Assembly (NCBI RefSeq): GCF_000711295.1
Contig: NZ_JOMJ01000004.1
Span: forward strand, 248,001 to 312,000
Direction: 5' to 3'
Length of the DNA stretch: 64,000 bases
DNA from: Desulfohalovibrio reitneri
Lineage (GTDB): Bacteria; Desulfobacterota; Desulfovibrionia; Desulfovibrionales; Desulfovibrionaceae
The notes beneath the pieces were generated by a model. It was not told the DNA's origin. It was given only the letters and a program-made list of their open reading frames with translations, and ran no database searches. Shown piece after piece: positions 1 through 64,000 of the stretch (position 1 is the stretch's first letter; the number at the start of each line of letters is the position of its first letter). The position numbers and the translations under genes were made by a program.

Positions 1-759
1 GTTCTTGATCTGGCGCAGGAAGTTGTTGAGCCAGTTCAGGAAATCGGGGTCGCCCTTGCGCACGGCCCAGGCCAGGGGCTCGTAGGTGAAGGGCTCGTCA
101 AGGAAGACCAGCTTGTCCTTGCCCTGCTGAGCCATGAAGACCACGCAGTTGGGCAGGTCGTAGACGTAGGCGTCGGCCTTGCCGGAGAGGACTTCCATGG
201 CCGCCTCGGTCTCGGTCTCGAAGGACTTGTAGGTGGCCTTGGGGATCTTGCGCAGGACGGCCTGCTCGCCGGTGGTGCCCAGCTTGGAGACCACGGTGTA
301 CTTGGGATCGTTGAGATCCTTGTAGGACTTGACCTCGTTCTCAAGCTCCTTGCGCAGCAGGATGGTCTGGCCAACGGTAATGTAGGGGTCGGCGAAGTTG
401 ACCTTCAGGTTGCGCTCCTGAGTGACGGTCATGCCGGAAATGATGATGTCGAACTTCTCGGTGAGCAGGGCGGGGATGATGCCGTCCCAGGCGGTGTTGA
501 CCGGCACGAACTTGACGCCCATGTCCTTGGCCATCTCCTTGGCCACCTCGATGTCGAAGCCGACGAAATTGCCGTTCTTGTCGGTCATCTCGAAGGGCAT
601 GTAGCCCGCTTCGAAGCCCACGCGCAGTTCGCCGCGCTGCTGGATTTCCTCCAGGGTGGACTGCTTGACCAGCTCCATCCGGGTATTGGCGGCCGTGGCG
701 GGCATGGCGGCTGCGGCGAGGAAGGCCAGGCTCAGGACCAGAGTGACGAGTTTTTTCAT
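1..759 (-). CDS. Polar amino acid ABC transporter substrate-binding protein, 3' end cut by window edge
   Basis: Periplasmic solute-binding protein of the SBP_bac_3 family (PF00497), which captures polar amino acids for an ABC importer. 253 residues are visible and the frame is still open at base 1. The first 22 or so residues are a Sec signal peptide (Lys-Lys, hydrophobic core, then PATAA). The family core follows: LRVGFEAGYMPFEM near residue 45, then FVGFDIEVAKEMA and DIIISGMTVTQER. The ATG at 759 follows a GGAGGAAATTCCCC ribosome site. It lies 43 bp downstream of a small zinc-ribbon gene on the same strand and may be read with it. Its permease and ATPase genes, if linked, lie outside the window. 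The amino acid bound cannot be read from sequence alone. Confidence 0.9.
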   Translation of the reverse strand, partial: MKKLVTLVLSLAFLAAAAMPATAANTRMELVKQSTLEEIQQRGELRVGFEAGYMPFEMTDKNGNFVGFDIEVAKEMAKDMGVKFVPVNTAWDGIIPALLTEKFDIIISGMTVTQERNLKVNFADPYITVGQTILLRKELENEVKSYKDLNDPKYTVVSKLGTTGEQAVLRKIPKATYKSFETETEAAMEVLSGKADAYVYDLPNCVVFMAQQGKDKLVFLDEPFTYEPLAWAVRKGDPDFLNWLNNFLRQIKN

Positions 760-802
760 GGGGAATTTCCTCCGGGTCGGTGGGAACGCGTGCGCGACGG
801 GG

Positions 803-988
803 CTAATAATATTTGCCTTCCGTCAGGATTTCCTTGACCAGCATCCGCTTTTTGTGTCGCGGGCAGAGGGGGATTTCCTCTCTGGGAATGTAGACGATCT
901 CGGTGTGACCGCACTTGGGGCAGTACACCTGCACTGGCTCGGAGTGACCCTCGCCCTCGCGTTTTTGCCGACCTTCCCTTCCGTCCAT
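803..988 (-). CDS. Small zinc-ribbon protein (61 aa)
   Basis: Short cytoplasmic protein with a rubredoxin-like zinc ribbon: CPKC at residues 23-26 and CPRH at 42-45, so three Cys and one His could hold one zinc. The N-terminus is charged (Lys, Arg, Glu) and the C-terminus ends in Tyr-Tyr. The frame stays open upstream, but the ATG at 988 is preferred because the zinc ribbon sits centrally and a GCGAGGG ribosome site lies at the right distance. It is upstream of the amino acid binding protein on the same strand. No specific function is recognised; nucleic acid or protein binding is typical of such ribbons. Confidence 0.6.
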   Translation of the reverse strand: MDGREGRQKREGEGHSEPVQVYCPKCGHTEIVYIPREEIPLCPRHKKRMLVKEILTEGKYY

Positions 989-1215
989 CTCGTACCCTCG
1001 CAATGTAGCGGCTGCGGGGGTTTCCATACCCCCAGCGGGCCCTTTCTGACAAGCTGTTTTTGACGTTCGTGCGACAAGAATGGGATGGGCGGATAGAGGT
1101 GGCGGGGGAGGTTGCCAAAAACGGCATGCAGTTCGGCGGCCTTTTCCGGGGTGGAAAGGTGGGCCGGATTGGGGTAGGCGGGGACGGACTTTTCGCAAAC
1201 CCCAAGGAGGACCCA

Positions 1216-1836
1216 GTGGGATTCCTTTCCGCATCCACCAGCTTCACCAGATACATGCCAAACGGCGACGTGACCAAGGAACTGTGGGCCGAAGTGCCGG
1301 ACAGGCTTCGCCAGCACGCCTTCGTGGAAATCGAGGAAACAGCCGACGAACGTTCCTTCGGCTGGGTCTGCTTCGATGACTACCTGGACTCCGCCTGGCG
1401 CACCGCGCCGTCGGAAAAAGCGCACTACTTCGCCTGGTCCTTGCGCCTGGACACCCGCCGCATCCCGCCCGCCGTGCTCAAGAAGCACACGGAGCTGGCA
1501 ATCCGGCAATACAAGGCTTCCATCGAGGATGAGGACAAGAAGTTCGTCTCCAAGGCCAAGAAAAAGGAAATCAGGGAGAACGTCGTCCTGCGCCTGCGCG
1601 CCCGCACTCCGCCCATCCCGGCGGTTTTCGAGGTGGTCTGGGACACCCGCAGCCAGGCCGTGCTCTTTGGCTCCACCAACGCCAAGGCGCGCGCCCTGTT
1701 CGAGGACCTCTTCACCCTCACCTTCGAACTGGAGCTGGAGCCGCAGACCCCCTTCTACCTGGCCAGCCGCCTCAAGGGCGAAGACGCCGTTTCCCGCCTG
1801 GAAAACCTCGAACCCACGACCTTCTCGGCCGGATAA
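1216..1836 (+). CDS. RdgC-like recombination-associated protein
   Basis: A 206-residue protein resembling the short RdgC-type proteins (PF04381) of desulfovibrios. RdgC of E. coli is a ring-shaped DNA-binding protein of about 300 residues that restrains RecA; this one is about a third shorter. Supporting blocks are ERSFGWVCFDD near residue 45, LRLDTRRIPPAVLKKH near 75 and PAVFEVVWDTRS near 130. The GTG start is chosen because AAGGAGG lies 5 bases upstream and the homologous region begins there; the frame is open further upstream but that part looks unrelated. The next gene starts 10 bp after its stop, so the two form an operon. Family assignment is from memory of the motif pattern and is moderately secure. 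Confidence 0.65.
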   Translation: MGFLSASTSFTRYMPNGDVTKELWAEVPDRLRQHAFVEIEETADERSFGWVCFDDYLDSAWRTAPSEKAHYFAWSLRLDTRRIPPAVLKKHTELAIRQYKASIEDEDKKFVSKAKKKEIRENVVLRLRARTPPIPAVFEVVWDTRSQAVLFGSTNAKARALFEDLFTLTFELELEPQTPFYLASRLKGEDAVSRLENLEPTTFSAG

Positions 1837-1846
1837 GGAGACCCCC

Positions 1847-2374
1847 ATGGCAGACTACACGCTGACCGACAAGGAAAGCGCCCTGCTGGGACAGGAGTTC
1901 CTGACCTGGCTGTGGTTCCGCAGCGAGATGGACAACGGGCTCTTCGCCACGCCCGACGGCCACAACTTCACCGTGTTCATGGACCAGCGCGTCCAGGTCC
2001 AGGGCGGGGAGGGCGATGAAAAGGAGACCGCCGTGGTCACAGGGGCCCACGCCCGCATGGCCGAAGCCAAAATGGGCCTGCGGCGCGGCAAGAAAGTTGG
2101 CAAGGCCCAGCTCAAGTTCGACCAGGACGGCGAGGAGTGGACCGTCCAGGTCAAGGCCGAGGACTTCGCCCTGGGCTCCATGAAACCGCCCAAAGTGGAA
2201 AAAACCAGCGACGACGACCCTGACGCCGTTTTTTTGGAAAAACTCTTCCTCATCGAAAACTGCCTCACCTTCCTCGATACCCTCTACACCCGCTTCCTCG
2301 ACCTGCGGCTCTCACCCAATAAATGGGAAGAAGAAGTCTCCTCCTTCCGCCACTGGCTTGCCAAGGAAGAATAG
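1847..2374 (+). CDS. Conserved hypothetical protein partnered with the RdgC-like gene
   Basis: A 175-residue soluble protein without signal peptide or membrane segment. The N-terminal third (LLGQEFLTWLWFRSEMDNG) looks helical and aromatic, the middle is a charged beta-like region, and the C-terminal third (FLEKLFLIENCLTFLDTLY) is again helical. I recognise no catalytic motif. The ATG follows AAGGAGACCCCC and lies 10 bp after the RdgC-like gene, and a strong intrinsic terminator follows the stop, so the two genes form a closed two-gene transcription unit. The tight pairing suggests a shared role in DNA handling, which is inference only. Confidence 0.75.
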   Translation: MADYTLTDKESALLGQEFLTWLWFRSEMDNGLFATPDGHNFTVFMDQRVQVQGGEGDEKETAVVTGAHARMAEAKMGLRRGKKVGKAQLKFDQDGEEWTVQVKAEDFALGSMKPPKVEKTSDDDPDAVFLEKLFLIENCLTFLDTLYTRFLDLRLSPNKWEEEVSSFRHWLAKEE

Positions 2375-2399
2375 GCTGGATAGCACGTGGAGAATGAAT

Positions 2400-2442
2400 C
2401 GGCGGGGTTCCGGGTTTGGCCCGGAACCCCGCCGTCTTTTTT
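2400..2442 (+). terminator. Intrinsic terminator of the RdgC-like operon
   Basis: A perfect 15-bp stem (left arm CGGCGGGGTTCCGGG), a 5-base loop TTTGG and the exact reverse complement, followed by TCTTTTTT. It lies 26 bp after the stop of the second gene of the RdgC-like pair. Confidence 0.9.
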
Positions 2443-2609
2443 GGGGGAAGCGGGGAATGAATGGTGGTTGGCGGGAGTGAAAGTTCAGGGCAGGATAAAG
2501 CCCCCTTTTTTTTCCTAGTGAAAATACGGCTTTCTTATCCTGCCCCCAGTTTGAAACAGCCTTGATTTAAGTGGAAGTCCGTGGCTTCTCAACAGGCAGG
2601 AGGTTTGCC

Positions 2610-2882
2610 ATGAAGCGACGGAAGTGGACCCCGGAGCAGAAGACTCGGGTCGTCCTCGAAGGCCTTCGAGGACGACCCGTGGGCGAAGTGTGCGCCGAGT
2701 ACGCCATCTCGCAGAACCAGTACTACAAGTGGCGCGATCAATTCCTTGCCCAGGCGCACAAAGCGTTCGAGACCGAGCACGGCGCACAGCGTACGGCCAA
2801 GCTTGAGCGCGAGAACATGAAGCTCAAAAGCCTGATCGGTGAGTTGACCATTGAGCTAAAAAAAAGCGGGCCGTTCGGATGA
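2610..2882 (+). CDS. IS3-family transposase OrfA (copy 1)
   Basis: A 90-residue helix-turn-helix protein that recognises the element ends. It starts MKRRKWTPEQKTRVV; the HTH covers roughly residues 7-45 (VGEVCAEYAISQNQYYKW), followed by a leucine/charged helix (LERENMKLKSLIGEL) typical of the IS3 OrfA zipper. AGGAGG precedes the ATG. Near its end lies a run of eight A followed by G (2858-2866). OrfB is in the -1 frame and open across this run, so a fused OrfAB transposase by -1 slippage is possible. The stop overlaps the OrfB start in ATGA. Confidence 0.93.
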   Translation: MKRRKWTPEQKTRVVLEGLRGRPVGEVCAEYAISQNQYYKWRDQFLAQAHKAFETEHGAQRTAKLERENMKLKSLIGELTIELKKSGPFG

Positions 2883-3655
2883 AGCGTGGACCATATGCAA
2901 AGGTCGCCGAGCGCAACGCCGACCTCCTGGCCCGCATTCGCGGCATCAAGGCCGACCATCCGTTCTGGGGATACCGTCGGGTCTGGGCGTTTCTGCGCTT
3001 CGTGGACGGCGTAGTCGTCGGCAAAAATCGCGTCTACCGGCTCATGAGCGAGCATGACCTCACGGTGAAGCCCAACCTGCGACTCAAGGCCAAACGCAGG
3101 CCGACCGGCGTCAAGCCCCGGCCCACGCGACCCAACGAGTGGTGGGGTATCGACATGACCAAAATCAAGATTGACGGCTACGGCTGGCTGTACGTGGTCA
3201 TTGTGCTTGATTGGCGCACCAAGAAGGTCGTCGGCCATTACGCCGGCGACCAGGCCAAGGCGTGGCATTGGCTCTCGGCGCTCAACGCGGCTGTCGGCAG
3301 GCAGTTCCCCGAAGGCGTGCGCGACGGCGGTCTTCATCTCATGGCCGACAACGGCTGCCAGCCGACCTCGGCGAGCTTCATGAAGGCTTGCCGCGTCATG
3401 GACATCAAACTCGCCTTCACCAGCTACAACAACCCAAAAGGCAATGCCGACACCGAGCGCTTCATGCGCACCATGAAGGAAGAGCTGGTCTGGATTAATG
3501 AATGGCGTAGCCCGACGGCCTTTTGCCAAGCCTTGGGCTCCTGGATCGAAGAATACAACCAAGGCTACCTGCACTCGGCGCTGGGGTATAAAACCCCGGT
3601 GACAACCGAGCAGGAACTGATCAACTCGCGGACTCTCTTAAAAAAGGCTTGCTAA
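2879..3655 (+). CDS. IS3-family transposase OrfB, DDE integrase (copy 1)
   Basis: A 258-residue catalytic subunit with an rve-type DDE core. Candidate acidic triad: Asp92 (in WWGIDMTK), Asp157 (in LMADNGC) and Glu193 (in NADTERFMRTMKEE). The Asp157-Glu193 spacing of 35 residues matches the family rule. An HTH_21-like region (DHPFWGYRRVWAFLR) occupies residues 27-40. The reading frame is intact and the element has both ends, so it is probably still active. It may be made mainly as a frameshift fusion with OrfA. The protein is identical to that of the second copy. Confidence 0.95.
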   Translation: MKRGPYAKVAERNADLLARIRGIKADHPFWGYRRVWAFLRFVDGVVVGKNRVYRLMSEHDLTVKPNLRLKAKRRPTGVKPRPTRPNEWWGIDMTKIKIDGYGWLYVVIVLDWRTKKVVGHYAGDQAKAWHWLSALNAAVGRQFPEGVRDGGLHLMADNGCQPTSASFMKACRVMDIKLAFTSYNNPKGNADTERFMRTMKEELVWINEWRSPTAFCQALGSWIEEYNQGYLHSALGYKTPVTTEQELINSRTLLKKAC

Positions 3656-3699
3656 ACCGGGGGCAGTACATTCTTTCCTGCCAACACCCCTCCTTTCTT

Positions 3700-3987
3700 T
3701 CTAAAAAATCTCGTATCGGTCGATTCGCTCGGAGGCTGGGTGCTGGCAACATGGAGTCGAGGAACATCAGCCCAACCCGCGTCCAACCCATGGGAAGCCA
3801 AACGACCGGGGCGGGATTATACCAGGTGCAACAATCGCCAGTTGGTTCGCCGGAGTGCTCCCCGCCCTCCCTCTGACGCGCGGCAACACGCGATACACAT
3901 GCAAAGTTATTTTGCTGCGGGTCCAGGGCCTCGCAGGCCCTAGCCGCCGGAGGCATTTCCTGGTCTGCCGCCAGGGCGACATCTTTT
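3700..3987 (+). repeat. Structured intergenic repeat, copy R1
   Basis: One of five related intergenic sequences in the window. The 5' part has TCGATTCGCTCGG and a GGGAAGCCAAACGACCGG block. The 3' module (from 3873) runs CTGACGCGCG, ACACATGCAAAG, a GCAAAG/TTTTGC hairpin, and then an AGGGCC/GGCCCT stem with loop TCGCA. R1 is the most diverged copy in the last stem. It begins about 30 bp after IS copy 1 and precedes the PilZ gene. No ORF with coding character is present. Confidence 0.75.
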
Positions 3988-4221
3988 CCTCCCGCCGGAG
4001 TCATTTTCCCTGTCGGGAATCCGTCCCTTCCGGCGGCACATATTGCCTCATCCCTCGTTTTTCATCCCTTTCCATTCGGAATCTAATGGATTCCCCGTCC
4101 GGGTCCGGTGTTTGCAAATTTGCCGTGCAGGACAACTGGGCAAGAGGATTTTTCCGCCGGGGCGGCCTTGTTCCGAGCGGAATCCTCAAACGGCACATTT
4201 CAGACCCACCTGGAGGGGGAC

Positions 4222-4662
4222 GTGCGACTCTTCGGCAGCACCATCGAGCGGGACAGCGAGCAGATCGAGCGGATTCGCCGGCGCCTGGACGAAGACCGGG
4301 AAAAAAGCAAACGCCAAGCCTACCGCGTGACCACACCGCATTTGGCCGTGCTGGTGAGCGGGCGGGACAGGCAGCGGCTTTATCCCCTGCGCGACCTCAG
4401 CGTATGCGGCCTGGCCTTCTACCATCAGGAAAACCATTTTGAGACGGACGAGCCCGTTGCGTTGACCATACGGCGTGGCGACACCACCCTGGTGGACAAC
4501 ATCAAGGGCACCATCGTCCGCATTGACGAAACCACCTGCGGCTGCCGCTTCGACAACCCGAGCCTGGACGAAGACTGCCGACTCTCGGCCATCGTCCTCA
4601 TCGAACAGAAAAAAGAACTCGACGCGCGCAGGAAACAGCGGATCATGGAACAAGCTCTGTAA
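4222..4662 (+). CDS. PilZ domain protein
   Basis: A 146-residue soluble protein with an N-terminal charged helix (IERDSEQIERIRRRLDED) followed by a PilZ domain (PF07238), a c-di-GMP receptor. Both ligand signatures are visible: RQAYR near residue 37 (the RxxxR motif) and DLSVCG near residue 64 (the DxSxxG motif). The GTG start follows GGAGGGGG at a good distance; an ATG 38 codons upstream lacks a ribosome site and adds unrelated residues. It is monocistronic, with the structured repeat upstream and a 16-bp-stem terminator downstream. The window also encodes a predicted active diguanylate cyclase at 44.6 kb, so a c-di-GMP circuit exists in the cell. The effector target is unknown. Confidence 0.85.
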   Translation: MRLFGSTIERDSEQIERIRRRLDEDREKSKRQAYRVTTPHLAVLVSGRDRQRLYPLRDLSVCGLAFYHQENHFETDEPVALTIRRGDTTLVDNIKGTIVRIDETTCGCRFDNPSLDEDCRLSAIVLIEQKKELDARRKQRIMEQAL

Positions 4663-4688
4663 ACAAGCGGCTATTCATCCAAATGGAA

Positions 4689-4729
4689 ACGGGGTTGGCC
4701 GGGCGGTTGCCCGGCCAACCCCGTTTTTT
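4689..4729 (+). terminator. Intrinsic terminator after the PilZ gene
   Basis: Perfect 16-bp stem (left arm ACGGGGTTGGCCGGGC) with tetraloop GGTT, followed by a T6 tract. Confidence 0.9.
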
Positions 4730-4770
4730 CATGGCGCGGGATATCCTTCCTTTCCACGCCCCTTCCATCC

Positions 4771-5040
4771 TTCCTGAAAATTCTCGTATTGCTCGCTTCG
4801 CTCGGTGGCGGGGTACTGACAACGTGCAGCCGGAGACAAAAGTCCAATCCCGCGTTCAACGCATGGGAAACCAAACGACCGAGGCGGGGTTATATTTGCT
4901 GCAACAATCGCCAATTGGTTCGCCGGAGTGCTTCCCGCCCAACTCCTGACGCGCGCCAATCCGCGAATACACATGCACACTTGGTTTGCCGCGGTTCCAG
5001 GGCCGCGCAGGCCCTGGTCGCCCGCCAGGGCGAAATCTTC
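4771..5040 (+). repeat. Structured intergenic repeat, copy R2
   Basis: Full copy with the GCTCGCTTCGCTCGG start, a GGAAACCAAACGACCG block and the 3' module from 4946. The main stem is CCAGGGCC/GGCCCTGG with loop GCGCA, followed by CGCCC-GCCA-GGGCG and GAAATCTTC. It lies between convergent genes (PilZ and the amidotransferase) directly in front of copy R3. Confidence 0.8.
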
Positions 5041-5247
5041 ATGCCCCAATCCCGCATCCAACGCAGCATGCGCCACACGGCCGGAGCGAGGTTTTTCCGG
5101 CTTGCAGCCCACGACGGACGTTGGATCGCGGACTACTCCCCGTAGCCCCTCTGACGCGCGCCACCCCGCGAACACACATGCAAAGGTAGTTTGCCGCAGG
5201 GTCTAGGGGGCGCGTAGCCCCCTGGTCGCCCGACAGGGCGAAATCTT
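5041..5247 (+). repeat. Structured intergenic repeat, copy R3
   Basis: Shorter copy immediately behind R2. Its 3' module starts at 5151. The main stem is AGGGGGC/GCCCCCT with loop GCGTA, so it pairs with different bases from R2 while keeping the fold. The closing stem is CGCCC-GACA-GGGCG followed by AAATCTTC. It ends 10 bp before the stop codon of the convergent amidotransferase gene. Confidence 0.8.
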
Positions 5248-5257
5248 CCCTCTTTCT

Positions 5258-6043
5258 TCACTCTTCCTTCATTTTCTTGCACGCTTCCACGAAAGCCCTG
5301 AACAGCGCCCGTTGTTCGGGTTTGTGGGGGAGGAATTCGGGGTGCCATTGCACGCCGAGGATGAAGGGCTCGGTGGTGTGCTCCACGGCCTGGACCATGC
5401 CGGTTTCGTCGCGCGCGGCGATGGCCATGCCCCGGCCGAGGTCGCGGACGGCCTGGTGGTGGAGGGCGTTGACGCGCGCGCTGGTGCGTCCCAGGGCGAG
5501 GGCGAGGTGGGAGCCGGGTTCCACGGCGATGAGCTTGCGCGGTAGAACTGTGCGCATGCGGGGGACTTCCACGGCCAGGGCGGAGATGTCCTGGTAGAGG
5601 GAGCCGCCTTCGGCCACGTTGAGGAGTTGCATGCCCCGGCAGATGCCGAATACGGGCAGGCGGCGCTGGAGGGCTTCTTTGAGGAGGCGTTGCTCCAGTT
5701 CGTCTCGTTTCGGGGCCAGCCGGGGTGTGCGGGCCAGGGCTGAGAGGCGGCGGAGCAGGTAGAGCAGGGGGAAGATGAGGGCGCCGATGATTTTACCGCC
5801 CAACGTGGGTTCGCTCTGCTTGAGGTCCTCCAGGAAGTGCTCGGGTTCCTCGCCGTAGAGGCTGGGGGAGATGTCCGCCCCGCCGGAGAGAAGCAGGCCG
5901 TCCAGGGATTCGGCCGAGGCCGGGCGGTCCGGGGTGATGCGCAGGGGGCGCGCCCCGGCCAGCCGCAAGGAGAGCCAGAGGAAGCACCACATGGGCATGC
6001 CGCCTTCGGAGGGGACGCTGACCCCGATGGCCGGACGGCTCAC
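5258..6043 (-). CDS. Class I glutamine amidotransferase (peptidase C26, PuuD-like)
   Basis: A 261-residue cytoplasmic hydrolase of the gamma-glutamyl-GABA hydrolase/C26 family, which cleaves gamma-glutamyl amide bonds. Catalytic residues are visible: nucleophile Cys135 in GICRGMQ, and His234 with Glu236 in WHPEF. LLLSGGADISPSLYG (51-64) is the usual oxyanion-side loop. Residues about 80-108 form an unusually hydrophobic insertion (IIGALIFPLLYLL) between the SGGAD loop and the nucleophile elbow. The GTG start is chosen because it overlaps the stop of the amidoligase gene in GTGA with GGAGG at -14; homology begins at this Val (SRPAIGVSVP). Coupling to an amidoligase suggests that the pair makes and breaks, or edits, the same gamma-glutamyl-type amide. 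Confidence 0.85.
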   Translation of the reverse strand: MSRPAIGVSVPSEGGMPMWCFLWLSLRLAGARPLRITPDRPASAESLDGLLLSGGADISPSLYGEEPEHFLEDLKQSEPTLGGKIIGALIFPLLYLLRRLSALARTPRLAPKRDELEQRLLKEALQRRLPVFGICRGMQLLNVAEGGSLYQDISALAVEVPRMRTVLPRKLIAVEPGSHLALALGRTSARVNALHHQAVRDLGRGMAIAARDETGMVQAVEHTTEPFILGVQWHPEFLPHKPEQRALFRAFVEACKKMKEE

Positions 6044-7035
6044 GCCAGGAACGCCTCCGCTTTTTCGGCCCAGGACTTGGAAAAGAGCTCCATGGGGAAG
6101 CCGGGCATGTCCAGATAGGCTTGGCTCATGGTGCGGATGCGGTCGGGGTCGTCGGCCAGGCGTTCCACCAGCAGCCAGCGGGACCACTCCATGGCGATGG
6201 TCCAGTCCGGGTCGTCAATGCGGCAATCCGGCAACCGGTAGTGGAAGGCGGGGCGCGGTTTGATGAGATGGTGCTCCACGTCGAAGGAGTGGACCAGGTC
6301 CTCGTTGATGTGTGCGAAGAGGGGCAGGCAGTCCAGAGGACGGTTCCGCGTGGGGTTGTCCTGCAGGTAGTCGCGGATGAGCCCGTCCACGCTGTCCGGG
6401 TCGTAGGCCGGGTCGATGAAGCGGCGCGTGAAGCGGTCGGGGAAGGGGTCCACAAACGGGGAGACGCGCCGGGAGAGGTCGATGTCCGCCTGCTTGCGGA
6501 TGTAGTCGAAGAGCAGGAGGAAGGCCCGCAGGTAGGCCAGGATGGTTTCGGCGTCCAGGGCCGGGGCCTCGGGGTTGATCTGCATGCCGAAGGCGAAGAA
6601 GGGGGAGGCCTTGGTGCCTTCCGCCCCCAGTCCGCGCAGCTTTTCGCGCAGTTCGTCCAGGGGGGCGAGGCCGTCCATGGGCAGGGGTGGGGAGACCACC
6701 TCGGTAGGCACGAACTCGCTGGACACGGAACGCAGGGTTTGTTCCAGGGGCTTTTTGTCCTTGAGGCCGTCGAGGTCGATGCCCATCTTGGAGAGGAAGT
6801 GCTCGTACCGCTTGTGGCGGATGAGGTGGGAATCCAGCTCCACCTGGAACTCGCCCATCTCGGTGGTCACGCGGTAGGCGAACTCGTTTTCCTGTTTCAC
6901 TTCTCCGCCGAAGACCTCGGCCACGGCGCGGGCGGCTTCGGGCAGGTCCACCCCGGCGAACTCGATCTCGAACCCGGCGCGCCGGGGGTTGCCTTCCGCG
7001 TTTTCCCGCCTGGGGGGCGGGGGAAAGTCGCTCAT
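6040..7035 (-). CDS. Glutamine-synthetase-like amidoligase
   Basis: A 331-residue soluble enzyme of the putative amidoligase family (PF12224 type), a glutamine synthetase fold that joins an amine to a carboxylate with ATP. Family marks are the N-terminal RAGFEIEFAGV (acidic metal ligands, residues 19-29) and GEFQVELDSHL near residue 62; further conserved-looking stretches are FFAFGMQINPE and RRFIDPAYDPD. No signal peptide. It is the first gene of a two-gene unit with the C26 amidotransferase, overlapping it by 4 bases. Comparative genomics of amidoligases (Iyer, Aravind and colleagues) described such couplings and proposed novel peptide or metabolite modification. The substrate here is unknown. 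Confidence 0.8.
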   Translation of the reverse strand: MSDFPPPPRRENAEGNPRRAGFEIEFAGVDLPEAARAVAEVFGGEVKQENEFAYRVTTEMGEFQVELDSHLIRHKRYEHFLSKMGIDLDGLKDKKPLEQTLRSVSSEFVPTEVVSPPLPMDGLAPLDELREKLRGLGAEGTKASPFFAFGMQINPEAPALDAETILAYLRAFLLLFDYIRKQADIDLSRRVSPFVDPFPDRFTRRFIDPAYDPDSVDGLIRDYLQDNPTRNRPLDCLPLFAHINEDLVHSFDVEHHLIKPRPAFHYRLPDCRIDDPDWTIAMEWSRWLLVERLADDPDRIRTMSQAYLDMPGFPMELFSKSWAEKAEAFLA

Positions 7036-7128
7036 AAGGTCGTGTTCCTGGTTTGCCGCCCCGGCCGGGCCGGGGGAGCGTTGCTGGATTCCGCCGGAGG
7101 GTAGCCGACAGTCCGGACACGGGCAACG

Positions 7129-9645
7129 TCATTCGTTGCGCAGTATTTCCGCCGGTTTCTGCCGCAGCACACGCCGCATGCCGGACAGGCCCAGCAGCAC
7201 GGTAACGGCCGTGGCCGCGCCCACGGTGAGCAGGGCGGTGCCGGGCATGAAGGTCCATTGCAGGTTCATGACCTCTTCCACCAGCAGCCAGGAGAGCAGC
7301 ACGCCGAGCCCCGCTGCAGCGATGCCCGCCACCACCCCCAGCAGGACAAGCTCCAGGGTGAGCACGGCCAGGATGTCGCGGCTGGTGGCCCCCACCACGC
7401 GCATGACCACGGCCTCGAAGACGCGCCGCCGGGTGCCCGCGCGCAGGGCGGAGGCCAGCACCAGCACACCGGTGACGATGGCCGCCAAGGCCACGGCCCG
7501 CACGGCCTGGCCGATGGAGCCCAGCAGGTCGGCCACCCGCTGCAGCACCTCCTTGATGCGGATGCCGGAGACGTTGGGGAAGGCGTCGGAGACCTGTGAC
7601 AGGACCCCGGCCTCGCTGCCGGTGTCGGCATAGACCGTGGCGATGTGCGTCTGGGGGGCGTTTTCCAGAATGCCGGGCGGAAAGACCAGGGTGAAGTTCA
7701 TGGCCAGGGTGGACCACTCCACCTCGCGCAGGTTGGCGATTTCCGCCGTTATCTCCCGGCCCAGGAGGTTCACGGTGAGGGTGTCGCCCACGCCGGCGCC
7801 GTAGCCCTTGGCGATCTCCGCCGGGAAGGAGAGCAGGGGCGGGCCGGAGTAGTCCGCGCCCCACCATTTTCCGGCCACGATCTCGTTGCCGGGCGGAGGA
7901 TCAGCCCGATAGGTCACGCCCCGGTCGGAGCGCACGGTCCAGCGGAACTCCTCGGGAATGTCCACCTCCTCCACCGGGCGACCGCCGATGCGGGTGATGC
8001 GGGCGCGAAGCATGGGCTGGCGGCGCAACTGGTTGACCCCCTTCAGGGAGCGGACCAACTCGTCGAACCGCTCGGCCTGGGCTGGCTGGATGTCGATGAA
8101 GAAGAAGGAGGGGGCGCGCTCCGGCAGGGCCAGGGCGATCTGGTTGCGCAGGTTGCCGCCCGCCAGGTTCACGGCCGTGAGCACGGTCAGCCCCAGGCCC
8201 AGGGCGAAAAGCACGGCCTGGGTGGCGTTGCCCGGACGGTGCAGGGCGGACAGGGCCAGCCGCAGCCTGGGGCGGCCGCGCGGGCGGATGCGGAAGGCGG
8301 TCTTGCGGACCGCCCAGGCCAGCATGCGGAAGACGGCCAGGGCGCCCAGGGCCGCGCCGCAGAAGGAGAGGGCGAGGAGGTGGTCGCTGGTGACGGCCAC
8401 GGTGTATCCGGCCAGGGCCAGGGCGGCCAGGACCACGGCCGCACGGGCGCGGGCGGGAAGCCCTGTCCGGCCCGGATCAGCGTAGCCCCGGAAGAGGGAG
8501 GCACCGCGCACCCGCCCGGCGCGCAGCAGCGGCGGCAGGCTGAAGCTGAGGGCTGTGAGCAAGCCGAATCCCGCGGCCTTGAGCAGGGCCAGGGGGTAGA
8601 TGCCTGCGGCCAGGGGCACAGGCAGCACGCTTTGCAAACTTTCCGCGGCCAGGGCGGGCAGGCCCCCGCCCAGAATCGCCCCGGCGGCGCAGCCGAGAAG
8701 GGTGAGAAAGAGCACTTGGGCCAGATAGACGCGCAGAATGAGGCCGGATTCCGCGCCGAAGGTCTTCATGACCGCGATGGAGCGGTTTTTCATTTCCAGA
8801 AAGGAGGACACCGCGCCGCCCATGCCCAGGCCGCCCACGAGGATGGCCGCCAAGCCGGTGAAGGTCAGGTAGAGATCCAGGTTGTCCATGAAGCGGCGCA
8901 GGCGCGGCCCGGCGGAGGTGAAGTCGCGCACCCGCCAGCCCGCGTCCGGGTAGTCGGCCCGCAGTTGCTCGGCCACGGCCTGGGCGTCCGCGCCGCGCAG
9001 GTCCGCCCGCAGCTTGTGGCGAATCATGGAGCCGGGAAGCAGCAGACCGGTGGCCTCGGCGGCCGGGCGGGAAATGAGCAGCCTGGGGCCGAGGGTGAAC
9101 AGGGAGACGGCCCGGTCCGGCTCGCGCTGGATGGCGGCGCGGATCTCGATGTCCGCCGAGCCCACGCGGAGCACGTCGCCCACGGACGCGCCCATGCGTT
9201 CCAGAAGCTCCGGCTCAACGGCCGCGCCGTAACGGCCGCCGCGTTCGGCCAGGGCCGCGTCCAGGGGCTGCGAAGGGTCCAGCTCCATTTGGCCGAAGAG
9301 GGGGTAGGCGTCGTCCACGGCCTTGAGCTCCACCAGGAGCCGGGCGTTTTCGGCCGGGAGGCGGGCCATGGTGCGCATGGTCAGCACGCGGGAAACGCGG
9401 CCGGACTCTTCGAGCTCGCGCCGCACCGGCTCGGGCGGGGGCTGGAAGGTGGAGGTGATCTCCAGGTCGCCGCCCAGGATGGCCCGGGCGTCGCGGCGGA
9501 TGCCCTCGTCCGCGGCCGAGGACAGGCTGCCCACCAGGCTGATGAGGCCCACGCCCAGCGTCAGGCAGGCCAGGAACACCCCAAAGCGGGAGAACCCCTG
9601 CCGCAGCTCGCGGCGGGCCAGGCGGAGGGAGAGGGGGAGGGTCAC
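7129..9645 (-). CDS. FtsX-like ABC transporter permease (YbbP type)
   Basis: An 838-residue inner-membrane permease with two FtsX/MacB halves. TM1 is at about residues 20-40, followed by a periplasmic domain and three helices near 255-380. A further helix pair precedes a second periplasmic domain, and three C-terminal helices end in RRVLRQKPAEILRNE, the usual C-terminus of this family. The start codon is GTG and overlaps the stop of the ATPase gene in GTGA, so translation is coupled. With the YbbA-like ATPase it forms an ABC complex, and the TesA gene is divergent. The ybbAP-tesA neighbourhood is conserved across proteobacteria; the transported or extracted substrate is not established. Confidence 0.9.
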   Translation of the reverse strand: MTLPLSLRLARRELRQGFSRFGVFLACLTLGVGLISLVGSLSSAADEGIRRDARAILGGDLEITSTFQPPPEPVRRELEESGRVSRVLTMRTMARLPAENARLLVELKAVDDAYPLFGQMELDPSQPLDAALAERGGRYGAAVEPELLERMGASVGDVLRVGSADIEIRAAIQREPDRAVSLFTLGPRLLISRPAAEATGLLLPGSMIRHKLRADLRGADAQAVAEQLRADYPDAGWRVRDFTSAGPRLRRFMDNLDLYLTFTGLAAILVGGLGMGGAVSSFLEMKNRSIAVMKTFGAESGLILRVYLAQVLFLTLLGCAAGAILGGGLPALAAESLQSVLPVPLAAGIYPLALLKAAGFGLLTALSFSLPPLLRAGRVRGASLFRGYADPGRTGLPARARAAVVLAALALAGYTVAVTSDHLLALSFCGAALGALAVFRMLAWAVRKTAFRIRPRGRPRLRLALSALHRPGNATQAVLFALGLGLTVLTAVNLAGGNLRNQIALALPERAPSFFFIDIQPAQAERFDELVRSLKGVNQLRRQPMLRARITRIGGRPVEEVDIPEEFRWTVRSDRGVTYRADPPPGNEIVAGKWWGADYSGPPLLSFPAEIAKGYGAGVGDTLTVNLLGREITAEIANLREVEWSTLAMNFTLVFPPGILENAPQTHIATVYADTGSEAGVLSQVSDAFPNVSGIRIKEVLQRVADLLGSIGQAVRAVALAAIVTGVLVLASALRAGTRRRVFEAVVMRVVGATSRDILAVLTLELVLLGVVAGIAAAGLGVLLSWLLVEEVMNLQWTFMPGTALLTVGAATAVTVLLGLSGMRRVLRQKPAEILRNE

Positions 9646-10322
9646 GCCTCGGCCACCCTGCCGTCGCGCATGGACAGCCGCCTGGAGCAGCGGTCCGCCA
9701 GGGCGCGGTCGTGGGTGACAAGGAGCAGGGTGCAGCCGGTTTCGCCCGCCAGGGTGAACAGCCGCTCGATGACCAGTTCACCCGTTTCGCGGTCCAGGTT
9801 GCCGGTGGGCTCGTCAGCCAGGATGATGTCCGGCCGGGAGGCGAAGGCGCGGGCCAGGCCCACCCGCTGCTGCTCGCCGCCCGAGAGCTGCGAGGGATAG
9901 TGCCCCAGCCGGTGCGACAGGCCCACCGCCTCCAGGGAGGCCTGGGCGCGGTCGAAGGCGTCGGGCACCCGGGCCAGTTCCAGGGGCAGGGCCACGTTCT
10001 CCAGGGCGGTCATGGCCGCCACCAAGTGAAAGGACTGGAAGACGATGCCCACGTGGCCGCCCCGGAAGCGGGCCAGGGCGTTCTCGTCCATGGCGCCCAC
10101 GTCGCGCCCGGCCACCAGCAGGGTGCCGGACGTGGCCCGCTCCAGCCCGGAGACCACCATGAGCAGGGAGGTCTTGCCCGCGCCGGAGGGTCCCATGACC
10201 CCCACGGACTCGCCGGGTTCCACGCGCAGGTCCACATCCCGCAGGATGTTGACCGGGCCGCGCGCCCCCGGTAACGTCAGGGAAACTCCGGAAAGGGCGA
10301 TAGCCGCGTCTCCCGCTCGCAT
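9642..10322 (-). CDS. ABC transporter ATP-binding protein (YbbA/LolD type)
   Basis: A 226-residue nucleotide-binding subunit. Walker A GPSGAGKTS is at 44-52, the Q-loop is in GIVFQSFHL near 96, signature LSGGEQQR is at 146-153, and Walker B IILADEPTGNLD is at 166-177 followed by the switch His in LLVTHD. These features place it in the MacB/LolD/YbbA group that drives FtsX-like permeases. The ATG at 10322 follows GGAG. Its start codon lies only 22 bp from that of divergent tesA, so at least one promoter must lie inside the opposite coding sequence. It is co-translated with the permease gene downstream. Confidence 0.93.
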   Translation of the reverse strand: MRAGDAAIALSGVSLTLPGARGPVNILRDVDLRVEPGESVGVMGPSGAGKTSLLMVVSGLERATSGTLLVAGRDVGAMDENALARFRGGHVGIVFQSFHLVAAMTALENVALPLELARVPDAFDRAQASLEAVGLSHRLGHYPSQLSGGEQQRVGLARAFASRPDIILADEPTGNLDRETGELVIERLFTLAGETGCTLLLVTHDRALADRCSRRLSMRDGRVAEA

Positions 10323-10344
10323 TCGTCACGCTCCATAGGATGAT

Positions 10345-10980
10345 ATGTTCAAGCTTCCCCTTGTAGCACTCCTGCTCCTCATTGCAATGGTACAGCCCGC
10401 GTCCGCCGCCGACACCTGCCGCATCCTGGCCCTGGGCGACTCCCTGACAGCCGGGTACGGCCTGCCGGAGAAGGACGCCTTCCCCACGGTGCTGCAGAAG
10501 CTGCTGCGTGAGGAGGGGGTTCCGGCGGAGATAACCAACGCCGGGGTCTCCGGCGACACCTCGGCCGGGGGGCGCGCCCGCGTGGACTGGCTGCTGCAGG
10601 GCGAGGAGTACGACCTGGCCCTGGTGGCCCTGGGGGCCAACGACGCCCTGCGCGGCCTCTCGCCCGAGCGGCTGCGGGAGAATCTGTCGGCCATCGTGGA
10701 GACGCTGCAGGCCGGGGGCATCCGCGTTGTATTGGCGGGAATGAAGGCACCGCGCAACCTGGGTCCGGAGTATGAGCAACGTTTCAACGCGGTCTATCCG
10801 GATCTGGCCGAAAAGTACGGGCTGGCCCTGCATCCCTTCCTGCTGGAGAAGGTGGCCGCCGATCCCGCCCTGAACCAGGGCGACGGCATCCACCCCAACG
10901 CCGAGGGCGCGCGGGTCATCGCCAACGACCTGCTGCCGCTCATCAAGCGCGAGGCCCGAGTCGCCTGCGGGCTGGACTGA
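10345..10980 (+). CDS. tesA: Periplasmic acyl-CoA thioesterase / lysophospholipase / arylesterase TesA
   Basis: A 211-residue SGNH-family hydrolase. A signal peptide (residues 1-21, ending ASA before ADTC) exports it to the periplasm. The SGNH blocks are complete: Ser33 in GDSLTAGYG (block I), the Gly of block II in AGVSGDT, GAND (block III), and Asp/His in DGIHPNAEG (block V). TesA hydrolyses acyl-thioesters and lysophospholipids and works with the divergent YbbAP transporter by genomic association in many proteobacteria. AGGA precedes the ATG. Length and spacing match the family, and nothing looks broken. Confidence 0.92.
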   Translation: MFKLPLVALLLLIAMVQPASAADTCRILALGDSLTAGYGLPEKDAFPTVLQKLLREEGVPAEITNAGVSGDTSAGGRARVDWLLQGEEYDLALVALGANDALRGLSPERLRENLSAIVETLQAGGIRVVLAGMKAPRNLGPEYEQRFNAVYPDLAEKYGLALHPFLLEKVAADPALNQGDGIHPNAEGARVIANDLLPLIKREARVACGLD

Positions 10981-11005
10981 GCCGCCTTCCCGCATATTCT
11001 CCCTT

Positions 11006-11794
11006 TCAGATGATTCCCGCCGCCAAGGCGGCGGCGATGCACAGAAGCAACGCGCCCATGACCGCCTGAACCGTCCGCATGGGCACGGCGTGCAGATACC
11101 GCTTGCCCAGCATGACTCCGGCGAAGGCGGCGGCCACGGCCGCGCCCACCAGGGGCCACTGTTTAGGCCCCAGCGGGCTGCCCGCTCCGGCCAGCAGGAA
11201 GGTGGCCGTGTAGGTGGCGAGGCGGGCGACGTCCACCAGAAAGCCGATGACCGCGTTGGTGCCCACGAAGGCTTCCGTGGAAACGCCCGCCTGGGCCAGA
11301 AAAGCGGAACGAAGCGCGCCCTGGTGGCCGGAGAAGCCGCCGAAAAAGCCCGAGGCCAGCCCGCCCAGCACCAGCTTTTTGCCGTTGAACCGCAGCCGTT
11401 GCAGTCGAGGGGACAACTCCAGCAGGGCGAAGCCAAGCACGAGCGCGGCCACGGCCAGCTTGACCGGCGTGACCTCCGCCCGGATGGAGCCGATGGAATA
11501 GGTTGCCAGGGGTTGAACGTGGGAGACCAGCCCCAGGGCGGCCGCCCCGGCGAAGGCCGCCAGGATCGCCGGCAGCCCGAAGCCGAGCACCAGCCGGCTG
11601 GAGGCGTGCTTGCCCACCGCGCCCACCTTGAAGGCGTTGTTGGCGAAGTGGACCACGGCGGTGGCGGCCACGGCCACGTCCACGGGAAAGAAGAGCGCGA
11701 AGACGGGCAGCAGCAGGGTGCCCAGGCCGAACCCGGAAAACAGGGTCAGGGCGGAGACCAGCAGGGAGGTCAGGCCGACGGCCAGGAAGTCCAT
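11006..11794 (-). CDS. TSUP (TauE/SafE) family permease
   Basis: A 262-residue integral membrane protein with about eight hydrophobic segments in two pseudo-repeats, each opening with the family signature (FSGFGLGTLLLPVFALFF near residue 20, GGLASGFFGGFSGHQGALRS near residue 145). TSUP proteins (PF01925) move sulfite, sulfate, sulfoacetate or other small organosulfur anions. It stands alone on the minus strand between tesA (convergent) and a DUF1648 gene on the same strand. The specific substrate cannot be read from the sequence. It is not closely similar to the larger TSUP protein at 37.2 kb, which has a long periplasmic N-terminal domain. Confidence 0.88.
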   Translation of the reverse strand: MDFLAVGLTSLLVSALTLFSGFGLGTLLLPVFALFFPVDVAVAATAVVHFANNAFKVGAVGKHASSRLVLGFGLPAILAAFAGAAALGLVSHVQPLATYSIGSIRAEVTPVKLAVAALVLGFALLELSPRLQRLRFNGKKLVLGGLASGFFGGFSGHQGALRSAFLAQAGVSTEAFVGTNAVIGFLVDVARLATYTATFLLAGAGSPLGPKQWPLVGAAVAAAFAGVMLGKRYLHAVPMRTVQAVMGALLLCIAAALAAGII

Positions 11795-11828
11795 GAGCGT
11801 TCTTCCTTCACCGCCGGAGGGCGGTCCG

Positions 11829-12356
11829 CTAGGTGGCTCCCTTGTCCTGTTTTTTCTCCCCGAGGCGGAAGCGGGCCTGCAATTTGATGAGGGCGAAGAA
11901 GACGTAGGTCAGGTAGAGGGCGGTGAACAGGGAGGAGGCGGTGGAGAGGTTGAACTCCGGCCCGCCGGTGTTGCGCACGAAGATGGCCTGGAAGATGGCC
12001 ATGAACATGCCCATGGTGGCGTTGCCCAGCCAGGTGAGATGGGTTTGCAGCGAGCGGATGGTCTCGGCGCGGCGCTGGGGGGCCAGCCAGTAGTCGCGGC
12101 CGGGCAGCACCTTGAAGTAGCGGTCCGGCAGCTTGCCCAGGAAGTGGCCGAGACCGAGGAACCAGGCCGTGCAGAACAGGAGCACGATGACGAAGATGGC
12201 CGCCACGCCGACCTTGATGATGGTGGTGGAGGGTTCCCCGTGGGCGTCGGTCTGGGTGACGACCTGCCTGGGAAGGTCCGGGAAGTAGACGACGAGTTGG
12301 GCCGCCCCCGCCGCCAGAAGCAGCAGGAAGACGGTCACGGCCAGCTTTTTTGCCAT
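11829..12356 (-). CDS. Membrane protein with DUF1648-like N-terminus
   Basis: A 175-residue membrane protein with about four helices (residues 5-22, 47-70, roughly 108-130 and 145-165). The loop PDLPRQVVTQTDAHGEP after helix 1 resembles the DUF1648 pattern (LP..V..H.d..G.p). The Met at 12356 is preferred because MAKKL begins a normal membrane anchor; an upstream start would only add a Pro/Thr-rich stretch. The C-terminus is Lys-rich (GEKKQDKG). Function is unknown. It is 34 bp upstream of the TSUP permease on the same strand, so the two could be cotranscribed. Confidence 0.7.
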   Translation of the reverse strand: MAKKLAVTVFLLLLAAGAAQLVVYFPDLPRQVVTQTDAHGEPSTTIIKVGVAAIFVIVLLFCTAWFLGLGHFLGKLPDRYFKVLPGRDYWLAPQRRAETIRSLQTHLTWLGNATMGMFMAIFQAIFVRNTGGPEFNLSTASSLFTALYLTYVFFALIKLQARFRLGEKKQDKGAT

Positions 12357-12398
12357 GGGTGGGGTTGTAGTCGGGGGCGGCGGGCGCGTCAACGCCCG

Positions 12399-14330
12399 TC
12401 ATTGCAGGGGGGAGCCTTCGTCGATGCGCTCTCTGGTGGCCCGGAGTGTGCTGGACAGGGCTTCGGCCAAGCCGCGCAGTTCGGACCAGGGGCGGTCGGC
12501 CGAGGCCAGTTGCAGTTCCCGGGCCTGGTCGCGCAACAGGGCGGCACCGGCGTTGGCGGCCGCTCCTTTGAGGGCGTGGGCCGTCCGGCCAAGTTCGTCC
12601 CTGTCTCCCGCCTCCAGGGCCGAATGGATGGCCGCCAGCTTGGCTTGGGCGTCCGCTGCCAGGGCGTCCCACACCTCCCGCAGCAACTCCTGGTCCCCGT
12701 CCAGGCGGGCCAGGGCGTCGGCCGCGTCCAGCAGAGGGGCCGAGCCGGAGCCGCCGGAGTCCAGGTGGCGGGCCACGGCCCGCATCAGCCGTCCCGCGTC
12801 CAGGGGCTTGGTCAGGTAGCCGGACAACCCCATGGCCAGATACCGTTCCCGGTCGCCCTTCATGGCGTGGGCGGTCATGGCCACCACGGGCACTGTGGGC
12901 GGCACGCCCTCGGCCTCACCCGCGCGGATGGCCCTGGTGGCGGCCACGCCGTCCATGCGGGGCATCTGGATGTCCATGAGCACCAGGTCCACCGGGTTGG
13001 TGGCCAGGGTGTCCAGGGCCTGCAGCCCGTTTTCCGCCTCCAGGACGTTGAAGCCCTGCTTGCGCAGCAGGCCCGCGGCCAGCTTGCGCGAGGGCATGTT
13101 GTCGTCGGCTACCAGCACTGTGGTGGAGGCCGGGTCGCGCGGGAAGGCATAGCCCTCGGGGCAGGAGCTTTTGGGGAAGGAGGGCACGGGATGCTCCCGG
13201 GCGGGGGCAAGAAGCACGGTGAAGGTGAATACGCTGCCCTTGTCCGGCTCGCTGTTTACCTCGATGTCGCCGCCCATGGCGCGCACCAGCCGCCGGGCGA
13301 TGGCCAGCCCCAGTCCGGCGCCACCGTGGCGGCGGGTGAGGTAGTTTTCCGCCTGGGTGAAGCTGCGGAATATCTCCCGCTGCTTGTCGCGCGGAATGCC
13401 CACGCCGGTGTCGGAGACCTGGAATCGCAGCCCAAGGCGTTCCCGCCCCTCCCGCTCGGCGGGAGGCTCGGCCAGGGAAACGCGCAGAGTGACCGCTCCG
13501 GACTCGGTGAACTTCACCGCGTTGTCCACGATGTTGTAGAGTGCCCTGCGCAGCCGTCCGCAGTCGCCGCGCAGCCTTGCGGGCACCTCCCCGTCCACCT
13601 TGCGGGTCAGGGTTATGCCCTTGGTCTGGGCCTGGAAGGAAAGCACCTGCATGGTCTTCTCCACCAGCGCCCGGAGGTCGAAGTCCTCTTCCTCGGGCTC
13701 GTCCTCGCCGGATTCGATCTTGGAGAGGTCGAGGATGTCGTTGAGCACCTTGAGCAGGGAATGGGCCGAGTCCTTGATGATCAGCATGTATTCCCGCTGC
13801 TCCTGGGTGTGCTCGGTGTCCAGAAGCAGGTTGGCCATGCCGATGATGCCGTTCATGGGCGTGCGGACCTCGTGGCTCATGTTGGCCAGGAAGGCGTTCT
13901 TGGCCCTGGATGCGGACTCGGCCTGCAGTTTGGCCTCCCGCAGCCGCGATTCCATGGCGTGCTTGTAAAGGGCGATCTCTATGGTGGATTGCAGCTCGCG
14001 CTGCTCGAAGGGCTTGATGAGGAAGCCGAAGGGCTGGGACGCCTTGGCCCGGCTGAGGGTGGAGGTGTCGGAGTAGGCGGTCAAAAAGACCACGGGCAGG
14101 TCGAAGAGGGAGGAAATTTGTCCTGCCGCCTCGATGCCGTCCATGCCGCGGCCGAGGTTGATGTCCATGAGGACGAGGTCCGGCCCCCGGTCCCCCGCCA
14201 TGGTGACGGCCTCCTCGCCGGAAGTGGCCGCGCCCGACACCTCGTAGCCCAGCGACTCCAGGGTATGCTGGATGTCCATGGCCACGATGCGCTCGTCGTC
14301 AACGACCAGGATGCGGGGGGGCTGCTGCAT
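12399..14330 (-). CDS. Hybrid sensor histidine kinase/response regulator (REC-HisKA-HATPase-REC-Hpt)
   Basis: A 643-residue soluble phosphorelay protein. It starts with a receiver domain (acceptor Asp56 in LVLMDINLG) and no membrane sensor. Then come HisKA (His153 in [11 protein letters not shown]), HATPase (N box NIVDNAVKF at about 266; G boxes VSDTGVGIP and GAGLGLAI), a second receiver (Asp453 in LVLMDIQMP) and a C-terminal Hpt domain (His585 in [11 protein letters not shown]). All phospho-sites are intact. A receiver at the N-terminus implies that the kinase is itself controlled by phosphorylation from another kinase. No output regulator is adjacent, so it signals in trans. Confidence 0.95.
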
Positions 14331-14417
14331 GAATCTCCCTGTAACGCCGGGGGGTTCCCATTCCTGCCCTGCCAGGGAGGATATATAGTCCGGCGGAAGG
14401 GGACCTGTCCAGCCGAG

Positions 14418-15206
14418 CTAGGAACGCCGGTATTGCTGGGCCCAGGCCTGCAAATCGCGCAGGGTCTCTATACGTTCGTTGGTGGGCGGGTGGGTGGAGA
14501 GGAATTCCGGCGGGGCGTCCTTGCCCGCCTCCTCCTTCTTGGCCAGCATGCGCTGCCAAAAGGTCACGGCGGCCGCGGGGTCGTAGTCCGCCTCGGCCAT
14601 GAGGCGCAGGCCGATCTTGTCCGCCTCGCGCTCTTGGTTGCGGGAGAAGGGCAGCAGCACGCCCACGTTGGCCCCGATGCCGAAGGCCACCATGGCCGCC
14701 TGCTGCTCGCGCGAGCCCCCGCCCATGGCCGCCGCGCCGATGGCGCTGCCCAGGTTCAAAGCCATGGCCGTGGACATGCGTTCCGAGCCGTGCCGCAGCA
14801 GGGCGTGGGCGATCTCGTGGCCCATGACCGTGGCCAGCTCGTCGTCGCTTTGGGCCAATTCAAGAATGCCGGTGTGCACGAACACCTTGCCGCCCGGCAG
14901 GGCGAAGGCGTTGGCCGAGTCGTCCTCGATGACGTAGAACTTCCAGTCCCAGTCCGGCCTGATGGAGACCCGGGAGATGTTCTTGCCCACGCGTTCCACC
15001 TGGGAAACGTACTCGGCGTTGTCGGAGAGCTTCTTTTCCTTCAGCACCTGGTTGGCGGCGTCCTCGCCCAGCTTCAGCGCCTGCGACTCGGAAATGAGGG
15101 TGAACTGTGAGTCGCCCGTGTAGGGCTGCGTGGCACAGGCGGCGGGCAGCAGGAAAAGGGCCAGGCAGAGAAGGTGCGGCAGGAACCGCCGGAATCGTCC
15201 CATCAT
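14418..15206 (-). CDS. M48-family metalloprotease, lipoprotein
   Basis: A 262-residue periplasmic zinc protease. The signal peptide ends in a lipobox (LLPAAC, Cys24), so the mature protein is lipid-anchored. The zinc site HEIAH lies at 130-134 in VMGHEIAHALLRHG, and the third ligand is probably the Glu in EREADKIGLRLM. The C-terminal FLSTHPPTNERIETL matches the LoiP/BepA/YggG group, which degrades or repairs misfolded envelope proteins. ATG codons occur at 15206 and 15203 without a strong ribosome site; either fits. It is divergent from the S24 repressor gene. Confidence 0.9.
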   Translation of the reverse strand: MMGRFRRFLPHLLCLALFLLPAACATQPYTGDSQFTLISESQALKLGEDAANQVLKEKKLSDNAEYVSQVERVGKNISRVSIRPDWDWKFYVIEDDSANAFALPGGKVFVHTGILELAQSDDELATVMGHEIAHALLRHGSERMSTAMALNLGSAIGAAAMGGGSREQQAAMVAFGIGANVGVLLPFSRNQEREADKIGLRLMAEADYDPAAAVTFWQRMLAKKEEAGKDAPPEFLSTHPPTNERIETLRDLQAWAQQYRRS

Positions 15207-15343
15207 GCGACATAACTAGCGCACACCGGCGGGCCTGTCCAGATGCGCGAGCGTTTGTCCGCTGCTGCTTGACGGGTGCGCCACCGTCCGTTTACCGTGC
15301 GCCGCATGTCTCCAATTCCCGCGCCAAACGCCGTGGAGGGGCC

Positions 15344-16000
15344 ATGAAGGGCTTGTCCGTGGAAGACGTGCTGCAGCGCATGATGCACGCCACCGGCAGC
15401 CGCAACCAGGCGGATCTGGCCAACCGGCTGGGCGTCCGACGGGCTGCCGTGACCGACGCCAAGCGGCGCGAGACCGTGCCGCCCGACTGGTACATGCGCT
15501 TGGCCCGCATGCACCAAGCCAACCCGGTCTGGCTGGAAACGGGTCTGGGGCCGGAGCACATCGGCGGCGGCGACCCGGAAGACTTCGCCCTGGTGCCCAA
15601 GGTGGGCGCGGTGGCCCGCATGGGGCCGGAAGGGCTGGAGACTTCCGGCGATGTGGAGGGCTTCTACGCCTTCCGGCGCGATTTCCTGACCCGCCTTTCC
15701 ACCGCCGGGCCGGAATCCCTCAAGCTCATGGGCGTGGCCGGGGATTCCATGGAGCCCACCCTGCGCGACGGCGACGTGGTGCTGGTGGACGAGAGCGTCA
15801 CCGAGCCGGTCTACGGCCGCATCCACGTGGTGGGCATCGACGACGGCATCGTGCTCAAACGGCTGGACAAACGCCCGGGCGGACTGGTGCTGCTCTCGGA
15901 CAACCGCGACCTCTATCCGCCCATCGAGATCGACGAGTCCGACGCGGAGCACGTCCGCCTCATCGGCCGGGTGGTCTGGATGGCCAGGGAACTCCACTAG
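15344..16000 (+). CDS. CI/LexA-like repressor with S24 peptidase domain
   Basis: A 218-residue transcription regulator. The N-terminal HTH (residues 6-42, NQADLANRLGVRRAAVTDAKRR) is of the phage CI repressor type. The C-terminal S24 domain contains the autocleavage dyad: Ser135 in VAGDSMEPTLRDGD and Lys172 in GIVLKRL. Such proteins are inactivated by RecA-stimulated self-cleavage or act as stress switches. GGAGGGG precedes the ATG. It is divergent from the M48 protease and followed by an MFS gene in the same direction. No phage genes adjoin it, so it is probably a domesticated regulator. A second relative lies at 49.7 kb, where the Ser is replaced by Thr. Confidence 0.88.
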   Translation: MKGLSVEDVLQRMMHATGSRNQADLANRLGVRRAAVTDAKRRETVPPDWYMRLARMHQANPVWLETGLGPEHIGGGDPEDFALVPKVGAVARMGPEGLETSGDVEGFYAFRRDFLTRLSTAGPESLKLMGVAGDSMEPTLRDGDVVLVDESVTEPVYGRIHVVGIDDGIVLKRLDKRPGGLVLLSDNRDLYPPIEIDESDAEHVRLIGRVVWMARELH

Positions 16001-16057
16001 CGGGTCGCCGCTCCATCTCCGCTTGACCCGAGTCCCCGCCGGGGACACAGTGCCACC

Positions 16058-17323
16058 ATGCGAGACAAGACGGCCTGGTGCATCTACGACTGGGCCAACT
16101 CCGCCTACGTGCTTACCACGGCCACGGCCGTGCTGCCCGCTTACTTCGCCGCCCAGGTGGCCCCGGAGGGCGCGGTCCTGTTCGGCGTACAGGTCAGCCC
16201 CACCAGCCTGTGGGGCGCGGCCGTGGGGCTGTCCGCGCTGCTGGTATTCGTTTCCGCAGCCGTGCTGGGCGCGGTGGCCGACCTCTCCGGCAGGGCCGGG
16301 CTCTTCTGGCGCGTCTTTTGCGCCATCGGCTCGCTTTCCGCCATCGCCCTGTCCTTTTCCGGGCCAGGCGACTGGCTCTCCTGCCTGCTGCTCTTCGGGC
16401 TGGCCCAGTTCGGCTTCGCCTGCGGCAACGTTTTCTACGACGCCTTCCTGCCCGTGGTCGCCAAACGCGACGAGTACGACCAAGTCTCCGGCTCGGGCTT
16501 CGCCTGGGGCTACGCCGGCGGCGGGCTGCACTTCGCCCTCTGCCTGGGGCTGGTCTCCTTCGCTCCGCAACTGGGGCTGGACAAGGCCCGCGCTTCGCAG
16601 ATCGCCATGGCCTCCTCCGGCGTGTGGTGGGGCCTTTTCGCCATCATCCCCCTGTCCCGACTCCGCGACCCCCGCAAACCATCCGGCATGGCACCGCGCG
16701 ACTACCTGCGCGAAGGCGCCCGCCGCACCCTGGGCACCCTGCGCACCTTCACCAAGGGAGGCCCGGCCGCCTCCTTTCTCCTTGCCTTCCTGCTCTACAA
16801 CGACGGCATCCAGACCACCATCACCATGGCCACCATCTACGGCAAGCAGGAACTCGGCCTCCCCCTCTCCACTCTCATGCTCACCCTGCTCATCATCCAG
16901 GCCGTGGCCCTGGCCGGGGCGCACCTCTTCTCCAGGCTGGCCGGACGCACCACCACCAAGACCGCCCTCGTCATATCCCTGTTCATCTGGACCGGCGCGG
17001 CCGTGTTCGGCTACTTCATCACCACCGCCTGGCAGTACATGCTCCTGGGCTGCCTGGTGGGCCTCTCCCTGGGGGGATCCCAGGCCCTCTCCCGTTCCCT
17101 CTTCGCCCGCCTCACGCCCGACGACCAGCGCGCCCAGTACTTCGGCTACTTCTCCGTGGTGAACAAACTCTCCGCCATCGGCGGACCCATCGTCTTCGCC
17201 GCCGTCCGCTTCGCCACCGGCTCCTCCCGCCCCGCCGTCCTCGCTGTGGCCGCGTTTTTCATTGGAGGAATGCTTTTGTTGCGGAGGGTCCGGGTGGACG
17301 ATGAAGAAAAGAGCGGGGCGTAG
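16058..17323 (+). CDS. MFS transporter, UMF1/Atg22-like
   Basis: A 421-residue integral membrane protein with about 12 hydrophobic segments. The N-terminus (TAWCIYDWANSAYVLTTAT) is the signature of the UMF1 (Atg22-like, YxiO) branch of the major facilitator superfamily, and GGSQALSRSLFARLTP in the second half is also typical. Members are thought to export amino acids or related metabolites; the substrate here is unknown. It lies 57 bp after the S24 repressor in the same direction. Its last codons and stop fall in sequence resembling bases 18863-18917, the front of structured repeat R5. A strong hairpin that would have served as its terminator has been split by IS copy 2. Confidence 0.88.
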   Translation: MRDKTAWCIYDWANSAYVLTTATAVLPAYFAAQVAPEGAVLFGVQVSPTSLWGAAVGLSALLVFVSAAVLGAVADLSGRAGLFWRVFCAIGSLSAIALSFSGPGDWLSCLLLFGLAQFGFACGNVFYDAFLPVVAKRDEYDQVSGSGFAWGYAGGGLHFALCLGLVSFAPQLGLDKARASQIAMASSGVWWGLFAIIPLSRLRDPRKPSGMAPRDYLREGARRTLGTLRTFTKGGPAASFLLAFLLYNDGIQTTITMATIYGKQELGLPLSTLMLTLLIIQAVALAGAHLFSRLAGRTTTKTALVISLFIWTGAAVFGYFITTAWQYMLLGCLVGLSLGGSQALSRSLFARLTPDDQRAQYFGYFSVVNKLSAIGGPIVFAAVRFATGSSRPAVLAVAAFFIGGMLLLRRVRVDDEEKSGA

Positions 17324-17363
17324 GGGAATGGGTGGTGGCTGGCGGGGGTTAGTGTTTAGGGCA

Positions 17364-17382
17364 GTGGGAGAAGGAGGAAACC
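17364..17382 (+). terminator. Left arm of a hairpin split by IS copy 2
   Basis: GTGGGAGAAGGAGGAAACC here is the exact reverse complement of 18538-18556. Removing the IS and one copy of its ACCC duplication restores a 19-bp stem whose interior also pairs (CTTTT with AAAAG). It lies about 40 bp after the MFS stop codon, so it was probably an intrinsic-terminator-like hairpin before the insertion. Confidence 0.75.
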
Positions 17383-17457
17383 CTATCCTGCCCCCAGTTT
17401 GAAACAGCCTTGATTTAAGTGGAAGTCCGTGGCTTCTCAACAGGCAGGAGGTTTGCC

Positions 17458-17730
17458 ATGAAGCGACGGAAGTGGACCCCGGAGCAGAAGACACGGGTCG
17501 TCCTCGAAGGCCTTCGAGGACGACCCGTGGGCGAAGTGTGCGCCGAGTACGCCATCTCGCAGAACCAGTACTACAAGTGGCGCGATCAATTCCTTGCCCA
17601 GGCGCACAAAGCGTTCGAGACCGAGCACGGCGCACAGCGTACGGCCAAGCTTGAGCGCGAGAACATGAAGCTCAAAAGCCTGATCGGTGAGTTGACCATT
17701 GAGCTAAAAAAAAGCGGGCCGTTCGGATGA
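17458..17730 (+). CDS. IS3-family transposase OrfA (copy 2)
   Basis: A 90-residue HTH protein identical in sequence to OrfA of copy 1; the single nucleotide difference is silent (Thr ACA instead of ACT). It has the same A8G slippery run at its end and the same ATGA overlap with OrfB. The frame is intact. Confidence 0.93.
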   Translation: MKRRKWTPEQKTRVVLEGLRGRPVGEVCAEYAISQNQYYKWRDQFLAQAHKAFETEHGAQRTAKLERENMKLKSLIGELTIELKKSGPFG

Positions 17731-18503
17731 AGCGTGGACCATATGCAAAGGTCGCCGAGCGCAACGCCGACCTCCTGGCCCGCATTCGCGGCATCAAGGC
17801 CGACCATCCGTTCTGGGGATACCGTCGGGTCTGGGCGTTTCTGCGCTTCGTGGACGGCGTAGTCGTCGGCAAAAATCGCGTCTACCGGCTCATGAGCGAG
17901 CATGACCTCACGGTGAAGCCCAACCTGCGACTCAAGGCCAAACGCAGGCCGACCGGCGTCAAGCCCCGGCCCACGCGACCCAACGAGTGGTGGGGTATCG
18001 ACATGACCAAAATCAAGATTGACGGCTACGGCTGGCTGTACGTGGTCATTGTGCTTGATTGGCGCACCAAGAAGGTCGTCGGCCATTACGCCGGCGACCA
18101 GGCCAAGGCGTGGCATTGGCTCTCGGCGCTCAACGCGGCTGTCGGCAGGCAGTTCCCCGAAGGCGTGCGCGACGGCGGTCTTCATCTCATGGCCGACAAC
18201 GGCTGCCAGCCGACCTCGGCGAGCTTCATGAAGGCTTGCCGCGTCATGGACATCAAACTCGCCTTCACCAGCTACAACAACCCAAAAGGCAATGCCGACA
18301 CCGAGCGCTTCATGCGCACCATGAAGGAAGAGCTGGTCTGGATTAATGAATGGCGTAGCCCGACGGCCTTTTGCCAAGCCTTGGGCTCCTGGATCGAAGA
18401 ATACAACCAAGGCTACCTGCACTCGGCGCTGGGGTATAAAACCCCGGTGACAACCGAGCAGGAACTGATCAACTCGCGGACTCTCTTAAAAAAGGCTTGC
18501 TAA
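17727..18503 (+). CDS. IS3-family transposase OrfB, DDE integrase (copy 2)
   Basis: A 258-residue catalytic subunit identical to that of copy 1, with Asp92, Asp157 and Glu193 in place. The presence of two intact identical copies indicates recent transposition and probable continuing activity. Confidence 0.95.
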   Translation: MKRGPYAKVAERNADLLARIRGIKADHPFWGYRRVWAFLRFVDGVVVGKNRVYRLMSEHDLTVKPNLRLKAKRRPTGVKPRPTRPNEWWGIDMTKIKIDGYGWLYVVIVLDWRTKKVVGHYAGDQAKAWHWLSALNAAVGRQFPEGVRDGGLHLMADNGCQPTSASFMKACRVMDIKLAFTSYNNPKGNADTERFMRTMKEELVWINEWRSPTAFCQALGSWIEEYNQGYLHSALGYKTPVTTEQELINSRTLLKKAC

Positions 18504-18580
18504 ACCGGGGGCAGTACAACCCCTTTTGGGAAAAAGCGGTTTCCTCCTTCTCCCACGCCCTCATCCTCCTTCCGCCAAAC

Positions 18581-18844
18581 CTTTCATCGCTCGCTTCGCT
18601 CGGGGGCGTGGTACCGGCGCGTGGCAGCCGGAAAACCACGGCCCGATTCCGCGTCCAGCGCATCAGTCGCCAAACGGCGGTGCTTTGCTTTACCGGGTAG
18701 ACGCCCTCCGCAATCGCCCGTGCGCCGGGGTGCTTCCCGTCCGTTTCCCCTGACGCGCGCCAACCCGCGAAACACATGCAAAGTTAGTTTGCCGCAGGGT
18801 CCAGGGGGCGCGCAGCCCCCTGGTCGCCCGCAGGGCGAAATCTT
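18581..18844 (+). repeat. Structured intergenic repeat, copy R4
   Basis: Full copy: GCTCGCTTCGCTCGG start, GATTCCGCGTCCAGCGCATC block, 3' module from 18750. The main stem is CCAGGGGGC/GCCCCCTGG with loop GCGCA (18801-18823), followed by CGCCC-GCA-GGGCG and AAATCTTC. From ATTCCGCGTCC onward it is nearly identical to R5 for about 150 bp, at an offset of 286 bp, so the two are a recent tandem duplication. It lies between the IS and the convergent transglycosylase gene. Confidence 0.82.
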
Positions 18845-18855
18845 CTTGCCGTGCA

Positions 18856-19127
18856 GTGGGCGGGTGGGCGATGAAGAGATGAGCGGGACGCAGGGGAAAG
18901 GATGGTGGCTGGCAAGGGACTGCTGCGCCCAATTCCGCGTCCAGCGCATCAGTCGCCAAACGGCGGTGCTTTGCTTTACCGGGTAGACGCCCTCCGCAAT
19001 CGCCCGTGCGCCGGGGTGCTTCCCGTCCGTTTCCCCTGACGCGCGTCAACCCGCGAAACACATGCAAAGTTACTTTGCCGCGGGTCCAGGGCCGCGTAGG
19101 TCCTGGTCGCCCGCAGGGCGAAATCTT
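18856..19127 (+). repeat. Structured intergenic repeat, copy R5
   Basis: Begins with a stretch (GGTGGGCGATGAAGAG and onward) that resembles the last codons of the MFS gene and the 40 bp after it. The shared block with R4 follows, with the 3' module from 19036. The main stem is CCAGGGCC/GGTCCTGG with one G-T pair and loop GCGTA. The GCAAAG-TTA-CTTTGC hairpin is perfect in this copy. It ends 13 bp before the stop codon of the transglycosylase gene on the other strand. Confidence 0.82.
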
Positions 19128-19140
19128 CCCCAGCCTTTTC

Positions 19141-20100
19141 TTACTCAGCCTCCGCTCTCTGCATGGAGCGGAGCTGTTCGGCGAGTCGGACAATGGTGAG
19201 GGTGTAGGAGTGGGAGTGGTTGTAGTGGTAGAGGACGTCGCGTTGCTGTTCGGTGGAGAGGCCGGGTTTCCAGCCGTGGTAGACAAGGTAGTTGCCGATG
19301 GAGTGGAGGGCGTCTTCGGGGTGGAAGAGGTCCACGCGTCCGTCCTGGTTGGCGTCCACGCCGAAGCGCTGGGCGTTGGAGGGCATGAATTGGCAGAGGC
19401 CGATGGCGCCGTAGGGCGAGGAGGGGATGGAGAGGGGGTCGAGGTCGCCGGTTTTGGCGTATTCGATGAAGGCCAGCAGTTCCTCGTAGGCCCAGTTGGC
19501 TTTTTGGCGCGTGCGGCGGACGAGCCATTTTTTGAGGGTGGGGGTGAGTTCGTTCATGGGCAGGTAGGGCTGCACCAGGAGGAAGTTTTCCGAGAGGGCC
19601 ATGGAGGCCAGGGTGAGGAAGGCGTTGCCTTTGCCCAGGTAGGAGCCCAGCCGGGTTTCAACCAGCATGATGGAGGTGAGGATTTCCGGCGGAACGTTCC
19701 AGGATTGTTCCGCCTCGCGCAGGGCTTGGGCGTGGTCGTCCATGAAGCGCAGGGCGGAGGAGAGCATGGTGGGGGTGAAGTAGCGCTGCAGGACGCGGCC
19801 GCGCGGCTTGGGGGGCGAGGGTTCGGTGCCGCCTTCGGCCTTGGGCTGGGGCTTGGGTTCGGGGCGCGGTGTGGTCTTGATCTTGAGCAGGCTGACCATC
19901 TTGTTGGCCATGGCGCGGGGCTGGTAGCGCACCTGGGGCCGGGAGAATACGTCGCGGAGGTAATCGCGGTTCAGTCCGTCCTCGGCCAGCCGTTCCACCA
20001 GGGGGCGCCAGAGGCCGACGTCCGAGGCGCGGACGGGCTGGGCGGGTGCGGCCAGGGCGGCCAACAGAGCGGCCAATGCCAGGAGGGCTGCGGGTCGCAT
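19141..20100 (-). CDS. Lytic murein transglycosylase, MltB-like (GH103)
   Basis: A 319-residue exported enzyme that cleaves peptidoglycan between MurNAc and GlcNAc with 1,6-anhydro ring formation. An Ala-rich signal peptide occupies residues 1-26 (ends VRASD); there is no lipobox Cys, so it is probably soluble periplasmic. Catalytic Glu is in LVETRLGSYLGKG, and the MltB block SPYGAIGLCQFMPSNAQRFG is followed by DANQDGRVDLFHPEDALHS. A Pro/Lys-rich linker (about residues 78-100) separates an N-terminal segment from the catalytic part. The Met at 20100 starts the signal peptide; an upstream Met would add 21 unrelated residues. It is convergent with the IS/repeat region. Confidence 0.88.
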   Translation of the reverse strand: MRPAALLALAALLAALAAPAQPVRASDVGLWRPLVERLAEDGLNRDYLRDVFSRPQVRYQPRAMANKMVSLLKIKTTPRPEPKPQPKAEGGTEPSPPKPRGRVLQRYFTPTMLSSALRFMDDHAQALREAEQSWNVPPEILTSIMLVETRLGSYLGKGNAFLTLASMALSENFLLVQPYLPMNELTPTLKKWLVRRTRQKANWAYEELLAFIEYAKTGDLDPLSIPSSPYGAIGLCQFMPSNAQRFGVDANQDGRVDLFHPEDALHSIGNYLVYHGWKPGLSTEQQRDVLYHYNHSHSYTLTIVRLAEQLRSMQRAEAE

Positions 20101-20122
20101 GGGGAATGTCCGGGATGCTCGC

Positions 20123-20323
20123 TCAGCAGCGGTCCAGGGGCAGGTTGGCCATCTGCTCTTCAAAGTCGTCGTCCAGTTCGGGGACGTGGTCGGTGATTTC
20201 CTCGCGGCGTCCGCAGTCGGCGCAGCGCAGGTAGGCCCGCGCGCAGGTGCGGGCCGGGGCGAGTTTTCCCTGGCATCGCGGGCAGGCGGCCCGCTCCAGG
20301 GAGTGGGGGTCGAAGCGGATCAT
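20123..20323 (-). CDS. Small protein with two CxxC motifs
   Basis: A 66-residue protein with CPRC (residues 15-18) and CADC (34-37), about 16 residues apart, and an acidic tail (PELDDDFEEQMANLP). The layout fits the dual-CXXC small protein family common in deltaproteobacteria, some members of which carry selenocysteine in the first motif; here both motifs are plain Cys. GGAGGAACC precedes the ATG. It lies 22 bp upstream of the transglycosylase gene on the same strand and may be cotranscribed. A zinc ribbon or thiol redox role is possible. Confidence 0.7.
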   Translation of the reverse strand: MIRFDPHSLERAACPRCQGKLAPARTCARAYLRCADCGRREEITDHVPELDDDFEEQMANLPLDRC

Positions 20324-20421
20324 GGTTCCTCCTCCCGTCAGGCCCGAGTATGCCCCGGAGGCGGGCCGAAGGCAAGGTTGGCGACCCTTGATTTGCACGG
20401 GCTTTCAGCTATGGTGGGTTC

Positions 20422-20646
20422 ATGCGACCGGCGATGTTCGATTGGACTCCGATCCCGGCCCCAGGGCAGCGGGAGCCGTTCGTGCCCATGTTCGAGAGGC
20501 TGCTGCGGCACATGGACGAGCTTGTGGACGAGCTGCGGGAACGGGACAACTTGGCGTACACCTTCCGGGAGGGCGCGGCCACTTCCGACAGCCTGACCGC
20601 CTCGTTCTACCGGGAGACCGGGCGGGTGGTGGACTGGAGCGGCTGA
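20422..20646 (+). CDS. Hypothetical protein (74 aa)
   Basis: Small soluble protein, not recognised. The central part (MFERLLRHMDELVDELRERDNLAYTF) is an amphipathic helix rich in Leu and Arg/Glu, and the C-terminus is short and polar. The start is ATG at 20422 or possibly the next Met. Its TGA overlaps the ATG of the next gene in TGATG, which supports both as real, translationally coupled genes. Confidence 0.6.
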   Translation: MRPAMFDWTPIPAPGQREPFVPMFERLLRHMDELVDELRERDNLAYTFREGAATSDSLTASFYRETGRVVDWSG

Positions 20647-20954
20647 TGGCCGACGACATGCAGAGCGCGTTGTTGCGCGACATTCTGGAGAAGCAGGGCG
20701 AAATGCTGCAGGAGCTGCGGGCCATTCGCGACGAGCTGCGCGAATTGCGCGGCATGGAGCGGGAACAGGCCGGGAGCGGCGGCCGGGAGGCCGGACAGCG
20801 CGAGCCCGCGGCCGGACGGCCGGAGCAATCCGAGGAGCCGGGGCGCGCCGGCGCGCCGGACGGCGACGCCCTGCTGGAGTCGCTGAAGAGCCGCAACCGC
20901 CAGGCCATGCAGGCCCGCCGCCTGGCCAAGCGGATGGACGGAAAGGATTTTTGA
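20646..20954 (+). CDS. Hypothetical coiled-coil protein (102 aa)
   Basis: Residues 8-45 (LLRDILEKQGEMLQELRAIRDELRELRGMER) form a strong predicted coiled coil. A low-complexity Gly/Glu/Arg/Ala linker follows, and then a basic C-terminal helix (LLESLKSRNRQAMQARRLAKRM). No family recognised. It overlaps the previous gene by one base and the following GTG start is one base after its stop, so three small genes form one transcription unit. Confidence 0.65.
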   Translation: MADDMQSALLRDILEKQGEMLQELRAIRDELRELRGMEREQAGSGGREAGQREPAAGRPEQSEEPGRAGAPDGDALLESLKSRNRQAMQARRLAKRMDGKDF

Positions 20955-20955
20955 G

Positions 20956-21387
20956 GTGGTATTGTTCGGCAACAAAAAGCGTCCGCAGGAAGGCGGGGAC
21001 GAGGGCAAGTTCGAGCACGCCCGGCAGTCCTACTTTTCAGGCAAGCTGAAGATCGTCACCACCGAACGCATCGAGGGCCGCAAGATCAAGTGGACCTTCG
21101 GGCTGGTGGCTTCGCGGTCGTTCTCGTCTGAGACAGCCTTTTACGGCCTGGTGCACAACGCCCTGGAGGCCGGGGCTGACGCCGTGGTGGGCTACCGCGA
21201 GAACGTGGCCTTCCATCCGGACGGCGACCGCCACTACACCTGCTACGGCACGGCCGTCTTCCTGGAGCCGCTGAAGAAGCCCGGCATGCCGCTGGAGCAG
21301 GCCATGGGCGGCGAGGCCCCCCAGGACGCGGGGCAGGACCAGTCCGGTTCCGGCAAGGGCAAGAAGAAGCGGGGCCGGATTGTCTGA
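20956..21387 (+). CDS. YbjQ/DUF74-like heavy-metal-binding domain protein (143 aa)
   Basis: The core resembles the YbjQ (PF01906) fold: KLKIVTTERIEGRKI near residue 30, GLVASRSFS near 49 and ALEAGADAVVGYRENVAF near 70. These are homopentameric proteins of unclear role, sometimes called heavy-metal-binding. The C-terminal 35 residues are low complexity and basic (GKGKKKRGRIV). The start codon is GTG. It is the last gene of a three-gene run and is followed by an intrinsic terminator 35 bp downstream. Function is unknown; the family call is moderate. Confidence 0.6.
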   Translation: MVLFGNKKRPQEGGDEGKFEHARQSYFSGKLKIVTTERIEGRKIKWTFGLVASRSFSSETAFYGLVHNALEAGADAVVGYRENVAFHPDGDRHYTCYGTAVFLEPLKKPGMPLEQAMGGEAPQDAGQDQSGSGKGKKKRGRIV

Positions 21388-21422
21388 GAAATCCTCCCGC
21401 GTGGTGCCCGCACGGCAGAACA

Positions 21423-21450
21423 GCCCGCCCGACAAGGCGGGCGTTTTTTT
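21423..21450 (+). terminator. Intrinsic terminator of the 20.4-21.4 kb small-gene operon
   Basis: Stem GCCCGCC/GGCGGGC with loop CGACAA, followed by a G and T7. Confidence 0.85.
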
Positions 21451-21497
21451 GGCGGATGAATGGAGCGGGCGGGACGGAAACCAGGGAGTGTCGGGGA

Positions 21498-21881
21498 ATG
21501 TGGCTTGAAGCGTTTCTGTACTGGCTGCCGCTGGTGCCGTTGGCCATCGCCAACGGATTCCTGCGGGAGGCCGTGCTGGCCAGACGTCTGTCCGCGCATC
21601 GGGCCAACCAGCTTTCCTGCCTGACACTGGTCCTGTTGTTCTGCCTGTACGCCGTGGCCGTGGCGCGCTGGTGGGGTGTTGACGGCCCGCGCGAGGCGGG
21701 AGCGGTCGGCGCGCTGTGGCTGGCGCTGACCGTGACCTTCGAGTTCGGCTTCGGCCACTGGGTGGCCGGGGAGTCCTGGGAAAAGCTACTGGCCAACTAC
21801 AATCTGGCCGCCGGGAGGCTGTGGGTGCTGGTGCTGCTGGCGGTGGGGCTGCTGCCTTTTGTGGTTCTGCTGGCTGGCTGA
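21498..21881 (+). CDS. Hypothetical inner-membrane protein (127 aa)
   Basis: Four hydrophobic segments (about residues 5-20, 35-55, 68-88 and 104-126). No signature recognised; the conserved-looking polar pieces are FLREAVLARRLSAHRANQLSC after helix 1 and FGFGHWVAGESWEKLLANYNLAAGRLW before helix 4. The ATG at 21498 is preferred because the upstream extension of the frame is polar and unrelated. It lies behind the terminator of the previous operon, so it must have its own promoter, and it ends at a bidirectional terminator. Confidence 0.6.
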   Translation: MWLEAFLYWLPLVPLAIANGFLREAVLARRLSAHRANQLSCLTLVLLFCLYAVAVARWWGVDGPREAGAVGALWLALTVTFEFGFGHWVAGESWEKLLANYNLAAGRLWVLVLLAVGLLPFVVLLAG

Positions 21882-21915
21882 AGGGCGCAAGGTTTTCCAA
21901 TCGGGGCGGAAATTG

Positions 21916-21951
21916 AAAGGCCCCCGGCGAGGAACCGCGCCGGGGGCCTTT
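21916..21951. terminator. Bidirectional terminator between convergent genes
   Basis: Perfect 14-bp stem (AAAGGCCCCCGGCG and its complement) with an 8-base loop. The A3/T3 flanks give a short T run on both strands. It lies between the membrane protein gene and the molybdoenzyme gene, which converge here. Confidence 0.85.
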
Positions 21952-21981
21952 CGTATGCTGAGGCGGGAGGAATGTCGCTCG

Positions 21982-24060
21982 CTAGGGCTTCTTCACGCTG
22001 ATGAAGTGCTCCTGCATGCAGATGTAGCCGGCTTCCTTGGACCAGTTTTCCAGGCCGCCGGGCATGAGCAGGTTGTCGGCCACGCCTTTGCCGTAGGCGC
22101 GGGATTCGGGCGGCAGCTTGTGGCCGAAACCGTGGACCATGAAGGCGGCCTCGGGGTGGATGAAGGGGGTGACGAAGGCCTTGATCTCGCCGGAGTGGCC
22201 GTTGCTGCCCACCACCACGGTGTCGCCGTCGGAGACGCCCATGCCCTTGGCCACGTCCTCGTTGAGCCAGAGGACGTTCTCGGGCATCTGCTCGGCCAGC
22301 TTGGGGTTGTTCACGGTGTGCCCCTGGGTGTGCACGCCGCAGCGACCGAAGATGATGCGGAACTTGCCCTCGGGCGGATGCTCCGGGGACTCGTAGGGCT
22401 TCAACGACTGCATGCCGTCCTCTTCCCAGGCGGGGTGGACCATCTCCAGCTTGCCGGAAGGGGTCTTCCAGGTGAACTCGTCCATGTTCCGGTAGTAGGG
22501 CTCCTTGCACAGGGGCACGAAGCCCTTGGCGTCGAAGTCCTCAATGGACACGCCGGTGCCATCCAGCTGGTAATTCCAGATGTCCTCGATTGACTCGAAA
22601 GCCAGCTTCTCCACGCCCATGCGCTTGGCCAGGCCGCAGATGATCTCCCAGTCGGCGCGGGTGTCGTAACGCGGTTTGAGCGCCCGCTTGCGCACGAAGA
22701 ACTGCGGCTTGACCCCGCCCTTCTGGGCGATGATGGACTCGCGCTCCAGGTAGGGGGACAGCGGCAGGACCACGTCCGAATGCCAGGCGGTGTCGGACCA
22801 GGAGAAGGTCACGGAGACCAGCAGGTCCAGCTTCTTCCACTTCTCCTTGAGCCGCTCGGGCTCCGGGAAGGCCATGAGAGGGTCGTGGCGGTAGCAGATG
22901 TAGCCGCGCACGGGGTAGGGCTCGCCGGTTTCGATGGCGTCGTAGGCCAGGTTGACCAGGCCGGGACCGGCGTCAATGTGCTTGTACTTCCAGCCCGCGC
23001 CATCGGCCCGCTTGGCCTCGGGCTTCTCGAACATGGCGGCCAGCTTGTTGAGTCCCTTGGCGCCCACGTCGCCGGGGCCGTTGGAGATGGCCAGGCCGCC
23101 CTTGGCGCCGATGGAGCCGAGCAGGGCGTTGATGATGTAGGCGGTGCGGGAAACGTAGAAGGAGTCCTTGTAGCGGGCGGTCATCCAGCCGGGGTGCCAG
23201 ATGACCGCGGGGGCGGCGTCGGCCAGCTGCTTGGCCAGGTCGTAGATGCGCTTGGCCGGCACGCCGCACTCCTCGGCGGCCCACTCCGGAGTGTAGGAGC
23301 GCACGAACGACTTGAGCTTGTCGAAGTCGTTGAAGTGCTTGGCCACGTAGTCCTTGTCGTAGAGGTTCTGGCTGATGAGGGCGTTGATGACGCCAAGGTT
23401 GAAGGCGTAGTCGGTGCCGGGCCGGACCAGGAAGAAGTTGTCCGCCTTGCCCGCGGAGACCGTGGCCCGGACGTCGATGACGGTGAGCTTGCCGCCCTTG
23501 TCCAGAGAGTCGAGGGTCTGGTTCACCTCGGAGACGTTGATGGCCTCGAAGATGTTGCGGGTCTGCAGGATGATGTGCTTGGCGTTCTTGAGGTCGTAGG
23601 CCACGCCCTTGCGGCCCATGCCCATGACTGACTTGGCGGCGTGCAGCACGCCGCGCGCGCAGGCGGAGTCGTGGTTGCAGTAGTTGGGGGAGCCGATGCC
23701 CTTGACGAAGGCCTGGTGCAGGTCGGGGAAGGGTCCGCCGCGGTCGGACCACATGACGGATTCCTTGCCATGTTTTTCCTGGATGGCCGAGAGTTTGTCA
23801 GCCACGTACTGCAGGGCTTCGTCCCAGGTGGCGCGCCGCCATTTGCCCTCGCCGCGTTCCCCCTCGCGGATCATGGGGTACTGGGGGCGCTCCCGATCCT
23901 GGGTGAGATCGTACCCGGCCGCGCCCCTGGCGCAGAGGGCGCCCTTGAGCGAGTGGGGATTGCCCTGGATGAACGCGCATTCGTCGTTCTCCACGTCCAC
24001 TTGGATGGGACAGCGCACGGTGCACATGCCGCAGACGCTGTAGACCTGTTTCTTTTCCAT
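21982..24060 (-). CDS. Molybdopterin oxidoreductase catalytic subunit (PsrA/PhsA/formate dehydrogenase-like)
   Basis: A 692-residue Mo/W-bisMGD enzyme of the DMSO reductase superfamily. Cys10, Cys13, Cys17 and Cys43 (CGMCTVRC and LCARG) bind an N-terminal [4Fe-4S] cluster. The Mo ligand is probably Cys134 in CNHDSACARG, as in polysulfide/thiosulfate reductases, although the true ligand needs an alignment. The C-terminal Molydop_binding domain covers about 575-690. There is no Tat signal, so a cytoplasmic location is likely. The ATG at 24060 follows GGAGGG; a GTG two codons upstream is less likely. No partner subunit adjoins it. A PsrB/DmsB-type ferredoxin subunit lies 12 kb away beyond the nuo operon and is a candidate partner. 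The substrate is not determined by the sequence. Confidence 0.85.
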   Translation of the reverse strand: MEKKQVYSVCGMCTVRCPIQVDVENDECAFIQGNPHSLKGALCARGAAGYDLTQDRERPQYPMIREGERGEGKWRRATWDEALQYVADKLSAIQEKHGKESVMWSDRGGPFPDLHQAFVKGIGSPNYCNHDSACARGVLHAAKSVMGMGRKGVAYDLKNAKHIILQTRNIFEAINVSEVNQTLDSLDKGGKLTVIDVRATVSAGKADNFFLVRPGTDYAFNLGVINALISQNLYDKDYVAKHFNDFDKLKSFVRSYTPEWAAEECGVPAKRIYDLAKQLADAAPAVIWHPGWMTARYKDSFYVSRTAYIINALLGSIGAKGGLAISNGPGDVGAKGLNKLAAMFEKPEAKRADGAGWKYKHIDAGPGLVNLAYDAIETGEPYPVRGYICYRHDPLMAFPEPERLKEKWKKLDLLVSVTFSWSDTAWHSDVVLPLSPYLERESIIAQKGGVKPQFFVRKRALKPRYDTRADWEIICGLAKRMGVEKLAFESIEDIWNYQLDGTGVSIEDFDAKGFVPLCKEPYYRNMDEFTWKTPSGKLEMVHPAWEEDGMQSLKPYESPEHPPEGKFRIIFGRCGVHTQGHTVNNPKLAEQMPENVLWLNEDVAKGMGVSDGDTVVVGSNGHSGEIKAFVTPFIHPEAAFMVHGFGHKLPPESRAYGKGVADNLLMPGGLENWSKEAGYICMQEHFISVKKP

Positions 24061-24273
24061 CTGCACCCTCCACGAGATTTATTTCACAAAGATACGCAGC
24101 AGGCGAATTGGTGTTGCATTGTATGGCAGGTAGCAGGTGGTGGGGGGCATGGCAAGAAGGAGGAGACTTTGTGAAAAAGAACGCGATGGAGCGTGAGGAG
24201 GACGGGATATAATGTGCGAAAATGCACGAAAGCAATCAATTGGAATGAACGGAGGGGGTTGACGCAACGAGAC

Positions 24274-24297
24274 TTTTGTGGTTTCTGTGACACAAAA
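24274..24297. promoter_or_regulatory. Inverted repeat in the nuo/molybdoenzyme divergent region
   Basis: Perfect 7-bp inverted repeat TTTTGTG / CACAAAA with a 10-base spacer, 52 bp upstream of the nuoA start in the 288-bp AT-richer gap between divergent nuoA and the molybdoenzyme gene. Halves of the TTGTG/CACAA kind are used by Rex and by CRP/FNR-type regulators, but the spacing fits neither canonical site. Other TTTGTGAAA and TTTCACAAA half-sites occur near 24169 and 24084. TATAAT at 24208-24213 is a candidate -10 without a convincing -35. Confidence 0.35.
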
Positions 24298-24348
24298 TTG
24301 CAACACTGGCGAACCACGCCAATATAGACCGTAAAAGGAGGTTTCCGC

Positions 24349-24729
24349 GTGGTCTTCACATGGATCAACTTGGCTATGCTGGTCTTTTTGGTTGCCGGGT
24401 TCGCCTTCGCCGCCGGCCCCGTGGTCGGCTCCCTGCTCCTTTCCCCCCACTACACCAAGGGTGATGTGGGCATGTCGTACGAATGCGGCATGCCTCCGCA
24501 TGGAACGTCCTGGGTGCGTTTCGGCATCAATTACTACATCTACGCCCTCATCTTTCTCGCCTTCGACGTGGACGTACTCTATCTCTTCCCTGTCGCGGCC
24601 CATTATCCGGACGCGGAAGGATTCGTTCCCCTGGTCAAGGTCTTCATCTTCCTTGCCGTGCTCGCCCTCGGTGTCGCCTACTTCTGGAGGAAAGGAGTCT
24701 TTACATGGCCGAGAAGAATCTCGGAGTAA
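24349..24729 (+). CDS. nuoA: NADH-quinone oxidoreductase (complex I) subunit A
   Basis: A 126-residue membrane subunit with three helices. [20 protein letters not shown] and [13 protein letters not shown] are the NuoA signatures, including the acidic residues in the helix-2 quinone/proton region. The GTG start follows AAAAGGAGG. It is the first gene of a thirteen-gene run in one direction; nuoB overlaps its end by 25 bases. It is part of the membrane arm next to the quinone pocket. Confidence 0.95.
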
Positions 24730-25250
24730 GGCCGGCGGAGACCGGGAGCGAACCGCCCCTGGTCGACATTCCGCTGGCCAACAAGTTCCTCGACGTCTGC
24801 CGGGCCATGTCGCTTTGGCCCATGACCTTCGGCCTGGCCTGCTGCGCCATCGAGATGATGGCCGTTGGCATGGCCCGATTCGATATCTCCCGCTACGGCG
24901 CGGAGGTCTTCCGCCCCTCCCCGAGGCAGTCCGACCTGATGATCGTGGCCGGCACGGTCAACAAGAAGATGGCCGGGCCGCTGGTGCGGCTGTACGAGCA
25001 GATGCCCGCCCCCAAGTACGTCATGGCCCTGGGCAACTGCGCCATCGCGGGCGGCCCCTTTGCCATCAAGGGCCAGTACAACGTCATCGAGGGCGTGGAC
25101 CAGCTGGTGCCGGTGGACGTCTACGTGCCCGGCTGCCCGCCGCGCCCGGAGGGACTGCTGGAGGGCCTCTTCCAGCTGCAAGACAAGCTCATCGGCCACC
25201 GGTTCTGGCCCGAACCCGACCAGCCCCCAGTCGTGGGCGAGCAGAAGTAG
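24705..25250 (+). CDS. nuoB: Complex I subunit B (cluster N2 subunit)
   Basis: A 181-residue peripheral-arm subunit that holds the terminal [4Fe-4S] cluster N2. The four ligands are present: tandem Cys46-Cys47 (LACCAIEMM), Cys112 (GNCAIAGG) and Cys144 ([10 protein letters not shown]). These show that the complex can pass electrons to quinone. AGGAAAGGAG precedes the ATG, inside the 3' end of nuoA. Confidence 0.97.
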
Positions 25251-25259
25251 GGGACGAGA

Positions 25260-25811
25260 ATGGCGAACGGCTTCAGTTTTCCGGCCATGTGCCGGCTCGA
25301 ATCGGACTACGCCAAGACGGGCTCCACGGCCGTCTACCACCTCAACCCCGGCCAGCTGAAAGCCGCGGCCAACGCCTTCAACAACCGCGGCTGGTTCCTG
25401 GAGGACATCACCTGCCTGGACGTGGAGGAGGGCATCCTGGTCCTGTATCACTTCGATCACATGGAGCGGGCCGAGGCCCGGGTGACTCTGCGCGTGCTGG
25501 TGCCCCACGACGACGCAGTGCTGCCCTCCATCGGCTCCGTCTTCGGCGCGGCCTACTGGCACGAGCGCGAGGCGCAGGACATGCACGGGATGACCTTCAC
25601 CGACCATCCCAACCCCCTGCCCCTGCTGCTGCCCGAGGACGCCGACTTCCACCCCCTGCTGCATGACGAAAAGCGGCGCAAATCCGCCCGCGACATCCTT
25701 GAGGAATACCACCACGCCTACTGCTGGCCCTCCTTCGTGAAGATCGAGGAAGAGCCGAACGGCGAGGCCGCCGAAGAGGGCGGCCAGGAAGCGGCGGGGG
25801 AGGAAGGCTGA
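25260..25811 (+). CDS. nuoC: Complex I subunit C (30 kDa)
   Basis: A 183-residue peripheral subunit. The family signature YWHEREAQDMHGMTFTDHP lies near residue 100. C and D are separate genes here rather than fused as in E. coli. The last 20 residues are a Glu/Gly-rich tail (EEGGQEAAGEEG) beyond the usual core. The stop overlaps the nuoD start in TGATG. Confidence 0.95.
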   Translation: MANGFSFPAMCRLESDYAKTGSTAVYHLNPGQLKAAANAFNNRGWFLEDITCLDVEEGILVLYHFDHMERAEARVTLRVLVPHDDAVLPSIGSVFGAAYWHEREAQDMHGMTFTDHPNPLPLLLPEDADFHPLLHDEKRRKSARDILEEYHHAYCWPSFVKIEEEPNGEAAEEGGQEAAGEEG

Positions 25812-26959
25812 TGACGCATCTCACAGGCGACTACTACACCCGTCATTTCGAGAAGGGCCCCCGCGACGACACGCTCATCCTGAACATGGGGCCGCAGCAC
25901 CCTTCCACCCACGGCGTCCTTCGCATCCTGGTGGAGCTTGACGGCGAGTACGTCATCAAGGCCGAGCCGGTGCTGGGCTACGTGCACCGCATGCACGAGT
26001 TCATGGGACAGACCAAGTCCTGGGCCCAGTTCTGGCCCAACCCCGGCCGGGTGGACTACCTGCACGCCCTGGCCTGGAACTGGGGCTACGCCGGGGCCGT
26101 GGAGAAGCTGGCGGACATCGAGGTGCCGGAGCGGGCCGAGTACATCCGGGTCATCACCTGCGAGTTGAACCGCATCTCCTCGCACCTGCTGTGGTGGGGC
26201 GCCTACCTGCTTGACCTGGGCGCCTTCACCCCCATCATGTACGCCTTCACCGACCGCGAGCACATCATGGATATCCTGCAGGAGCCCACCGGCTCGCGGC
26301 TCACATACGCCTACTACCGCTTCGGCGGAGTCACGGCCGACCTCTCCGACCGCTTCCTGCAGCGGGTGCGGGAGTTCGTGCCCTACATGCGCTCGCGGCT
26401 GCCGATGTTCCGCGACCTGGTCACTGAGAACATCATCCTGCGCAAGCGTGTCGAGGGCGTTGGCCACTTCTCGCCGGAGCTCATCCGCAGCTACGGCGCC
26501 ACCGGTCCCGTGGCCCGGGGGTCGGGCATCGCCTACGACGTGCGCCGGTCCGAGCCGTACTCGGTGTACGACCGCTTCGACTGGGACGTGGTGGTGGAGG
26601 ACGGCTGCGACGCCATGGCCCGCTACCTGGTGCGCATGGGCGAGATCGAGCAGTCCCTGCGCATCATCGAGCAGGCCGTGGAGCAGATCCCGGAAGGGGA
26701 GTACCTGCCCAAGAACGCCCCCAAGCCCAAGTGGAGCCCCCCGGCGGGGGAGACCTACTTCGCGGTGGAGGGCGGACGCGGCAAGATCGGCTACTACATC
26801 GCCTCGGACGGCGGCCGCCAGCCCTACCGGCTGAAGCTGCGCGCCCCGGGGTTCAGCAACATGAGCATCTTCTCGGACGGCGCCAAAGGCGTGCTGCTGG
26901 CGGACGCCGTGTCCATCCTGGGCAGTCTGGACCTGGTCATCCCCGAAATCGACAGGTGA
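25811..26959 (+). CDS. nuoD: Complex I subunit D (49 kDa)
   Basis: A 382-residue peripheral subunit forming the quinone site with NuoB; it is related to the large subunit of NiFe hydrogenases but lacks the metal-binding Cys. NMGPQHPSTHGVLR (residues 25-38) contains the quinone-site His; YLHALAWNWGY and GSGIAYDVRRSEPY are also conserved. The hydrogenase-type CxxC pairs are absent, as expected of a quinone-reducing complex and in contrast to Ech-type hydrogenases. Confidence 0.96.
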   Translation: MTHLTGDYYTRHFEKGPRDDTLILNMGPQHPSTHGVLRILVELDGEYVIKAEPVLGYVHRMHEFMGQTKSWAQFWPNPGRVDYLHALAWNWGYAGAVEKLADIEVPERAEYIRVITCELNRISSHLLWWGAYLLDLGAFTPIMYAFTDREHIMDILQEPTGSRLTYAYYRFGGVTADLSDRFLQRVREFVPYMRSRLPMFRDLVTENIILRKRVEGVGHFSPELIRSYGATGPVARGSGIAYDVRRSEPYSVYDRFDWDVVVEDGCDAMARYLVRMGEIEQSLRIIEQAVEQIPEGEYLPKNAPKPKWSPPAGETYFAVEGGRGKIGYYIASDGGRQPYRLKLRAPGFSNMSIFSDGAKGVLLADAVSILGSLDLVIPEIDR

Positions 26960-26962
26960 GCC

Positions 26963-27937
26963 ATGGACATCGCGAGCATTCCCCCCGAACTGATCCGCCT
27001 GGCCCTGGGGCTTGTCCTGCTGGCCGCCTTCGTGGGCGGCAACGCCACCCTCCTCGTGTACGTGGAGCGGAAGGTGGCGGGCCACATCCAGCGTCGGCCC
27101 GGCCCCTTCGAGGTCGGCCCCCACGGCATCCTGCAGACGGTGGCCGACGCCGTGAAGCTGGTGGGTAAACAGCTTCTCACCCCGCGCGACGCGGACCGCT
27201 TCGTTTTCTGGCTGGCCCCGTTCATGGCCTTTTTGCCGGTCTTCGTCATGTTCCTGCCCATCCCCTTCGCCCCCAATCTCTACGCCCTGGAGACCAACGT
27301 CGGAGTAATCCTCATCCTGGCTTTCGCCGGGCTGGGTGTGCTCTCGCTGTGTCTGGCGGGCTGGGCCTCCAACAACAAGTGGGGCCTGCTGGGCGCGGCC
27401 CGCGCCGTGGCGCAGTCCGTGGGCTACGAGATCCCGCTGCTGCTCTCGGTGCTGGCCGTGTGCTTCATGCACGGCTCCCTGGACCTGCTGACCATCTCGA
27501 AGGAGCAAGGGGCCTGGCCCTGGCAGTGGAACGTGGTGCTGCAGCCGGTGGCCTTCGTCATCTACTTCATCTGCGCCCTGGGCGAGACCAACCGCGCGCC
27601 CTTCGACCTGCCCGAGGGCGAGAGCGAACTGACCGCCGGGTTCCACACCGAGTACTCGGGCATGGGCTTCGGCCTCTTCTTCCTGGCGGAATACGCCAAC
27701 ATGATCGTGGTCTCGTCCGTGGCCACCGTGCTCTTCCTGGGCGGGTTCAACGGCCCGGGCGCGCCGGGATCCTGGTGGTTCCTGGCCAAGGTCTACGCCC
27801 TCATCCTGGTCATGATGTGGATTCGCTGGACCTACCCCCGGGTGCGGTTCGACCAGCTGCTGAACCTCAACTGGAAGTGGCTGGTGCCCCTGGCCACCAT
27901 CAACCTCTTGGCCACCGCCCTGGTGATGAAGCTGTAG
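26963..27937 (+). CDS. nuoH: Complex I subunit H
   Basis: A 324-residue membrane subunit with about eight helices at the junction of the arms. The quinone-chamber loop GETNRAPFDLPEGESELTAG (about 211-230) is intact, as is VERKVAGHIQRRPGP near residue 30. The ATG follows the nuoD stop after 3 bases. Confidence 0.96.
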   Translation: MDIASIPPELIRLALGLVLLAAFVGGNATLLVYVERKVAGHIQRRPGPFEVGPHGILQTVADAVKLVGKQLLTPRDADRFVFWLAPFMAFLPVFVMFLPIPFAPNLYALETNVGVILILAFAGLGVLSLCLAGWASNNKWGLLGAARAVAQSVGYEIPLLLSVLAVCFMHGSLDLLTISKEQGAWPWQWNVVLQPVAFVIYFICALGETNRAPFDLPEGESELTAGFHTEYSGMGFGLFFLAEYANMIVVSSVATVLFLGGFNGPGAPGSWWFLAKVYALILVMMWIRWTYPRVRFDQLLNLNWKWLVPLATINLLATALVMKL

Positions 27938-27947
27938 GAGGGTCCGC

Positions 27948-28601
27948 GTGAGCGTGATGCATGAGCTGAAGGAGGCCGCCAGGGGCCTGAAGAGCCTGCT
28001 GGTGGGCCTGAAGATCACCGGCCGCGAATTCGGGCGCAGCCAGGTCACGGTCCACTTCCCGCGTCAGGTCGTGGACGACATCCTCACCTTCCGCGGCCAC
28101 GTGGAGCTGGTGGGCAAGCCCAAGGACCCGGCCACCCCCAAGTGCATTTCCTGCATGATGTGCGTCAGCGTCTGCCCCTCGGGCTGCCTGGCCCTGAAAA
28201 AAGCGCCCAAGCCCAAGCCCCCGCCGGAACCGGAAGGGGAAACCGGGGCGGAGGACGCCATGGTCAAGCCCAAGGAGAAGAAGGAGCCGCCCAAGGCCTC
28301 CAAGACGCCGGTGAAGTTCACCTACAACTACAACCTGTGCTCGTTGTGCGGGTTGTGCGTGCAGTCCTGCCCGGTGAAATCCCTGCGTTTCTCCACGGAC
28401 ATCTACATCGCCTCCCCGGACAGGGAGACCTTCCACTACGACCTGCTGGCCCGGCTCAAGGACCAGGCCGAGCGGGTCGGCGAGGAGGCCTCGGCCAAGG
28501 CCAAGAAGCCCGGCAAGCCCAAGAGCGAGGCGGAGCGCGCCACCGAGCCGGGCGGTGTGAAGGCCGAAACCACCATCGAACCCCAGGGAGGAGAGTCCTG
28601 A
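27948..28601 (+). CDS. nuoI: Complex I subunit I (2x[4Fe-4S] ferredoxin-like) with Lys/Pro-rich insertion
   Basis: A 217-residue ferredoxin-like subunit carrying clusters N6a and N6b. The first motif is C66-C69-C72-C76 (CISCMMCVSVCP), the second C131-C134-C137-C141 (CSLCGLCVQSCP). About 50 residues between them (84-122) are a Lys/Pro/Glu-rich insertion, much longer than the usual loop of about 25 residues, and the last 50 residues are again Lys/Glu-rich. The start codon is GTG. Since nuoE, F and G are missing, NuoI is the outermost electron-carrying subunit and may take electrons directly from ferredoxin; the basic insertion could be a docking surface (inference). Confidence 0.93.
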   Translation: MSVMHELKEAARGLKSLLVGLKITGREFGRSQVTVHFPRQVVDDILTFRGHVELVGKPKDPATPKCISCMMCVSVCPSGCLALKKAPKPKPPPEPEGETGAEDAMVKPKEKKEPPKASKTPVKFTYNYNLCSLCGLCVQSCPVKSLRFSTDIYIASPDRETFHYDLLARLKDQAERVGEEASAKAKKPGKPKSEAERATEPGGVKAETTIEPQGGES

Positions 28602-29110
28602 TGGAGACCGCGGCCCTGGTCCTGTTCATCATCTACGCGGCCATCATCGCCTTCGGCGCGTTGGCCGCCGCCCTGGCGGCCAACCTGGTGCGGGCCCTGC
28701 TGGGCCTTATCCTGGCGCTCTTCGGCGTGGCCGGCATGTACCTGCTCATGAACGCCCCCTTCGTGGCCGTCATGCAGCTGCTCATCTACGTGGGCGCTGT
28801 GGTCGTGCTGATCTTCTTCGCCATCATGCTCACCAAGGCCCCTGCCGGGGCGGAGGAGAGCAAGCCCAGGCCGATCCGCAAGTACTTCACCGCGCTTGTG
28901 GCCGCTTCGGCCCCGGTCTTTGTCCTGGGCTGGGTGCTGCTCACCTTCCCCGAGCAGGGCTCCGAGCTGCCCGCCGAGGTGGCGGTGAGCGAATTGGGCA
29001 AGGGGCTCATGGAACCGTACATCGTGGCCTTCGAGCTCATCTCGGTGGTCCTCTTCGTGGCCATGTCCGGGGCGGTGCTCCTGGGCTTCAAGAAAAGGAA
29101 CGGCAAATGA
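28601..29110 (+). CDS. nuoJ: Complex I subunit J
   Basis: A 169-residue membrane subunit with five helices. The conserved Tyr-rich helix-3 motif (QLLIYVGAVVVLIFFAIML, about residues 54-72) is intact. Starts at TGATG with nuoI and ends at ATGA with nuoK, so the three genes are translationally coupled. Confidence 0.94.
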   Translation: METAALVLFIIYAAIIAFGALAAALAANLVRALLGLILALFGVAGMYLLMNAPFVAVMQLLIYVGAVVVLIFFAIMLTKAPAGAEESKPRPIRKYFTALVAASAPVFVLGWVLLTFPEQGSELPAEVAVSELGKGLMEPYIVAFELISVVLFVAMSGAVLLGFKKRNGK

Positions 29111-29415
29111 GCGCGCTGCTTCTCTACCAGCTTGTGGCCCTGATGCTGCTGGCCATCGGGCTCTACGGCCTCTGCTTCCGCCGCAGCTTCGTCGGCATGC
29201 TCATCAGCGTGGAGCTGATGCTCAACGGCGCGGGCCTGTCCATCGTGGCCGCGGCCCAGCTCACCCCGGCCTCGGCTTCGCTGGGTCAGCTGGCCACGCT
29301 CTTGGTCATGGGTTTGGCCGCGGCCGAGGCGACCCTGGTGCTGGCCATCGTCATCGTGGTCTCCAAGCGCTTCGGCGAGACCGACTCCGAAACCGTTTCC
29401 GAGCTGAAGGGGTAG
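29107..29415 (+). CDS. nuoK: Complex I subunit K
   Basis: A 102-residue MrpC-like membrane subunit with three helices. Both buried Glu are present: in VGMLISVELMLNGAGL (helix 2) and in MGLAAAEATLVLAIVIV (helix 3). Confidence 0.95.
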   Translation: MSALLLYQLVALMLLAIGLYGLCFRRSFVGMLISVELMLNGAGLSIVAAAQLTPASASLGQLATLLVMGLAAAEATLVLAIVIVVSKRFGETDSETVSELKG

Positions 29416-29418
29416 GGC

Positions 29419-30903
29419 ATGGAACTGTACGAGTCCACGCGGGTCCTGGCGCCCATCATCATCACCCTGCTGGCCCCCTTCTTCATCTACTGGAACCGGC
29501 ACTCCCCGGACAAGCGCGAGGCCATCTCCTTCGTGGCCGCGGCCTCGGCCTTCGTGACCGTGCTCTCCATGGCCCCGGCCGTGCTGAGCGGCCGCGTCTG
29601 GGCCTACGAGCTATTCACCCTCCTGCCCGGCATCCACATCTCCTTTTGCGTGGACGGGCTGTCGCTGGTGTTCGCCCTCATCGCCACCTTCTTGTGGATG
29701 CTGGTGACGAGCTACAACATCGGCTACATGCGCGGGCTCAAGGAACACGCCCAGACTCGCTACTACTTCTGCTTCGCGGTGGCCATCTTCGGCGCCGTGG
29801 GCGTGGCCTTCTCCAAGAACATCTTCACCCTGTACCTCTTCTACGAGGTCATCACCGTCTTCACCTATCCGCTGGTCGCCCACCACCAGGACCACGAGGC
29901 CTATCACGGCGCGCGCAAGTACCTGGTCTACCTCATGGGCACCTCCAAGCTGTTCCTGCTGCCGGCCATGGTGCTGACCTACGTGCTGTGCGGCACCCTG
30001 GACTTCCACCTGGGCGACGTGGTCACGGGCATGGCCTTCCCCTACGAGCAGCAGCCGGTGCTGGTGACCATCACCTACATCCTCTACATCGCCGGGCTGG
30101 CCAAGGCGGCCATCATGCCCTTCCACAACTGGCTGCCCTCGGCCATGGTTGCGCCCACGCCGGTCTCCGCCCTGCTGCACGCGGTGGCGGTGGTCAAGGC
30201 GGGCGTCTTCTGCGTCTCCCGCATCATTCTCTCCGGCTTCGGCCTGGAGACCATGGAGGCGCTGAACCTGGGCATCCCCACCGCCTTCCTGGCCGCCTTG
30301 ACCATCGTGGCGGCCTCGGTCATCGCCCTGACCAAGGACGACCTCAAGGCGCGGCTGGCCTATTCCACGGTGTCGCAACTGTCCTACATCGTCATCGGCG
30401 TGTGCATGCTGACCCCCATGGCGGTGCAGGGCGGGGTGCTGCACATCGCCAACCACGCCTTCTCCAAGATCACCCTCTTCATGTGCGCGGGCGCCATCTA
30501 CGTGGCCGCCCACACCAAGAAGATCAGTCTCATGGGCGGCATGGGCTGGCGCATGCCCCTGACCTTCGGGGCCTTCGCCGTGGCGTCCATGTCCATGATC
30601 GGCGTGCCCTTCGTCTGCGGGTTCGTCACCAAGTGGTATCTGGTCAACGGGGCCATCCAGGCCAAGCAGGTCATTCTGGTGGTGGCGCTTCTGGCCTCCA
30701 CGCTGCTCAACGCCTCCTACTTCGGCCCCATCGTCTACCGCGCCTTCTTCCGGCCGGCGGCCGAGGGCGTCGATCTGGAGGAGTTCTCCGAGCCCGGGCT
30801 GACCATGGTGGTGCCGGTGCTGCTCACGGCGGCCATGTCGGTGTTCCTCGGGCTGTATCCCGAGCTTTTCCTGAACTTCATCAAGGCCTTCGGCAACTTC
30901 TAG
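29419..30903 (+). CDS. Antiporter-like complex I subunit, MrpD/NuoL family (first of two)
   Basis: A 494-residue membrane protein of about 14 helices. The key pump residues are in place: Glu143 (LYLFYEVITVF), Lys229 (GLAKAAIMPFHNWLP) and Lys260 (HAVAVVKAGVF). It is shorter than a typical NuoL (about 600) and lacks an obvious C-terminal lateral helix, so it is closer to MrpD or NuoM. It is followed by a tiny membrane protein and a second, longer family member, so this operon has one antiporter-like subunit more than the standard L, M and N set. Confidence 0.9.
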   Translation: MELYESTRVLAPIIITLLAPFFIYWNRHSPDKREAISFVAAASAFVTVLSMAPAVLSGRVWAYELFTLLPGIHISFCVDGLSLVFALIATFLWMLVTSYNIGYMRGLKEHAQTRYYFCFAVAIFGAVGVAFSKNIFTLYLFYEVITVFTYPLVAHHQDHEAYHGARKYLVYLMGTSKLFLLPAMVLTYVLCGTLDFHLGDVVTGMAFPYEQQPVLVTITYILYIAGLAKAAIMPFHNWLPSAMVAPTPVSALLHAVAVVKAGVFCVSRIILSGFGLETMEALNLGIPTAFLAALTIVAASVIALTKDDLKARLAYSTVSQLSYIVIGVCMLTPMAVQGGVLHIANHAFSKITLFMCAGAIYVAAHTKKISLMGGMGWRMPLTFGAFAVASMSMIGVPFVCGFVTKWYLVNGAIQAKQVILVVALLASTLLNASYFGPIVYRAFFRPAAEGVDLEEFSEPGLTMVVPVLLTAAMSVFLGLYPELFLNFIKAFGNF

Positions 30904-30916
30904 GAGGAGGGGAGCG

Positions 30917-31180
30917 ATGCTTCAGCGACTTGGCCGATTCTTCTCCGGGCTTCGGGACAGATCCGCGGCCTTCAAATGGCTCTTCTTCCTGGTGCTGGTC
31001 CTGCTGGTGGTGCTGAACTTCTTCATCCACCCCCACCATCCCCATGTCTCCCTGGAAAAGTACGCTGGCTTCTGGGCCGCGTTCGCCCTGGTTTTCGCCG
31101 GGCTGATGGCCTTCGTCATCAAGCGCATCATCGCCAATCTGGTCAAAGTGCCCGAGGATTTCTATGACCCAGACGCTTGA
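30917..31180 (+). CDS. Small two-helix membrane protein inside the nuo operon
   Basis: An 87-residue protein with two hydrophobic helices (about 19-38 and 48-70), a His-rich loop between them (HPHHPHVS) and an amphipathic basic N-terminus. Its stop lies inside the next gene (overlap of 17 bp), which argues for a real, coupled gene. No family recognised. The position between two antiporter-like subunits suggests an accessory subunit, in the way small MrpF/MrpG-type subunits accompany Mrp antiporters (analogy only). Confidence 0.75.
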   Translation: MLQRLGRFFSGLRDRSAAFKWLFFLVLVLLVVLNFFIHPHHPHVSLEKYAGFWAAFALVFAGLMAFVIKRIIANLVKVPEDFYDPDA

Positions 31181-32954
31181 GTTCTACCATCCGGCGGCGG
31201 GTTTCATCGCCCTGGCCGCGGCCCTGCCGTTCTTCTGCGGCAGATGGTGGCGCTGGCTGTTGCCCGTGCCCGCGATTCTGGCCATCATCTCAGTGTTCAC
31301 CATGTCTCCGGGCAACTACGGCGGGCTGGAGTGGATGGGCTTCGATCTCAGCCTGGGGCGGGTTGACGCCCTTTCCCTGGTCTTTGCCAACGTATTCGCC
31401 ATCCAGGCGTTCATCGGCTTCATCTACTCCTTCCATCTCAAGCAGAAGCGCCAGCACGTATTCTCTTCGCTCTACGTGGCGGGCGGCTTCGGCTGCGTCT
31501 TTGCGGGCGACTACCTGACCCTGTTCGCCTTCTGGGAGCTGATGAGCGTCGCCTCCACCATGCTCATCTGGTACAACGCCCGCGAGAACAATCGGGCCGG
31601 GGGAGCCGGTTTCCGGTACTTCCTGATCCACTCCCTGGGCGGGCTGCTGCTTCTGGGCGGCATGCTGCTGCGCTACAAGGCGCTGGGCACCTTCGACTTC
31701 GTGCCCATCGATCCCTCCACCGCCCACTACTACGACTGGCTCATCCTGCTGGGCTTCGGCGTCAACGCGGCCTTCATCGGCCTGCACGCCTGGCTTCCGG
31801 ACGCCTACCCCGAGGCCACCATCACCGGCGCGGTCTTCATGTCCGCCTTCACCACCAAGACGGCCGTCTACACCCTGGCGCGCGGCTTCGCGGGCTGGGA
31901 CTTCCTGGCCTGGATGGGCGTGGGCATGGCTCTCTACGGCGTTTTCTACGCTACCATGGAGAACCAGGGACGGAGGATTCTCTCCTACCACATCATGTCC
32001 CAGGTGGGGTACATGGTGGCGGGCATCGGCATCGGCACGGCCATGGCGCTGAACGGCGCCACGGCCCACGCCTACGCGCACATCCTTTACAAAGGCCTGC
32101 TCTTCATGAGCGTGGGCGCGGTCATCTACGCCACCGGCACGGGGCGTCTGACCGACCTAGGCGGCATGGTGGGCAAGCTGCCCCTGGTCATGATCCTCTA
32201 TGTGGTGGCCGGGCTTTCCATCTCAGGCATGCCCATCTTCAACGGCTTCATCTCCAAGACCATGACCATCGCCGGGGCCTTCGAGGACCACCAGACCCTC
32301 ATCGGCATCGGGCTGGAGGTCGCGGCCGTGGGCACCTTCCTCTCGGTGGGCATCAAGCTGCCGTACTTCGCCTTCTGGGGCGGCAAACGGGACAACCCCA
32401 TCAAGCCCAGGCCAATCCCGGTGAACATGTACCTGGCCATGGGGATTGCCGCGCTGCTCTGCACGGCCCAGGGCCTGTACCCCCAGATGCTCTACGCCCT
32501 GCTTCCCTTCCAGGAAGCCGTGCACGAGTACCACCCCTGGACCGCCTGGCACGTGCTGCAGACCAGCCTGCTGCTTGGCTTCACCGGCCTTGTCTTCTAC
32601 CTCATGCGCAAGACCATGAAGCCGCACGTGCAGCGCAACGTGGACTTCGAACTGCTCTACATCCTGGCCGGCCGCGCCTTCCTCTTCCTGGTGTCGCGGC
32701 CCGTGGCCTGGGCGGATTCCATCTGGACCACGGTCTACCGCGTGGTGGGACTGCGGGTTCTGCTGTTCTTCGGCTGGCTGACCTCGGCCTTCGACTGGCG
32801 GGCCATCGATGGCGTCGTCGACGGGGTGGCCTACACCACGCGCAACGTTGGAGGCCGCACGGCCAAAACGCAAACCGGCAAGCTGGGCGACTATCTGGCC
32901 ATGGCCATCGCCTTCGCCCTGGTCGTCCTGGCCTTCATATGGGCCGTGAGCTAA
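31164..32954 (+). CDS. Antiporter-like complex I subunit, NuoL/MrpD family (second), Asn at the helix-7 Lys position
   Basis: A 596-residue membrane protein, NuoL-sized, with about 14 core helices. After a charged stretch (KTMKPHVQRNVDFE) it has a long C-terminal extension that could be the lateral helix, with a last helix at 575-594. Glu125 (FAFWELMSVA) and Lys232 (FTTKTAVY) are present, but the helix-7 Lys is replaced by Asn201 (GFGVNAAFIGLHAWLPDAY), in contrast to the three related proteins encoded here. The start overlaps the small membrane gene. It may serve as the distal NuoL; altered coupling is inferred from one residue only. Confidence 0.88.
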   Translation: MTQTLEFYHPAAGFIALAAALPFFCGRWWRWLLPVPAILAIISVFTMSPGNYGGLEWMGFDLSLGRVDALSLVFANVFAIQAFIGFIYSFHLKQKRQHVFSSLYVAGGFGCVFAGDYLTLFAFWELMSVASTMLIWYNARENNRAGGAGFRYFLIHSLGGLLLLGGMLLRYKALGTFDFVPIDPSTAHYYDWLILLGFGVNAAFIGLHAWLPDAYPEATITGAVFMSAFTTKTAVYTLARGFAGWDFLAWMGVGMALYGVFYATMENQGRRILSYHIMSQVGYMVAGIGIGTAMALNGATAHAYAHILYKGLLFMSVGAVIYATGTGRLTDLGGMVGKLPLVMILYVVAGLSISGMPIFNGFISKTMTIAGAFEDHQTLIGIGLEVAAVGTFLSVGIKLPYFAFWGGKRDNPIKPRPIPVNMYLAMGIAALLCTAQGLYPQMLYALLPFQEAVHEYHPWTAWHVLQTSLLLGFTGLVFYLMRKTMKPHVQRNVDFELLYILAGRAFLFLVSRPVAWADSIWTTVYRVVGLRVLLFFGWLTSAFDWRAIDGVVDGVAYTTRNVGGRTAKTQTGKLGDYLAMAIAFALVVLAFIWAVS

Positions 32955-32973
32955 CCAAAGGGAGCAGCCAAGC

Positions 32974-34542
32974 ATGACCGAAGTCGGCTACCCGGTCCTT
33001 TCCAGCATCATCTTCTTCCCCTTGCTGGCCGCCCTGGTGCTCTTGTTCGTGCGCCACGACGGGGCGGCGCGCTTCATCACCCTGTGCGCCTCGGTGGTGG
33101 AGATCATGCTGGCCATCCCCCTGCTGATGCACTTCGTGCCCTCGGACGTGGGCTTTCAGTTCGTGGAGCAGTACCAGTGGGTGCCCTCGCTGGGGCTTTC
33201 CTACTACCTTGGCGTGGACGGCATCTCCTATCTGATGGTGCTGTTGACCATCCTCATCCTGCCGCTCTGCGTCCTCTGCTCCTGGACCTACGTTAAACAG
33301 CGGGCCAAGGAATTCCACATCTGCCTGCTGCTCATGACCACGGCCTGCATCGGGGTCTTCCTGGCCCTGGACTTCGTGCTCTTCTACATCTTCTGGGAGG
33401 CCATGCTGGTCCCCATGTACCTCATGATCGCGGTCTGGGGCGGTCCCAGGCGGCGCTACGCCTCCATCAAGTTCTTCCTCTACACCCTGGCGGGCTCCAC
33501 CCTGCTGCTGGTGGCCATGGTGGCCTTCTTCCAGTCCCAGGGCACCTTCTCCATCCCGGAGTTGATGCAGGGCGAGTACTCCTTCCGCTTCCAGTTCTGG
33601 GCTTTCCTGGCCATGGCCCTGGCCTTCGCCATCAAGGTGCCCATGTTCCCCTTCCACACCTGGCTGCCCGCGGCCCACGTGGAGGCGCCCTCGGCCGGAT
33701 CGGTGGTGCTGGCCTCGGTGCTCATCAAAATGGGGGCCTACGGCTTCCTGCGCTTCTGCATGACCCTCACCCCCATGGGCATGGATTACTTCACGCCGCT
33801 ATTCATCGCCCTGTCCGTGGCGGGCATCCTCTACGGCGGGATTATCTGCCTGGGGCAGACCGACGTGAAGAAGCTCATCGCTTACTCCTCGGTGGCCCAC
33901 ATGGGCTTCTGCACCCTGGGCATCTTCATGTTCAACCTGCGCGGCATCGAGGGCGCGCTGATGATCATGCTCAACCACGGGCTGGTCACGGGCGCGCTCT
34001 TTATGATGATCGGAGCCATCTACGAGCGCTCCCATTCCCGGGAGATCGAGGACAACCAGGGCATGGGCAAGTTCCTGCCCGCCTTCATGGGCTTCTTCGG
34101 TCTCTTCGCCCTGTCCTCCCTGGGCTTCCCCGGACTGAACAGCTTCGTGGGCGAGGCGCTGGTGCTTATCGGGGCCTTCACCTCGGACTGGGTCATCGGC
34201 CTCATCGTCATTCCAGGCGCCATGCTGGGCGCGGCCTACATGCTGCGGCTCACCCAGCGCATGACCTACGCCCCCATCGGCCAGGAGCCGTCGCCCAAGG
34301 GCAAGGGCTGGCGGGACCTCTCCCCGCGCGAAGTGACCTACCTGCTGCCCCTGGCCGTGCTGACCATCTACATCGGCCTGGCCCCGGGGTTCGCCCTGCG
34401 CATCATCGACCCGGCCATCGAGAACCTGCTGGCCGGATACAAGCAGAAGAGCCAGCCCGCGGGATATTTGGCGGAGGAGGGGGAGCGCGAGGTTCCCACG
34501 GTTGTCGAGGCCGCCCTGAGCCGGGTCGAGAAGGTTTTCTAG
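32974..34542 (+). CDS. nuoM: Complex I subunit M
   Basis: A 522-residue antiporter-like subunit. Glu142 (FYIFWEAMLVPMYL), Lys221 (AFAIKVPMFPFHTWLPAAH) and Lys252 (SVLIKMGAYGFLR) are all present. The FWEAMLVPMY and HVEAPSAGSV motifs are specific for NuoM. AAAGGGAGC precedes the ATG. Confidence 0.95.
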   Translation: MTEVGYPVLSSIIFFPLLAALVLLFVRHDGAARFITLCASVVEIMLAIPLLMHFVPSDVGFQFVEQYQWVPSLGLSYYLGVDGISYLMVLLTILILPLCVLCSWTYVKQRAKEFHICLLLMTTACIGVFLALDFVLFYIFWEAMLVPMYLMIAVWGGPRRRYASIKFFLYTLAGSTLLLVAMVAFFQSQGTFSIPELMQGEYSFRFQFWAFLAMALAFAIKVPMFPFHTWLPAAHVEAPSAGSVVLASVLIKMGAYGFLRFCMTLTPMGMDYFTPLFIALSVAGILYGGIICLGQTDVKKLIAYSSVAHMGFCTLGIFMFNLRGIEGALMIMLNHGLVTGALFMMIGAIYERSHSREIEDNQGMGKFLPAFMGFFGLFALSSLGFPGLNSFVGEALVLIGAFTSDWVIGLIVIPGAMLGAAYMLRLTQRMTYAPIGQEPSPKGKGWRDLSPREVTYLLPLAVLTIYIGLAPGFALRIIDPAIENLLAGYKQKSQPAGYLAEEGEREVPTVVEAALSRVEKVF

Positions 34543-34558
34543 CCAAAGGAGACGCGAC

Positions 34559-35980
34559 GTGAATCTCGACGCAACGCTGATCGCCCCCGAACTCTACCAG
34601 CTCCTGGTGGTTCTGGGGCTGTTCGTGCAGACCCTGGCCCCAGCGCCCAAGGACCACAAGCCGGTGGCCTGGATAGGCGCGGCCGCTCTGGTCGGGGTGC
34701 TGGTCTCCCTGGTCTCCCTGGGGGGCGGCGCGACCATGTTCTATGGCTCCTACCGGGTGGACGGCATCTCCCAGTTCTTCAAGCTGGCCGTCTCCATCGG
34801 CTTCTTCATCGCCGCGGTCAACGCCGTGCGGCAGCCCACCCTGCGGCCCAGGCATGGCCCGGACTACTTCCTTTTCCTTGCCCTGTCCGCCTGGGGGCTC
34901 ATGCTGCTGGCCTCCTCGGTGGAGCTCATCACAGCCTTCATCGCCCTGGAGATTTCCTCCTACAGCCTCTTTGCCATTGTGCCCCTGCGTGCCCGCTCCA
35001 AGGGAGCGGCCGAGGCGGGCATCAAGTACATCCTGTTCGGCGCGGCGGCCACGGCCGTCTCCCTGTACGGATTCTCGTACATCCTGGCCTCCCAGCACAC
35101 GACCTACATCGCGGAACTGGCCACCAAGTCCTGGAGCTTCGCGGCCGAACCCCTGGCCGCCCTGGGGCTGGTCCTGTTCCTTGCGGGCTTCTTCTACAAG
35201 CTGGCCCTGTTCCCGTTTCACTTCTGGTGCCCGGACGTCTACGACGGCGCCTCCAACGAAACGGCCGCCTTCGTGGCTACGCTGCCCAAGCTGGGCGCGG
35301 TGGTCATCCTGGTGCGGCTGGCCGCGCTGCTGGAGCCCGGACTGGAGATCACCACGGCCCTGGCCGCCCTGGGCGCGCTGTCCATGACCTTCGGCAACCT
35401 CGCGGCCCTGGCCCAGCGCGACATCAAGCGAATTCTGGGCTACTCCTCGGTGGCCCACGCCGGGTACATCACCCTGGGCCTGGTCACGGGCACGGCCGAG
35501 GGCTTGGCCGCGGCCGCCTTTTACTCCCTGGCCTACATCCTCATGAACCTGACCTGCTTCTGGGTTGTGTGCCGGTTGGCCGATGACGGACGCAACCTGA
35601 GCCTGGACGATCTCAACGGCCTGTACAAACGGGCTCCGGGGTTGGCGCTCATCCTGCTGGTGGCCGCCTTCGCCCTGGTGGGCCTGCCGCCCACCGCCGG
35701 GTTCACTGGCAAGCTCTTCCTGCTGTCCGGGGCCTGGGCCCACGGCTACAACTGGCTGGTCATCGTGGCCGCGGTGAACACGGCCATATCCATCTACTAC
35801 TACCTGAACATGGTCCGCCACGCGTACACCTTCGAGGCGGAGGGACGGACCAGCCCGGCTGTGGGAGCGGGATCGGTTGCCTTCGGCGGCTTGCTGGCCG
35901 CGGCCGTGCTGCTGCTCGGCGCCATGCCGGCTCCGGTGTTCGACATGGCCCTGGAAGCCGGGCGATGGTTGCTACCCTGA
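34559..35980 (+). CDS. nuoN: Complex I subunit N
   Basis: A 473-residue antiporter-like subunit next to NuoK. Glu131 (FIALEISSYSLFA), Lys214 (FFYKLALFPFHFWCPDVYDG) and Lys244 (TLPKLGAVV) are present. The start codon is GTG after AAAGGAG. It is the last gene of the operon, followed by a clean terminator. nuoE, nuoF and nuoG are absent from the cluster, so no NADH-oxidising module is encoded here. Confidence 0.95.
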   Translation: MNLDATLIAPELYQLLVVLGLFVQTLAPAPKDHKPVAWIGAAALVGVLVSLVSLGGGATMFYGSYRVDGISQFFKLAVSIGFFIAAVNAVRQPTLRPRHGPDYFLFLALSAWGLMLLASSVELITAFIALEISSYSLFAIVPLRARSKGAAEAGIKYILFGAAATAVSLYGFSYILASQHTTYIAELATKSWSFAAEPLAALGLVLFLAGFFYKLALFPFHFWCPDVYDGASNETAAFVATLPKLGAVVILVRLAALLEPGLEITTALAALGALSMTFGNLAALAQRDIKRILGYSSVAHAGYITLGLVTGTAEGLAAAAFYSLAYILMNLTCFWVVCRLADDGRNLSLDDLNGLYKRAPGLALILLVAAFALVGLPPTAGFTGKLFLLSGAWAHGYNWLVIVAAVNTAISIYYYLNMVRHAYTFEAEGRTSPAVGAGSVAFGGLLAAAVLLLGAMPAPVFDMALEAGRWLLP

Positions 35981-36006
35981 GGAGGATGACAGGGTATGAG
36001 GAGAAT

Positions 36007-36043
36007 ACGCCCCTTCCGCAACGCCGGAAGGGGCGTTTTTTTT
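36007..36043 (+). terminator. Intrinsic terminator of the nuo operon
   Basis: Perfect 12-bp stem (ACGCCCCTTCCG and complement) with loop CAACGC and a run of eight T. Confidence 0.92.
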
Positions 36044-36382
36044 CACCGCGCTGATGGGAGAAAAACAATGCGCCAATGTGAACAATCAGCCTCGTCAGTT
36101 GTGTTGATGTGGGAATGATTTCACAAGAAAATCACGACTGGTGGAGGTTTTATTGAGAAGTTGAATGAATGTAGCACGATATCCATTCAGATTGCTGTAG
36201 TGTGAAAAAGACAGGGAGGTAATATTCCGTGAATATCGTCACAAGTGCAAAATTCTTCTCTTCCGCAATGTCTCCTTTTTCACTTTCCTCTCTTTTTGCT
36301 TCCCCGTACTTTCCCGTGTCTGTTACGAAAACGTGTCTCCAAAGGGAGATTTCGGAAGAGGACCGTTGAAAAGGAGTCCGTC
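36044..36382 (+). promoter_or_regulatory. AT-rich upstream region of the ferredoxin subunit gene, with a CRP/FNR-like palindrome
   Basis: This 339-bp gap has no convincing gene and is clearly more AT-rich than its surroundings. At 36228-36243 lies CGTGA-ATATCG-TCACA, a GTGA-N6-TCAC palindrome of the CRP/FNR superfamily type and close to the TTGTGA-N6-TCACAA pattern described for HcpR regulators of sulfate reducers. GATTTCACAAG near 36119 is a half-site. No clear -35/-10 pair was identified. Confidence 0.4.
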
Positions 36383-36883
36383 ATGAGCACGTACATGATC
36401 AAGACCAACAAGAAGCGCTGCATCAGCTGCAAGGCCTGCGAGGTCCACTGTAAGCTGAAGAACCGTGTGCCCGAAGGAGCCAAGTTGGGCCTGCTGGCCT
36501 CCAAGGGGCCGGTCAAGAAGGGCGGCAAGCCCACCTATCTCAACCAGTTCATGCCCTGTTTCCACTGCGAGAAGCCGTGGTGCGTCTCCGCCTGTCCCAC
36601 CGGGGCAATGATCCGGCGCGAGTCCGACGGCATCGTCTATGTAGACCAGGAACTGTGCGTGGGCTGTAAGGCCTGCATCATGGCCTGCCCTTGGGAAGTC
36701 CCCCAGTGGCAGGAATCCACCGGCACGGTCATCAAGTGCGACTACTGCATGGATCGGGTGGACGAGGGGCTCGACCCCGCCTGCGTAACAGCCTGCACCG
36801 CCCACGCGCTGGAGTTCCTACGCCCCAACCGCGACTCCGACCGGGTGCGGAAAAACTACGCCAGGGAAAAGTTTCTCACCTAA
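36383..36883 (+). CDS. 4Fe-4S dicluster protein, PsrB/DmsB-type electron-transfer subunit
   Basis: A 166-residue cytoplasmic iron-sulfur protein. Sixteen Cys fall in four motifs: CISCKACEVHC (residues 13-23), CFHCEKPWCVSACP, CVGCKACIMACP and CDYCMDRVDEGLDPACVTAC. This is the four-cluster arrangement of the beta subunits of DMSO reductase-family enzymes. AAGGAG precedes the ATG; the frame is open upstream but that part is a low-complexity non-coding leader. There is no signal peptide. No catalytic or membrane subunit adjoins it; the molybdoenzyme at 22-24 kb is the nearest candidate partner. Confidence 0.88.
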   Translation: MSTYMIKTNKKRCISCKACEVHCKLKNRVPEGAKLGLLASKGPVKKGGKPTYLNQFMPCFHCEKPWCVSACPTGAMIRRESDGIVYVDQELCVGCKACIMACPWEVPQWQESTGTVIKCDYCMDRVDEGLDPACVTACTAHALEFLRPNRDSDRVRKNYAREKFLT

Positions 36884-36922
36884 CGGTGGCGGCTTCCGGG
36901 GAGGGTCCCCTGGAGAGGAACC

Positions 36923-37021
36923 ATGTTTGGAGAAGGAGGGTATGCAATGGAGAGTGCAGGACGGAGACTTGCCGGCCGGGCATTTCCCCGGCGCGTGATA
37001 TCGCGCGCACCGGCCGGCTGA
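36923..37021 (+). CDS. Possible leader peptide (32 aa) upstream of the TSUP permease
   Basis: ATG behind GGAGAGGAACC, encoding a short basic peptide (MFGEGGYAMESAGRR and onward) that stops exactly at the right foot of a strong hairpin. A second in-frame ATG with its own GGAGGG lies 8 codons in. This is the layout of a translated leader controlling the downstream gene, but coding character cannot be proved at this length. It could equally be chance. Confidence 0.25.
   Translation: MFGEGGYAMESAGRRLAGRAFPRRVISRAPAG
36971..37018 (+). promoter_or_regulatory. Leader hairpin upstream of the TSUP permease
   Basis: Outer stem GCCGGCCGG/CCGGCCGGC (9 bp) enclosing GCGCG-TGATAT-CGCGC. Smaller inverted repeats follow (GGAC/GTCC near 37076, CCCCGGCGGAAAACCGGG near 37120). 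The 309-bp gap from 36884 to 37192 therefore holds several stable structures and no large gene. A riboswitch or attenuator is possible; it matches no riboswitch class I know. Confidence 0.4.
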
Positions 37022-37192
37022 CACGGGGAGAGCCTGACGACCTATTCGTGGGCGAGGGTACTGGAGCGCTCGGGACGGTGGTCCCGGGTGCATGCAGACA
37101 GGGCGGCGCGGCCCCCGGCGGAAAACCGGGCCGGACATTTCAGGAGAAAATCCCCGCCGTCCGCAACTTTTACTGATGACGGAGGAACCGCG

Positions 37193-38881
37193 ATGATGAA
37201 AAAGAAGATGTTGGCCTTCCTGGCGCTGGCCCTGAGCCTGTGCTTGGCCGCTCCCGCCATGGGCGCGGTGGAAGCCATGATCGGCGCCAATGACTACAAG
37301 GCCGGCGACGTTGTCACCGTATCCGGCCAGATCGACCCTGGTCAGGACCTCTACGTGGCCATCGCCACCAAGAACGAGTTCGCTCCACAGGACACCACGG
37401 GCGTCAACGAAAAGACTTCCTTCCAGAAGGACGCCCAGAAGTTCGGCTTCTCCATGTCCACGTCCGTGCCGCACCTTTACTACATGCTCACCACCAACCC
37501 CACCGCCTTCGGCTCCACCCAGCCCAAGAAGTACGGTGGCCCCTCCTTCATGACCGGCATCTACTCCACCACCATGTTCAACCTCAAGAAGTGGGGAGAA
37601 CTGCCGGCTGACGTGAAGCCCTACCTCGGTCCCATCGACTCCGAGGACGAGTGGAAGTTCTTCGTCTACAACCACGAGAACAGCTACGGCATCAACACGG
37701 TCACCAAGGAGCTCACCCGCGTGGGCAAGGTGACCATCTTCGCCCGCTCCGTCATCGCCGACCACGCCGAGTACCCCAACTACTGGAACGAGGGCACCAC
37801 CATCGAGTTGAACAAGGAGACCGGCGAGTTCACCGCCTCCTTCGACTCCTTCCGCCACACCCCGCCCGACACCGAGTTCGTGGTCTACGTCAACGGCCAG
37901 GAAGTCGGCGGCTACACCATCGAGGGCAACGGCTTCTGGCTCGACCTCGGCGGCCGTTACATGAACCCCATCTGGATCATCATCGGCGCCATCGCCGTGG
38001 GTGCCTTCTTCACCCTCATCGGCGCCGCCGGCGGCATGCTCATGGCCGCCTATCAGGTCATGGTGGTCAACACCATGGGCCCCGTGGGCATCAACGCGGC
38101 CAACGTGCTGCGCCCCTCCAACGTTGCCCTGACCCTGTTCTCGCCCCTGGGCGCCTTCTACCGCTTCGCCATCAAGGAGCGCCGCGTGGCCTGGCCCGTT
38201 GGCATCTCCTTCGGCGTGGGCATCCTCATCGGCTCCATCTGGCTGGGCAAGTACGCCACCGCCGTGCTGCCCCTGGCCTCCTACAAGGAATGGCTGGCCG
38301 TGCTGGTCGTCATCATGGGCATCCGCACCCTCTATGAGCTGACTCCGGCTGTCATGGAGAAGCGGCAGAACATCAAGGCCATGATGAAGAAGTTCAACGA
38401 AGAGGTGAAGAAGGCCAAGGCCGAGGGCCGCGCCGCCGAGATGGGCTCCATCGAGCCGGTCTCCAAGGGCCTCACCAAGTACACCTTCAAGTTCTGGGGC
38501 GAGGAATTCTCCATCAACCCGCTCCTGTTCGGCCTCATCGGCGTGGGCATCGGCATCATCGCCCGCTCCTTCGGCATCGGCGGCGGCTTCCTGCTGGTGC
38601 CCATCATGACCATGGTCGGCGCCCTGCCCATGTACGTGGCCGTGCCCGTTGGCCTGGTGGGAACCTGCTTCTCCTCCATCGGCGCCTTCATCGGCTACCT
38701 CATGAACGGCTATCTGCCCGACCTGTGGATCGCCATCGCCATCATCATCGGTGGTTTCGTGGGCGGCATGCTGGGCTCCAGGCTGCAGCGGCTCTTCTCC
38801 GAGAAGCAGCTCAAGTGGATCCTGGCCATCGTGCTGTTCTTCCTGTTCTTCCGCTTCTTCAAGATCGAGGTCTGGATCTAG
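37193..38881 (+). CDS. TSUP-family anion permease with periplasmic N-terminal domain (putative sulfate permease)
   Basis: A 562-residue protein. Residues 1-24 are a signal peptide or first helix (ends MGA), and about 25-255 form a periplasmic beta-rich domain (YKAGDVVTVSGQIDPGQDLYV at its start). About eight membrane helices follow from 258 on, with the TSUP repeats IGAAGGMLMAAYQVMV and RSFGIGGGFLLVPIMTMVGALP. A cytosolic Lys-rich loop (about 385-440) splits the halves. Proteins of this layout in Desulfovibrio are considered sulfate importers, fitting the organism. GGAGG precedes tandem ATG codons. A hairpin and two small membrane genes follow. Confidence 0.85.
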   Translation: MMKKKMLAFLALALSLCLAAPAMGAVEAMIGANDYKAGDVVTVSGQIDPGQDLYVAIATKNEFAPQDTTGVNEKTSFQKDAQKFGFSMSTSVPHLYYMLTTNPTAFGSTQPKKYGGPSFMTGIYSTTMFNLKKWGELPADVKPYLGPIDSEDEWKFFVYNHENSYGINTVTKELTRVGKVTIFARSVIADHAEYPNYWNEGTTIELNKETGEFTASFDSFRHTPPDTEFVVYVNGQEVGGYTIEGNGFWLDLGGRYMNPIWIIIGAIAVGAFFTLIGAAGGMLMAAYQVMVVNTMGPVGINAANVLRPSNVALTLFSPLGAFYRFAIKERRVAWPVGISFGVGILIGSIWLGKYATAVLPLASYKEWLAVLVVIMGIRTLYELTPAVMEKRQNIKAMMKKFNEEVKKAKAEGRAAEMGSIEPVSKGLTKYTFKFWGEEFSINPLLFGLIGVGIGIIARSFGIGGGFLLVPIMTMVGALPMYVAVPVGLVGTCFSSIGAFIGYLMNGYLPDLWIAIAIIIGGFVGGMLGSRLQRLFSEKQLKWILAIVLFFLFFRFFKIEVWI

Positions 38882-38914
38882 CGGCTTGATAGGCAACACC
38901 GTCTGAACAAACTG

Positions 38915-38938
38915 GGGGGAGGGGGTCGCCCCTCCCCC
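38915..38938 (+). terminator. Hairpin between the TSUP gene and its downstream partners
   Basis: GGGGGAGGGG/CCCCTCCCCC with tetraloop GTCG, followed by only TT. It has the shape of a weak terminator or a processing/stability hairpin, which would lower expression of the two following genes relative to the permease. Confidence 0.6.
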
Positions 38939-38960
38939 TTCATTCAAACCGGGAGATACG

Positions 38961-39572
38961 ATGGACTGGCTCTGGATGCGGATAGTGGCCCTGGTGGGCC
39001 TGGCGAAAGAGGGCCTGGACGCCCTCACCGCACCGCTGCTCTTCCTGGGACCGACCGCCACCGTGGCCCTCCTGGCCCTGGGCACCGTGCTCGCGGCCAA
39101 GCTCTTCTCCCGTTACCGCACCAGGCGGTACCACCGCCTCAAGGCCGAGTTCGAGTACTGGTTCGACGTCCGCCAGAAGGCTTTGGCCAGTTCCGAGGAC
39201 CGGGACAAGGCTGAAATGCTGGCCCGCGACATCGACAAGTCCAAGCTCAATCGGCTCTACTACGACTTTTTCCTTGAAGGGTTCCTGAACAACCTGCTGA
39301 CCAGCTATCTGCCCGTTCTGTGCATGGCCGCCTACGTCAACGAGGCCTTCCGGCCGCAGGTCATGGCCGCGCGCTTCGGACGGGAGGAACTCTTCATGTT
39401 GCCCTGGTTCGGGGGCGAGGTCCCCATGGCCGGGCTACCTTTCTTCGTCTTTACCGTCATCGGCTGGTACGTGGCCATTGCCGCCACGCCAGCCCTGTAC
39501 CGCCGCCTCCGCCGCGCTCGCACCGGCTCCGTGGCCGCGCCCTCCGCCGGTGGGCAGGGGAGCGAAGCGTGA
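38961..39572 (+). CDS. Membrane protein partner of the TSUP permease (203 aa)
   Basis: Three hydrophobic segments (about 27-47, 105-126 and 155-178) with a long charged helical stretch between the first two (about 50-100: RTRRYHRLKAEFEYWFDVRQKALASSEDRDKAE contains it). This one-helix, coiled-coil, two-helix plan resembles the Oxa1-superfamily DUF106/EMC3-like proteins, but I see no decisive motif. GGGAGATACG precedes the ATG. Its stop overlaps the next start (GTGA). Co-occurrence with a sulfate-type TSUP permease suggests a role in its assembly or activity (inference). Confidence 0.7.
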   Translation: MDWLWMRIVALVGLAKEGLDALTAPLLFLGPTATVALLALGTVLAAKLFSRYRTRRYHRLKAEFEYWFDVRQKALASSEDRDKAEMLARDIDKSKLNRLYYDFFLEGFLNNLLTSYLPVLCMAAYVNEAFRPQVMAARFGREELFMLPWFGGEVPMAGLPFFVFTVIGWYVAIAATPALYRRLRRARTGSVAAPSAGGQGSEA

Positions 39573-39991
39573 ACCCGCACGCCGACGGCATCTGGGCCTG
39601 GCTCGAGCACAAGGCCCCCAACTTCCCGGCCTTCCTCTACGGCTGCACCTCGGGCGCGCTCGGCTTGGCCGCCTTCGGCTTCCTGCTGCTGCTTTTCCTG
39701 GCGCAGCACGCCGTGGCCGGCATGTATGTGGGCGCGCTGGTGGCCGCCTGTGCCGCCGGGTACAGCTTCGGGCAAAAACGCAAGACCGGCGTCACCCGCG
39801 GGGCCATGCTTCAGGCCCTGCTGCTGGGAGCGCTTGTCGGCCTTGCCGCCTACCTCGGCCTGGACAACGCCGCCGACCGCTTTCCCTACGCCTCGCCCGG
39901 CCTGTTCGACCTGTCCACCCTGGTCATAGGCGGTTTGGCCGCCTCCTTCGCCGGGCTGCGCCTGCGCCAGCGGTTCGAGGAAATCGGCTGA
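39569..39991 (+). CDS. Small membrane protein, third gene of the TSUP operon (140 aa)
   Basis: Four hydrophobic segments (about 22-45, 48-65, 78-95 and 112-130), a basic loop (GQKRKTGVTRG) and a charged C-terminus (RLRQRFEEIG). The GTG start overlaps the previous stop. No family recognised. It completes a three-gene membrane operon. Confidence 0.65.
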   Translation: MNPHADGIWAWLEHKAPNFPAFLYGCTSGALGLAAFGFLLLLFLAQHAVAGMYVGALVAACAAGYSFGQKRKTGVTRGAMLQALLLGALVGLAAYLGLDNAADRFPYASPGLFDLSTLVIGGLAASFAGLRLRQRFEEIG

Positions 39992-40068
39992 CCATTCCCG
40001 CTTGACCCCGCCCCCCGTCCTGTTCATCCTCTCCCCATGACCGGCCGAGCGTCGGAAACGGAGGGTTC

Positions 40069-40629
40069 ATGCACGAGACATCCCTGGGCGGCTCCATTCG
40101 CGATTACCTCACCGGTGAGGAGACACCCAACACCACCTACGAGGAGATGCGCCAGGCACTTGCCAAGCTCATGGTGGAGGAGCGCGGCTATCCCAAGGAC
40201 CGCCTGCGCCCCAAGGTGGGAGTCTCCTTCGAGATTGACGGCGGGAATTTCTGCCGGGTGGTGGACCTGGTGGTCGAGGACGAGTCCGGCCGTCCCCTCC
40301 TGGCCGTGCTTTTCTGTTCCGGCATCCCCGGCACCTACACCCGCGAGACCCTGGCCTCGGCCCGCCTTCTGCCCGACGGTCCCGTCCCCTTGGCCCTTGC
40401 CACCGACACCATGGACGCCGTGCTCCTCAGCGTGCCGGACGGGAAGGAACTCGGCACCGGCATGGACGCCCTCCCTCGCTGGGAGGACCTGCCCGCTCTG
40501 GCCCAGGGCCGGGACACCTCCCCGCTCTCCGAAGACCGCGCCCAGCGCGAGCGCCGAATTCTCTACGCCTACTCCGAAATGCTCTCCTCTTGCTGCGAAT
40601 CCACCTGCTGCCCTCTGCCTGGTCGGTGA
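40069..40629 (+). CDS. HsdR N-terminal-like domain protein, catalytic residues apparently lost
   Basis: A 186-residue protein resembling the type I restriction HSDR_N_2 domain (PF13588): MRQALAKLMVEERGYPKDRL (27-46) and RVVDLVVEDESGRPLLAV (63-80) are characteristic. In active members the stretch after PLLV reads E-x-K (PD-(D/E)xK nuclease core). Here the aligned residues are Leu81-Phe82-Cys83, while Asp66 is kept, so nuclease activity is doubtful. The C-terminus has a Cys cluster (SSCCESTCC). CGGAGGG precedes the ATG. No HsdM or HsdS gene is nearby. A giant palindrome begins at its stop codon. Confidence 0.75.
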   Translation: MHETSLGGSIRDYLTGEETPNTTYEEMRQALAKLMVEERGYPKDRLRPKVGVSFEIDGGNFCRVVDLVVEDESGRPLLAVLFCSGIPGTYTRETLASARLLPDGPVPLALATDTMDAVLLSVPDGKELGTGMDALPRWEDLPALAQGRDTSPLSEDRAQRERRILYAYSEMLSSCCESTCCPLPGR

Positions 40630-40744
40630 CCGTCGAGGTCGCCCCCTGGCTTCGTTGCTTCGGAGGGCGCAGGGGCGGGCCGTACGGGGGTACTGTCCCG
40701 CCCCTGCGCCCTCCTTGCGCCTCGCCAGGGAACGACCTCGACGG
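40630..40744. repeat. 115-nt three-stem palindrome
   Basis: Outer stem CCGTCGAGGTCG with its complement at 40733-40744 (12 bp), middle stem CCCTGGC/GCCAGGG (7 bp) and inner stem GGAGGGCGCAGGGGCGGG with its complement at 40697-40714 (18 bp); the loop contains GTAC-GGGG-GTAC. In all, 37 perfect pairs. It begins at the stop codon of the HsdR_N-like gene. No T-tract follows on either strand, so it is not a simple intrinsic terminator. Confidence 0.85.
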
Positions 40745-40804
40745 CCTGATTCACGCGTCAGTGCGCGGGGCTCGTCCGTCCAGGGGGACGGACATCGCGA
40801 AGAG

Positions 40805-41105
40805 GGGGTGGGCGCTTGCGCGCGCATGGGAGTGGGCGGGAGGATTCCATCTCCGGGGAGATGTAATGGGGAGTGGGGCGCTTGCGCGCGCCCGGGAGAA
40901 AGAACTGCGCAAGCAGGGCTGCTGGCGCGACGCCCTGGGTGGACGCTTGTGCGCACCTGGGAGTAGGCGGGAGTTTTCCATCTCCAGGGGGATGTTACTG
41001 GGAGTGGGCGCTTGCGCGCGCCCGGGAGAAAGAACTGCGCAAGCAGGGGCGCTAGCGCGAAGCCCTGGGGGAGCGCTTGCACGCGCCCGGGAGAAAGAAG
41101 GCATG
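40805..41105. repeat. Tandem array with 65-bp period, alternating unit types
   Basis: Five copies of a core GCGCTTGCGCGCGC (or close variant) start at 40812, 40878, 40943, 41008 and 41073, i.e. every 65-66 bp. Units alternate: type A carries a CATCTCC/GGAGATG hairpin (CATCTCC/GGGGATG in the second A), type B carries GCTTGCGC/GCGCAAGC and CAGGG/CCCTG stems. The order is A-B-A-B-partial. The gap from 40630 to 41237 holds this array, the palindrome before it, and no gene. Frames through it are Arg/Ala-rich artefacts. Confidence 0.85.
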
Positions 41106-41237
41106 TCTTTGGGTGGAGTTAACGTGGTAACTGCCCTGGCAGGGGGTCTGCGCGCGCTCGGGGGGAAGAAAGTGGCTATCCCCATGAGGAAGGGGGGAAA
41201 TCTCGCTGGTCGTCGGGCGGAGTTGTTCCGCCCGCTT

Positions 41238-41588
41238 TCAGGCCTGCAGTTTGGCGGCCAGGGTTTCCAGTTCGTTGGGTTCGTGGTCGGTCTGGTCGTC
41301 GGCGTAGAGGAGCTGGCGCATGAAGAAGGGGCTGTCCACGTCCAGGGCGGCCTTGCCGCGTTTGGCCATGGACACCACCGCCTCGCGCACGCGCTGACGT
41401 TCCGGAGCGGGCAGTTTTTCCACCAGGCCGTCCAGCCTCGAGGGCAGGGAGGTCAGCAACTCGGCTTTCTTTCGCAGTGCTTGGCGGTGGCCTTGCAGGT
41501 CGCCCACGGCCGCCAGCTTTCCAGCGTCGGCTTCCAGGTCGCGGATTTCCCTGGCCGTGTCGGTCAGCAGGTCTTTTACGTCAGACAT
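41238..41588 (-). CDS. Hypothetical helical protein downstream of a PAS kinase (116 aa)
   Basis: Soluble, almost wholly helical protein: LLTDTAREIRDLEADAGKLAAV (5-26), then QALRKKAELLTSLPSRLDGLVEKLPAPERQRVREAVV. No motif recognised. The ATG follows GGAGGAG and lies 8 bases inside the end of the histidine kinase gene, so it is coupled to it. It may be a partner or regulator of that kinase (inference). Confidence 0.65.
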   Translation of the reverse strand: MSDVKDLLTDTAREIRDLEADAGKLAAVGDLQGHRQALRKKAELLTSLPSRLDGLVEKLPAPERQRVREAVVSMAKRGKAALDVDSPFFMRQLLYADDQTDHEPNELETLAAKLQA

Positions 41589-42732
41589 GGCTCTCCTCCA
41601 TTCGCCTGGGCAGGTCGATGGCAAAGCGGGTGCCGTCCTCCTCCGTGGAGGTGAAGAAGACCCTGCCGCCCAGGTATTTTTCGCCCAGCAGTTTCATGCC
41701 GTAGGTTCCCAGGCCCCGTCCGCCACCCTTGGTGGAGAAGGAGCGCTGGAAGATGAGCAACTGGTCGTCCTCGGGAATGGCCGTTGGATTGCGCACTTCA
41801 AAGCGCACCCGGCCCTCGTCCGTCACGTCGCACGAGGCGGTCACGGTCGCGCCCTCATACTCCGCCTCCAGGGCGTTCTTGATCATGTTCTCCACCACCC
41901 GCTTGAGCAGTACCGAATCGGTGCGGATGGGGTCGGGGCAGCCGTTTTCCACCAGAAGCTCCTTGCCCGCCGCCAGGTCGGAGCGGTTGTAAATCCTGGC
42001 CACGCCGGAAAGCAGGGTGCCGGGGTCCACGTCATGCGGGTTGATCTGCAATTCCCTTTGCTCCGCGGCCAGCAGGTCCTTTTGGGCCAGGATCTCCTCC
42101 ACCATTTGCTCGAAGTAGTCGGACAGCAGGCGGGCGTCCTCGCCAAGGTTGGGCGGTGCGTCCTCGCGCAGCATCTGGATGAGCCCCCGGATTCCCGAAG
42201 CGGAATTGAGGATGTCGTGGAAGAATACCCGCTCCAGGGCGCGGCGGCGCTTCTCTCCGGAGATGTCCTGCACATGGAACAGGGTGTAGATCTCGTCGGC
42301 CACCTCCAGGGGCTTGGTGGTGACAAGCAGGTCCATGGCCTCCATGTCGTCCCCCTCGCTCCGGGTCAGGCGGCATTCGCGGGTGCATTCCCGGCCGGAC
42401 AACCCCTCCATGATAGCCTGGGCCGCACCGCAGTGGCGACAGGCCTCGGCCGTGCCGCAGCCCCCGGGGGTCTCCTTGCTGCGGGGGCAGCCCAGCACCT
42501 CGCCCGGCCGCGAGCCGAGCAGCTTCCGCACACCCTCCGGACCAAGAGCCTTCTCGAACGCCTTGTTGGCAAAGACTATCTGGCGGTATGCGTTGAGGAT
42601 GAAGATGATGTTGGGCAGGGAATCGAGGATCAACCGCAACTCGGTCTCCCCCACGACGCGGGCTTGCCGTTGGATTTCAGCCTCGCCCAAGCGTTCGGGC
42701 GGCAGGAAGGCGGTTTCAGGGGTGGTGGTCAT
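41581..42732 (-). CDS. PAS-domain sensor histidine kinase with a Cys-rich PAS
   Basis: A 383-residue cytoplasmic kinase. A PAS domain (about 30-155) contains a Cys cluster: Cys82, Cys92, Cys98, Cys101 (CRHCGAAQAI), Cys116 and Cys120 (CTREC). A DHp-like helix with His172 (VFFHDILNSASGI) and an HATPase domain follow (N box NMIKNALEA near 287; GRGLGTYGMKLL near 344; FSTKGGG before it). No membrane segment. Cys-rich PAS domains of this pattern may bind metal or an iron-sulfur cluster and sense redox state, but the ligand is unknown. No response regulator adjoins it. Confidence 0.88.
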   Translation of the reverse strand: MTTTPETAFLPPERLGEAEIQRQARVVGETELRLILDSLPNIIFILNAYRQIVFANKAFEKALGPEGVRKLLGSRPGEVLGCPRSKETPGGCGTAEACRHCGAAQAIMEGLSGRECTRECRLTRSEGDDMEAMDLLVTTKPLEVADEIYTLFHVQDISGEKRRRALERVFFHDILNSASGIRGLIQMLREDAPPNLGEDARLLSDYFEQMVEEILAQKDLLAAEQRELQINPHDVDPGTLLSGVARIYNRSDLAAGKELLVENGCPDPIRTDSVLLKRVVENMIKNALEAEYEGATVTASCDVTDEGRVRFEVRNPTAIPEDDQLLIFQRSFSTKGGGRGLGTYGMKLLGEKYLGGRVFFTSTEEDGTRFAIDLPRRMEESHV

Positions 42733-42825
42733 GCGTGGACTCCGGTATGTGGGAGCGGACAGTATGGACTTCCACGCGAGTGCGGGTCAAGTTCGGCCCG
42801 GGCGCGGCCGGACTGGAGGAGAGGA

Positions 42826-43143
42826 GTGATCATCTGCACGCGCTGCGGCGGACCCAACGAGGACCGGGCCCTGGTCTGCGTGGTCTGCGGCCGCAAGCTG
42901 CAAAGCGCCAGAAAAGCCGGCGACGAGGGTCGCTCCCCGCTTGAATTCCGGGATTCCCCGGAGCCCCTTTCCCTGGGCGGCTTTCTGCGCGGCGAGGGAG
43001 GCCTGCGCAGACACCTGGAGGCCTGGGCGGGATTGGCCGTGCTGCTGGGCGCGGCCGGATACGGGCTTGCCACCGGGGAATATCTGCCACTGTGGCTGGC
43101 CGTTCCGGTGGTGGGGCTGGCCGCTTGGCTGCGCAAGCTGTGA
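42826..43143 (+). CDS. Zinc-ribbon membrane protein (105 aa)
   Basis: N-terminal double zinc knuckle CTRC (4-7) and CVVC (18-21) of the zinc-ribbon type, a linker with FRDSPEPLSLGGFL, and two C-terminal hydrophobic segments (about 65-80 and 86-101). GGAGGAGAGGA precedes the GTG start. Function unknown. It is divergent from the PAS kinase with a short shared upstream region and converges on the following minus-strand genes with an 8-bp gap. Confidence 0.7.
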   Translation: MIICTRCGGPNEDRALVCVVCGRKLQSARKAGDEGRSPLEFRDSPEPLSLGGFLRGEGGLRRHLEAWAGLAVLLGAAGYGLATGEYLPLWLAVPVVGLAAWLRKL

Positions 43144-43150
43144 AGCGGAT

Positions 43151-43687
43151 TCAATCGCAGCAGCGCACGGTCATGGCGGTGCCGCACATGGTCTTGCCGA
43201 TGGTGGCCGTGAGACAGCGCGCCTCCTTTCGCACTTCAAAAGGCACCGTGATGCGCGTCTTGCCCCAGGCGGAACTGGAGAGCATGAGCCGCCCCTCGGC
43301 GGCGTAGCTGTAGAAGTCGTGCGTGTCCGATGCGTAGAAGGCGCTGAAGACGTACACGTCGTTGACCTCGCGAACGAAATTGTAGTCCGGCGGGGTCTTG
43401 CAGGTCACGGCGGCCAGGGCTTTCTGGGAAAGGCAGCGCAGCAGCTTTTCGGGTGAGAAGGGCGGCTCCCCGTCGCGTATGCGGGGTGGCTGCTGCATGG
43501 GAAGCGGGGCCAGGCTTCCCGGTCCCGGCGCTGTGGCGTTGCCCTGGGTCGCGTTTCCCTGCGTCGCGTTGCCTTCCCGCAGGGGGAAGGGCACTTCCGG
43601 TCCGGCCTCCCCGTTTTCCTGACCAAAGGCCGGGACGGCGGCCAGCAGGAGAACGAGCACAAGGGACAGAAGCGGCAGGCGGCGCAT
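43151..43687 (-). CDS. Exported Cys-containing hypothetical protein (178 aa)
   Basis: Signal peptide at residues 1-21 (ends AFGQ). The mature N-terminus has a repeat of Asn-Ala-Thr-Gln-Gly units and a Pro-rich stretch. The C-terminal domain contains five Cys (LLRCLSQ, VTCKTPP, EARCLTA, TMCGTA, VRCCD counting the last as a pair), suggesting disulfides in the periplasm. The start overlaps the stop of the upstream 67-aa gene in ATGA. No family recognised. Confidence 0.65.
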   Translation of the reverse strand: MRRLPLLSLVLVLLLAAVPAFGQENGEAGPEVPFPLREGNATQGNATQGNATAPGPGSLAPLPMQQPPRIRDGEPPFSPEKLLRCLSQKALAAVTCKTPPDYNFVREVNDVYVFSAFYASDTHDFYSYAAEGRLMLSSSAWGKTRITVPFEVRKEARCLTATIGKTMCGTAMTVRCCD

Positions 43688-43890
43688 CAGAACTCCAGGA
43701 AGATTTGAAAGCCCTTGGGGTTGTCTGTCTCGCACTGGTTCTTGCACCCCGCGCACTGGAAGCTGCCGGGCTTGTGGAACCAGACCGCCTTGCGGGGCGT
43801 GGGGCATTGGAAGAATTCATACACTGTGGCGTCCACCGTCCCTCTGAAGAGCGTGTAGCCTTCCTGTTTGAGAAAATCCTTGAAGCGCAA
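43687..43890 (-). CDS. Small Cys-containing hypothetical protein (67 aa)
   Basis: Soluble small protein with Cys at about 29 and a C-A-G-C-K-N-Q-C cluster near 46-52, i.e. a possible three- or four-Cys metal site. Both Phe-rich ends (MRFKDFLKQEG, GFQIFLEF) look ordered. It is overlapped by the exported protein gene downstream and lies 32 bp after the CheX-like gene on the same strand, so three genes form one unit. Confidence 0.6.
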   Translation of the reverse strand: MRFKDFLKQEGYTLFRGTVDATVYEFFQCPTPRKAVWFHKPGSFQCAGCKNQCETDNPKGFQIFLEF

Positions 43891-43922
43891 CCCTTCCTCC
43901 GGGGCGTCTTCGGGGTGCGCGG

Positions 43923-44381
43923 CTACTCGAAGCTGACTTCCACGGTGAATTCGCCGTGCTCGGTGGTGAAGGGCACGGCCATAATGGGGCTGTTGACCAC
44001 GTGCGAGATGGTGTGGTTGTTGCCCATGATGACCGTGGGCGTGGCCGCCTGGAAAACGTACCCCATCTCGGAGAGCCCGCGCCTGGCCTGGCCGGAGATC
44101 ATGTTGGTCACTTCTCCCACCGCGTCCTTGACGTCCTGGATGACGTCCTCGATCTCTCCGCCGAGCATGTTTTTGACGATGGCGATGGCGCAGTCCCGGG
44201 TGAAGGTCACGGAAATGGTTCCGTTCTTCTCGCCGGTGATGCCGATGATGCCGGTGACGTCGCCCTTGGCGATGTTATCCTTTTTGACGTAGGGTTTGCC
44301 CGCCTCCGGCGTGACCATGGCCATGGTGGAGAGTACGTCTGTCGTGGCCTTGATGAAAGGCTTGGCTATATTGATGTCCAC
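43923..44381 (-). CDS. cheX: CheX-like chemotaxis phosphatase
   Basis: A 152-residue protein of the CheC/CheX/FliY phosphatase family. CheX removes phosphate from CheY-P. The functional helix contains Glu and Asn in DAVGEVTNMISGQARRGL (about 90-107), the ExxN motif of the family, and the C-terminal beta region (GNNHTISHVVNSPIMAVPF) matches CheX. The GTG start is chosen because AAGGAG lies upstream at a suitable distance and homology begins at VDINIAKPF. Not near a main chemotaxis cluster; targets could include the CheY-like regulator at 60.8 kb. Confidence 0.8.
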   Translation of the reverse strand: MDINIAKPFIKATTDVLSTMAMVTPEAGKPYVKKDNIAKGDVTGIIGITGEKNGTISVTFTRDCAIAIVKNMLGGEIEDVIQDVKDAVGEVTNMISGQARRGLSEMGYVFQAATPTVIMGNNHTISHVVNSPIMAVPFTTEHGEFTVEVSFE

Positions 44382-44596
44382 CAGCGAGGTCTCCTTGTCC
44401 GGTTCCCTTCTTGACGTTTTCGAGTGCCGCACGGGGAGCGGGATGGCTGCGGCCCGGCGCGCCGTTCCCCATTCGCGCCCCGTTTTAAACCGGCCGTCCC
44501 GCTCTGGCAACCCCCGCTTCCCCTTGCGCTCGTCACCCGTGGGAATTATGAAGGGGGCGCCGGAGGAGAATCTCCGGCCCGGCTCGGGAGGGGGAC

Positions 44597-45874
44597 ATGA
44601 CTGAGCGAGAAGACGGCCTGCTGGGGGACATCACCGTCCTGCACGTGGAGGACGACTCCATCATCCGCTTTCATCTGGAGGCCATCCTGGGGAAGCGGGT
44701 CAAGGAGCTGATTTCCGTTGAGGACGGCGAGACCGGCCTTGAGGAGTTCAGGAGGCTCCAGCCGGACGTTGTCATCAGCGACATCCGGCTGCCGGGCATG
44801 TCCGGGCTGGAGATGATTGAGGCCATCCGCGAGGAGGATCCGGAAGCGCCGGTCATCGTCACCTCGGCCTACTCCGACGTGGAGTACATGCTCAAGGCCA
44901 TCGAGCTGGGCGTGGACAAGTACCTCGTCAAGCCCTTCGAGCCCTCCCAGGTGCAGCGGGCGGTCATCAGGTCCGCCCGCAGCGTCCTCGCCCACCGCCG
45001 CATCGCCGAAGCGCACCGCTACGCCAACTTCCTGCTGGACATCAATCCCAACTTCATCGCCACCTTCGACGGCGACGAGGTGGAGTATATTAACTCCACT
45101 TTTCTGGATTTTATGGGGTTTTCTTCCCTGCAGACGTTCATCCTCTCCGGACGGACCATCGCCGATTTCGTGCAGGAGGTGGATGGCCACCAGGATGCCA
45201 CCCGAAGGGAGCGCTGGCACCGCGAGGTCATGAAAAAACCGGACGGCGAGTCGATCATCCGCCTCAATGGAGGCGACGGTGAGACGGAGCGCGCCTGCTT
45301 GGCCAGCCACAACCGTTTCGACGACACCGGCAAGGTGGTCCTCGTCCTCACCGATATCACGAAGTTGGACAACGAGAGGAAGTGCTTGGCCGTGCAGGCC
45401 AAGACCGACTACCTCACGGGTCTGAGCAACCGCCTCAGCATACTGGAGCGCCTGGACGAGGAAATGGCCCGCGCCAACCGCTACGGCCAGCCCCTCTCCC
45501 TGGTCATGTTCGACATCGACGACTTCAAGCGCGTCAACGACGTCCACGGCCACGTGGCCGGAGACGAGGTGCTCAAGGCGCTGGCCTCTGGGTATCGCGA
45601 GCACCTGAGGGAAAACGACATGCTGGCCCGCTGGGGCGGCGAGGAATTCCTGCTGCTTCTGCCCGGCTGCGACGACGCCCAGGCAGGTCGCGTGGCGGAC
45701 AAGCTGCTCCGCCTGCTGCGCGAAGAACCAGTGGGGCCGGACGGCGGCATCACCATCAGTTTCGGCGTTACCGGCTATCTGCCGGGGGAAAAGCGGGAGA
45801 CGGTCCTGGAGCGGGTGGACCAGGCGCTGCACCAGGCCAAGAGCGGCGGCAAGGACAGGCTGGTAGCCCTCTAG
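44597..45874 (+). CDS. Response regulator with PAS and active GGDEF domain (diguanylate cyclase)
   Basis: A 425-residue protein: receiver (about 10-130, acceptor Asp62 in VVISDIRLPG, Lys112 in LVKPFEP), PAS (about 140-258) and GGDEF (about 265-425). The active-site loop is GGEEF (347-351) and an inhibitory-site RxxD (Arg338-Asp341) lies five residues before it, so it should synthesise c-di-GMP under phospho and product control. GGGAGGGG precedes the ATG. It converges on a degenerate kinase/cyclase gene; the two stop codons share the palindrome CTAG. Its cognate kinase is not obvious. Confidence 0.94.
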   Translation: MTEREDGLLGDITVLHVEDDSIIRFHLEAILGKRVKELISVEDGETGLEEFRRLQPDVVISDIRLPGMSGLEMIEAIREEDPEAPVIVTSAYSDVEYMLKAIELGVDKYLVKPFEPSQVQRAVIRSARSVLAHRRIAEAHRYANFLLDINPNFIATFDGDEVEYINSTFLDFMGFSSLQTFILSGRTIADFVQEVDGHQDATRRERWHREVMKKPDGESIIRLNGGDGETERACLASHNRFDDTGKVVLVLTDITKLDNERKCLAVQAKTDYLTGLSNRLSILERLDEEMARANRYGQPLSLVMFDIDDFKRVNDVHGHVAGDEVLKALASGYREHLRENDMLARWGGEEFLLLLPGCDDAQAGRVADKLLRLLREEPVGPDGGITISFGVTGYLPGEKRETVLERVDQALHQAKSGGKDRLVAL

Positions 45875-47904
45875 CCTTCTCCCTCGCGGCGGACCTCGGA
45901 CGAGGCCGCCCTGTTGCCGCCCTGGCGCTTGGCCTCGTGCAGTGCGGAAACCGCCTCCTCCATGAGCACGTCCGGTTCGTCGTCCGGCCCCGGCGGCATG
46001 CTGGCCACGCCGATGGACACCGTGACCAAGGGAGCGGCCTCCGAGTCCGGGTTGGCCACGGCCAGCCCCACAACGCCGTCCCGCACGGACTCGGCCACCA
46101 GCAGCCCGCCCAGGTTGTCCGTTTCCGGCAGCACCACGGTGAACACGCCGTCGTTGCCGTCGTGGAAATCCCCCGGCCGCTTGAGGCTCTCTTCGATGAC
46201 CTCGGATATCTTGCCCGAAAGATCCTCGGCCCGGCCTCGGCCCTGGCGCGAGACAAAGGCCCCGTAGTGGTCCACGTCCACCGCCAGCACGCAGATGGAC
46301 CGCAGGGAGCGCTGGGCCCGTTTCCACTCGCGCCTGAGGTTGGCCTCGAAGTCCGGGCCCAGTCCGGAGCGCCAGCGGCACCAGGCGTCCTCGTCCCCGC
46401 CGTCGAGGTAGAGGGTCTCGGGCGCCGCCCCGTCGCCCGGCAGGGTCAGGGAGAAGCGAACTCCGCTGGGCGTGGGGTTGCGGGAGAGGTAGCCGCCCAA
46501 CCCCCTGGCCAGCCGGTAGCACAGGGGAATCTCCAACTGCTCGCCGCCCTCCTCGAAGGGGGAGTAGGTCTCGCCCTTGTCCGGCAGGACCAGGTGGCGG
46601 GAGACATCCGCCTCCACCTCCAGCCGCAGGCCCTCCCCCTCCGGCAGGGTCCGAAGGTGGCAGAGCCCCCCTTCGGGCATGCGGCGGGCGCAGTAGATAA
46701 GCAGTGTGACCAGGAGTTGGCCCAGCAGGTCAGGGTCCAGGTTCACTTCTGGCAGGTCCGGGTCGAAAACGGGTTCGGCGGTCACGCCGCGCTCGTCCAT
46801 GTCCGAGGCCAGCAGGTCCAGGCACTCCCTGGCCACGCGGTTGACCGAGGTGGGGCGGCGCATGATGCGCAGGGGGCGCAAGTAGTCGCGAATGCGGCAG
46901 AGTAGCCGCTCAAGGCGTCCGGTTTCGGCCAGCACGATCTCCGCCTCGCGCGAGCCCGGGTGGTCGCGCAGCAGCCTGCGGGCGAATCCGCCGATGATCA
47001 TCAGGGGGTTGCGGAACTCGTGGGCCACCTCGGCGGATATGCCGCCCAGCACCTTCAGCCGTTCGTCCTGGATGAGGGCGCGCTCCAGCACCACGCGGTC
47101 GGAAATGTCCATGATGACCCCGTCCACGCCTGGCGCTCCCGCCTGGCTGGTCAGGCTGTAGCGCGGCATGGAGCGGATGAGGCAGTGCACCTCGTGCCCG
47201 TTCTTGTGCACCAGCCTGGCCTGGGTGGTGAAGGGGGATGAACGCTCCACGGCCGAGGCCAGCCGCTTGGCGAGGCGCTCGCGGTCGTCCTCGGCGGTGC
47301 GCTCCAGCAGGAAACCGGGTTGGTCCAGGACCTCGGCGTCGCTGTAGCCCAGCACGTGCTGGACGGCGCGGTTGATGAAGATCAGCCGCAGGTCCTCGTC
47401 CAGGGAGAAGAGGATGAGAGGGATGTTCTGGACCAGATGGTCGTAGCGCAGCCGTGCCTGGAAGGCCAGGTCCTCCAGCCGGGCGCGGTCGCGGAAGCGG
47501 TGCACCGCCAGGACCACGTCCTCCTCGCTGTGCGGGGGATGCAGGAAGTCGCAGGCCCCGAAACGCAGAGCCTGGACCGCGTCGTCCAGGGATTCCGAAG
47601 AGCTGACGAATACCAGCCCCAGGGAGGGGGAGAAGTCGCGCAGGGCGCGGGCCAAGTCGAACCCGCTGCGGCCCAGGTGGCGCACGGCCACGAAGGCCAG
47701 GGAGCAGGGCTCGGCGGCCATGGCCCGCTCCGCGGAGTCGGCGTTGTCGCGGGGGACCACCTTGTGGCCGTGGCGGGACAGGATGCGGCAGATGTGTTCA
47801 CGCCGCCCCGGATCGAAGTCCACCACCAGAACGCGTTCGGCGGGGCTGTCAGCCGGTGCTCGCCCGCCCTCGGGTCGCTCTTGGCCGTGGGTTTCCTCGT
47901 TCAT
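45871..47904 (-). CDS. Degenerate REC-PAS-histidine kinase-GGDEF protein
   Basis: A 677-residue soluble protein. The receiver-like domain (about 24-135) has lost the acceptor Asp (Ala73 by alignment). PAS covers about 150-270. A DHp helix retains His295 (AEVAHEFRNPLM). The ATPase-like region has Thr400 and Tyr404 where the N box needs Asn and lacks clear G boxes. A C-terminal GGDEF-like domain (about 535-665; DVDHY, VVLPETD, VSIGVASMP) carries NDGVF (584-588) in place of GGDEF. It is thus probably a pseudo-enzyme scaffold. It faces an active cyclase gene, which it may regulate (inference). The frame is intact and long, so it is under selection. Confidence 0.85.
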   Translation of the reverse strand: MNEETHGQERPEGGRAPADSPAERVLVVDFDPGRREHICRILSRHGHKVVPRDNADSAERAMAAEPCSLAFVAVRHLGRSGFDLARALRDFSPSLGLVFVSSSESLDDAVQALRFGACDFLHPPHSEEDVVLAVHRFRDRARLEDLAFQARLRYDHLVQNIPLILFSLDEDLRLIFINRAVQHVLGYSDAEVLDQPGFLLERTAEDDRERLAKRLASAVERSSPFTTQARLVHKNGHEVHCLIRSMPRYSLTSQAGAPGVDGVIMDISDRVVLERALIQDERLKVLGGISAEVAHEFRNPLMIIGGFARRLLRDHPGSREAEIVLAETGRLERLLCRIRDYLRPLRIMRRPTSVNRVARECLDLLASDMDERGVTAEPVFDPDLPEVNLDPDLLGQLLVTLLIYCARRMPEGGLCHLRTLPEGEGLRLEVEADVSRHLVLPDKGETYSPFEEGGEQLEIPLCYRLARGLGGYLSRNPTPSGVRFSLTLPGDGAAPETLYLDGGDEDAWCRWRSGLGPDFEANLRREWKRAQRSLRSICVLAVDVDHYGAFVSRQGRGRAEDLSGKISEVIEESLKRPGDFHDGNDGVFTVVLPETDNLGGLLVAESVRDGVVGLAVANPDSEAAPLVTVSIGVASMPPGPDDEPDVLMEEAVSALHEAKRQGGNRAASSEVRREGEG

Positions 47905-48002
47905 TCCACCTTTCCTACGCCATTGTGCGAATGATGCAAGGGGGCGGAGGGAATGACGCGGAAGGTCGGACAGGAAAAAGCCGCCCCCGCCGGCGCAAGT
48001 GG

Positions 48003-49154
48003 TCAGTCCGTCCGGCGTTGCGCCAGCCAGGCCTCCAGGCGGTCCAGGCCCCGGCGGATGTTCTCCAGGGAGTTGGCGTAGGAGAAACGGATGTAGCCTT
48101 CGCCTCCGGGGCCGAAGTCAACACCCGGCGTGCAGCCCACTCCCGCTCCGCGCAGGACCTCGAAGGCGAAGGCGTAGGAATCGGCGGTGAAGCGGGAGGC
48201 GTCGGCCAGCACGTAGAAGGCGCCGGTGGGCTCCGAAGCCACGCCGAAGCCCATCTCCCGCAGCCTGGGGATCATGTAGCGCCGCCGCTCGTCGTAGACC
48301 GCGCGCATGCGCTCCACGTCGTCCGCGCACTCGGTCAGGGCGGCCAGTCCGGCCCACTGGGCCACGGAACCGGCGCAGATGAAGAGGTTGGCCGCGGTCT
48401 TGCGCAGGCAGTCCATGTACTCCTCCGGGGCGATCAGCCAACCAAGCCGCCAGCCGGTCATGGCGTAGAGCTTGGAGAAGCCGTTGAGCACAAAGGCGTT
48501 GCCGGTGAACTCCAGGATGGTGTGGTCCGGCTCCACGTAGCTCAGGCCGTGGTAGATCTCATCGGAAATGACCGGCGGGCCCAATTCGGCGATGCCCCGC
48601 ATGCGCTCGGACGAGAGGATGGTGCCGGTGGGGTTGGCCGGGGAGTTGATCATCACCGCGCGGGTGCGGTCGGTGATGGCCGCGCGGATGTCCTCGGGCC
48701 GATACTGGAAGCCGTCCTCCTCCCGCACCGGCACGAAGCGTGCCCGGCCCTCGGCGTGGCGCACGAAGTTGGCGTAGCAGGCGTAGCAGGGGTCGGAAAG
48801 GATGACCTCGTCCCCGGCTTCCAGCAGAATGGAGAAAAGCAGGAGCATGGCCGGAGAGGTACCTGATGTGACCAGTATGCGGGCCGGGTCCACGACGGCG
48901 CCGTAACGCTCCAGGTAGGTGTCGGCGATGGCCCGGCGCAATTCGGGAATTCCCTGGGAGTGGGTGTAGTGGGTGTGGCCGTCGTCCATGGCCCGGATCG
49001 CGGCCCGCTTGACCGGTTCCGGTGCGTCGAAGTCCGGCTCGCCGATCTCCAGGTGGACCACCTCCTCGCCCCGGGCCTCCATCTCCTTGGCGGCCTCCAG
49101 GACGTCCATGACCAGAAACGGCGTCATTTCTTCAGCGCGGCAGGAAATACGCAT
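48003..49154 (-). CDS. Pyridoxal-phosphate aminotransferase, class I/II
   Basis: A 383-residue cytoplasmic PLP enzyme. VHLEIGEPDFDAP is at about 34-46, the substrate/cofactor Asn in INSPANPTGT near 170, the Asp-x-x-Tyr in VISDEIYHGL near 198, the PLP-binding Lys in NGFSKLYAMTGWRLGW near 233, and the substrate Arg in GYIRFSYANS near 355. It belongs to the broad aspartate/aromatic aminotransferase subgroup; the amino acid cannot be assigned. GGAGAGCACC precedes the ATG. It stands alone, 500 bp from the repressor gene. Confidence 0.92.
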   Translation of the reverse strand: MRISCRAEEMTPFLVMDVLEAAKEMEARGEEVVHLEIGEPDFDAPEPVKRAAIRAMDDGHTHYTHSQGIPELRRAIADTYLERYGAVVDPARILVTSGTSPAMLLLFSILLEAGDEVILSDPCYACYANFVRHAEGRARFVPVREEDGFQYRPEDIRAAITDRTRAVMINSPANPTGTILSSERMRGIAELGPPVISDEIYHGLSYVEPDHTILEFTGNAFVLNGFSKLYAMTGWRLGWLIAPEEYMDCLRKTAANLFICAGSVAQWAGLAALTECADDVERMRAVYDERRRYMIPRLREMGFGVASEPTGAFYVLADASRFTADSYAFAFEVLRGAGVGCTPGVDFGPGGEGYIRFSYANSLENIRRGLDRLEAWLAQRRTD

Positions 49155-49378
49155 GGTGCTCTCCGAAAATCCAGACGATGCGAAAACGCCTTTCCTACTC
49201 CTGTGGCGGACCGAGGGCAAGCCGTGGCTGTGATGTTCTGGGCACTGTCGAAGGAGGAGAGCGAAGGCCGGAAACCGTTTTGTGGCGGGATGGAATTGAC
49301 TTCCTGGCCGCCTCGTGTCAGGCAAGCCGCTGTGAGGGGGCTCGCCAACCGGTTGTGTCGCCGGTCGCACGCCCAAAG
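49155..49378. other. Intergenic stretch, nothing recognised
   Basis: Between the aminotransferase start and the hairpin RNA candidate. Frames here are short and lack coding character; no clear promoter or structure was found beyond the aminotransferase ribosome site. Confidence 0.5.
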
Positions 49379-49550
49379 AAAAAACCTCCCGGCTCGTCGA
49401 TAGCGCGAACAGCCGCCCGCAGGACGTGAGGGGGGGATGGGGGGTGCGGGCGGCCGCTCGCGCACGGCAAGCCGGGAGGCTGTTCTTCAGAGATCTGCCG
49501 GATTGGGTTGGCCGCGAACGTGGTCAACGGCTTGTTCCCCCCTCCGATTT
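49379..49550 (-). ncRNA. Candidate structured small RNA ending in a T-tract
   Basis: Reading the minus strand, three nested stems are followed by six T. Outer CCTCCCGGCT (49385-49394) pairs with 49470-49479, middle GCGCGA (49403-49408) with 49458-49463, inner GCCGCCCGC (49412-49420) with 49446-49454. The 95-nt hairpin plus U6 makes a good terminator but is far longer than the other terminators here. A palindromic -10-like CTACATTATGTA near 49554-49565 could start a transcript of about 170 nt. No known RNA family was recognised. It might be just a terminator of a transcript antisense to the repressor promoter. Confidence 0.4.
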
Positions 49551-49560
49551 GGGCTACATT
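49532..49560 (+). promoter_or_regulatory. Candidate promoter of the second S24-type repressor
   Basis: TTGTTC (49532-49537), a 17-bp spacer and TACATT (49555-49560) give a weak sigma-70-like promoter. A GTACGTAC palindrome follows at about the start point. Confidence 0.35.
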
Positions 49561-49591
49561 ATGTACGTACGTGTACTTCTGTGCCCACGCT

Positions 49592-49610
49592 CGTGATAGA
49601 CCCTATCACG
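49592..49610. promoter_or_regulatory. Candidate operator of the S24-type repressor
   Basis: Perfect 8-bp inverted repeat CGTGATAG-ACC-CTATCACG, 41 bp upstream of the repressor ATG and downstream of the candidate promoter. Size and symmetry fit a CI/LexA-like dimer site, which suggests autorepression. Confidence 0.55.
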
Positions 49611-49650
49611 TCCCGATGTGGTGTCAACAGGAAAAGAGGGGGCAACAGCG

Positions 49651-50328
49651 ATGCAGGTTGAGGGCCTGGGGGATCGCATACGCAGGGTGCTGGACTGCTC
49701 GGGCATGACCCGGGTGCAGTTCTGCGCCGCCACCGGGGTGGCCAAGTCCACCCTGGCCAACTATCTCAGCGGCAGACGGTTGCCTGACGCGGCTTTCCTG
49801 GCCGCGCTGGGCGGCCGGTTCGACGTCAACGCCAACTGGTTGCTTCTCGGCGAGGGCCCCATGCACCGCAGGGGAGGGGATGCCGCAAGGCTCTCCCTGC
49901 CCGGCGGAGGCGAGGTGATCCAGGTGCCGGCCCTGCCCGCCAGGGCCAGCGGGCTGGCCGAGGCCATGCTGACCGGCAGGCCGCCCTTTGAGCTGGCCAC
50001 GGGGTTCTTCTGCTTCAACTTCCAGTGGCTGTCCTCCCTGGGGCCGGTGGAGGACATGTTCGTGACCGTGGTCTCGGGCGACACCATGGAGCCCCTGCTG
50101 CGCTCCGGCGACATGGCCCTGGTGGACGGCTCGCGCCGGGAGCCGGTGTCCGGCAGGCTCTACGCGCTGCTGCTGTCCGGCGCGGTGGTGGTCAAGCGGG
50201 TGGACCTGGGCCAGGGCCGCCTCTACCTCTACAGCGAGAACCCCGCCTACCGGCCCATCGAACTCCCGGCCGAGGAGCCGCCCCTTCTGGGGCATGTGGT
50301 CTGGGCCGGCAAGTCCTTTCTGCCCTGA
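49651..50328 (+). CDS. CI-like repressor with S24-type domain, catalytic Ser replaced by Thr
   Basis: A 225-residue regulator. The HTH (about 18-45: TRVQFCAATGVAKSTLANYLSGRR) and the helix following it are of the phage CI/HTH_XRE type. The C-terminal domain (about 85-225) is S24-like: VSGDTMEPLLRSGD and VVVKRV. Lys182 is present, but the nucleophile position is Thr145 instead of Ser, so self-cleavage may be slow or lost. GAGGGGG precedes the ATG; an in-frame GTG 11 codons upstream is an alternative start. A perfect palindrome upstream is a likely autoregulatory site. No phage genes adjoin. Confidence 0.82.
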   Translation: MQVEGLGDRIRRVLDCSGMTRVQFCAATGVAKSTLANYLSGRRLPDAAFLAALGGRFDVNANWLLLGEGPMHRRGGDAARLSLPGGGEVIQVPALPARASGLAEAMLTGRPPFELATGFFCFNFQWLSSLGPVEDMFVTVVSGDTMEPLLRSGDMALVDGSRREPVSGRLYALLLSGAVVVKRVDLGQGRLYLYSENPAYRPIELPAEEPPLLGHVVWAGKSFLP

Positions 50329-50333
50329 TCGGA

Positions 50334-50367
50334 GGGCGGGAGCCGGGGTCCTCCCCGGTTCCCGCCC
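50334..50367. terminator. Hairpin between convergent genes
   Basis: GGGCGGGAGCCGGGG pairs with CCCCGGTTCCCGCCC (15 pairs, one G-T) around a TCCT loop. TGATC/GATCA at its feet extend the pairing and include both genes' stop codons. There is no T-tract, so it is a factor-dependent or barrier-type hairpin at best. Confidence 0.6.
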
Positions 50368-50371
50368 GCGA

Positions 50372-50944
50372 TCAGCGGATCTTCTTGAGCAGCCAGGCCA
50401 TGTTGCGGCCCAAATCGCGCATGGTGGCGCGGCCTTCCTCGTCGCCGTTCACGTCGCCCGGCTCCAGGCCGCGCCCCATGTTCCAGTAGCTGGAACCCGG
50501 CACCACCATTTCGCCTATGAGGAAGAAGGCGTTCAGGGCCGAGAATACCTGGTAGGCCCCGCAGCGGCGTACGGCCACCACGCCCGCGCCAACCTTGCGC
50601 GCGTGCATGTTGCCGTTGGCCTTGGCGGTCATGCCGCCGCGGTCGATGAGGGCTTTGAGCTCGGCCGGGACGTTGGCGAAATAGGTTGGGGAACCCAGCA
50701 GGATGCCGTCCGCATCGTCCATGGCCTGGATGAGGTCGTTCATCTCGTCGTCGGTCACGGCGCAGCGACGGTCCTTGTTCTTCCAGCACTTCATGCAGGC
50801 GATGCAGCCGGAGAGCTTCTTTCCGGCCAGGTCGATGCGTTCCGTCTCGATGCCCTCGGCCTGGAGTTCGGCCAGCACCATGTCCAGAAGCGCCCGGGTG
50901 TTGCCCTTGCGGCGGGCGGAGCCGTTGAAGGCCACGACTTTCAT
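50372..50944 (-). CDS. NADPH-dependent FMN reductase / flavodoxin-fold iron-sulfur flavoprotein-like
   Basis: A 190-residue flavodoxin-fold protein. The FMN-phosphate loop GSARRKGNTRALLD lies at 8-21, and GSPTYFANVPAELKALIDR (about 86-104) is the usual second flavin loop. A compact Cys motif CIACMKCWKNKDRRC (about 47-61) is of the kind that binds an iron-sulfur cluster in iron-sulfur flavoproteins of anaerobes. The ATG at 50944 follows GGAGAGA. It lies 20 bp downstream of the BrkB gene and may share its transcript. An electron-transfer or quinone/nitro-reducing role is likely. Confidence 0.88.
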   Translation of the reverse strand: MKVVAFNGSARRKGNTRALLDMVLAELQAEGIETERIDLAGKKLSGCIACMKCWKNKDRRCAVTDDEMNDLIQAMDDADGILLGSPTYFANVPAELKALIDRGGMTAKANGNMHARKVGAGVVAVRRCGAYQVFSALNAFFLIGEMVVPGSSYWNMGRGLEPGDVNGDEEGRATMRDLGRNMAWLLKKIR

Positions 50945-50964
50945 ATTCTCTCTCCATTCCGGTT

Positions 50965-52347
50965 TCAGGCGGCGCGGGTGTCCGCCGGGATGCCCTCCCG
51001 GCAGCCCGCGTCGCCGCAATGCGCCTCGTCCAGCCCGGCCAGGGTGGGATCGGCCTCGCCCCTGGCCGCGGCCTTGTAGAGTCCCTCGATGACCTCTTCC
51101 ACAAATCGGTAGCCGGGGTCGATCCGTTCAGCCTCGTCCCCGTCGCCCTCGGCGCCCATCATGGCCTTGATTACCCCGGAGACGCGCACGCGCCTGGGGT
51201 CCACGGTGAGGGCGTATGACACGGGGCCGTCGGATTCCAGGCGGGCCACTATGCCGCTCTTGGACAGGGTTTCCATGACCTCGTTGACGACCTTCACGGG
51301 CACGTCCAGCTCCCCGGCCATCCATTCGTTGCCGGGCGGCGGGTCGCCGCGCAGCAGGGCGCGGCCCAGGAACAGGCTGGCCAGCACGGCGATCTTGGCC
51401 CGGCCGTGGAAGCTGACCCGCTCGGCCCGCACCTCGGACTCGAAGGTGGCGATGTTTTGCAGCGAGAAGCTTATCTCCGCCCCCACCAGGAGGATAACCC
51501 AGGAAAGATAGAGCCACAGCAGGAACAGGGGAAACTGGGAGAAGCTGCCGTAGATGGCGTTGTACTTGGCCACGCCGATCTGGAAGGAGACGAAGGCCCA
51601 CTGGGCGACCTGCCACAGGGTTCCGGCCACCACGCCGCCGGCCAGGGCGCTCAATGGGTTGACCCGTGTGTTGGGGATGAAGGCGTACAAAAGCCCCAGG
51701 GCCAGCCACATAAAGACGTAGGGCATGGCCTTGAGCAGCACGATGTAGAGGTAGTTGAAGGCGGAGTATTCCAGCAGCTTCTGCACCACCGTCTCGTTCT
51801 GCAGGCTGACGGTGATGGACAGCCCCATGAGCAGCAAAAGGGGGCAGAGCAGGGTCACGGAGAAGTAGTCGGTGAACTTGCGCCACAGGGAGCGCCCCTT
51901 GGCCACGCCCCATATCTGGTTGAAGGCGGCCTCGATTGTGCCCAGCAGGGAGATGACCGAGAGCAGCAGCAGCACGGACCCGGCGTAGCCCAGGGTGTCC
52001 ACGTCGGTGGTGTTGATGTAGTCCAGGAACTTGTCCACCAGCTCGGTGCGCCCGGCGGTGAACTTGAGCAGGAACTCCCGAACGGCCGAGGCGTTCTGCA
52101 CGCCCAGGGCCTTGGAGATGGTGAAGGCCACGGCCAGGAAGGGGGCGATGGAGAGGGTTGTGGTGTAGCTCAGGGCGGCCGCCCGCAGCAGGCAGCGGTC
52201 GCGCAGGAAGCCGTAGCCCACCAGATAGAGCCAGCGGGTGGCGGCCACCACGCCCCGCTGTCTGGAGGACTCCGCGGAGAAGTCCTCCACCCAGATGTCG
52301 CGGGTGAGGAGCCGGATGAGGCGGCTCAGTTTCGACTGTTCGGCCAT
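50965..52347 (-). CDS. YihY/BrkB-family inner-membrane protein
   Basis: A 460-residue protein. Residues 1-310 hold about six membrane helices of the YihY/BrkB (PF03631) family: RDRCLLRAAALSYTTTLSIAPFLAV (about 48-72) and SLLGTIEAAFNQIWGV (about 132-147) are characteristic. FLLWLYLSWVILLVGAEISF (about 274-293) is the last helix. The C-terminal 150 residues are a cytoplasmic winged-helix-like domain (VPVKVVNEVMETLSKSGIV) and a Cys-containing tail. Function is unsettled; the older RNase BN name is not supported for this family. Confidence 0.9.
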   Translation of the reverse strand: MAEQSKLSRLIRLLTRDIWVEDFSAESSRQRGVVAATRWLYLVGYGFLRDRCLLRAAALSYTTTLSIAPFLAVAFTISKALGVQNASAVREFLLKFTAGRTELVDKFLDYINTTDVDTLGYAGSVLLLLSVISLLGTIEAAFNQIWGVAKGRSLWRKFTDYFSVTLLCPLLLLMGLSITVSLQNETVVQKLLEYSAFNYLYIVLLKAMPYVFMWLALGLLYAFIPNTRVNPLSALAGGVVAGTLWQVAQWAFVSFQIGVAKYNAIYGSFSQFPLFLLWLYLSWVILLVGAEISFSLQNIATFESEVRAERVSFHGRAKIAVLASLFLGRALLRGDPPPGNEWMAGELDVPVKVVNEVMETLSKSGIVARLESDGPVSYALTVDPRRVRVSGVIKAMMGAEGDGDEAERIDPGYRFVEEVIEGLYKAAARGEADPTLAGLDEAHCGDAGCREGIPADTRAA

Positions 52348-52412
52348 TATTCCTTCCCGGTTTGCCGATCTTACCGATTTCTAGCCCGATACATGCCCGG
52401 ACGCAACCAGGA

Positions 52413-55400
52413 TCACGGGAAAAGGCCTTCCAGGAGCCGCCAAGGGAGGGTCAGGGTGTCCTCCACCAGTCCGGTGGCCGTGTCCAGCACCGCCTTGGCC
52501 GCGTTGATACGCACCTCGATGTCCTCGAAAGGCCCCTGCACAAGCACGGGAATGGCCGCCAATCGCAGCACCTTGACCCCGAATACCAGCTTCAGCCGTT
52601 CCCCGGGCAGATCGATGGAGCCGCCGCCGGTGGCGGTGAAGGAGAGGGGATTGCTCAACTTGAAGTTTTCGGTGGTCAGGACGCCCTCGTCAATGCTGAA
52701 GTCCGCCTCGGCCTTCTTGAAGGGGTTGGCCTTGGCCCGGCCGCTGGAGAGCAGCTCGTCCAGCTTGACCGTTTCTTTCTTCTGTTGCGGTTTGTTGAAG
52801 GATATCCAGCCGTCGCGAACGGTCAGCGCGGCGGAGCCGTTCAAGTTGGACAGGATTTCGTCGCTGACGGTGCGCGTGGTCAGGTCGCAGACAAGGTCAG
52901 TGTCACCGGCCGCCACGGCCACGTCCGGGTCCAGCCCGTGCAAAAACCGGAACAGGTCGCCGCCCTTGACCTCGGCGTGGGCGCGGCCGGTGAGCGGGTC
53001 GCCTTCGGCTCGGGCCGCCTGCAGGTTGCCGGTCAGCCGCCCGCCAGAAAGGGTGGCCGAGAGCATGGGCAGGCGCAGTTCGTCGTTGTCAGCCTCAACC
53101 TTGGCGCGCACCTCCCCGAACCGCATGTTCCAGACCTTCAGTTCCTCGAAGCGCACGTTCCCCTGCACCCGGGTGGAGCCGAGCCAGGGGAAGAGGTCGC
53201 CGCTGATGGGGCGTTCGGGCTCCTCCTCCCCCTCCTTCTCTTCAGGAAGGCGGTAGCGGTCCAGGTCCAGCTCGCCAGCGGCAAGGTCCAGTGAGCCCGT
53301 GGATCTGCGGCCGTCGCGGGGCAGGCGCAGGGAGGCGGTAAAGGAGCAGCCGTCCAGCGTTGCATCCAGGTTGCTCACTTCGAGTGAATTGGGCGTCCAC
53401 GATGCGATGAGTGTTCCTGAGGCGCTGCCCAGGGCATCCGGATCGCGGGTGGGGGGCACGTCGAAGCCCAGCGCGGCCAGGGTTTCCCGCGGGGAGAATT
53501 CCGAGGCCGTCAGATCCAGGGAGCCTGCCAGCCCGGAGCCGCCGCGCAGCCCGGCCCGGCCCGTGAGCCGCATCCCCGCGCCTTCGGCCCGCAGGTCGTC
53601 CAGAAGGAGCCGTTTGCGGGAGGTGGAGGCGGTGAGCCTGCCGCCCAGCGACAGGGGCACCGCCTCGGTCCCTTCGGGGGATATTTCGCCGGACCAGTCC
53701 AGCCGTGATTCGCGCACCTCCAAGCCGGATTCGCCAACCAGCGCGGGCCCCCGCAGGGAGAGCTCGCCCCGGGGCAGCGCTCCTCCGCCGGAGGTGGTCA
53801 GCTTGAAGTCATAGCGCGTAACCAGGCCGCGTCCGCCGTCGCGGTCACGGGAAGTGAAGCGCAGGTCGGCGGCGAGGCCGCCCAGATCGCGGGGCTCGTC
53901 CGCCCCCATGGCCAGCTTGTCCGAGGACAGGGAGGCCGAGCCACGCAGGGCACGTTCCAGCTCCGTGCCGGACGCCCCGGTTGCCGTGCCGTCGGCCCGC
54001 AGGTCCACTCGTCCGGAGAAGGGCGTTTCCAGCCCTGAAAGCCGGGCCAGGGAGGCCGCCAGCAGCCGCTCGCCACGTACCGAGGCCTCCACCCGCAGGT
54101 CGCTGGTGCGGCCGCCCTGGCGGGGAAGCCTTGCGGAGGCTTCGGCTGTGAGCCTGCCGCCGTAGAGGTCGCAGGCCAGTTCGGTCACGCGCAGGCCGTC
54201 GGCGTCCAGCCGCAGCCTGCCGGAGGTGTTTCCCGCCTTGGTGCGCGGCAGGAGCACGGTGCCCACCTCGGCCGTCAGATCCAGGGAGTGCAGCGGCGGT
54301 GTTTTCACCAATTCCAGCAACTCGGCGAAAAAGCCCTGCTCGTCGTCGTCCGGCTGAAACCCCCCGCCCAGGTAGCCGGCCAGATCGAATCGAGGTGCTG
54401 TGACGCGGGCGGTTACGTCCGGGTCGCCGAAGTCCCGCAGGTCCATTGTGAAGTCATAGCCCACACCGTCCAGGAACAAGTCCCCCTTGGATACGGAAAT
54501 GTGTTGCCGACCGCCTGTGAAATCCGCCTGCAGCCGCGCCCTGGTCAGGCTGGGCGGTGTGAGGGGTGCCCGCAGGCCAAGGGTCCACAGCAGGTCGCGC
54601 GGGTTGAAGGCGTGCAGCACAAGCTGGCCCGTGAACTTGTCCGGCGTGCCGCGCGCGGCCAGGTCGTGGTTGAGGACGATGCGCATGTCCTCGCCCTCTT
54701 GGCCCTCCTCCTGTCCCCTGGCCTCCATGTGGGCGGCCACCAACAACTCGTCCTCCTGCACCGTGGCCTCGAAGCCGCCGCTGAAACGGCCGCGCAGGAA
54801 GCTGGCCTTCATGGTGCGGGCGGAGAGTTTGCCCTGGTCCGCCTCGGCCTCCAGGCGCAGATTGCGCGCCTCCACCTCGCCCGCCAGCAGCTTGTCCGCC
54901 CGCAGGTCAAGGCGCATGCGCAGGTCGGCCAGTCCCTTGGCCAGGGACAGGCTGGCCTCGTCCGTGCCGCCGGGTGTGCCGCGAGGGATGAAATCCGTGA
55001 GGTCGATGAGGGGAGAGGCGAGGGTGATGTGCCAAAGCGGACCGTCCCAGCCCTCGAGTGACACATCCCCCTGGATAAGGCTGTCGTCCAGGCGCAGGAC
55101 GATATCCCGCAGGCGGGCGCCGTTCGCATCCAGGCTGAAGCCGGAGTCCAGCTCCGCCAGGGGTGTGCCGGTGCGCGGCTTGGCCAGGGCGTCCAGCATG
55201 GTCATGTCCAGGGCGTCCAGCAGGTCGCGCGGCTGGTGCAGGTCCAGGTTGGCGCGTCCGTTTACCGCCGGACCGCCGGGACCCAGGGCCAAATCGCCCG
55301 AAAGACGCAGCATGGCCCCGTCCGTGACCACTTCAAGCGCTTCCGCCCGCAGTCCCTCGGTCCCCTTGCCTCGCAGCACACCCTCCACCACCAGGTTCAG

Positions 55401-56123
55401 CGGAGACTCCCGCTCGCCCGAGGGCATCACCTCCACGTCCATGCTCAACCTGGAGCGGTCCATGCGGAAGGTCTTGTTGCGCAGGTCTGCCTCCCCTTGG
55501 CCGCGCAGGTTCAGTCTGCCGCTGAGTTCCCGGATGAGGGAGCCGGGACGGGGGGAGGCCCGCAGGCGGGCGGAGAGGAGGTAGTCATCTCCGGAGCCGG
55601 TCCCCGCGCGCAGGGAGATGTCGTCCAGTTCGGCCGTGGCGTTGCCCATCCGCAGACCGACGCGGGAGCCGGACACCGAAAGGCGTTCCACCTGGAAGTC
55701 CACGTCCCCGCCGCCCGAGCCGGCGGAGGGGGGTGGGGAGGGCAGGTTCCACCGTCCCTCGGCGTTTCGGGCAAGGCTGAGGTCCAGCCCTTCCACGCGG
55801 ATTTCGGAGATGTCCAGCTTGCGCCGGAGCAGAGGGCGAAGCTCCAGACCGAGGACCGCCTCGCGAACGGTGAGCAGGGGAGAGGTATCGAAACCCTCCG
55901 GATTGGCCACGCGCACGCCCCGCAGTTGCACCGAGGGAAGGGGGAGCAGGTCCAGGTCCACTTCCTCCACCGTCAACTCCAGGCCAAGCGCCTCGCGCAG
56001 GGCGGACACCGCCCGTCCGCGCACCGCCTCGGCCACCAGGGCTTGGGGAATGAATTCAAGGGCCAGGACGACGACCAGCAGCAGTCCGGCCGCCACCAGG
56101 AGTTTTCTGCGTGCGCTTGCCAT
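52413..56123 (-). CDS. AsmA-family protein (1236 aa)
   Basis: A large envelope protein with one N-terminal membrane anchor (residues 4-27, ARRKLLVAAGLLLVVVLAL) and a very long periplasmic part of repeating beta segments (alternating hydrophobic residues, many Leu-Arg-Ala strands). AsmA_N signatures are near the start (LGLELTVEEVDLDLLPLPSVQLRGVRVANPEGF). The AsmA_2/C-terminal part has LNGSAALTVRDG and ends in FGVKVLRLAAIPVLVQGPFEDIEV. AsmA/TamB-like proteins are bridge-like lipid transporters between inner and outer membrane. The ATG at 56123 is preferred. It is divergent from the ORP-type operon. Confidence 0.88.
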   Translation of the reverse strand: MASARRKLLVAAGLLLVVVLALEFIPQALVAEAVRGRAVSALREALGLELTVEEVDLDLLPLPSVQLRGVRVANPEGFDTSPLLTVREAVLGLELRPLLRRKLDISEIRVEGLDLSLARNAEGRWNLPSPPPSAGSGGGDVDFQVERLSVSGSRVGLRMGNATAELDDISLRAGTGSGDDYLLSARLRASPRPGSLIRELSGRLNLRGQGEADLRNKTFRMDRSRLSMDVEVMPSGERESPLNLVVEGVLRGKGTEGLRAEALEVVTDGAMLRLSGDLALGPGGPAVNGRANLDLHQPRDLLDALDMTMLDALAKPRTGTPLAELDSGFSLDANGARLRDIVLRLDDSLIQGDVSLEGWDGPLWHITLASPLIDLTDFIPRGTPGGTDEASLSLAKGLADLRMRLDLRADKLLAGEVEARNLRLEAEADQGKLSARTMKASFLRGRFSGGFEATVQEDELLVAAHMEARGQEEGQEGEDMRIVLNHDLAARGTPDKFTGQLVLHAFNPRDLLWTLGLRAPLTPPSLTRARLQADFTGGRQHISVSKGDLFLDGVGYDFTMDLRDFGDPDVTARVTAPRFDLAGYLGGGFQPDDDEQGFFAELLELVKTPPLHSLDLTAEVGTVLLPRTKAGNTSGRLRLDADGLRVTELACDLYGGRLTAEASARLPRQGGRTSDLRVEASVRGERLLAASLARLSGLETPFSGRVDLRADGTATGASGTELERALRGSASLSSDKLAMGADEPRDLGGLAADLRFTSRDRDGGRGLVTRYDFKLTTSGGGALPRGELSLRGPALVGESGLEVRESRLDWSGEISPEGTEAVPLSLGGRLTASTSRKRLLLDDLRAEGAGMRLTGRAGLRGGSGLAGSLDLTASEFSPRETLAALGFDVPPTRDPDALGSASGTLIASWTPNSLEVSNLDATLDGCSFTASLRLPRDGRRSTGSLDLAAGELDLDRYRLPEEKEGEEEPERPISGDLFPWLGSTRVQGNVRFEELKVWNMRFGEVRAKVEADNDELRLPMLSATLSGGRLTGNLQAARAEGDPLTGRAHAEVKGGDLFRFLHGLDPDVAVAAGDTDLVCDLTTRTVSDEILSNLNGSAALTVRDGWISFNKPQQKKETVKLDELLSSGRAKANPFKKAEADFSIDEGVLTTENFKLSNPLSFTATGGGSIDLPGERLKLVFGVKVLRLAAIPVLVQGPFEDIEVRINAAKAVLDTATGLVEDTLTLPWRLLEGLFP

Positions 56124-56244
56124 GTCGCTTGGCACCGTATCACGGAAAGTCGGGGAAGCCGAACATGGAATACGGTTCCGTCAGGGCGCATTCTGATTCC
56201 GACTCCCCCGCCGGTTTGGGCGTGGAATGCGCCATGCAGCGTGC

Positions 56245-56266
56245 GCAAAGTAAGCCTTCACTTTGC
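56245..56266 (+). promoter_or_regulatory. Candidate enhancer-binding-protein site of the ORP-type operon
   Basis: Perfect 7-bp inverted repeat GCAAAGT-N8-ACTTTGC whose right end lies 29 bp upstream of the sigma-54 promoter. Symmetry suits a dimeric activator; the cognate activator gene is not in the window. Confidence 0.5.
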
Positions 56267-56295
56267 AAGGAACCACGATTCCATGCCTTTTTTGA

Positions 56296-56310
56296 TGGCA
56301 CATGGTTTGC
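56296..56310 (+). promoter_or_regulatory. Sigma-54 promoter of the ORP-type operon
   Basis: TGGCAC-N5-TTGC matches the -24/-12 consensus at every fixed position, with GG and GC separated by 10 bp. It is 35 bp upstream of the first start codon, behind GGAGGG. The published orp operons of Desulfovibrio vulgaris are controlled by sigma-54 and a cognate activator, which agrees. Confidence 0.85.
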
Positions 56311-56345
56311 TGAGGGAAGAGAAAGAAGAACAAAGGAGGGTAGCC

Positions 56346-56549
56346 ATGCCCAGACAAGACGGAACAGGACCATTCGGCGATGGACGCCCCGGCAAGGGGC
56401 GGGGTCCCTGCGGACGCGGAACAGGCCGTGGACGCGGCCAGGGACGCGGCGGCGGAGCCGGGCGCGGGCAAGGCCCGGCCGGCGGACGCGGGGGACGCGG
56501 ACAGGGCGGCATGGGACGTCGCGGCACGTTCCAGGGTGAGAACGACTGA
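56346..56549 (+). CDS. Gly/Arg-rich DUF5320-like small protein
   Basis: A 67-residue low-complexity protein starting MPRQDGTGPFGDG and continuing in Gly-Arg-Gly repeats, with a single Cys (near residue 22). This start pattern (MP..DGTGP.G.GP) marks a family regularly encoded beside NifX-like and MinD-like genes in anaerobes. AAAGGAGGG precedes the ATG. It is the first gene behind the sigma-54 promoter, one base before the MinD-like gene. Its role is unknown; a disordered chaperone or cluster-carrier role has been suggested for the family only by association. Confidence 0.75.
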   Translation: MPRQDGTGPFGDGRPGKGRGPCGRGTGRGRGQGRGGGAGRGQGPAGGRGGRGQGGMGRRGTFQGEND

Positions 56550-56550
56550 C

Positions 56551-57429
56551 ATGCGGCTTGCCCTGGCGAGCGGCAAAGGGGGCGTTGGCAAGACCTGCGT
56601 CGCCGTGAATCTGGCCCGGGTGCTGGCCGACAGGGGCCTGCGCCCGGTACTGGCGGACTGCGACGTGGAGGAGCCCAACGCCCATCTCTTTTTCGGTCCC
56701 GCCGAGTTGAACCGCGCGCGGGATCATTTTGTGCCGGTGCCCGAAATCGACAACGAGGTTTGCCTCGGCGATGCTTGCCGGGCCTGTGTGAACGCCTGCC
56801 GTTTCAAGGCGCTGTTGGCCATGGCTGGGGAGATCATGCCCTTTCCGGAACTCTGTCACGGCTGTGGTCTGTGCGGAATTGTCTGCCCCGTGGGCGCGGT
56901 GGGTAGCTCCAGCCGGCACATCGGCCACACCGCCGAGTTGGAGTCCGAAGGAGTGCGACTGGTGAGCGGCGAGATGCGCATCGGCGAGGCCATGGCCCCC
57001 CCGCTGATTCGCGAGGTCAAGGCCAGGGCCCTGGAGGCCGCCGACGAGGACGGCCTGCTGCTGTACGACTGCCCGCCCGGCGGCTCCTGCCCGGCCGTGA
57101 CCAGCCTGGACGGCGCCGATTTCGTGTTGCTGGTGGCCGAGCCCACGCCTTTCGGGGTGCACGACCTGGGGCTGGCCGTCGATCTTTTGCACCACCTGGA
57201 ACTGCCCGGAGCCGTGGTCTGCAACCGCGCGGACATGGGCGACCCGGAGCGCGTGCGGCGCTTCTGCCGCGAACGCGGATTGCCGTTGTTGGCGGAGCTG
57301 CCCGCCACCGCCCGCGCCGCGGAAGTCTGCGCCGACGGACGGCTGCTGGCCAGGGAAATCCCCGATTTTTCCGAACGCTTCGATGATCTGGCCTCGGCCG
57401 TACTGCACAGCATGGAGGGCGCGGCATGA
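56551..57429 (+). CDS. MinD-like ATPase with inserted 2x[4Fe-4S] ferredoxin domain (ORP complex, first)
   Basis: A 292-residue P-loop ATPase. The deviant Walker A GKGGVGKT is at 8-15. A ferredoxin domain is inserted: Cys71, 76, 79 and 83 (CLGDACRACVNAC) and Cys102, 105, 108 and 112 (CHGCGLCGIVCP). The first motif has a wider first spacing (C-x4-C) than usual. The Walker B region is LLLYDCPPG. Homologues belong to the orange protein complex of Desulfovibrio and are linked to metal-cluster assembly or cell division. Its stop overlaps the next start in ATGA. Confidence 0.92.
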   Translation: MRLALASGKGGVGKTCVAVNLARVLADRGLRPVLADCDVEEPNAHLFFGPAELNRARDHFVPVPEIDNEVCLGDACRACVNACRFKALLAMAGEIMPFPELCHGCGLCGIVCPVGAVGSSSRHIGHTAELESEGVRLVSGEMRIGEAMAPPLIREVKARALEAADEDGLLLYDCPPGGSCPAVTSLDGADFVLLVAEPTPFGVHDLGLAVDLLHHLELPGAVVCNRADMGDPERVRRFCRERGLPLLAELPATARAAEVCADGRLLAREIPDFSERFDDLASAVLHSMEGAA

Positions 57430-58325
57430 AGACGCTTGTGGTGCTCTCCGGCAAGGGCGGAGCGGGCAAGACTTCGGTCACGGCGGCCCTGGCGGCGGCC
57501 GCGGCCAGGGACCTGTCCGGCGGCGTGGTGCTGGCGGACTGCGATGTGGACGCGGCCGACCTGCACCTGGTGACGGCGCCCGAGGTGCGGCGCGAGGAAG
57601 TCTTCATCCAGGGCGAACTGGCCTCCATCGACCCGGACCTGTGCACGCAATGCGGCGAATGCTTGGAACACTGCCGCTTCCACGCCGTGACGGAGGACTT
57701 CTCCATCCGCGAGGAGCACTGCGAGGGGTGCGGGGTCTGTGAGGCCGTCTGCCCATCCGGGGCGGTGCGCATGGAGCCAAGGCGGTGCGGCCGGTGGTTC
57801 GTCTCCGATACCCGTTTCGGCCCCATGGTGCACGCGGCCCTGGACATCGGCGCGGAAAACTCGGGCAAGCTGGTGACCACCGTGCGCAAGCAGGCTGACC
57901 GGCTGGCCGAGGAGAGCGGCGCGGACCTGGTGCTGGTGGACGGCTCCCCTGGCATCGGCTGCCCGGTCATCGCCTCCCTCACCGGGGCCTCGGCGGTGCT
58001 GCTCGTGACCGAGCCGGGCGTGGCCGCCCTGCACGACCTGCGCCGCGTCATGGACCTGGCCGACCACTTCCGCATCCCCGCTCTGGCGGTCTGCAACAAG
58101 GCGGGCCAGTCCCCGGCCAGGGAGGCCGAGACCGAGGCCTACGCCGAGGAGCGGGGTCTGCTCGTGGCCGGGCGGCTGCCCAACGACGCGGGGTTCGTGC
58201 GGGCCCAGGAGCGCGGCCTGAGTGTGGTGGAGTACGACCCGGAAGGGCTTGGAGCCGAATTGGACGAAATATGGCGCAACGTGACCAGCCAACTGCAACT
58301 GCGAGGAGTCAAGCAATGCGGATAG
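57426..58325 (+). CDS. MinD-like ATPase with inserted 2x[4Fe-4S] ferredoxin domain (ORP complex, second)
   Basis: A 299-residue paralogue of the preceding protein. Walker A GKGGAGKT is at 9-16. Ferredoxin Cys are 73, 76, 79 and 83 (CTQCGECLEHC) and 99, 102, 105 and 109 (CEGCGVCEAVCP), both canonical. Walker B is DLVLVDGSPG. The two ATPases are probably a heterodimer, as such genes nearly always occur in pairs. The following gene starts inside its last codons. Confidence 0.93.
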   Translation: MKTLVVLSGKGGAGKTSVTAALAAAAARDLSGGVVLADCDVDAADLHLVTAPEVRREEVFIQGELASIDPDLCTQCGECLEHCRFHAVTEDFSIREEHCEGCGVCEAVCPSGAVRMEPRRCGRWFVSDTRFGPMVHAALDIGAENSGKLVTTVRKQADRLAEESGADLVLVDGSPGIGCPVIASLTGASAVLLVTEPGVAALHDLRRVMDLADHFRIPALAVCNKAGQSPAREAETEAYAEERGLLVAGRLPNDAGFVRAQERGLSVVEYDPEGLGAELDEIWRNVTSQLQLRGVKQCG

Positions 58326-58654
58326 CCATTCCGACCGCCGAGGGGGTGCTGTGCGCCCACTTCGGCCACTGCAGGGAGTTCGCCCTCATGGACGTGGACC
58401 CCGAGGCCAAAACCGTGGCCTCCTGCACGTTCGAAACCCCGCCGCCCCACGAGCCCGGCGTGCTGCCGGCCTGGCTGGCGGATAAGGGCGTGGAGGTGGT
58501 CATCGCGGGCGGCATGGGCCAACGCGCCCGCGACCTGCTGGACCAACGGGGGGTCAAGACCGTCGTCGGCGCCCAGGGCGGCAAGCCCGAGGAAGTGGCC
58601 GCCTCCTGGCTGGGCGGTACCCTGGAGGTGGGCGCAAACCTTTGTGATCACTGA
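58316..58654 (+). CDS. NifX/ORP-like protein (MTH1175 family)
   Basis: A 112-residue protein of the dinitrogenase iron-molybdenum cofactor family (PF02579): MRIAIPT start, CAHFGHCREFALMDVD near 11-26, VVIAGGMGQRARDLLDQRGVKTVVGA near 60-85. The orange protein of Desulfovibrio, a member of this family, carries a Mo-Cu-Mo sulfide cluster. The HFGHC motif is conserved in family members. Overlap with the second ATPase gene indicates coupling. The last gene of the operon; a terminator follows. Confidence 0.9.
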   Translation: MRIAIPTAEGVLCAHFGHCREFALMDVDPEAKTVASCTFETPPPHEPGVLPAWLADKGVEVVIAGGMGQRARDLLDQRGVKTVVGAQGGKPEEVAASWLGGTLEVGANLCDH

Positions 58655-58694
58655 TTGTTCTCCGTCAGGGAGAAGCCGGTCCATCTCCGTCACA

Positions 58695-58732
58695 GGGCGG
58701 GACCCGATATGCGGGTCCCGCCCAACTTTTTT
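58695..58732 (+). terminator. Intrinsic terminator of the ORP-type operon
   Basis: Perfect 12-bp stem GGGCGGGACCCG with its complement, loop ATATG, then AACTTTTTT. It lies between convergent genes. Confidence 0.9.
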
Positions 58733-58738
58733 CGTGTG

Positions 58739-59842
58739 TCAGGCGACTTGGTGACGGCGTACGAAACGGCGGTCGATGCGGTCCTTGAGCCACCAGGAGG
58801 CTTTTGATCTGGTGACGATGCCGCGTTTTCTGAAGAGAGCCGTGCCGTCGCCGAGGTTGAAGAGGAGCAGGTAGTCAGGGTCGCCCGGGTCGAAGGGAGC
58901 GGGCTCGCGACCGTCCAGAGCGGCCAGAAGGTTGTCCGCCAGAAGTCCGCCCTGCCGCACGGCGTAGACTCCCACCTTGTCCAGCGGCGCCGGGCCGAAG
59001 TCTATGCAGTCGCCACCGCCGAAAATTTCCGGGTGCTCCGGGCAGCGCAGGAAGCGGTCGGTGAGCAGGCCCCCGCTGGGGCCGGCGGGCAGCCCGGACT
59101 CGGCCATCAGCCCTGAAGGGAGGATGCCAGGGGCGGCCACGGCAAGCTGGAAGGGCAGGCGGCGGCCGTCGTCCAGCATGCCCGTGCCCGGTTCCAAATA
59201 TTCCAGCCGGTTGTCCTCCAGCACCGTGACTCCGGAATCCGCCAAGGCCTCGCGGCACAGGCGGCGGACCCGCTCCTGGAAACCGTGCAGCAACCTGTGT
59301 CCGGCCACAAGAGTGACCGCGACGCGGCCGGGAAAGCGGCGTCCCAGCCGGGCCAGGTTGCCAGCCACCTCCACCCCGGCGGGGCCGCCGCCGAAGATCG
59401 CCAGGTTGCACTGGCCGCGCCGCAGCAGCCGCAGGGCCCGCAATCGCGCGCGGGCCAGATTGGCCACCGGCTTGACCGGAAAGCAGTCCGGCCCGCCGTC
59501 GCCGGGCAGGGGGCGGGCTCCGCTGCCCAGGTTCAGGGAAAGGACGTCATAGGAGATGGTGGAGCCGTCATCCAGTTCCAAAAGCCGCTCGCCGGGCCGG
59601 ATGCGCACAACCGAGGCGCGGCGGAATACACCTCCTCCGCGTTCGGCCAGTTTGGCCACATGGAAGGCGGCCTCGCGAGGGCGGTAGTACCCACCCAGGA
59701 TTCCCGGGCCCATGCCGGAGTAGCAGTGGACCCGGGCCGGGCTGACCAACGTGACCCGGTGGCCGCGCCCGGTGACTTTCCCCAGCCGCTTGAGGGCGGC
59801 CAGGTGGGCGTGTCCGCCGCCCGCCAGCACCAACCGGGCCAC
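58739..59842 (-). CDS. FAD-dependent pyridine nucleotide-disulfide-type oxidoreductase (NDH-2-like)
   Basis: A 367-residue flavoprotein. The FAD Rossmann motif at the N-terminus reads GGGHAHLAAL (8-17), the variant seen in NDH-2-like and SelD-associated oxidoreductases. The NAD(P) motif is FGGGPAGVEVAGNL (about 148-161), and FGGGDCIDF (about 272-280) is the second FAD motif. There is no CxxC redox disulfide. The start codon is GTG with only a weak ribosome site, 7 bp after the CheW stop, so expression may depend on readthrough from CheW. It may oxidise NADH for a quinone or membrane acceptor; a C-terminal amphipathic basic stretch (WWLKDRIDRRFVRRH) could bind the membrane. Confidence 0.85.
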   Translation of the reverse strand: MARLVLAGGGHAHLAALKRLGKVTGRGHRVTLVSPARVHCYSGMGPGILGGYYRPREAAFHVAKLAERGGGVFRRASVVRIRPGERLLELDDGSTISYDVLSLNLGSGARPLPGDGGPDCFPVKPVANLARARLRALRLLRRGQCNLAIFGGGPAGVEVAGNLARLGRRFPGRVAVTLVAGHRLLHGFQERVRRLCREALADSGVTVLEDNRLEYLEPGTGMLDDGRRLPFQLAVAAPGILPSGLMAESGLPAGPSGGLLTDRFLRCPEHPEIFGGGDCIDFGPAPLDKVGVYAVRQGGLLADNLLAALDGREPAPFDPGDPDYLLLFNLGDGTALFRKRGIVTRSKASWWLKDRIDRRFVRRHQVA

Positions 59843-59849
59843 GAAAGGC

Positions 59850-60368
59850 TCAGCAGGTGGCCAGCTGCTCCATCTCGTGGGTGGAGAGCAGCTTGTTCAG
59901 GTCCAGCAGGATGAGCAGTCTGTCCTCCAGCTTGCCCACGCCGTTGATGTACTCGGACTCGATGCCGGCCACCACGGGCGGGGGCGGCTCGATGGTGTCC
60001 GAGGGGATGCGCAGCACCTCGGACACGGAGTCCACGATAAAGCCCACGATCATGTTGCAGATGTCCACAACCACGCACCGGGTGTTCTTGTCGTGGTCCT
60101 TGCCTGGCATGCCGAATCGCTTGCGCAGGTCGATGACCGGGATGACCTTGCCGCGCAGGTTGATGACCCCCTCCACGAAATCCGGGGCCTTGGGCACCCT
60201 GGTGATGTCCACCATGCGGATGATTTCCTGCACCTTGAGGATGTCGATGCCGAACTCCTCATCGCCGATGGAGAAGGTGACCAGCTGGCGGATCTGCTGC
60301 CCGCCCCTGCCTTCCTCGTCGGTGTTGATGAGGTTCACGAGTTCGGAGTCGCTGTCGAGATTGGACAT
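59850..60368 (-). CDS. cheW: Chemotaxis coupling protein CheW
   Basis: A 172-residue CheW-domain protein that links receptors to CheA. IRQLVTFSIGDEEFGIDILKVQEI (about 26-49), GVINLRGKVIPVIDLRKRFGM (about 67-87) and VGFIVDSVSEVL (about 107-118) are the family signatures. It is slightly longer than E. coli CheW because of an acidic N-terminal extension (SDSELVNLINTDEEG). No CheA gene is present in the window. Confidence 0.93.
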   Translation of the reverse strand: MSNLDSDSELVNLINTDEEGRGGQQIRQLVTFSIGDEEFGIDILKVQEIIRMVDITRVPKAPDFVEGVINLRGKVIPVIDLRKRFGMPGKDHDKNTRCVVVDICNMIVGFIVDSVSEVLRIPSDTIEPPPPVVAGIESEYINGVGKLEDRLLILLDLNKLLSTHEMEQLATC

Positions 60369-60528
60369 TGCTCTGGCTCCGTTGGCTGTGTTTCGCCCGT
60401 CGCGGTCCGCCCCCCACGGCGGCCCGTCAACTCGGACGGCATGGTGGGATGCTACCTGGAAAGGGCCTGGATGAACAGGCGTTCGAAGTGGATTATCACG
60501 AGCTGGCGCGGGGCCCGGCCTTGGGGAG

Positions 60529-60744
60529 TCAGCGGTTCGGGGCGATGTCTTGGCACATGAGAAGGAGAAGGCCACGCCCGGCGGGGTTGACTTCCCCGTC
60601 TGTGCGCGAGGCGGGCTGAGCCTGTCCGACTTCCCTCACCACGCGGGTTTCTCCGCCGCCGCTGATGACGGGGTCCTTGTCGAACAGCCGGGGACCGGCG
60701 AGAAACAGGGCCGCGAAGAGCAGCACAAGGATAAGGCGATGCAT
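60529..60744 (-). CDS. Small exported or membrane-anchored protein (71 aa)
   Basis: N-terminal hydrophobic segment (residues 4-18) that may be a signal anchor, then a polar Pro/Gly/Arg region and a C-terminal Leu-rich piece with one Cys. GGAGAAGCA precedes the ATG. Not recognised. It lies between the CheY-like gene and cheW on the same strand. Confidence 0.45.
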   Translation of the reverse strand: MHRLILVLLFAALFLAGPRLFDKDPVISGGGETRVVREVGQAQPASRTDGEVNPAGRGLLLLMCQDIAPNR

Positions 60745-60828
60745 TGCTTCTCCAAGAAAGAAGGCTATTCTTTCCCGGATACGCAATGCAGGGGAACGTG
60801 GCAAGCGTTATGACGAAAAAACGTACTA

Positions 60829-61236
60829 TCAGGCCGCCTGGTCGATGAGACCCAATTTGCGAAGTTCCCCCAAAAGGACGTTCTCATCGATGGGCTTGAC
60901 CAGGTAGGACGTGGCGCCACCCAGGAAGAAGGCGTTGTGCGTGTCCACGTTGTCTTCCAGCACGGTGGTGATGATGACCTTCACGCCGTCGTTCTCGGCC
61001 ACGCCCATGTCCTGCTCGATGTCGCGTATTTCACGCAGGGCGTTGTGTCCGTCTATTTCCGGCATGACCAGGTCCATGCAGATCAGGTCGTAGGGTTTGC
61101 CTTCGCTGAGGGCGCGTCGGAAGGCGTAGATGGCTTCGTCTCCGTTCACCGCCACGTCGCAGTATCCATACGGGTGCAGGATTTCCTGCAGGTAGCTGCG
61201 GCAGTAGAAGTCATCGTCGACGATCAGGGCGCGCAT
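60829..61236 (-). CDS. Single-domain response regulator (CheY-like)
   Basis: A 135-residue receiver. The acidic pocket is in LIVDDDF (4-10), the acceptor Asp in LICMDLVMPEIDG (near 57), Thr in VIITTVLED and Lys in SYLVKPIDE. The insertion GVAENDGVKV before beta-4 is longer than in CheY. No output domain. With cheW downstream and CheX at 43.9 kb it may take part in chemotaxis or a related relay; its kinase is not known. Confidence 0.92.
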   Translation of the reverse strand: MRALIVDDDFYCRSYLQEILHPYGYCDVAVNGDEAIYAFRRALSEGKPYDLICMDLVMPEIDGHNALREIRDIEQDMGVAENDGVKVIITTVLEDNVDTHNAFFLGGATSYLVKPIDENVLLGELRKLGLIDQAA

Positions 61237-61401
61237 GCGGGGGAACCTCCGATTCCGGAACGCGGAGTGAATTATCCACAGTGTTTCGCTATTTTTCCAC
61301 AAGCAATGCAATGGTACCTCCGCCCATACCCTTTGTCAAAAGCTACATTCGGGGGATAAACTGGGTAGAATACCGGACCGGGGAGAGTATGACAAGCGTG
61401 T

Positions 61402-62154
61402 TCAGCGCTTGATGACGCTCGTGGACAGGCCACGGCAATGACACGATTCGTCCCTGGGCAGGGTCCGGCGCAGGCAATCCACCACGCCCCGCCGCAGGAC
61501 AACCCAGAACCCGCCGCGATACTGGCAGACGGCGCCTCCTTGGGAGAAGGACGTCCGGGGCTGCCCCAGCAGGCGCTCTAGTTCGTCGGCGGGCATGCCC
61601 GGCTCCGCCAGCCGAGTGAGGCGGACGGATTCATTTTCAGCCTCGGACCGCGTCCTTTTCGTGGCGCGCCGTTCGGCGGCTTGGGATTCGGGCTTCTTCC
61701 ATGCGGATTGGCCAAGCCGTTGGCTGGCCAGGGTTTCCAACTCCCCTGCGTAGGTGGGGTCGGCCGCCGCCCGCGCCACGCCACTGGCCAGCCGCATGGC
61801 CTCCACATCCGCCCGGACCCGGCAGACCAGCACCGGGAGGCCGTCGGCGGTTTCCAGCGAGCGCCCCGCCTCTTCCATGCGCAGCAGGGCGGCGGCGTAG
61901 GTGCGCACCTCGTCCGGGGTGATGGTCAGTTCGTCGAACTGCGCTTCGGCCGCGAGAAGATTCCCGGCTCGCTGGGCGAGCTTGCTCCTGGCCCCGTTGG
62001 CGCAGAGGCGGCGCGCTTCGGCCAGGGTCTGCCGCTCTCCCAGGGTGTGGCGATGGCTGGCGCGAAGCGTGCTTCCGTTCTCCGCCCGCGCCACGGGAGC
62101 GTGGCAGAGCACGGCGGCCGCAAGGAAAAGGAGGGCGAAGCGGAGTGCGGGCAT
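61402..62154 (-). CDS. Periplasmic hypothetical protein (250 aa)
   Basis: Signal peptide at 1-24 (ends ARAEN). The mature protein is mainly helical and Ala/Glu/Arg-rich (QTLAEARRLCANGARSKL, LLAAEAQFDELTITPDEV). A C-terminal domain (about 195-240) has PGMPADELERLLGQPRTSF, a bacterial SmpA/OmlA-like turn, and three Cys close together at the end (DCLRRTLPRDESCHC). No confident family. It stands 165 bp from the CheY-like gene, same strand. Confidence 0.65.
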   Translation of the reverse strand: MPALRFALLFLAAAVLCHAPVARAENGSTLRASHRHTLGERQTLAEARRLCANGARSKLAQRAGNLLAAEAQFDELTITPDEVRTYAAALLRMEEAGRSLETADGLPVLVCRVRADVEAMRLASGVARAAADPTYAGELETLASQRLGQSAWKKPESQAAERRATKRTRSEAENESVRLTRLAEPGMPADELERLLGQPRTSFSQGGAVCQYRGGFWVVLRRGVVDCLRRTLPRDESCHCRGLSTSVIKR

Positions 62155-62195
62155 GGTTTGCTGCCGGGAAGGTTTCCGGCCCCGCGGGCCTGTGC

Positions 62196-63038
62196 CTAGA
62201 GGGATACCTTGGTTTTCTGGGTGACGCCGAAGATGGACAAGTCGGGGCGCCCACGCTCCCCGGCCATTTGGCGGCAGTAGCGCACCATGGCATCGATGCC
62301 CTGGTCGTCGCGGTCCTGGTTGTGGTGGAAGAGGCCGAAGGCCTTCACTTCCGCGCGCAGGGCGATGTCCAGGGCGTCGGTGTAGAGGGCGTGTCCCCAG
62401 CCCCGGGTCAGGTGATAATCCTCGGGGGTGTATTCGGCGTCGTGCACCAAGAGGTCCGCGCCCCGGGCGAACTTCACGTAGTCCTCCACCGCCAGGCCGC
62501 CGCGATGGTCAACATGGGGCTCGTTGTCCGTGAGAAAGACGAATCGTTTGCCGTCCTCTTCGAAGCGGAATCCCAGCCCCATGTTGGGGTGGCTGATGGG
62601 GATGGTGGCCACCTCCATGGTGTCGATGGCCAGCCGCGAGGCGCAGATGCCCTGGTATTCGATGGAAGCCTTGATTTCCTCGTAGGGCACCGGGAAGTAG
62701 GGCGGCAGCATGGTCCTGGCCAGGAGCTTCTCCATGTTGCCCTGGGCCAGGGGGCAGCCGTGAATGCGGATGCGGCTGGTTTCGGAATAAATGGGCTTGA
62801 AGAAGGGAAAGCCCAGTACATGGTCCCAGTGGGAGTGGGTGAAAAGGAGGGTGAGGTCGCGGCGGCCCTCGGCCAGCAGGCTGTTGCCCAGCCCGCGGAT
62901 GCCCGTGCCCGCGTCCACCACGACGATGTCGTCGTTGCGGGTGCGAATTTCCAGGCAGGTGGTGTCGCCGCCGTATGTGGCGAACTCCCGCCCGGAGACT
63001 GGAATGGAACCTCGGGCGCCCCAGAATCGGATGAGCAT
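62196..63038 (-). CDS. MBL-fold metal-dependent hydrolase
   Basis: A 280-residue beta-lactamase-fold hydrolase. The metal motif THSHWDH (67-73) supplies His68, His70, Asp72 and His73; IPISHPN and LLVHDAEY provide further ligands. The N-terminus MLIRFWGARGSIPVSG is typical of the phosphodiesterase-like branch with cyclic-nucleotide or RNA substrates. No signal peptide. The substrate is not known. Ribosome site is weak. Confidence 0.88.
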   Translation of the reverse strand: MLIRFWGARGSIPVSGREFATYGGDTTCLEIRTRNDDIVVVDAGTGIRGLGNSLLAEGRRDLTLLFTHSHWDHVLGFPFFKPIYSETSRIRIHGCPLAQGNMEKLLARTMLPPYFPVPYEEIKASIEYQGICASRLAIDTMEVATIPISHPNMGLGFRFEEDGKRFVFLTDNEPHVDHRGGLAVEDYVKFARGADLLVHDAEYTPEDYHLTRGWGHALYTDALDIALRAEVKAFGLFHHNQDRDDQGIDAMVRYCRQMAGERGRPDLSIFGVTQKTKVSL

Positions 63039-63110
63039 GCCGGATCAGCCCCTTCTGGTTGCGTCCGCTTTATGCGGACAATTCTGGGCACGTAGCCGAT
63101 CCGGCAAATG

Positions 63111-63154
63111 AAAACAAGGCATGGGCGGCGGAAGCGCTCCGCCGCCCATGCCTT
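63111..63154 (-). terminator. Intrinsic terminator after the cytochrome c3 gene
   Basis: On the minus strand a perfect 17-bp stem (63116-63132 with 63138-63154) around a 5-base loop is followed by TTGTTTTC, 23 bp after the cytochrome stop. Confidence 0.88.
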
Positions 63155-63176
63155 GGGTGGGTCGTTCAGGAACGGG

Positions 63177-63575
63177 CTATTCGCCCTTGACGTGGCACTG
63201 GCCGCAGGCCACCGGCCCCTTGCCCTGCTGCTCGTGGCAGCCGGCGCACTGGACGTGGTAGGCCTCGCGCAGCGGCACGGAGTTGGTCTCGTCTCCCCCG
63301 AGGGAGTGGCAGTCGGAACAGGCCATGCCGATGCTGTCGGCCCCTTCCACCTTCTGCCCGTCCTCGTAGTAATGGTGGCAGACGGTGCAGTCGGGGATCT
63401 CGCCCATGTGCAGGTCGTGGTCGAACTTGGAAGCGGGCATCTGGGACTCTTCGAAGGCCTCGGCCTCGTACTCCAGCATGCGCTCCTGCGCCACGGCCGC
63501 GGCCGCGAAGAGCAACGCGCAGGCCAGCACGGCCAGAACGAGGGCGCCACGGCCTTTGGGATGATGTCTGCTCAT
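63177..63575 (-). CDS. tmcA: Acidic tetraheme cytochrome c3 (TmcA-like)
   Basis: A 132-residue periplasmic cytochrome. Signal peptide 1-29 (ends AVAQ). Four CxxCH haem sites: 63-67, 86-90, 110-114 and 124-128. His-rich pieces FDHDLHMG and CHHYY supply distal ligands. Asp/Glu content is high, which distinguishes the acidic type II c3 that accepts electrons from the usual basic c3 and hands them to the Tmc membrane complex. It is the 3'-most gene of its operon in the window, 10 bp after the HdrD-like gene. Confidence 0.85.
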   Translation of the reverse strand: MSRHHPKGRGALVLAVLACALLFAAAAVAQERMLEYEAEAFEESQMPASKFDHDLHMGEIPDCTVCHHYYEDGQKVEGADSIGMACSDCHSLGGDETNSVPLREAYHVQCAGCHEQQGKGPVACGQCHVKGE

Positions 63576-63585
63576 CTCTTTCTCC

Positions 63586-64000
63586 TTAGCCTTCCTCGAT
63601 GGCCCTGGTCTTTTGCATGTGCTCGTAAATGATGTCGCCCAGGAACATGAGCTTCATGTCCAGCTTGTAGTGGTGGATGATGTCTTCAAGCCCGCCGTGG
63701 CAGTTGTGGCAGGGGGCGATGACGATCTTGGCTCCGGTCGCCCGCAGCTGTTCGGCCTTGACCGAGTTGCCCTCGATGCGGGTCTTCTTGAACGGAGGCC
63801 CGCAGTTGATGACGCCGCCGCCCGCGCAGCAGCAGATGTTGTGCTCGCGGTTGGGGGTCATTTCCACGAAGTTGGGGCAGAAGGCCTTGGCCACTTCGCG
63901 GCCCTTTTCCTCCAGCCCGCGCCCGCGGACGATGTTGCAGGGGTCGTGGAAGGTGACCAGATCTTCGATCTGGCTGCCGACCTTGATGCGGCCGGAGGTG
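63586..64000 (-). CDS. HdrD/TmcB/DsrK-like iron-sulfur protein, 5' part beyond the window
   Basis: The C-terminal 138 residues of a protein with a CCG domain (PF02754): FHDPCNIVRGRG, then ICCCAGGGVINCGPP, then IAPCHNCHGGLEDIIHHY. CCG domains bind a noncubane or catalytic [4Fe-4S] cluster in heterodisulfide reductases, DsrK, HmcF and TmcB. The frame is open to the right edge. Linked with the TmcA-like cytochrome, TmcB is the best guess, which would pass electrons between the periplasmic cytochrome and the cytoplasm through a membrane subunit lying further right. DsrK or HmcF cannot be excluded. Confidence 0.8.
   Translation of the reverse strand, partial: TSGRIKVGSQIEDLVTFHDPCNIVRGRGLEEKGREVAKAFCPNFVEMTPNREHNICCCAGGGVINCGPPFKKTRIEGNSVKAEQLRATGAKIVIAPCHNCHGGLEDIIHHYKLDMKLMFLGDIIYEHMQKTRAIEEG

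Follow-up and report, generated by a model that had tools for sequence, protein, structure and literature searches.

Dispersed palindromic repeats have been described from bacteria in several forms. REP/BIME repeats and REPINs include GTAG- and CGTC-tagged REPs (PMC2817692, PMC3733652, PMC3116915), and by the REP/RAYT definition the palindrome is 20 to 40 bp long and bears an unpaired tag, GTAG or CGTC, at one of its ends (PMC3733652). Surveys of stem-loop repeat families near gene 3' ends have covered 40 genomes (PMC1590033, PMC2267715). For Geobacter, "multicopy nucleotide sequences" have been described, as have 24 "predicted short RNA elements" with GRCGTAGCGCTGCTACGCC at their centre (PMC2700814, PMC2996986).

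Here, we analyzed a 65-bp-period array in a 64,000-nucleotide stretch of DNA from Desulfohalovibrio reitneri (the window). The array is the tail of a palindromic head and not a stand-alone feature, and its units are lineage specific, being confined to this genome. In our judgment it is probably the 3' tail of a compound, noncoding, dispersed palindromic element of REP/BIME-like layout, most likely without any specific function of its own.

The element lies in a gene-free gap of 608 bp between two stop codons (40630 to 41237), exactly as the first, sequence-only reading of the window had described. Its features, in window coordinates, are as follows.

40069 to 40629, plus strand: gene 5' of the palindrome, with an HSDR_N_2 domain (Pfam PF13588, E 7e-7); its TGA stop codon (40627 to 40629) adjoins the palindrome
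40630 to 40746, plus strand: element head, a long palindrome and member of the KTCGTTGC/GCGCCTMGC family, based on inverted repeats, own-genome copies, covariance model R1 (64.6 bits) and pair counts
40651 to 40662, plus strand: 5' conserved box, TTCGTTGCTTCG
40662 to 40714, plus strand: variable inner stem with the conserved loop region CCGTACGGGGGTACTGTCC; 18-bp arms at 40662 to 40679 and 40697 to 40714; two-sided changes at 13 of the 27 pairs of helix 2
40714 to 40725, plus strand: 3' conserved box, CTTGCGCCTCGC
40770 to 40806, plus strand: alpha hairpin module of the tail, GCTCG followed by GTCCGTCC(AGGG)GGACGGAC (40774 to 40793) and ATCGCGAAGAG
40806 to 41099, plus strand: reported array of beta units, with A1 at 40806 to 40877, B1 at 40876 to 40940, A2 at 40937 to 41008, B2 at 41006 to 41070 and half unit B3 at 41071 to 41099
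40905 to 40938, plus strand: 34-bp insert in B1, with 1 mismatch to a TPR gene at C4:220780-220813
41035 to 41068, plus strand: B2 copy of the 34-bp TPR-gene insert, with 3 mismatches
41142 to 41170, plus strand: sixth core, degenerate, 79% to the unit
41238 to 41624, minus strand: downstream convergent gene at the far end of the 608-bp gap, without a Pfam match

Cores had been reported at 40812, 40878, 40943, 41008 and 41073, and all five are present, at spacings of 66, 65, 65 and 65 bp. They do not form a single recurring sequence, since only three of the five carry the exact 14-mer and those at 40943 and 41073 are mismatched; the degenerate sixth core had been overlooked. TRF called the array at 40806 to 41093 with a period of 130 bp (2.2 copies, score 427) and also with the reported period of 65 bp. 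The layout is thus A-B-A-B-half B plus a worn sixth core, with 83% identity between A1 and A2 and 92% between B1 and B2. Self-identity of the array reaches 0.60 at a lag of 130; the highest value obtained from 500 dinucleotide shuffles, at any lag from 20 to 199, is 0.48. Frames crossing the array have no Pfam match, and on this basis we rejected a coding array. Elsewhere in the window, a short tandem repeat with a 15-bp period (2.5 copies) lies at 43536 to 43573.

A genome-wide search for the units had been proposed as a check. When the region was searched against its own genome, the array and the upstream palindrome together proved to be a single compound element, dispersed through the 3.39-Mb genome in about eight copies, the units sitting within these copies. 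The earlier reading had placed the palindrome correctly ahead of the array, but as a separate neighbor, when it is in fact the head of the same element. Likewise, "repetitive" was apt in its suggestion of a repetitive ncRNA, but a selected RNA structure is unsupported on the gene-sense strand (see below). The copies with tail sequence lie at the following positions.

C4:288630 (the window copy), C4:368534, C3:1778237, C3:2084234, C3:2325493 and C3:1739379: copies with tail sequence
C3:1469935: a more diverged tailed copy
C3:1781295 and C3:2374843: partial tailed copies

The exact core 14-mer occurs 11 times in the genome, each time within a copy of the element. In these copies, a head palindrome with the outer arms GGCCGTCGAGGTTGCCCCCTGGC and GCCAGGGAACAACCTCGACGGCC is followed by the alpha module (GCTCG, a paired stem and ATCGCGRRGAG, the conserved flanks enclosing a stem that varies from copy to copy) and then by a variable number of beta modules, each consisting of a hairpin, its loop of the TTGC type, and then GGRAGA. 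Head, alpha and beta are common to the copies, while tail length and the inserts between beta modules vary. Four further heads in this genome (L114, L117, L119 and L120) differ in their arms and lack this kind of tail. The copy at C3:1739379-1739556 (minus strand) has lost the inner stem and loop of its head and retains the outer arms and tail.

A 19-base unit pattern with one mismatch allowed matched seven times in this genome. Across 118 other genomes of the family it gave only single one-mismatch matches, in four genomes; the one of these matches that was read, L215, lies in coding-like sequence without an array. The sequence-only reading would have counted wide occurrence of neutral GC-rich units against itself; the units are widespread only inside their own genome. 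We regard it as very improbable that the array is nothing more than a neutral GC-rich tandem repeat whose link to the head is due to chance. Such a repeat would agree with the GC-rich, noncoding and not excessively folded character of the array, but it is disfavored by the linkage of tail and head, since every exact core in the genome lies in the tails of one head subfamily and the alpha and beta modules are common to the copies.

The heads have a precise position. In this genome, 12 of 13 begin 0 to 40 nt past the stop codon of a co-oriented gene, the exception being C4:368534, which is preceded only by a 55-amino-acid frame ending inside the head. A symmetric test on 59 heads from seven other genomes found 21 with only an upstream co-oriented gene end within 60 nt, 3 with only the opposite arrangement, 2 with both and 33 with neither (21 versus 3, one-sided sign test, 1.4e-4). 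Six of these genomes were informative; in G067 all 14 heads fell into the "neither" class, no open frame having ended near them. Some stop codons fall within the head arm. The placement statistics come from this symmetric design, and the initial gene calls around 70 loci, which are unreliable in GC-rich DNA, were not used.

Judged from conserved motifs and predicted folds, the head belongs to a widespread, little-described palindrome family present in several phyla. Its boxes, KTCGTTGC and GCGCCTMGC, are conserved, whereas the inner stem is variable yet perfectly paired. The two-box pattern was found in 70 stretches of named genomes, among them Omnitrophota, Elusimicrobia, Verrucomicrobia, Planctomycetota, several delta- and other proteobacterial groups, and others. 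Most but not all of these fold with a lineage-specific outer stem, small internal loops holding the boxes and a variable inner stem; some (e.g., L098, L104 and L105) look like chance matches without palindromic arms. Of 148 genomes in the phylum, 40 had heads by a covariance model search; among the best-match loci listed, most read as members, and a few (e.g., L128 and L132) not obviously so. Neither the window region nor 18 head loci matched Rfam 15 at the gathering score, and a known RNA family was rejected accordingly. No viral contig carried the strict head pattern, and three carried a looser one. Two further arrangements were also seen: in Pseudodesulfovibrio (L039:3360-3720), tandem heads follow one stop codon, and the QHPW and QHNT loci of Verrucomicrobia (e.g., L056, L072 and L095) have near-identical heads that remain alike over at least 120 nt of upstream sequence, a greater length than other lineages show. 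Similarity in most other lineages stops about 30 to 50 nt past the boxes, so the tail is no part of the wider family.

Different lineages have differing arms and the same boxes, and the arms themselves change in concert. Among six heads of this genome, 18 pairs have changed on both sides; in the inner helix, 13 pairs show two-sided and none one-sided changes, without G-U intermediates. Within the boxes, K (5' box) and M (3' box) covary across phyla as a non-Watson-Crick pair in the internal loop (alignment A2, columns 20 and 96; T/C 17, G/A 12, other 4; Fisher 4.8e-6, uncorrected for relatedness). One-sided changes in subfamilies elsewhere, read on the gene-sense strand, gave G-T at 9 and A-C at 20 positions (p 0.06), counted against the subfamily consensus because an uncorrected count is confounded by shared ancestry within subfamilies. 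There is thus no sign of wobble tolerance on this strand, and with no G-T excess we rejected selection on a sense RNA. The pattern of arm changes fits either DNA-level copying of the arms onto each other or selection on a DNA hairpin and is proof of neither. The head palindrome may have a role at the DNA level; no enzyme that mobilizes it and no protein that binds it was found.

The inserts of the array tell a further part of its history. The claim that there are no unique spacers holds inside the array, where the inserts between cores recur, but the inserts are unrelated between genome copies, and that of the B units copies a gene: 33 of its 34 bases are identical to the TPR-repeat gene at C4:220780 (L002:1501-1534), 68 kb from the array. 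As B1 departs from the gene by 1 change and B2 by 3, the TPR piece was most likely copied before the 130-bp duplication. When seven other tails were searched against the genome, no match of comparable strength turned up outside copies of the element, and we rejected the idea that tails commonly capture genes. The 34-bp copy is nevertheless a small natural case of a repeat array capturing a short ectopic sequence.

Taken as a course of events, the explanation we favor would run as follows. A head, an imperfect palindrome of about 117 bp that presumably was mobile in the past, would have come to sit directly past a stop codon, pointing the same way as the gene before it. Short GC-rich hairpin modules ending in GGRAGA would then have accumulated, in this lineage, in the DNA 3' of one head subfamily, the tail growing by replication slippage or template switching. 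The 34-bp piece of the TPR gene would have been copied into B first, and the A-B pair in the window would then have been duplicated in tandem (130 bp). At most, the array would lend structure to the upstream transcript in its 3' untranslated region.

The strongest competitor, which we nonetheless hold to be unlikely, is that the tail is a functional 3'-untranslated-region RNA, whose hairpins and single-stranded GGRAGA linkers would titrate an RNA-binding protein (for example, as a CsrA-type sponge) or shield the upstream mRNA at its 3' end. The co-oriented placement of the element in the 3' untranslated region speaks for such an RNA, and its modules retain structure: 93% of cells in the alpha modules are paired, with two-sided changes at 3 of 8 pairs, and the beta modules of several copies keep a hairpin followed by GGRAGA. 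We count this retained pairing against our own no-function reading, because a purely neutral repeat need not keep pairing. The minus strand, opposite to the upstream gene, also folds better than dinucleotide shuffles across the array (z of -4.25), and this too weighs against that reading. On the plus strand, however, folding is ordinary, and stability is not in excess of the shuffles (z of -1.0 for the array and -1.5 to +1.3 for single units). The CATCTCC/GGGGATG hairpin with its G-T pair does exist, but a single G-T pair in one repeat is weak evidence that it has been kept. Further against a functional RNA, no promoter-like site was found at the window element, tail sequence and length vary widely among copies, and the preponderance of A-C over G-T positions in the head family runs opposite to the trace expected from selection on a sense RNA.

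Next in rank, and in our estimation improbable as well, is that head and tail form one DNA-level mobile element, with hairpins recognized in single-stranded form by a putative transposase and the tail modules serving as recognition or cleavage sites. The precise, oriented position at stop codons, arms that change together without G-U intermediates, the combination of constant boxes with different arms between lineages and the tandem heads of L039 all speak for it. Template switching without transposition can also give arm agreement, however, and the tails, missing from most other lineages, are not required for spread. The RAYT (Y1 transposase, PF01797) is absent from the D. reitneri genome. 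Among 10 other genomes with heads, 7 do have it, but heads flank none of the 18 Y1 loci fetched from other hosts, and the closest is about 1.7 kb from one of these loci.

A CRISPR-like array or phage-sensing decoy is scarcely credible: a repeat-insert layout and one insert copied from a gene would suit it, but that gene is a chromosomal TPR gene, further genome-matching inserts are absent from the other tails, the units are only 83 to 92% alike with inserts duplicated along with them, and viral and phage matches are lacking. Indeed, the tail unit and the 3' arm of the window head are absent from 2.9 million viral contigs, and the whole region matched nothing in phage and plasmid collections; the decoy proposed earlier finds no counterpart there, and carriage of the region by a phage, plasmid or virus was rejected. 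Integron attC sites are recognized by core sites of the consensus GTTRRRY / RYYYAAC. The 5' box reads GTTGCTY and departs from that consensus, and attC was rejected on its core sites.

The array itself is of local and modest interest, and the head family is of more. The head is recurring bacterial noncoding DNA that Rfam lacks; its internal boxes are shared by organisms of several phyla, and it keeps strictly to one position and one orientation at the ends of genes. A mobile head would amount to a miniature element moved by an enzyme yet to be found; a head retained by selection would be a 3'-end signal in wide use. Tentatively, and with rather more doubt than confidence, we suggest that heads could represent an unclassified class of DNA hairpin elements, spread over several bacterial phyla and inserting or kept directly past stop codons in gene orientation, with fixed internal boxes, freely changing and co-converting arms and a putative recognizing factor. 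The window copy would then show that such an element can seed an array and pick up a fragment of a host gene.

How, then, does the element compare with described repeats? Like REP/BIME repeats, it consists of noncoding intergenic palindromes, mostly 3' of genes, in a mosaic with other repeats; palindromic units together with alpha and beta modules, dispersed between genes in several copies, make up a BIME-like mosaic. Unlike a REP, the head measures about 117 bp as opposed to 20 to 40 bp, occurs in about a dozen copies as opposed to hundreds, and has no unpaired terminal GTAG or CGTC, the CGTC of its outer arm being paired. Given the missing tag, a genome without Y1 and the lack of flanking heads, we rejected both REP/RAYT membership and mobilization by a RAYT. 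Heads in several other genomes resemble bidirectional intrinsic terminators in that an A-run precedes their core stem and a T-run follows it, whereas the window element has no terminator-like site: a search of 40400 to 41400 for a GC-rich hairpin followed by a T-run returned none, and an intrinsic terminator was rejected. With the surveyed stem-loop families (PMC1590033, PMC2267715) the element shares the character of stable, repeated stem-loops enriched just past stop codons. The Geobacter families are likewise dispersed intergenic palindromes in related bacteria. One head, L042, contains the exact 19-mer GRCGTAGCGCTGCTACGCC between its two boxes; of 12 other loci with this 19-mer, one passes the strict box test, and L247 is also a head by eye. 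Some members of the Geobacter families (PMC2700814, PMC2996986) may well belong to the head family.
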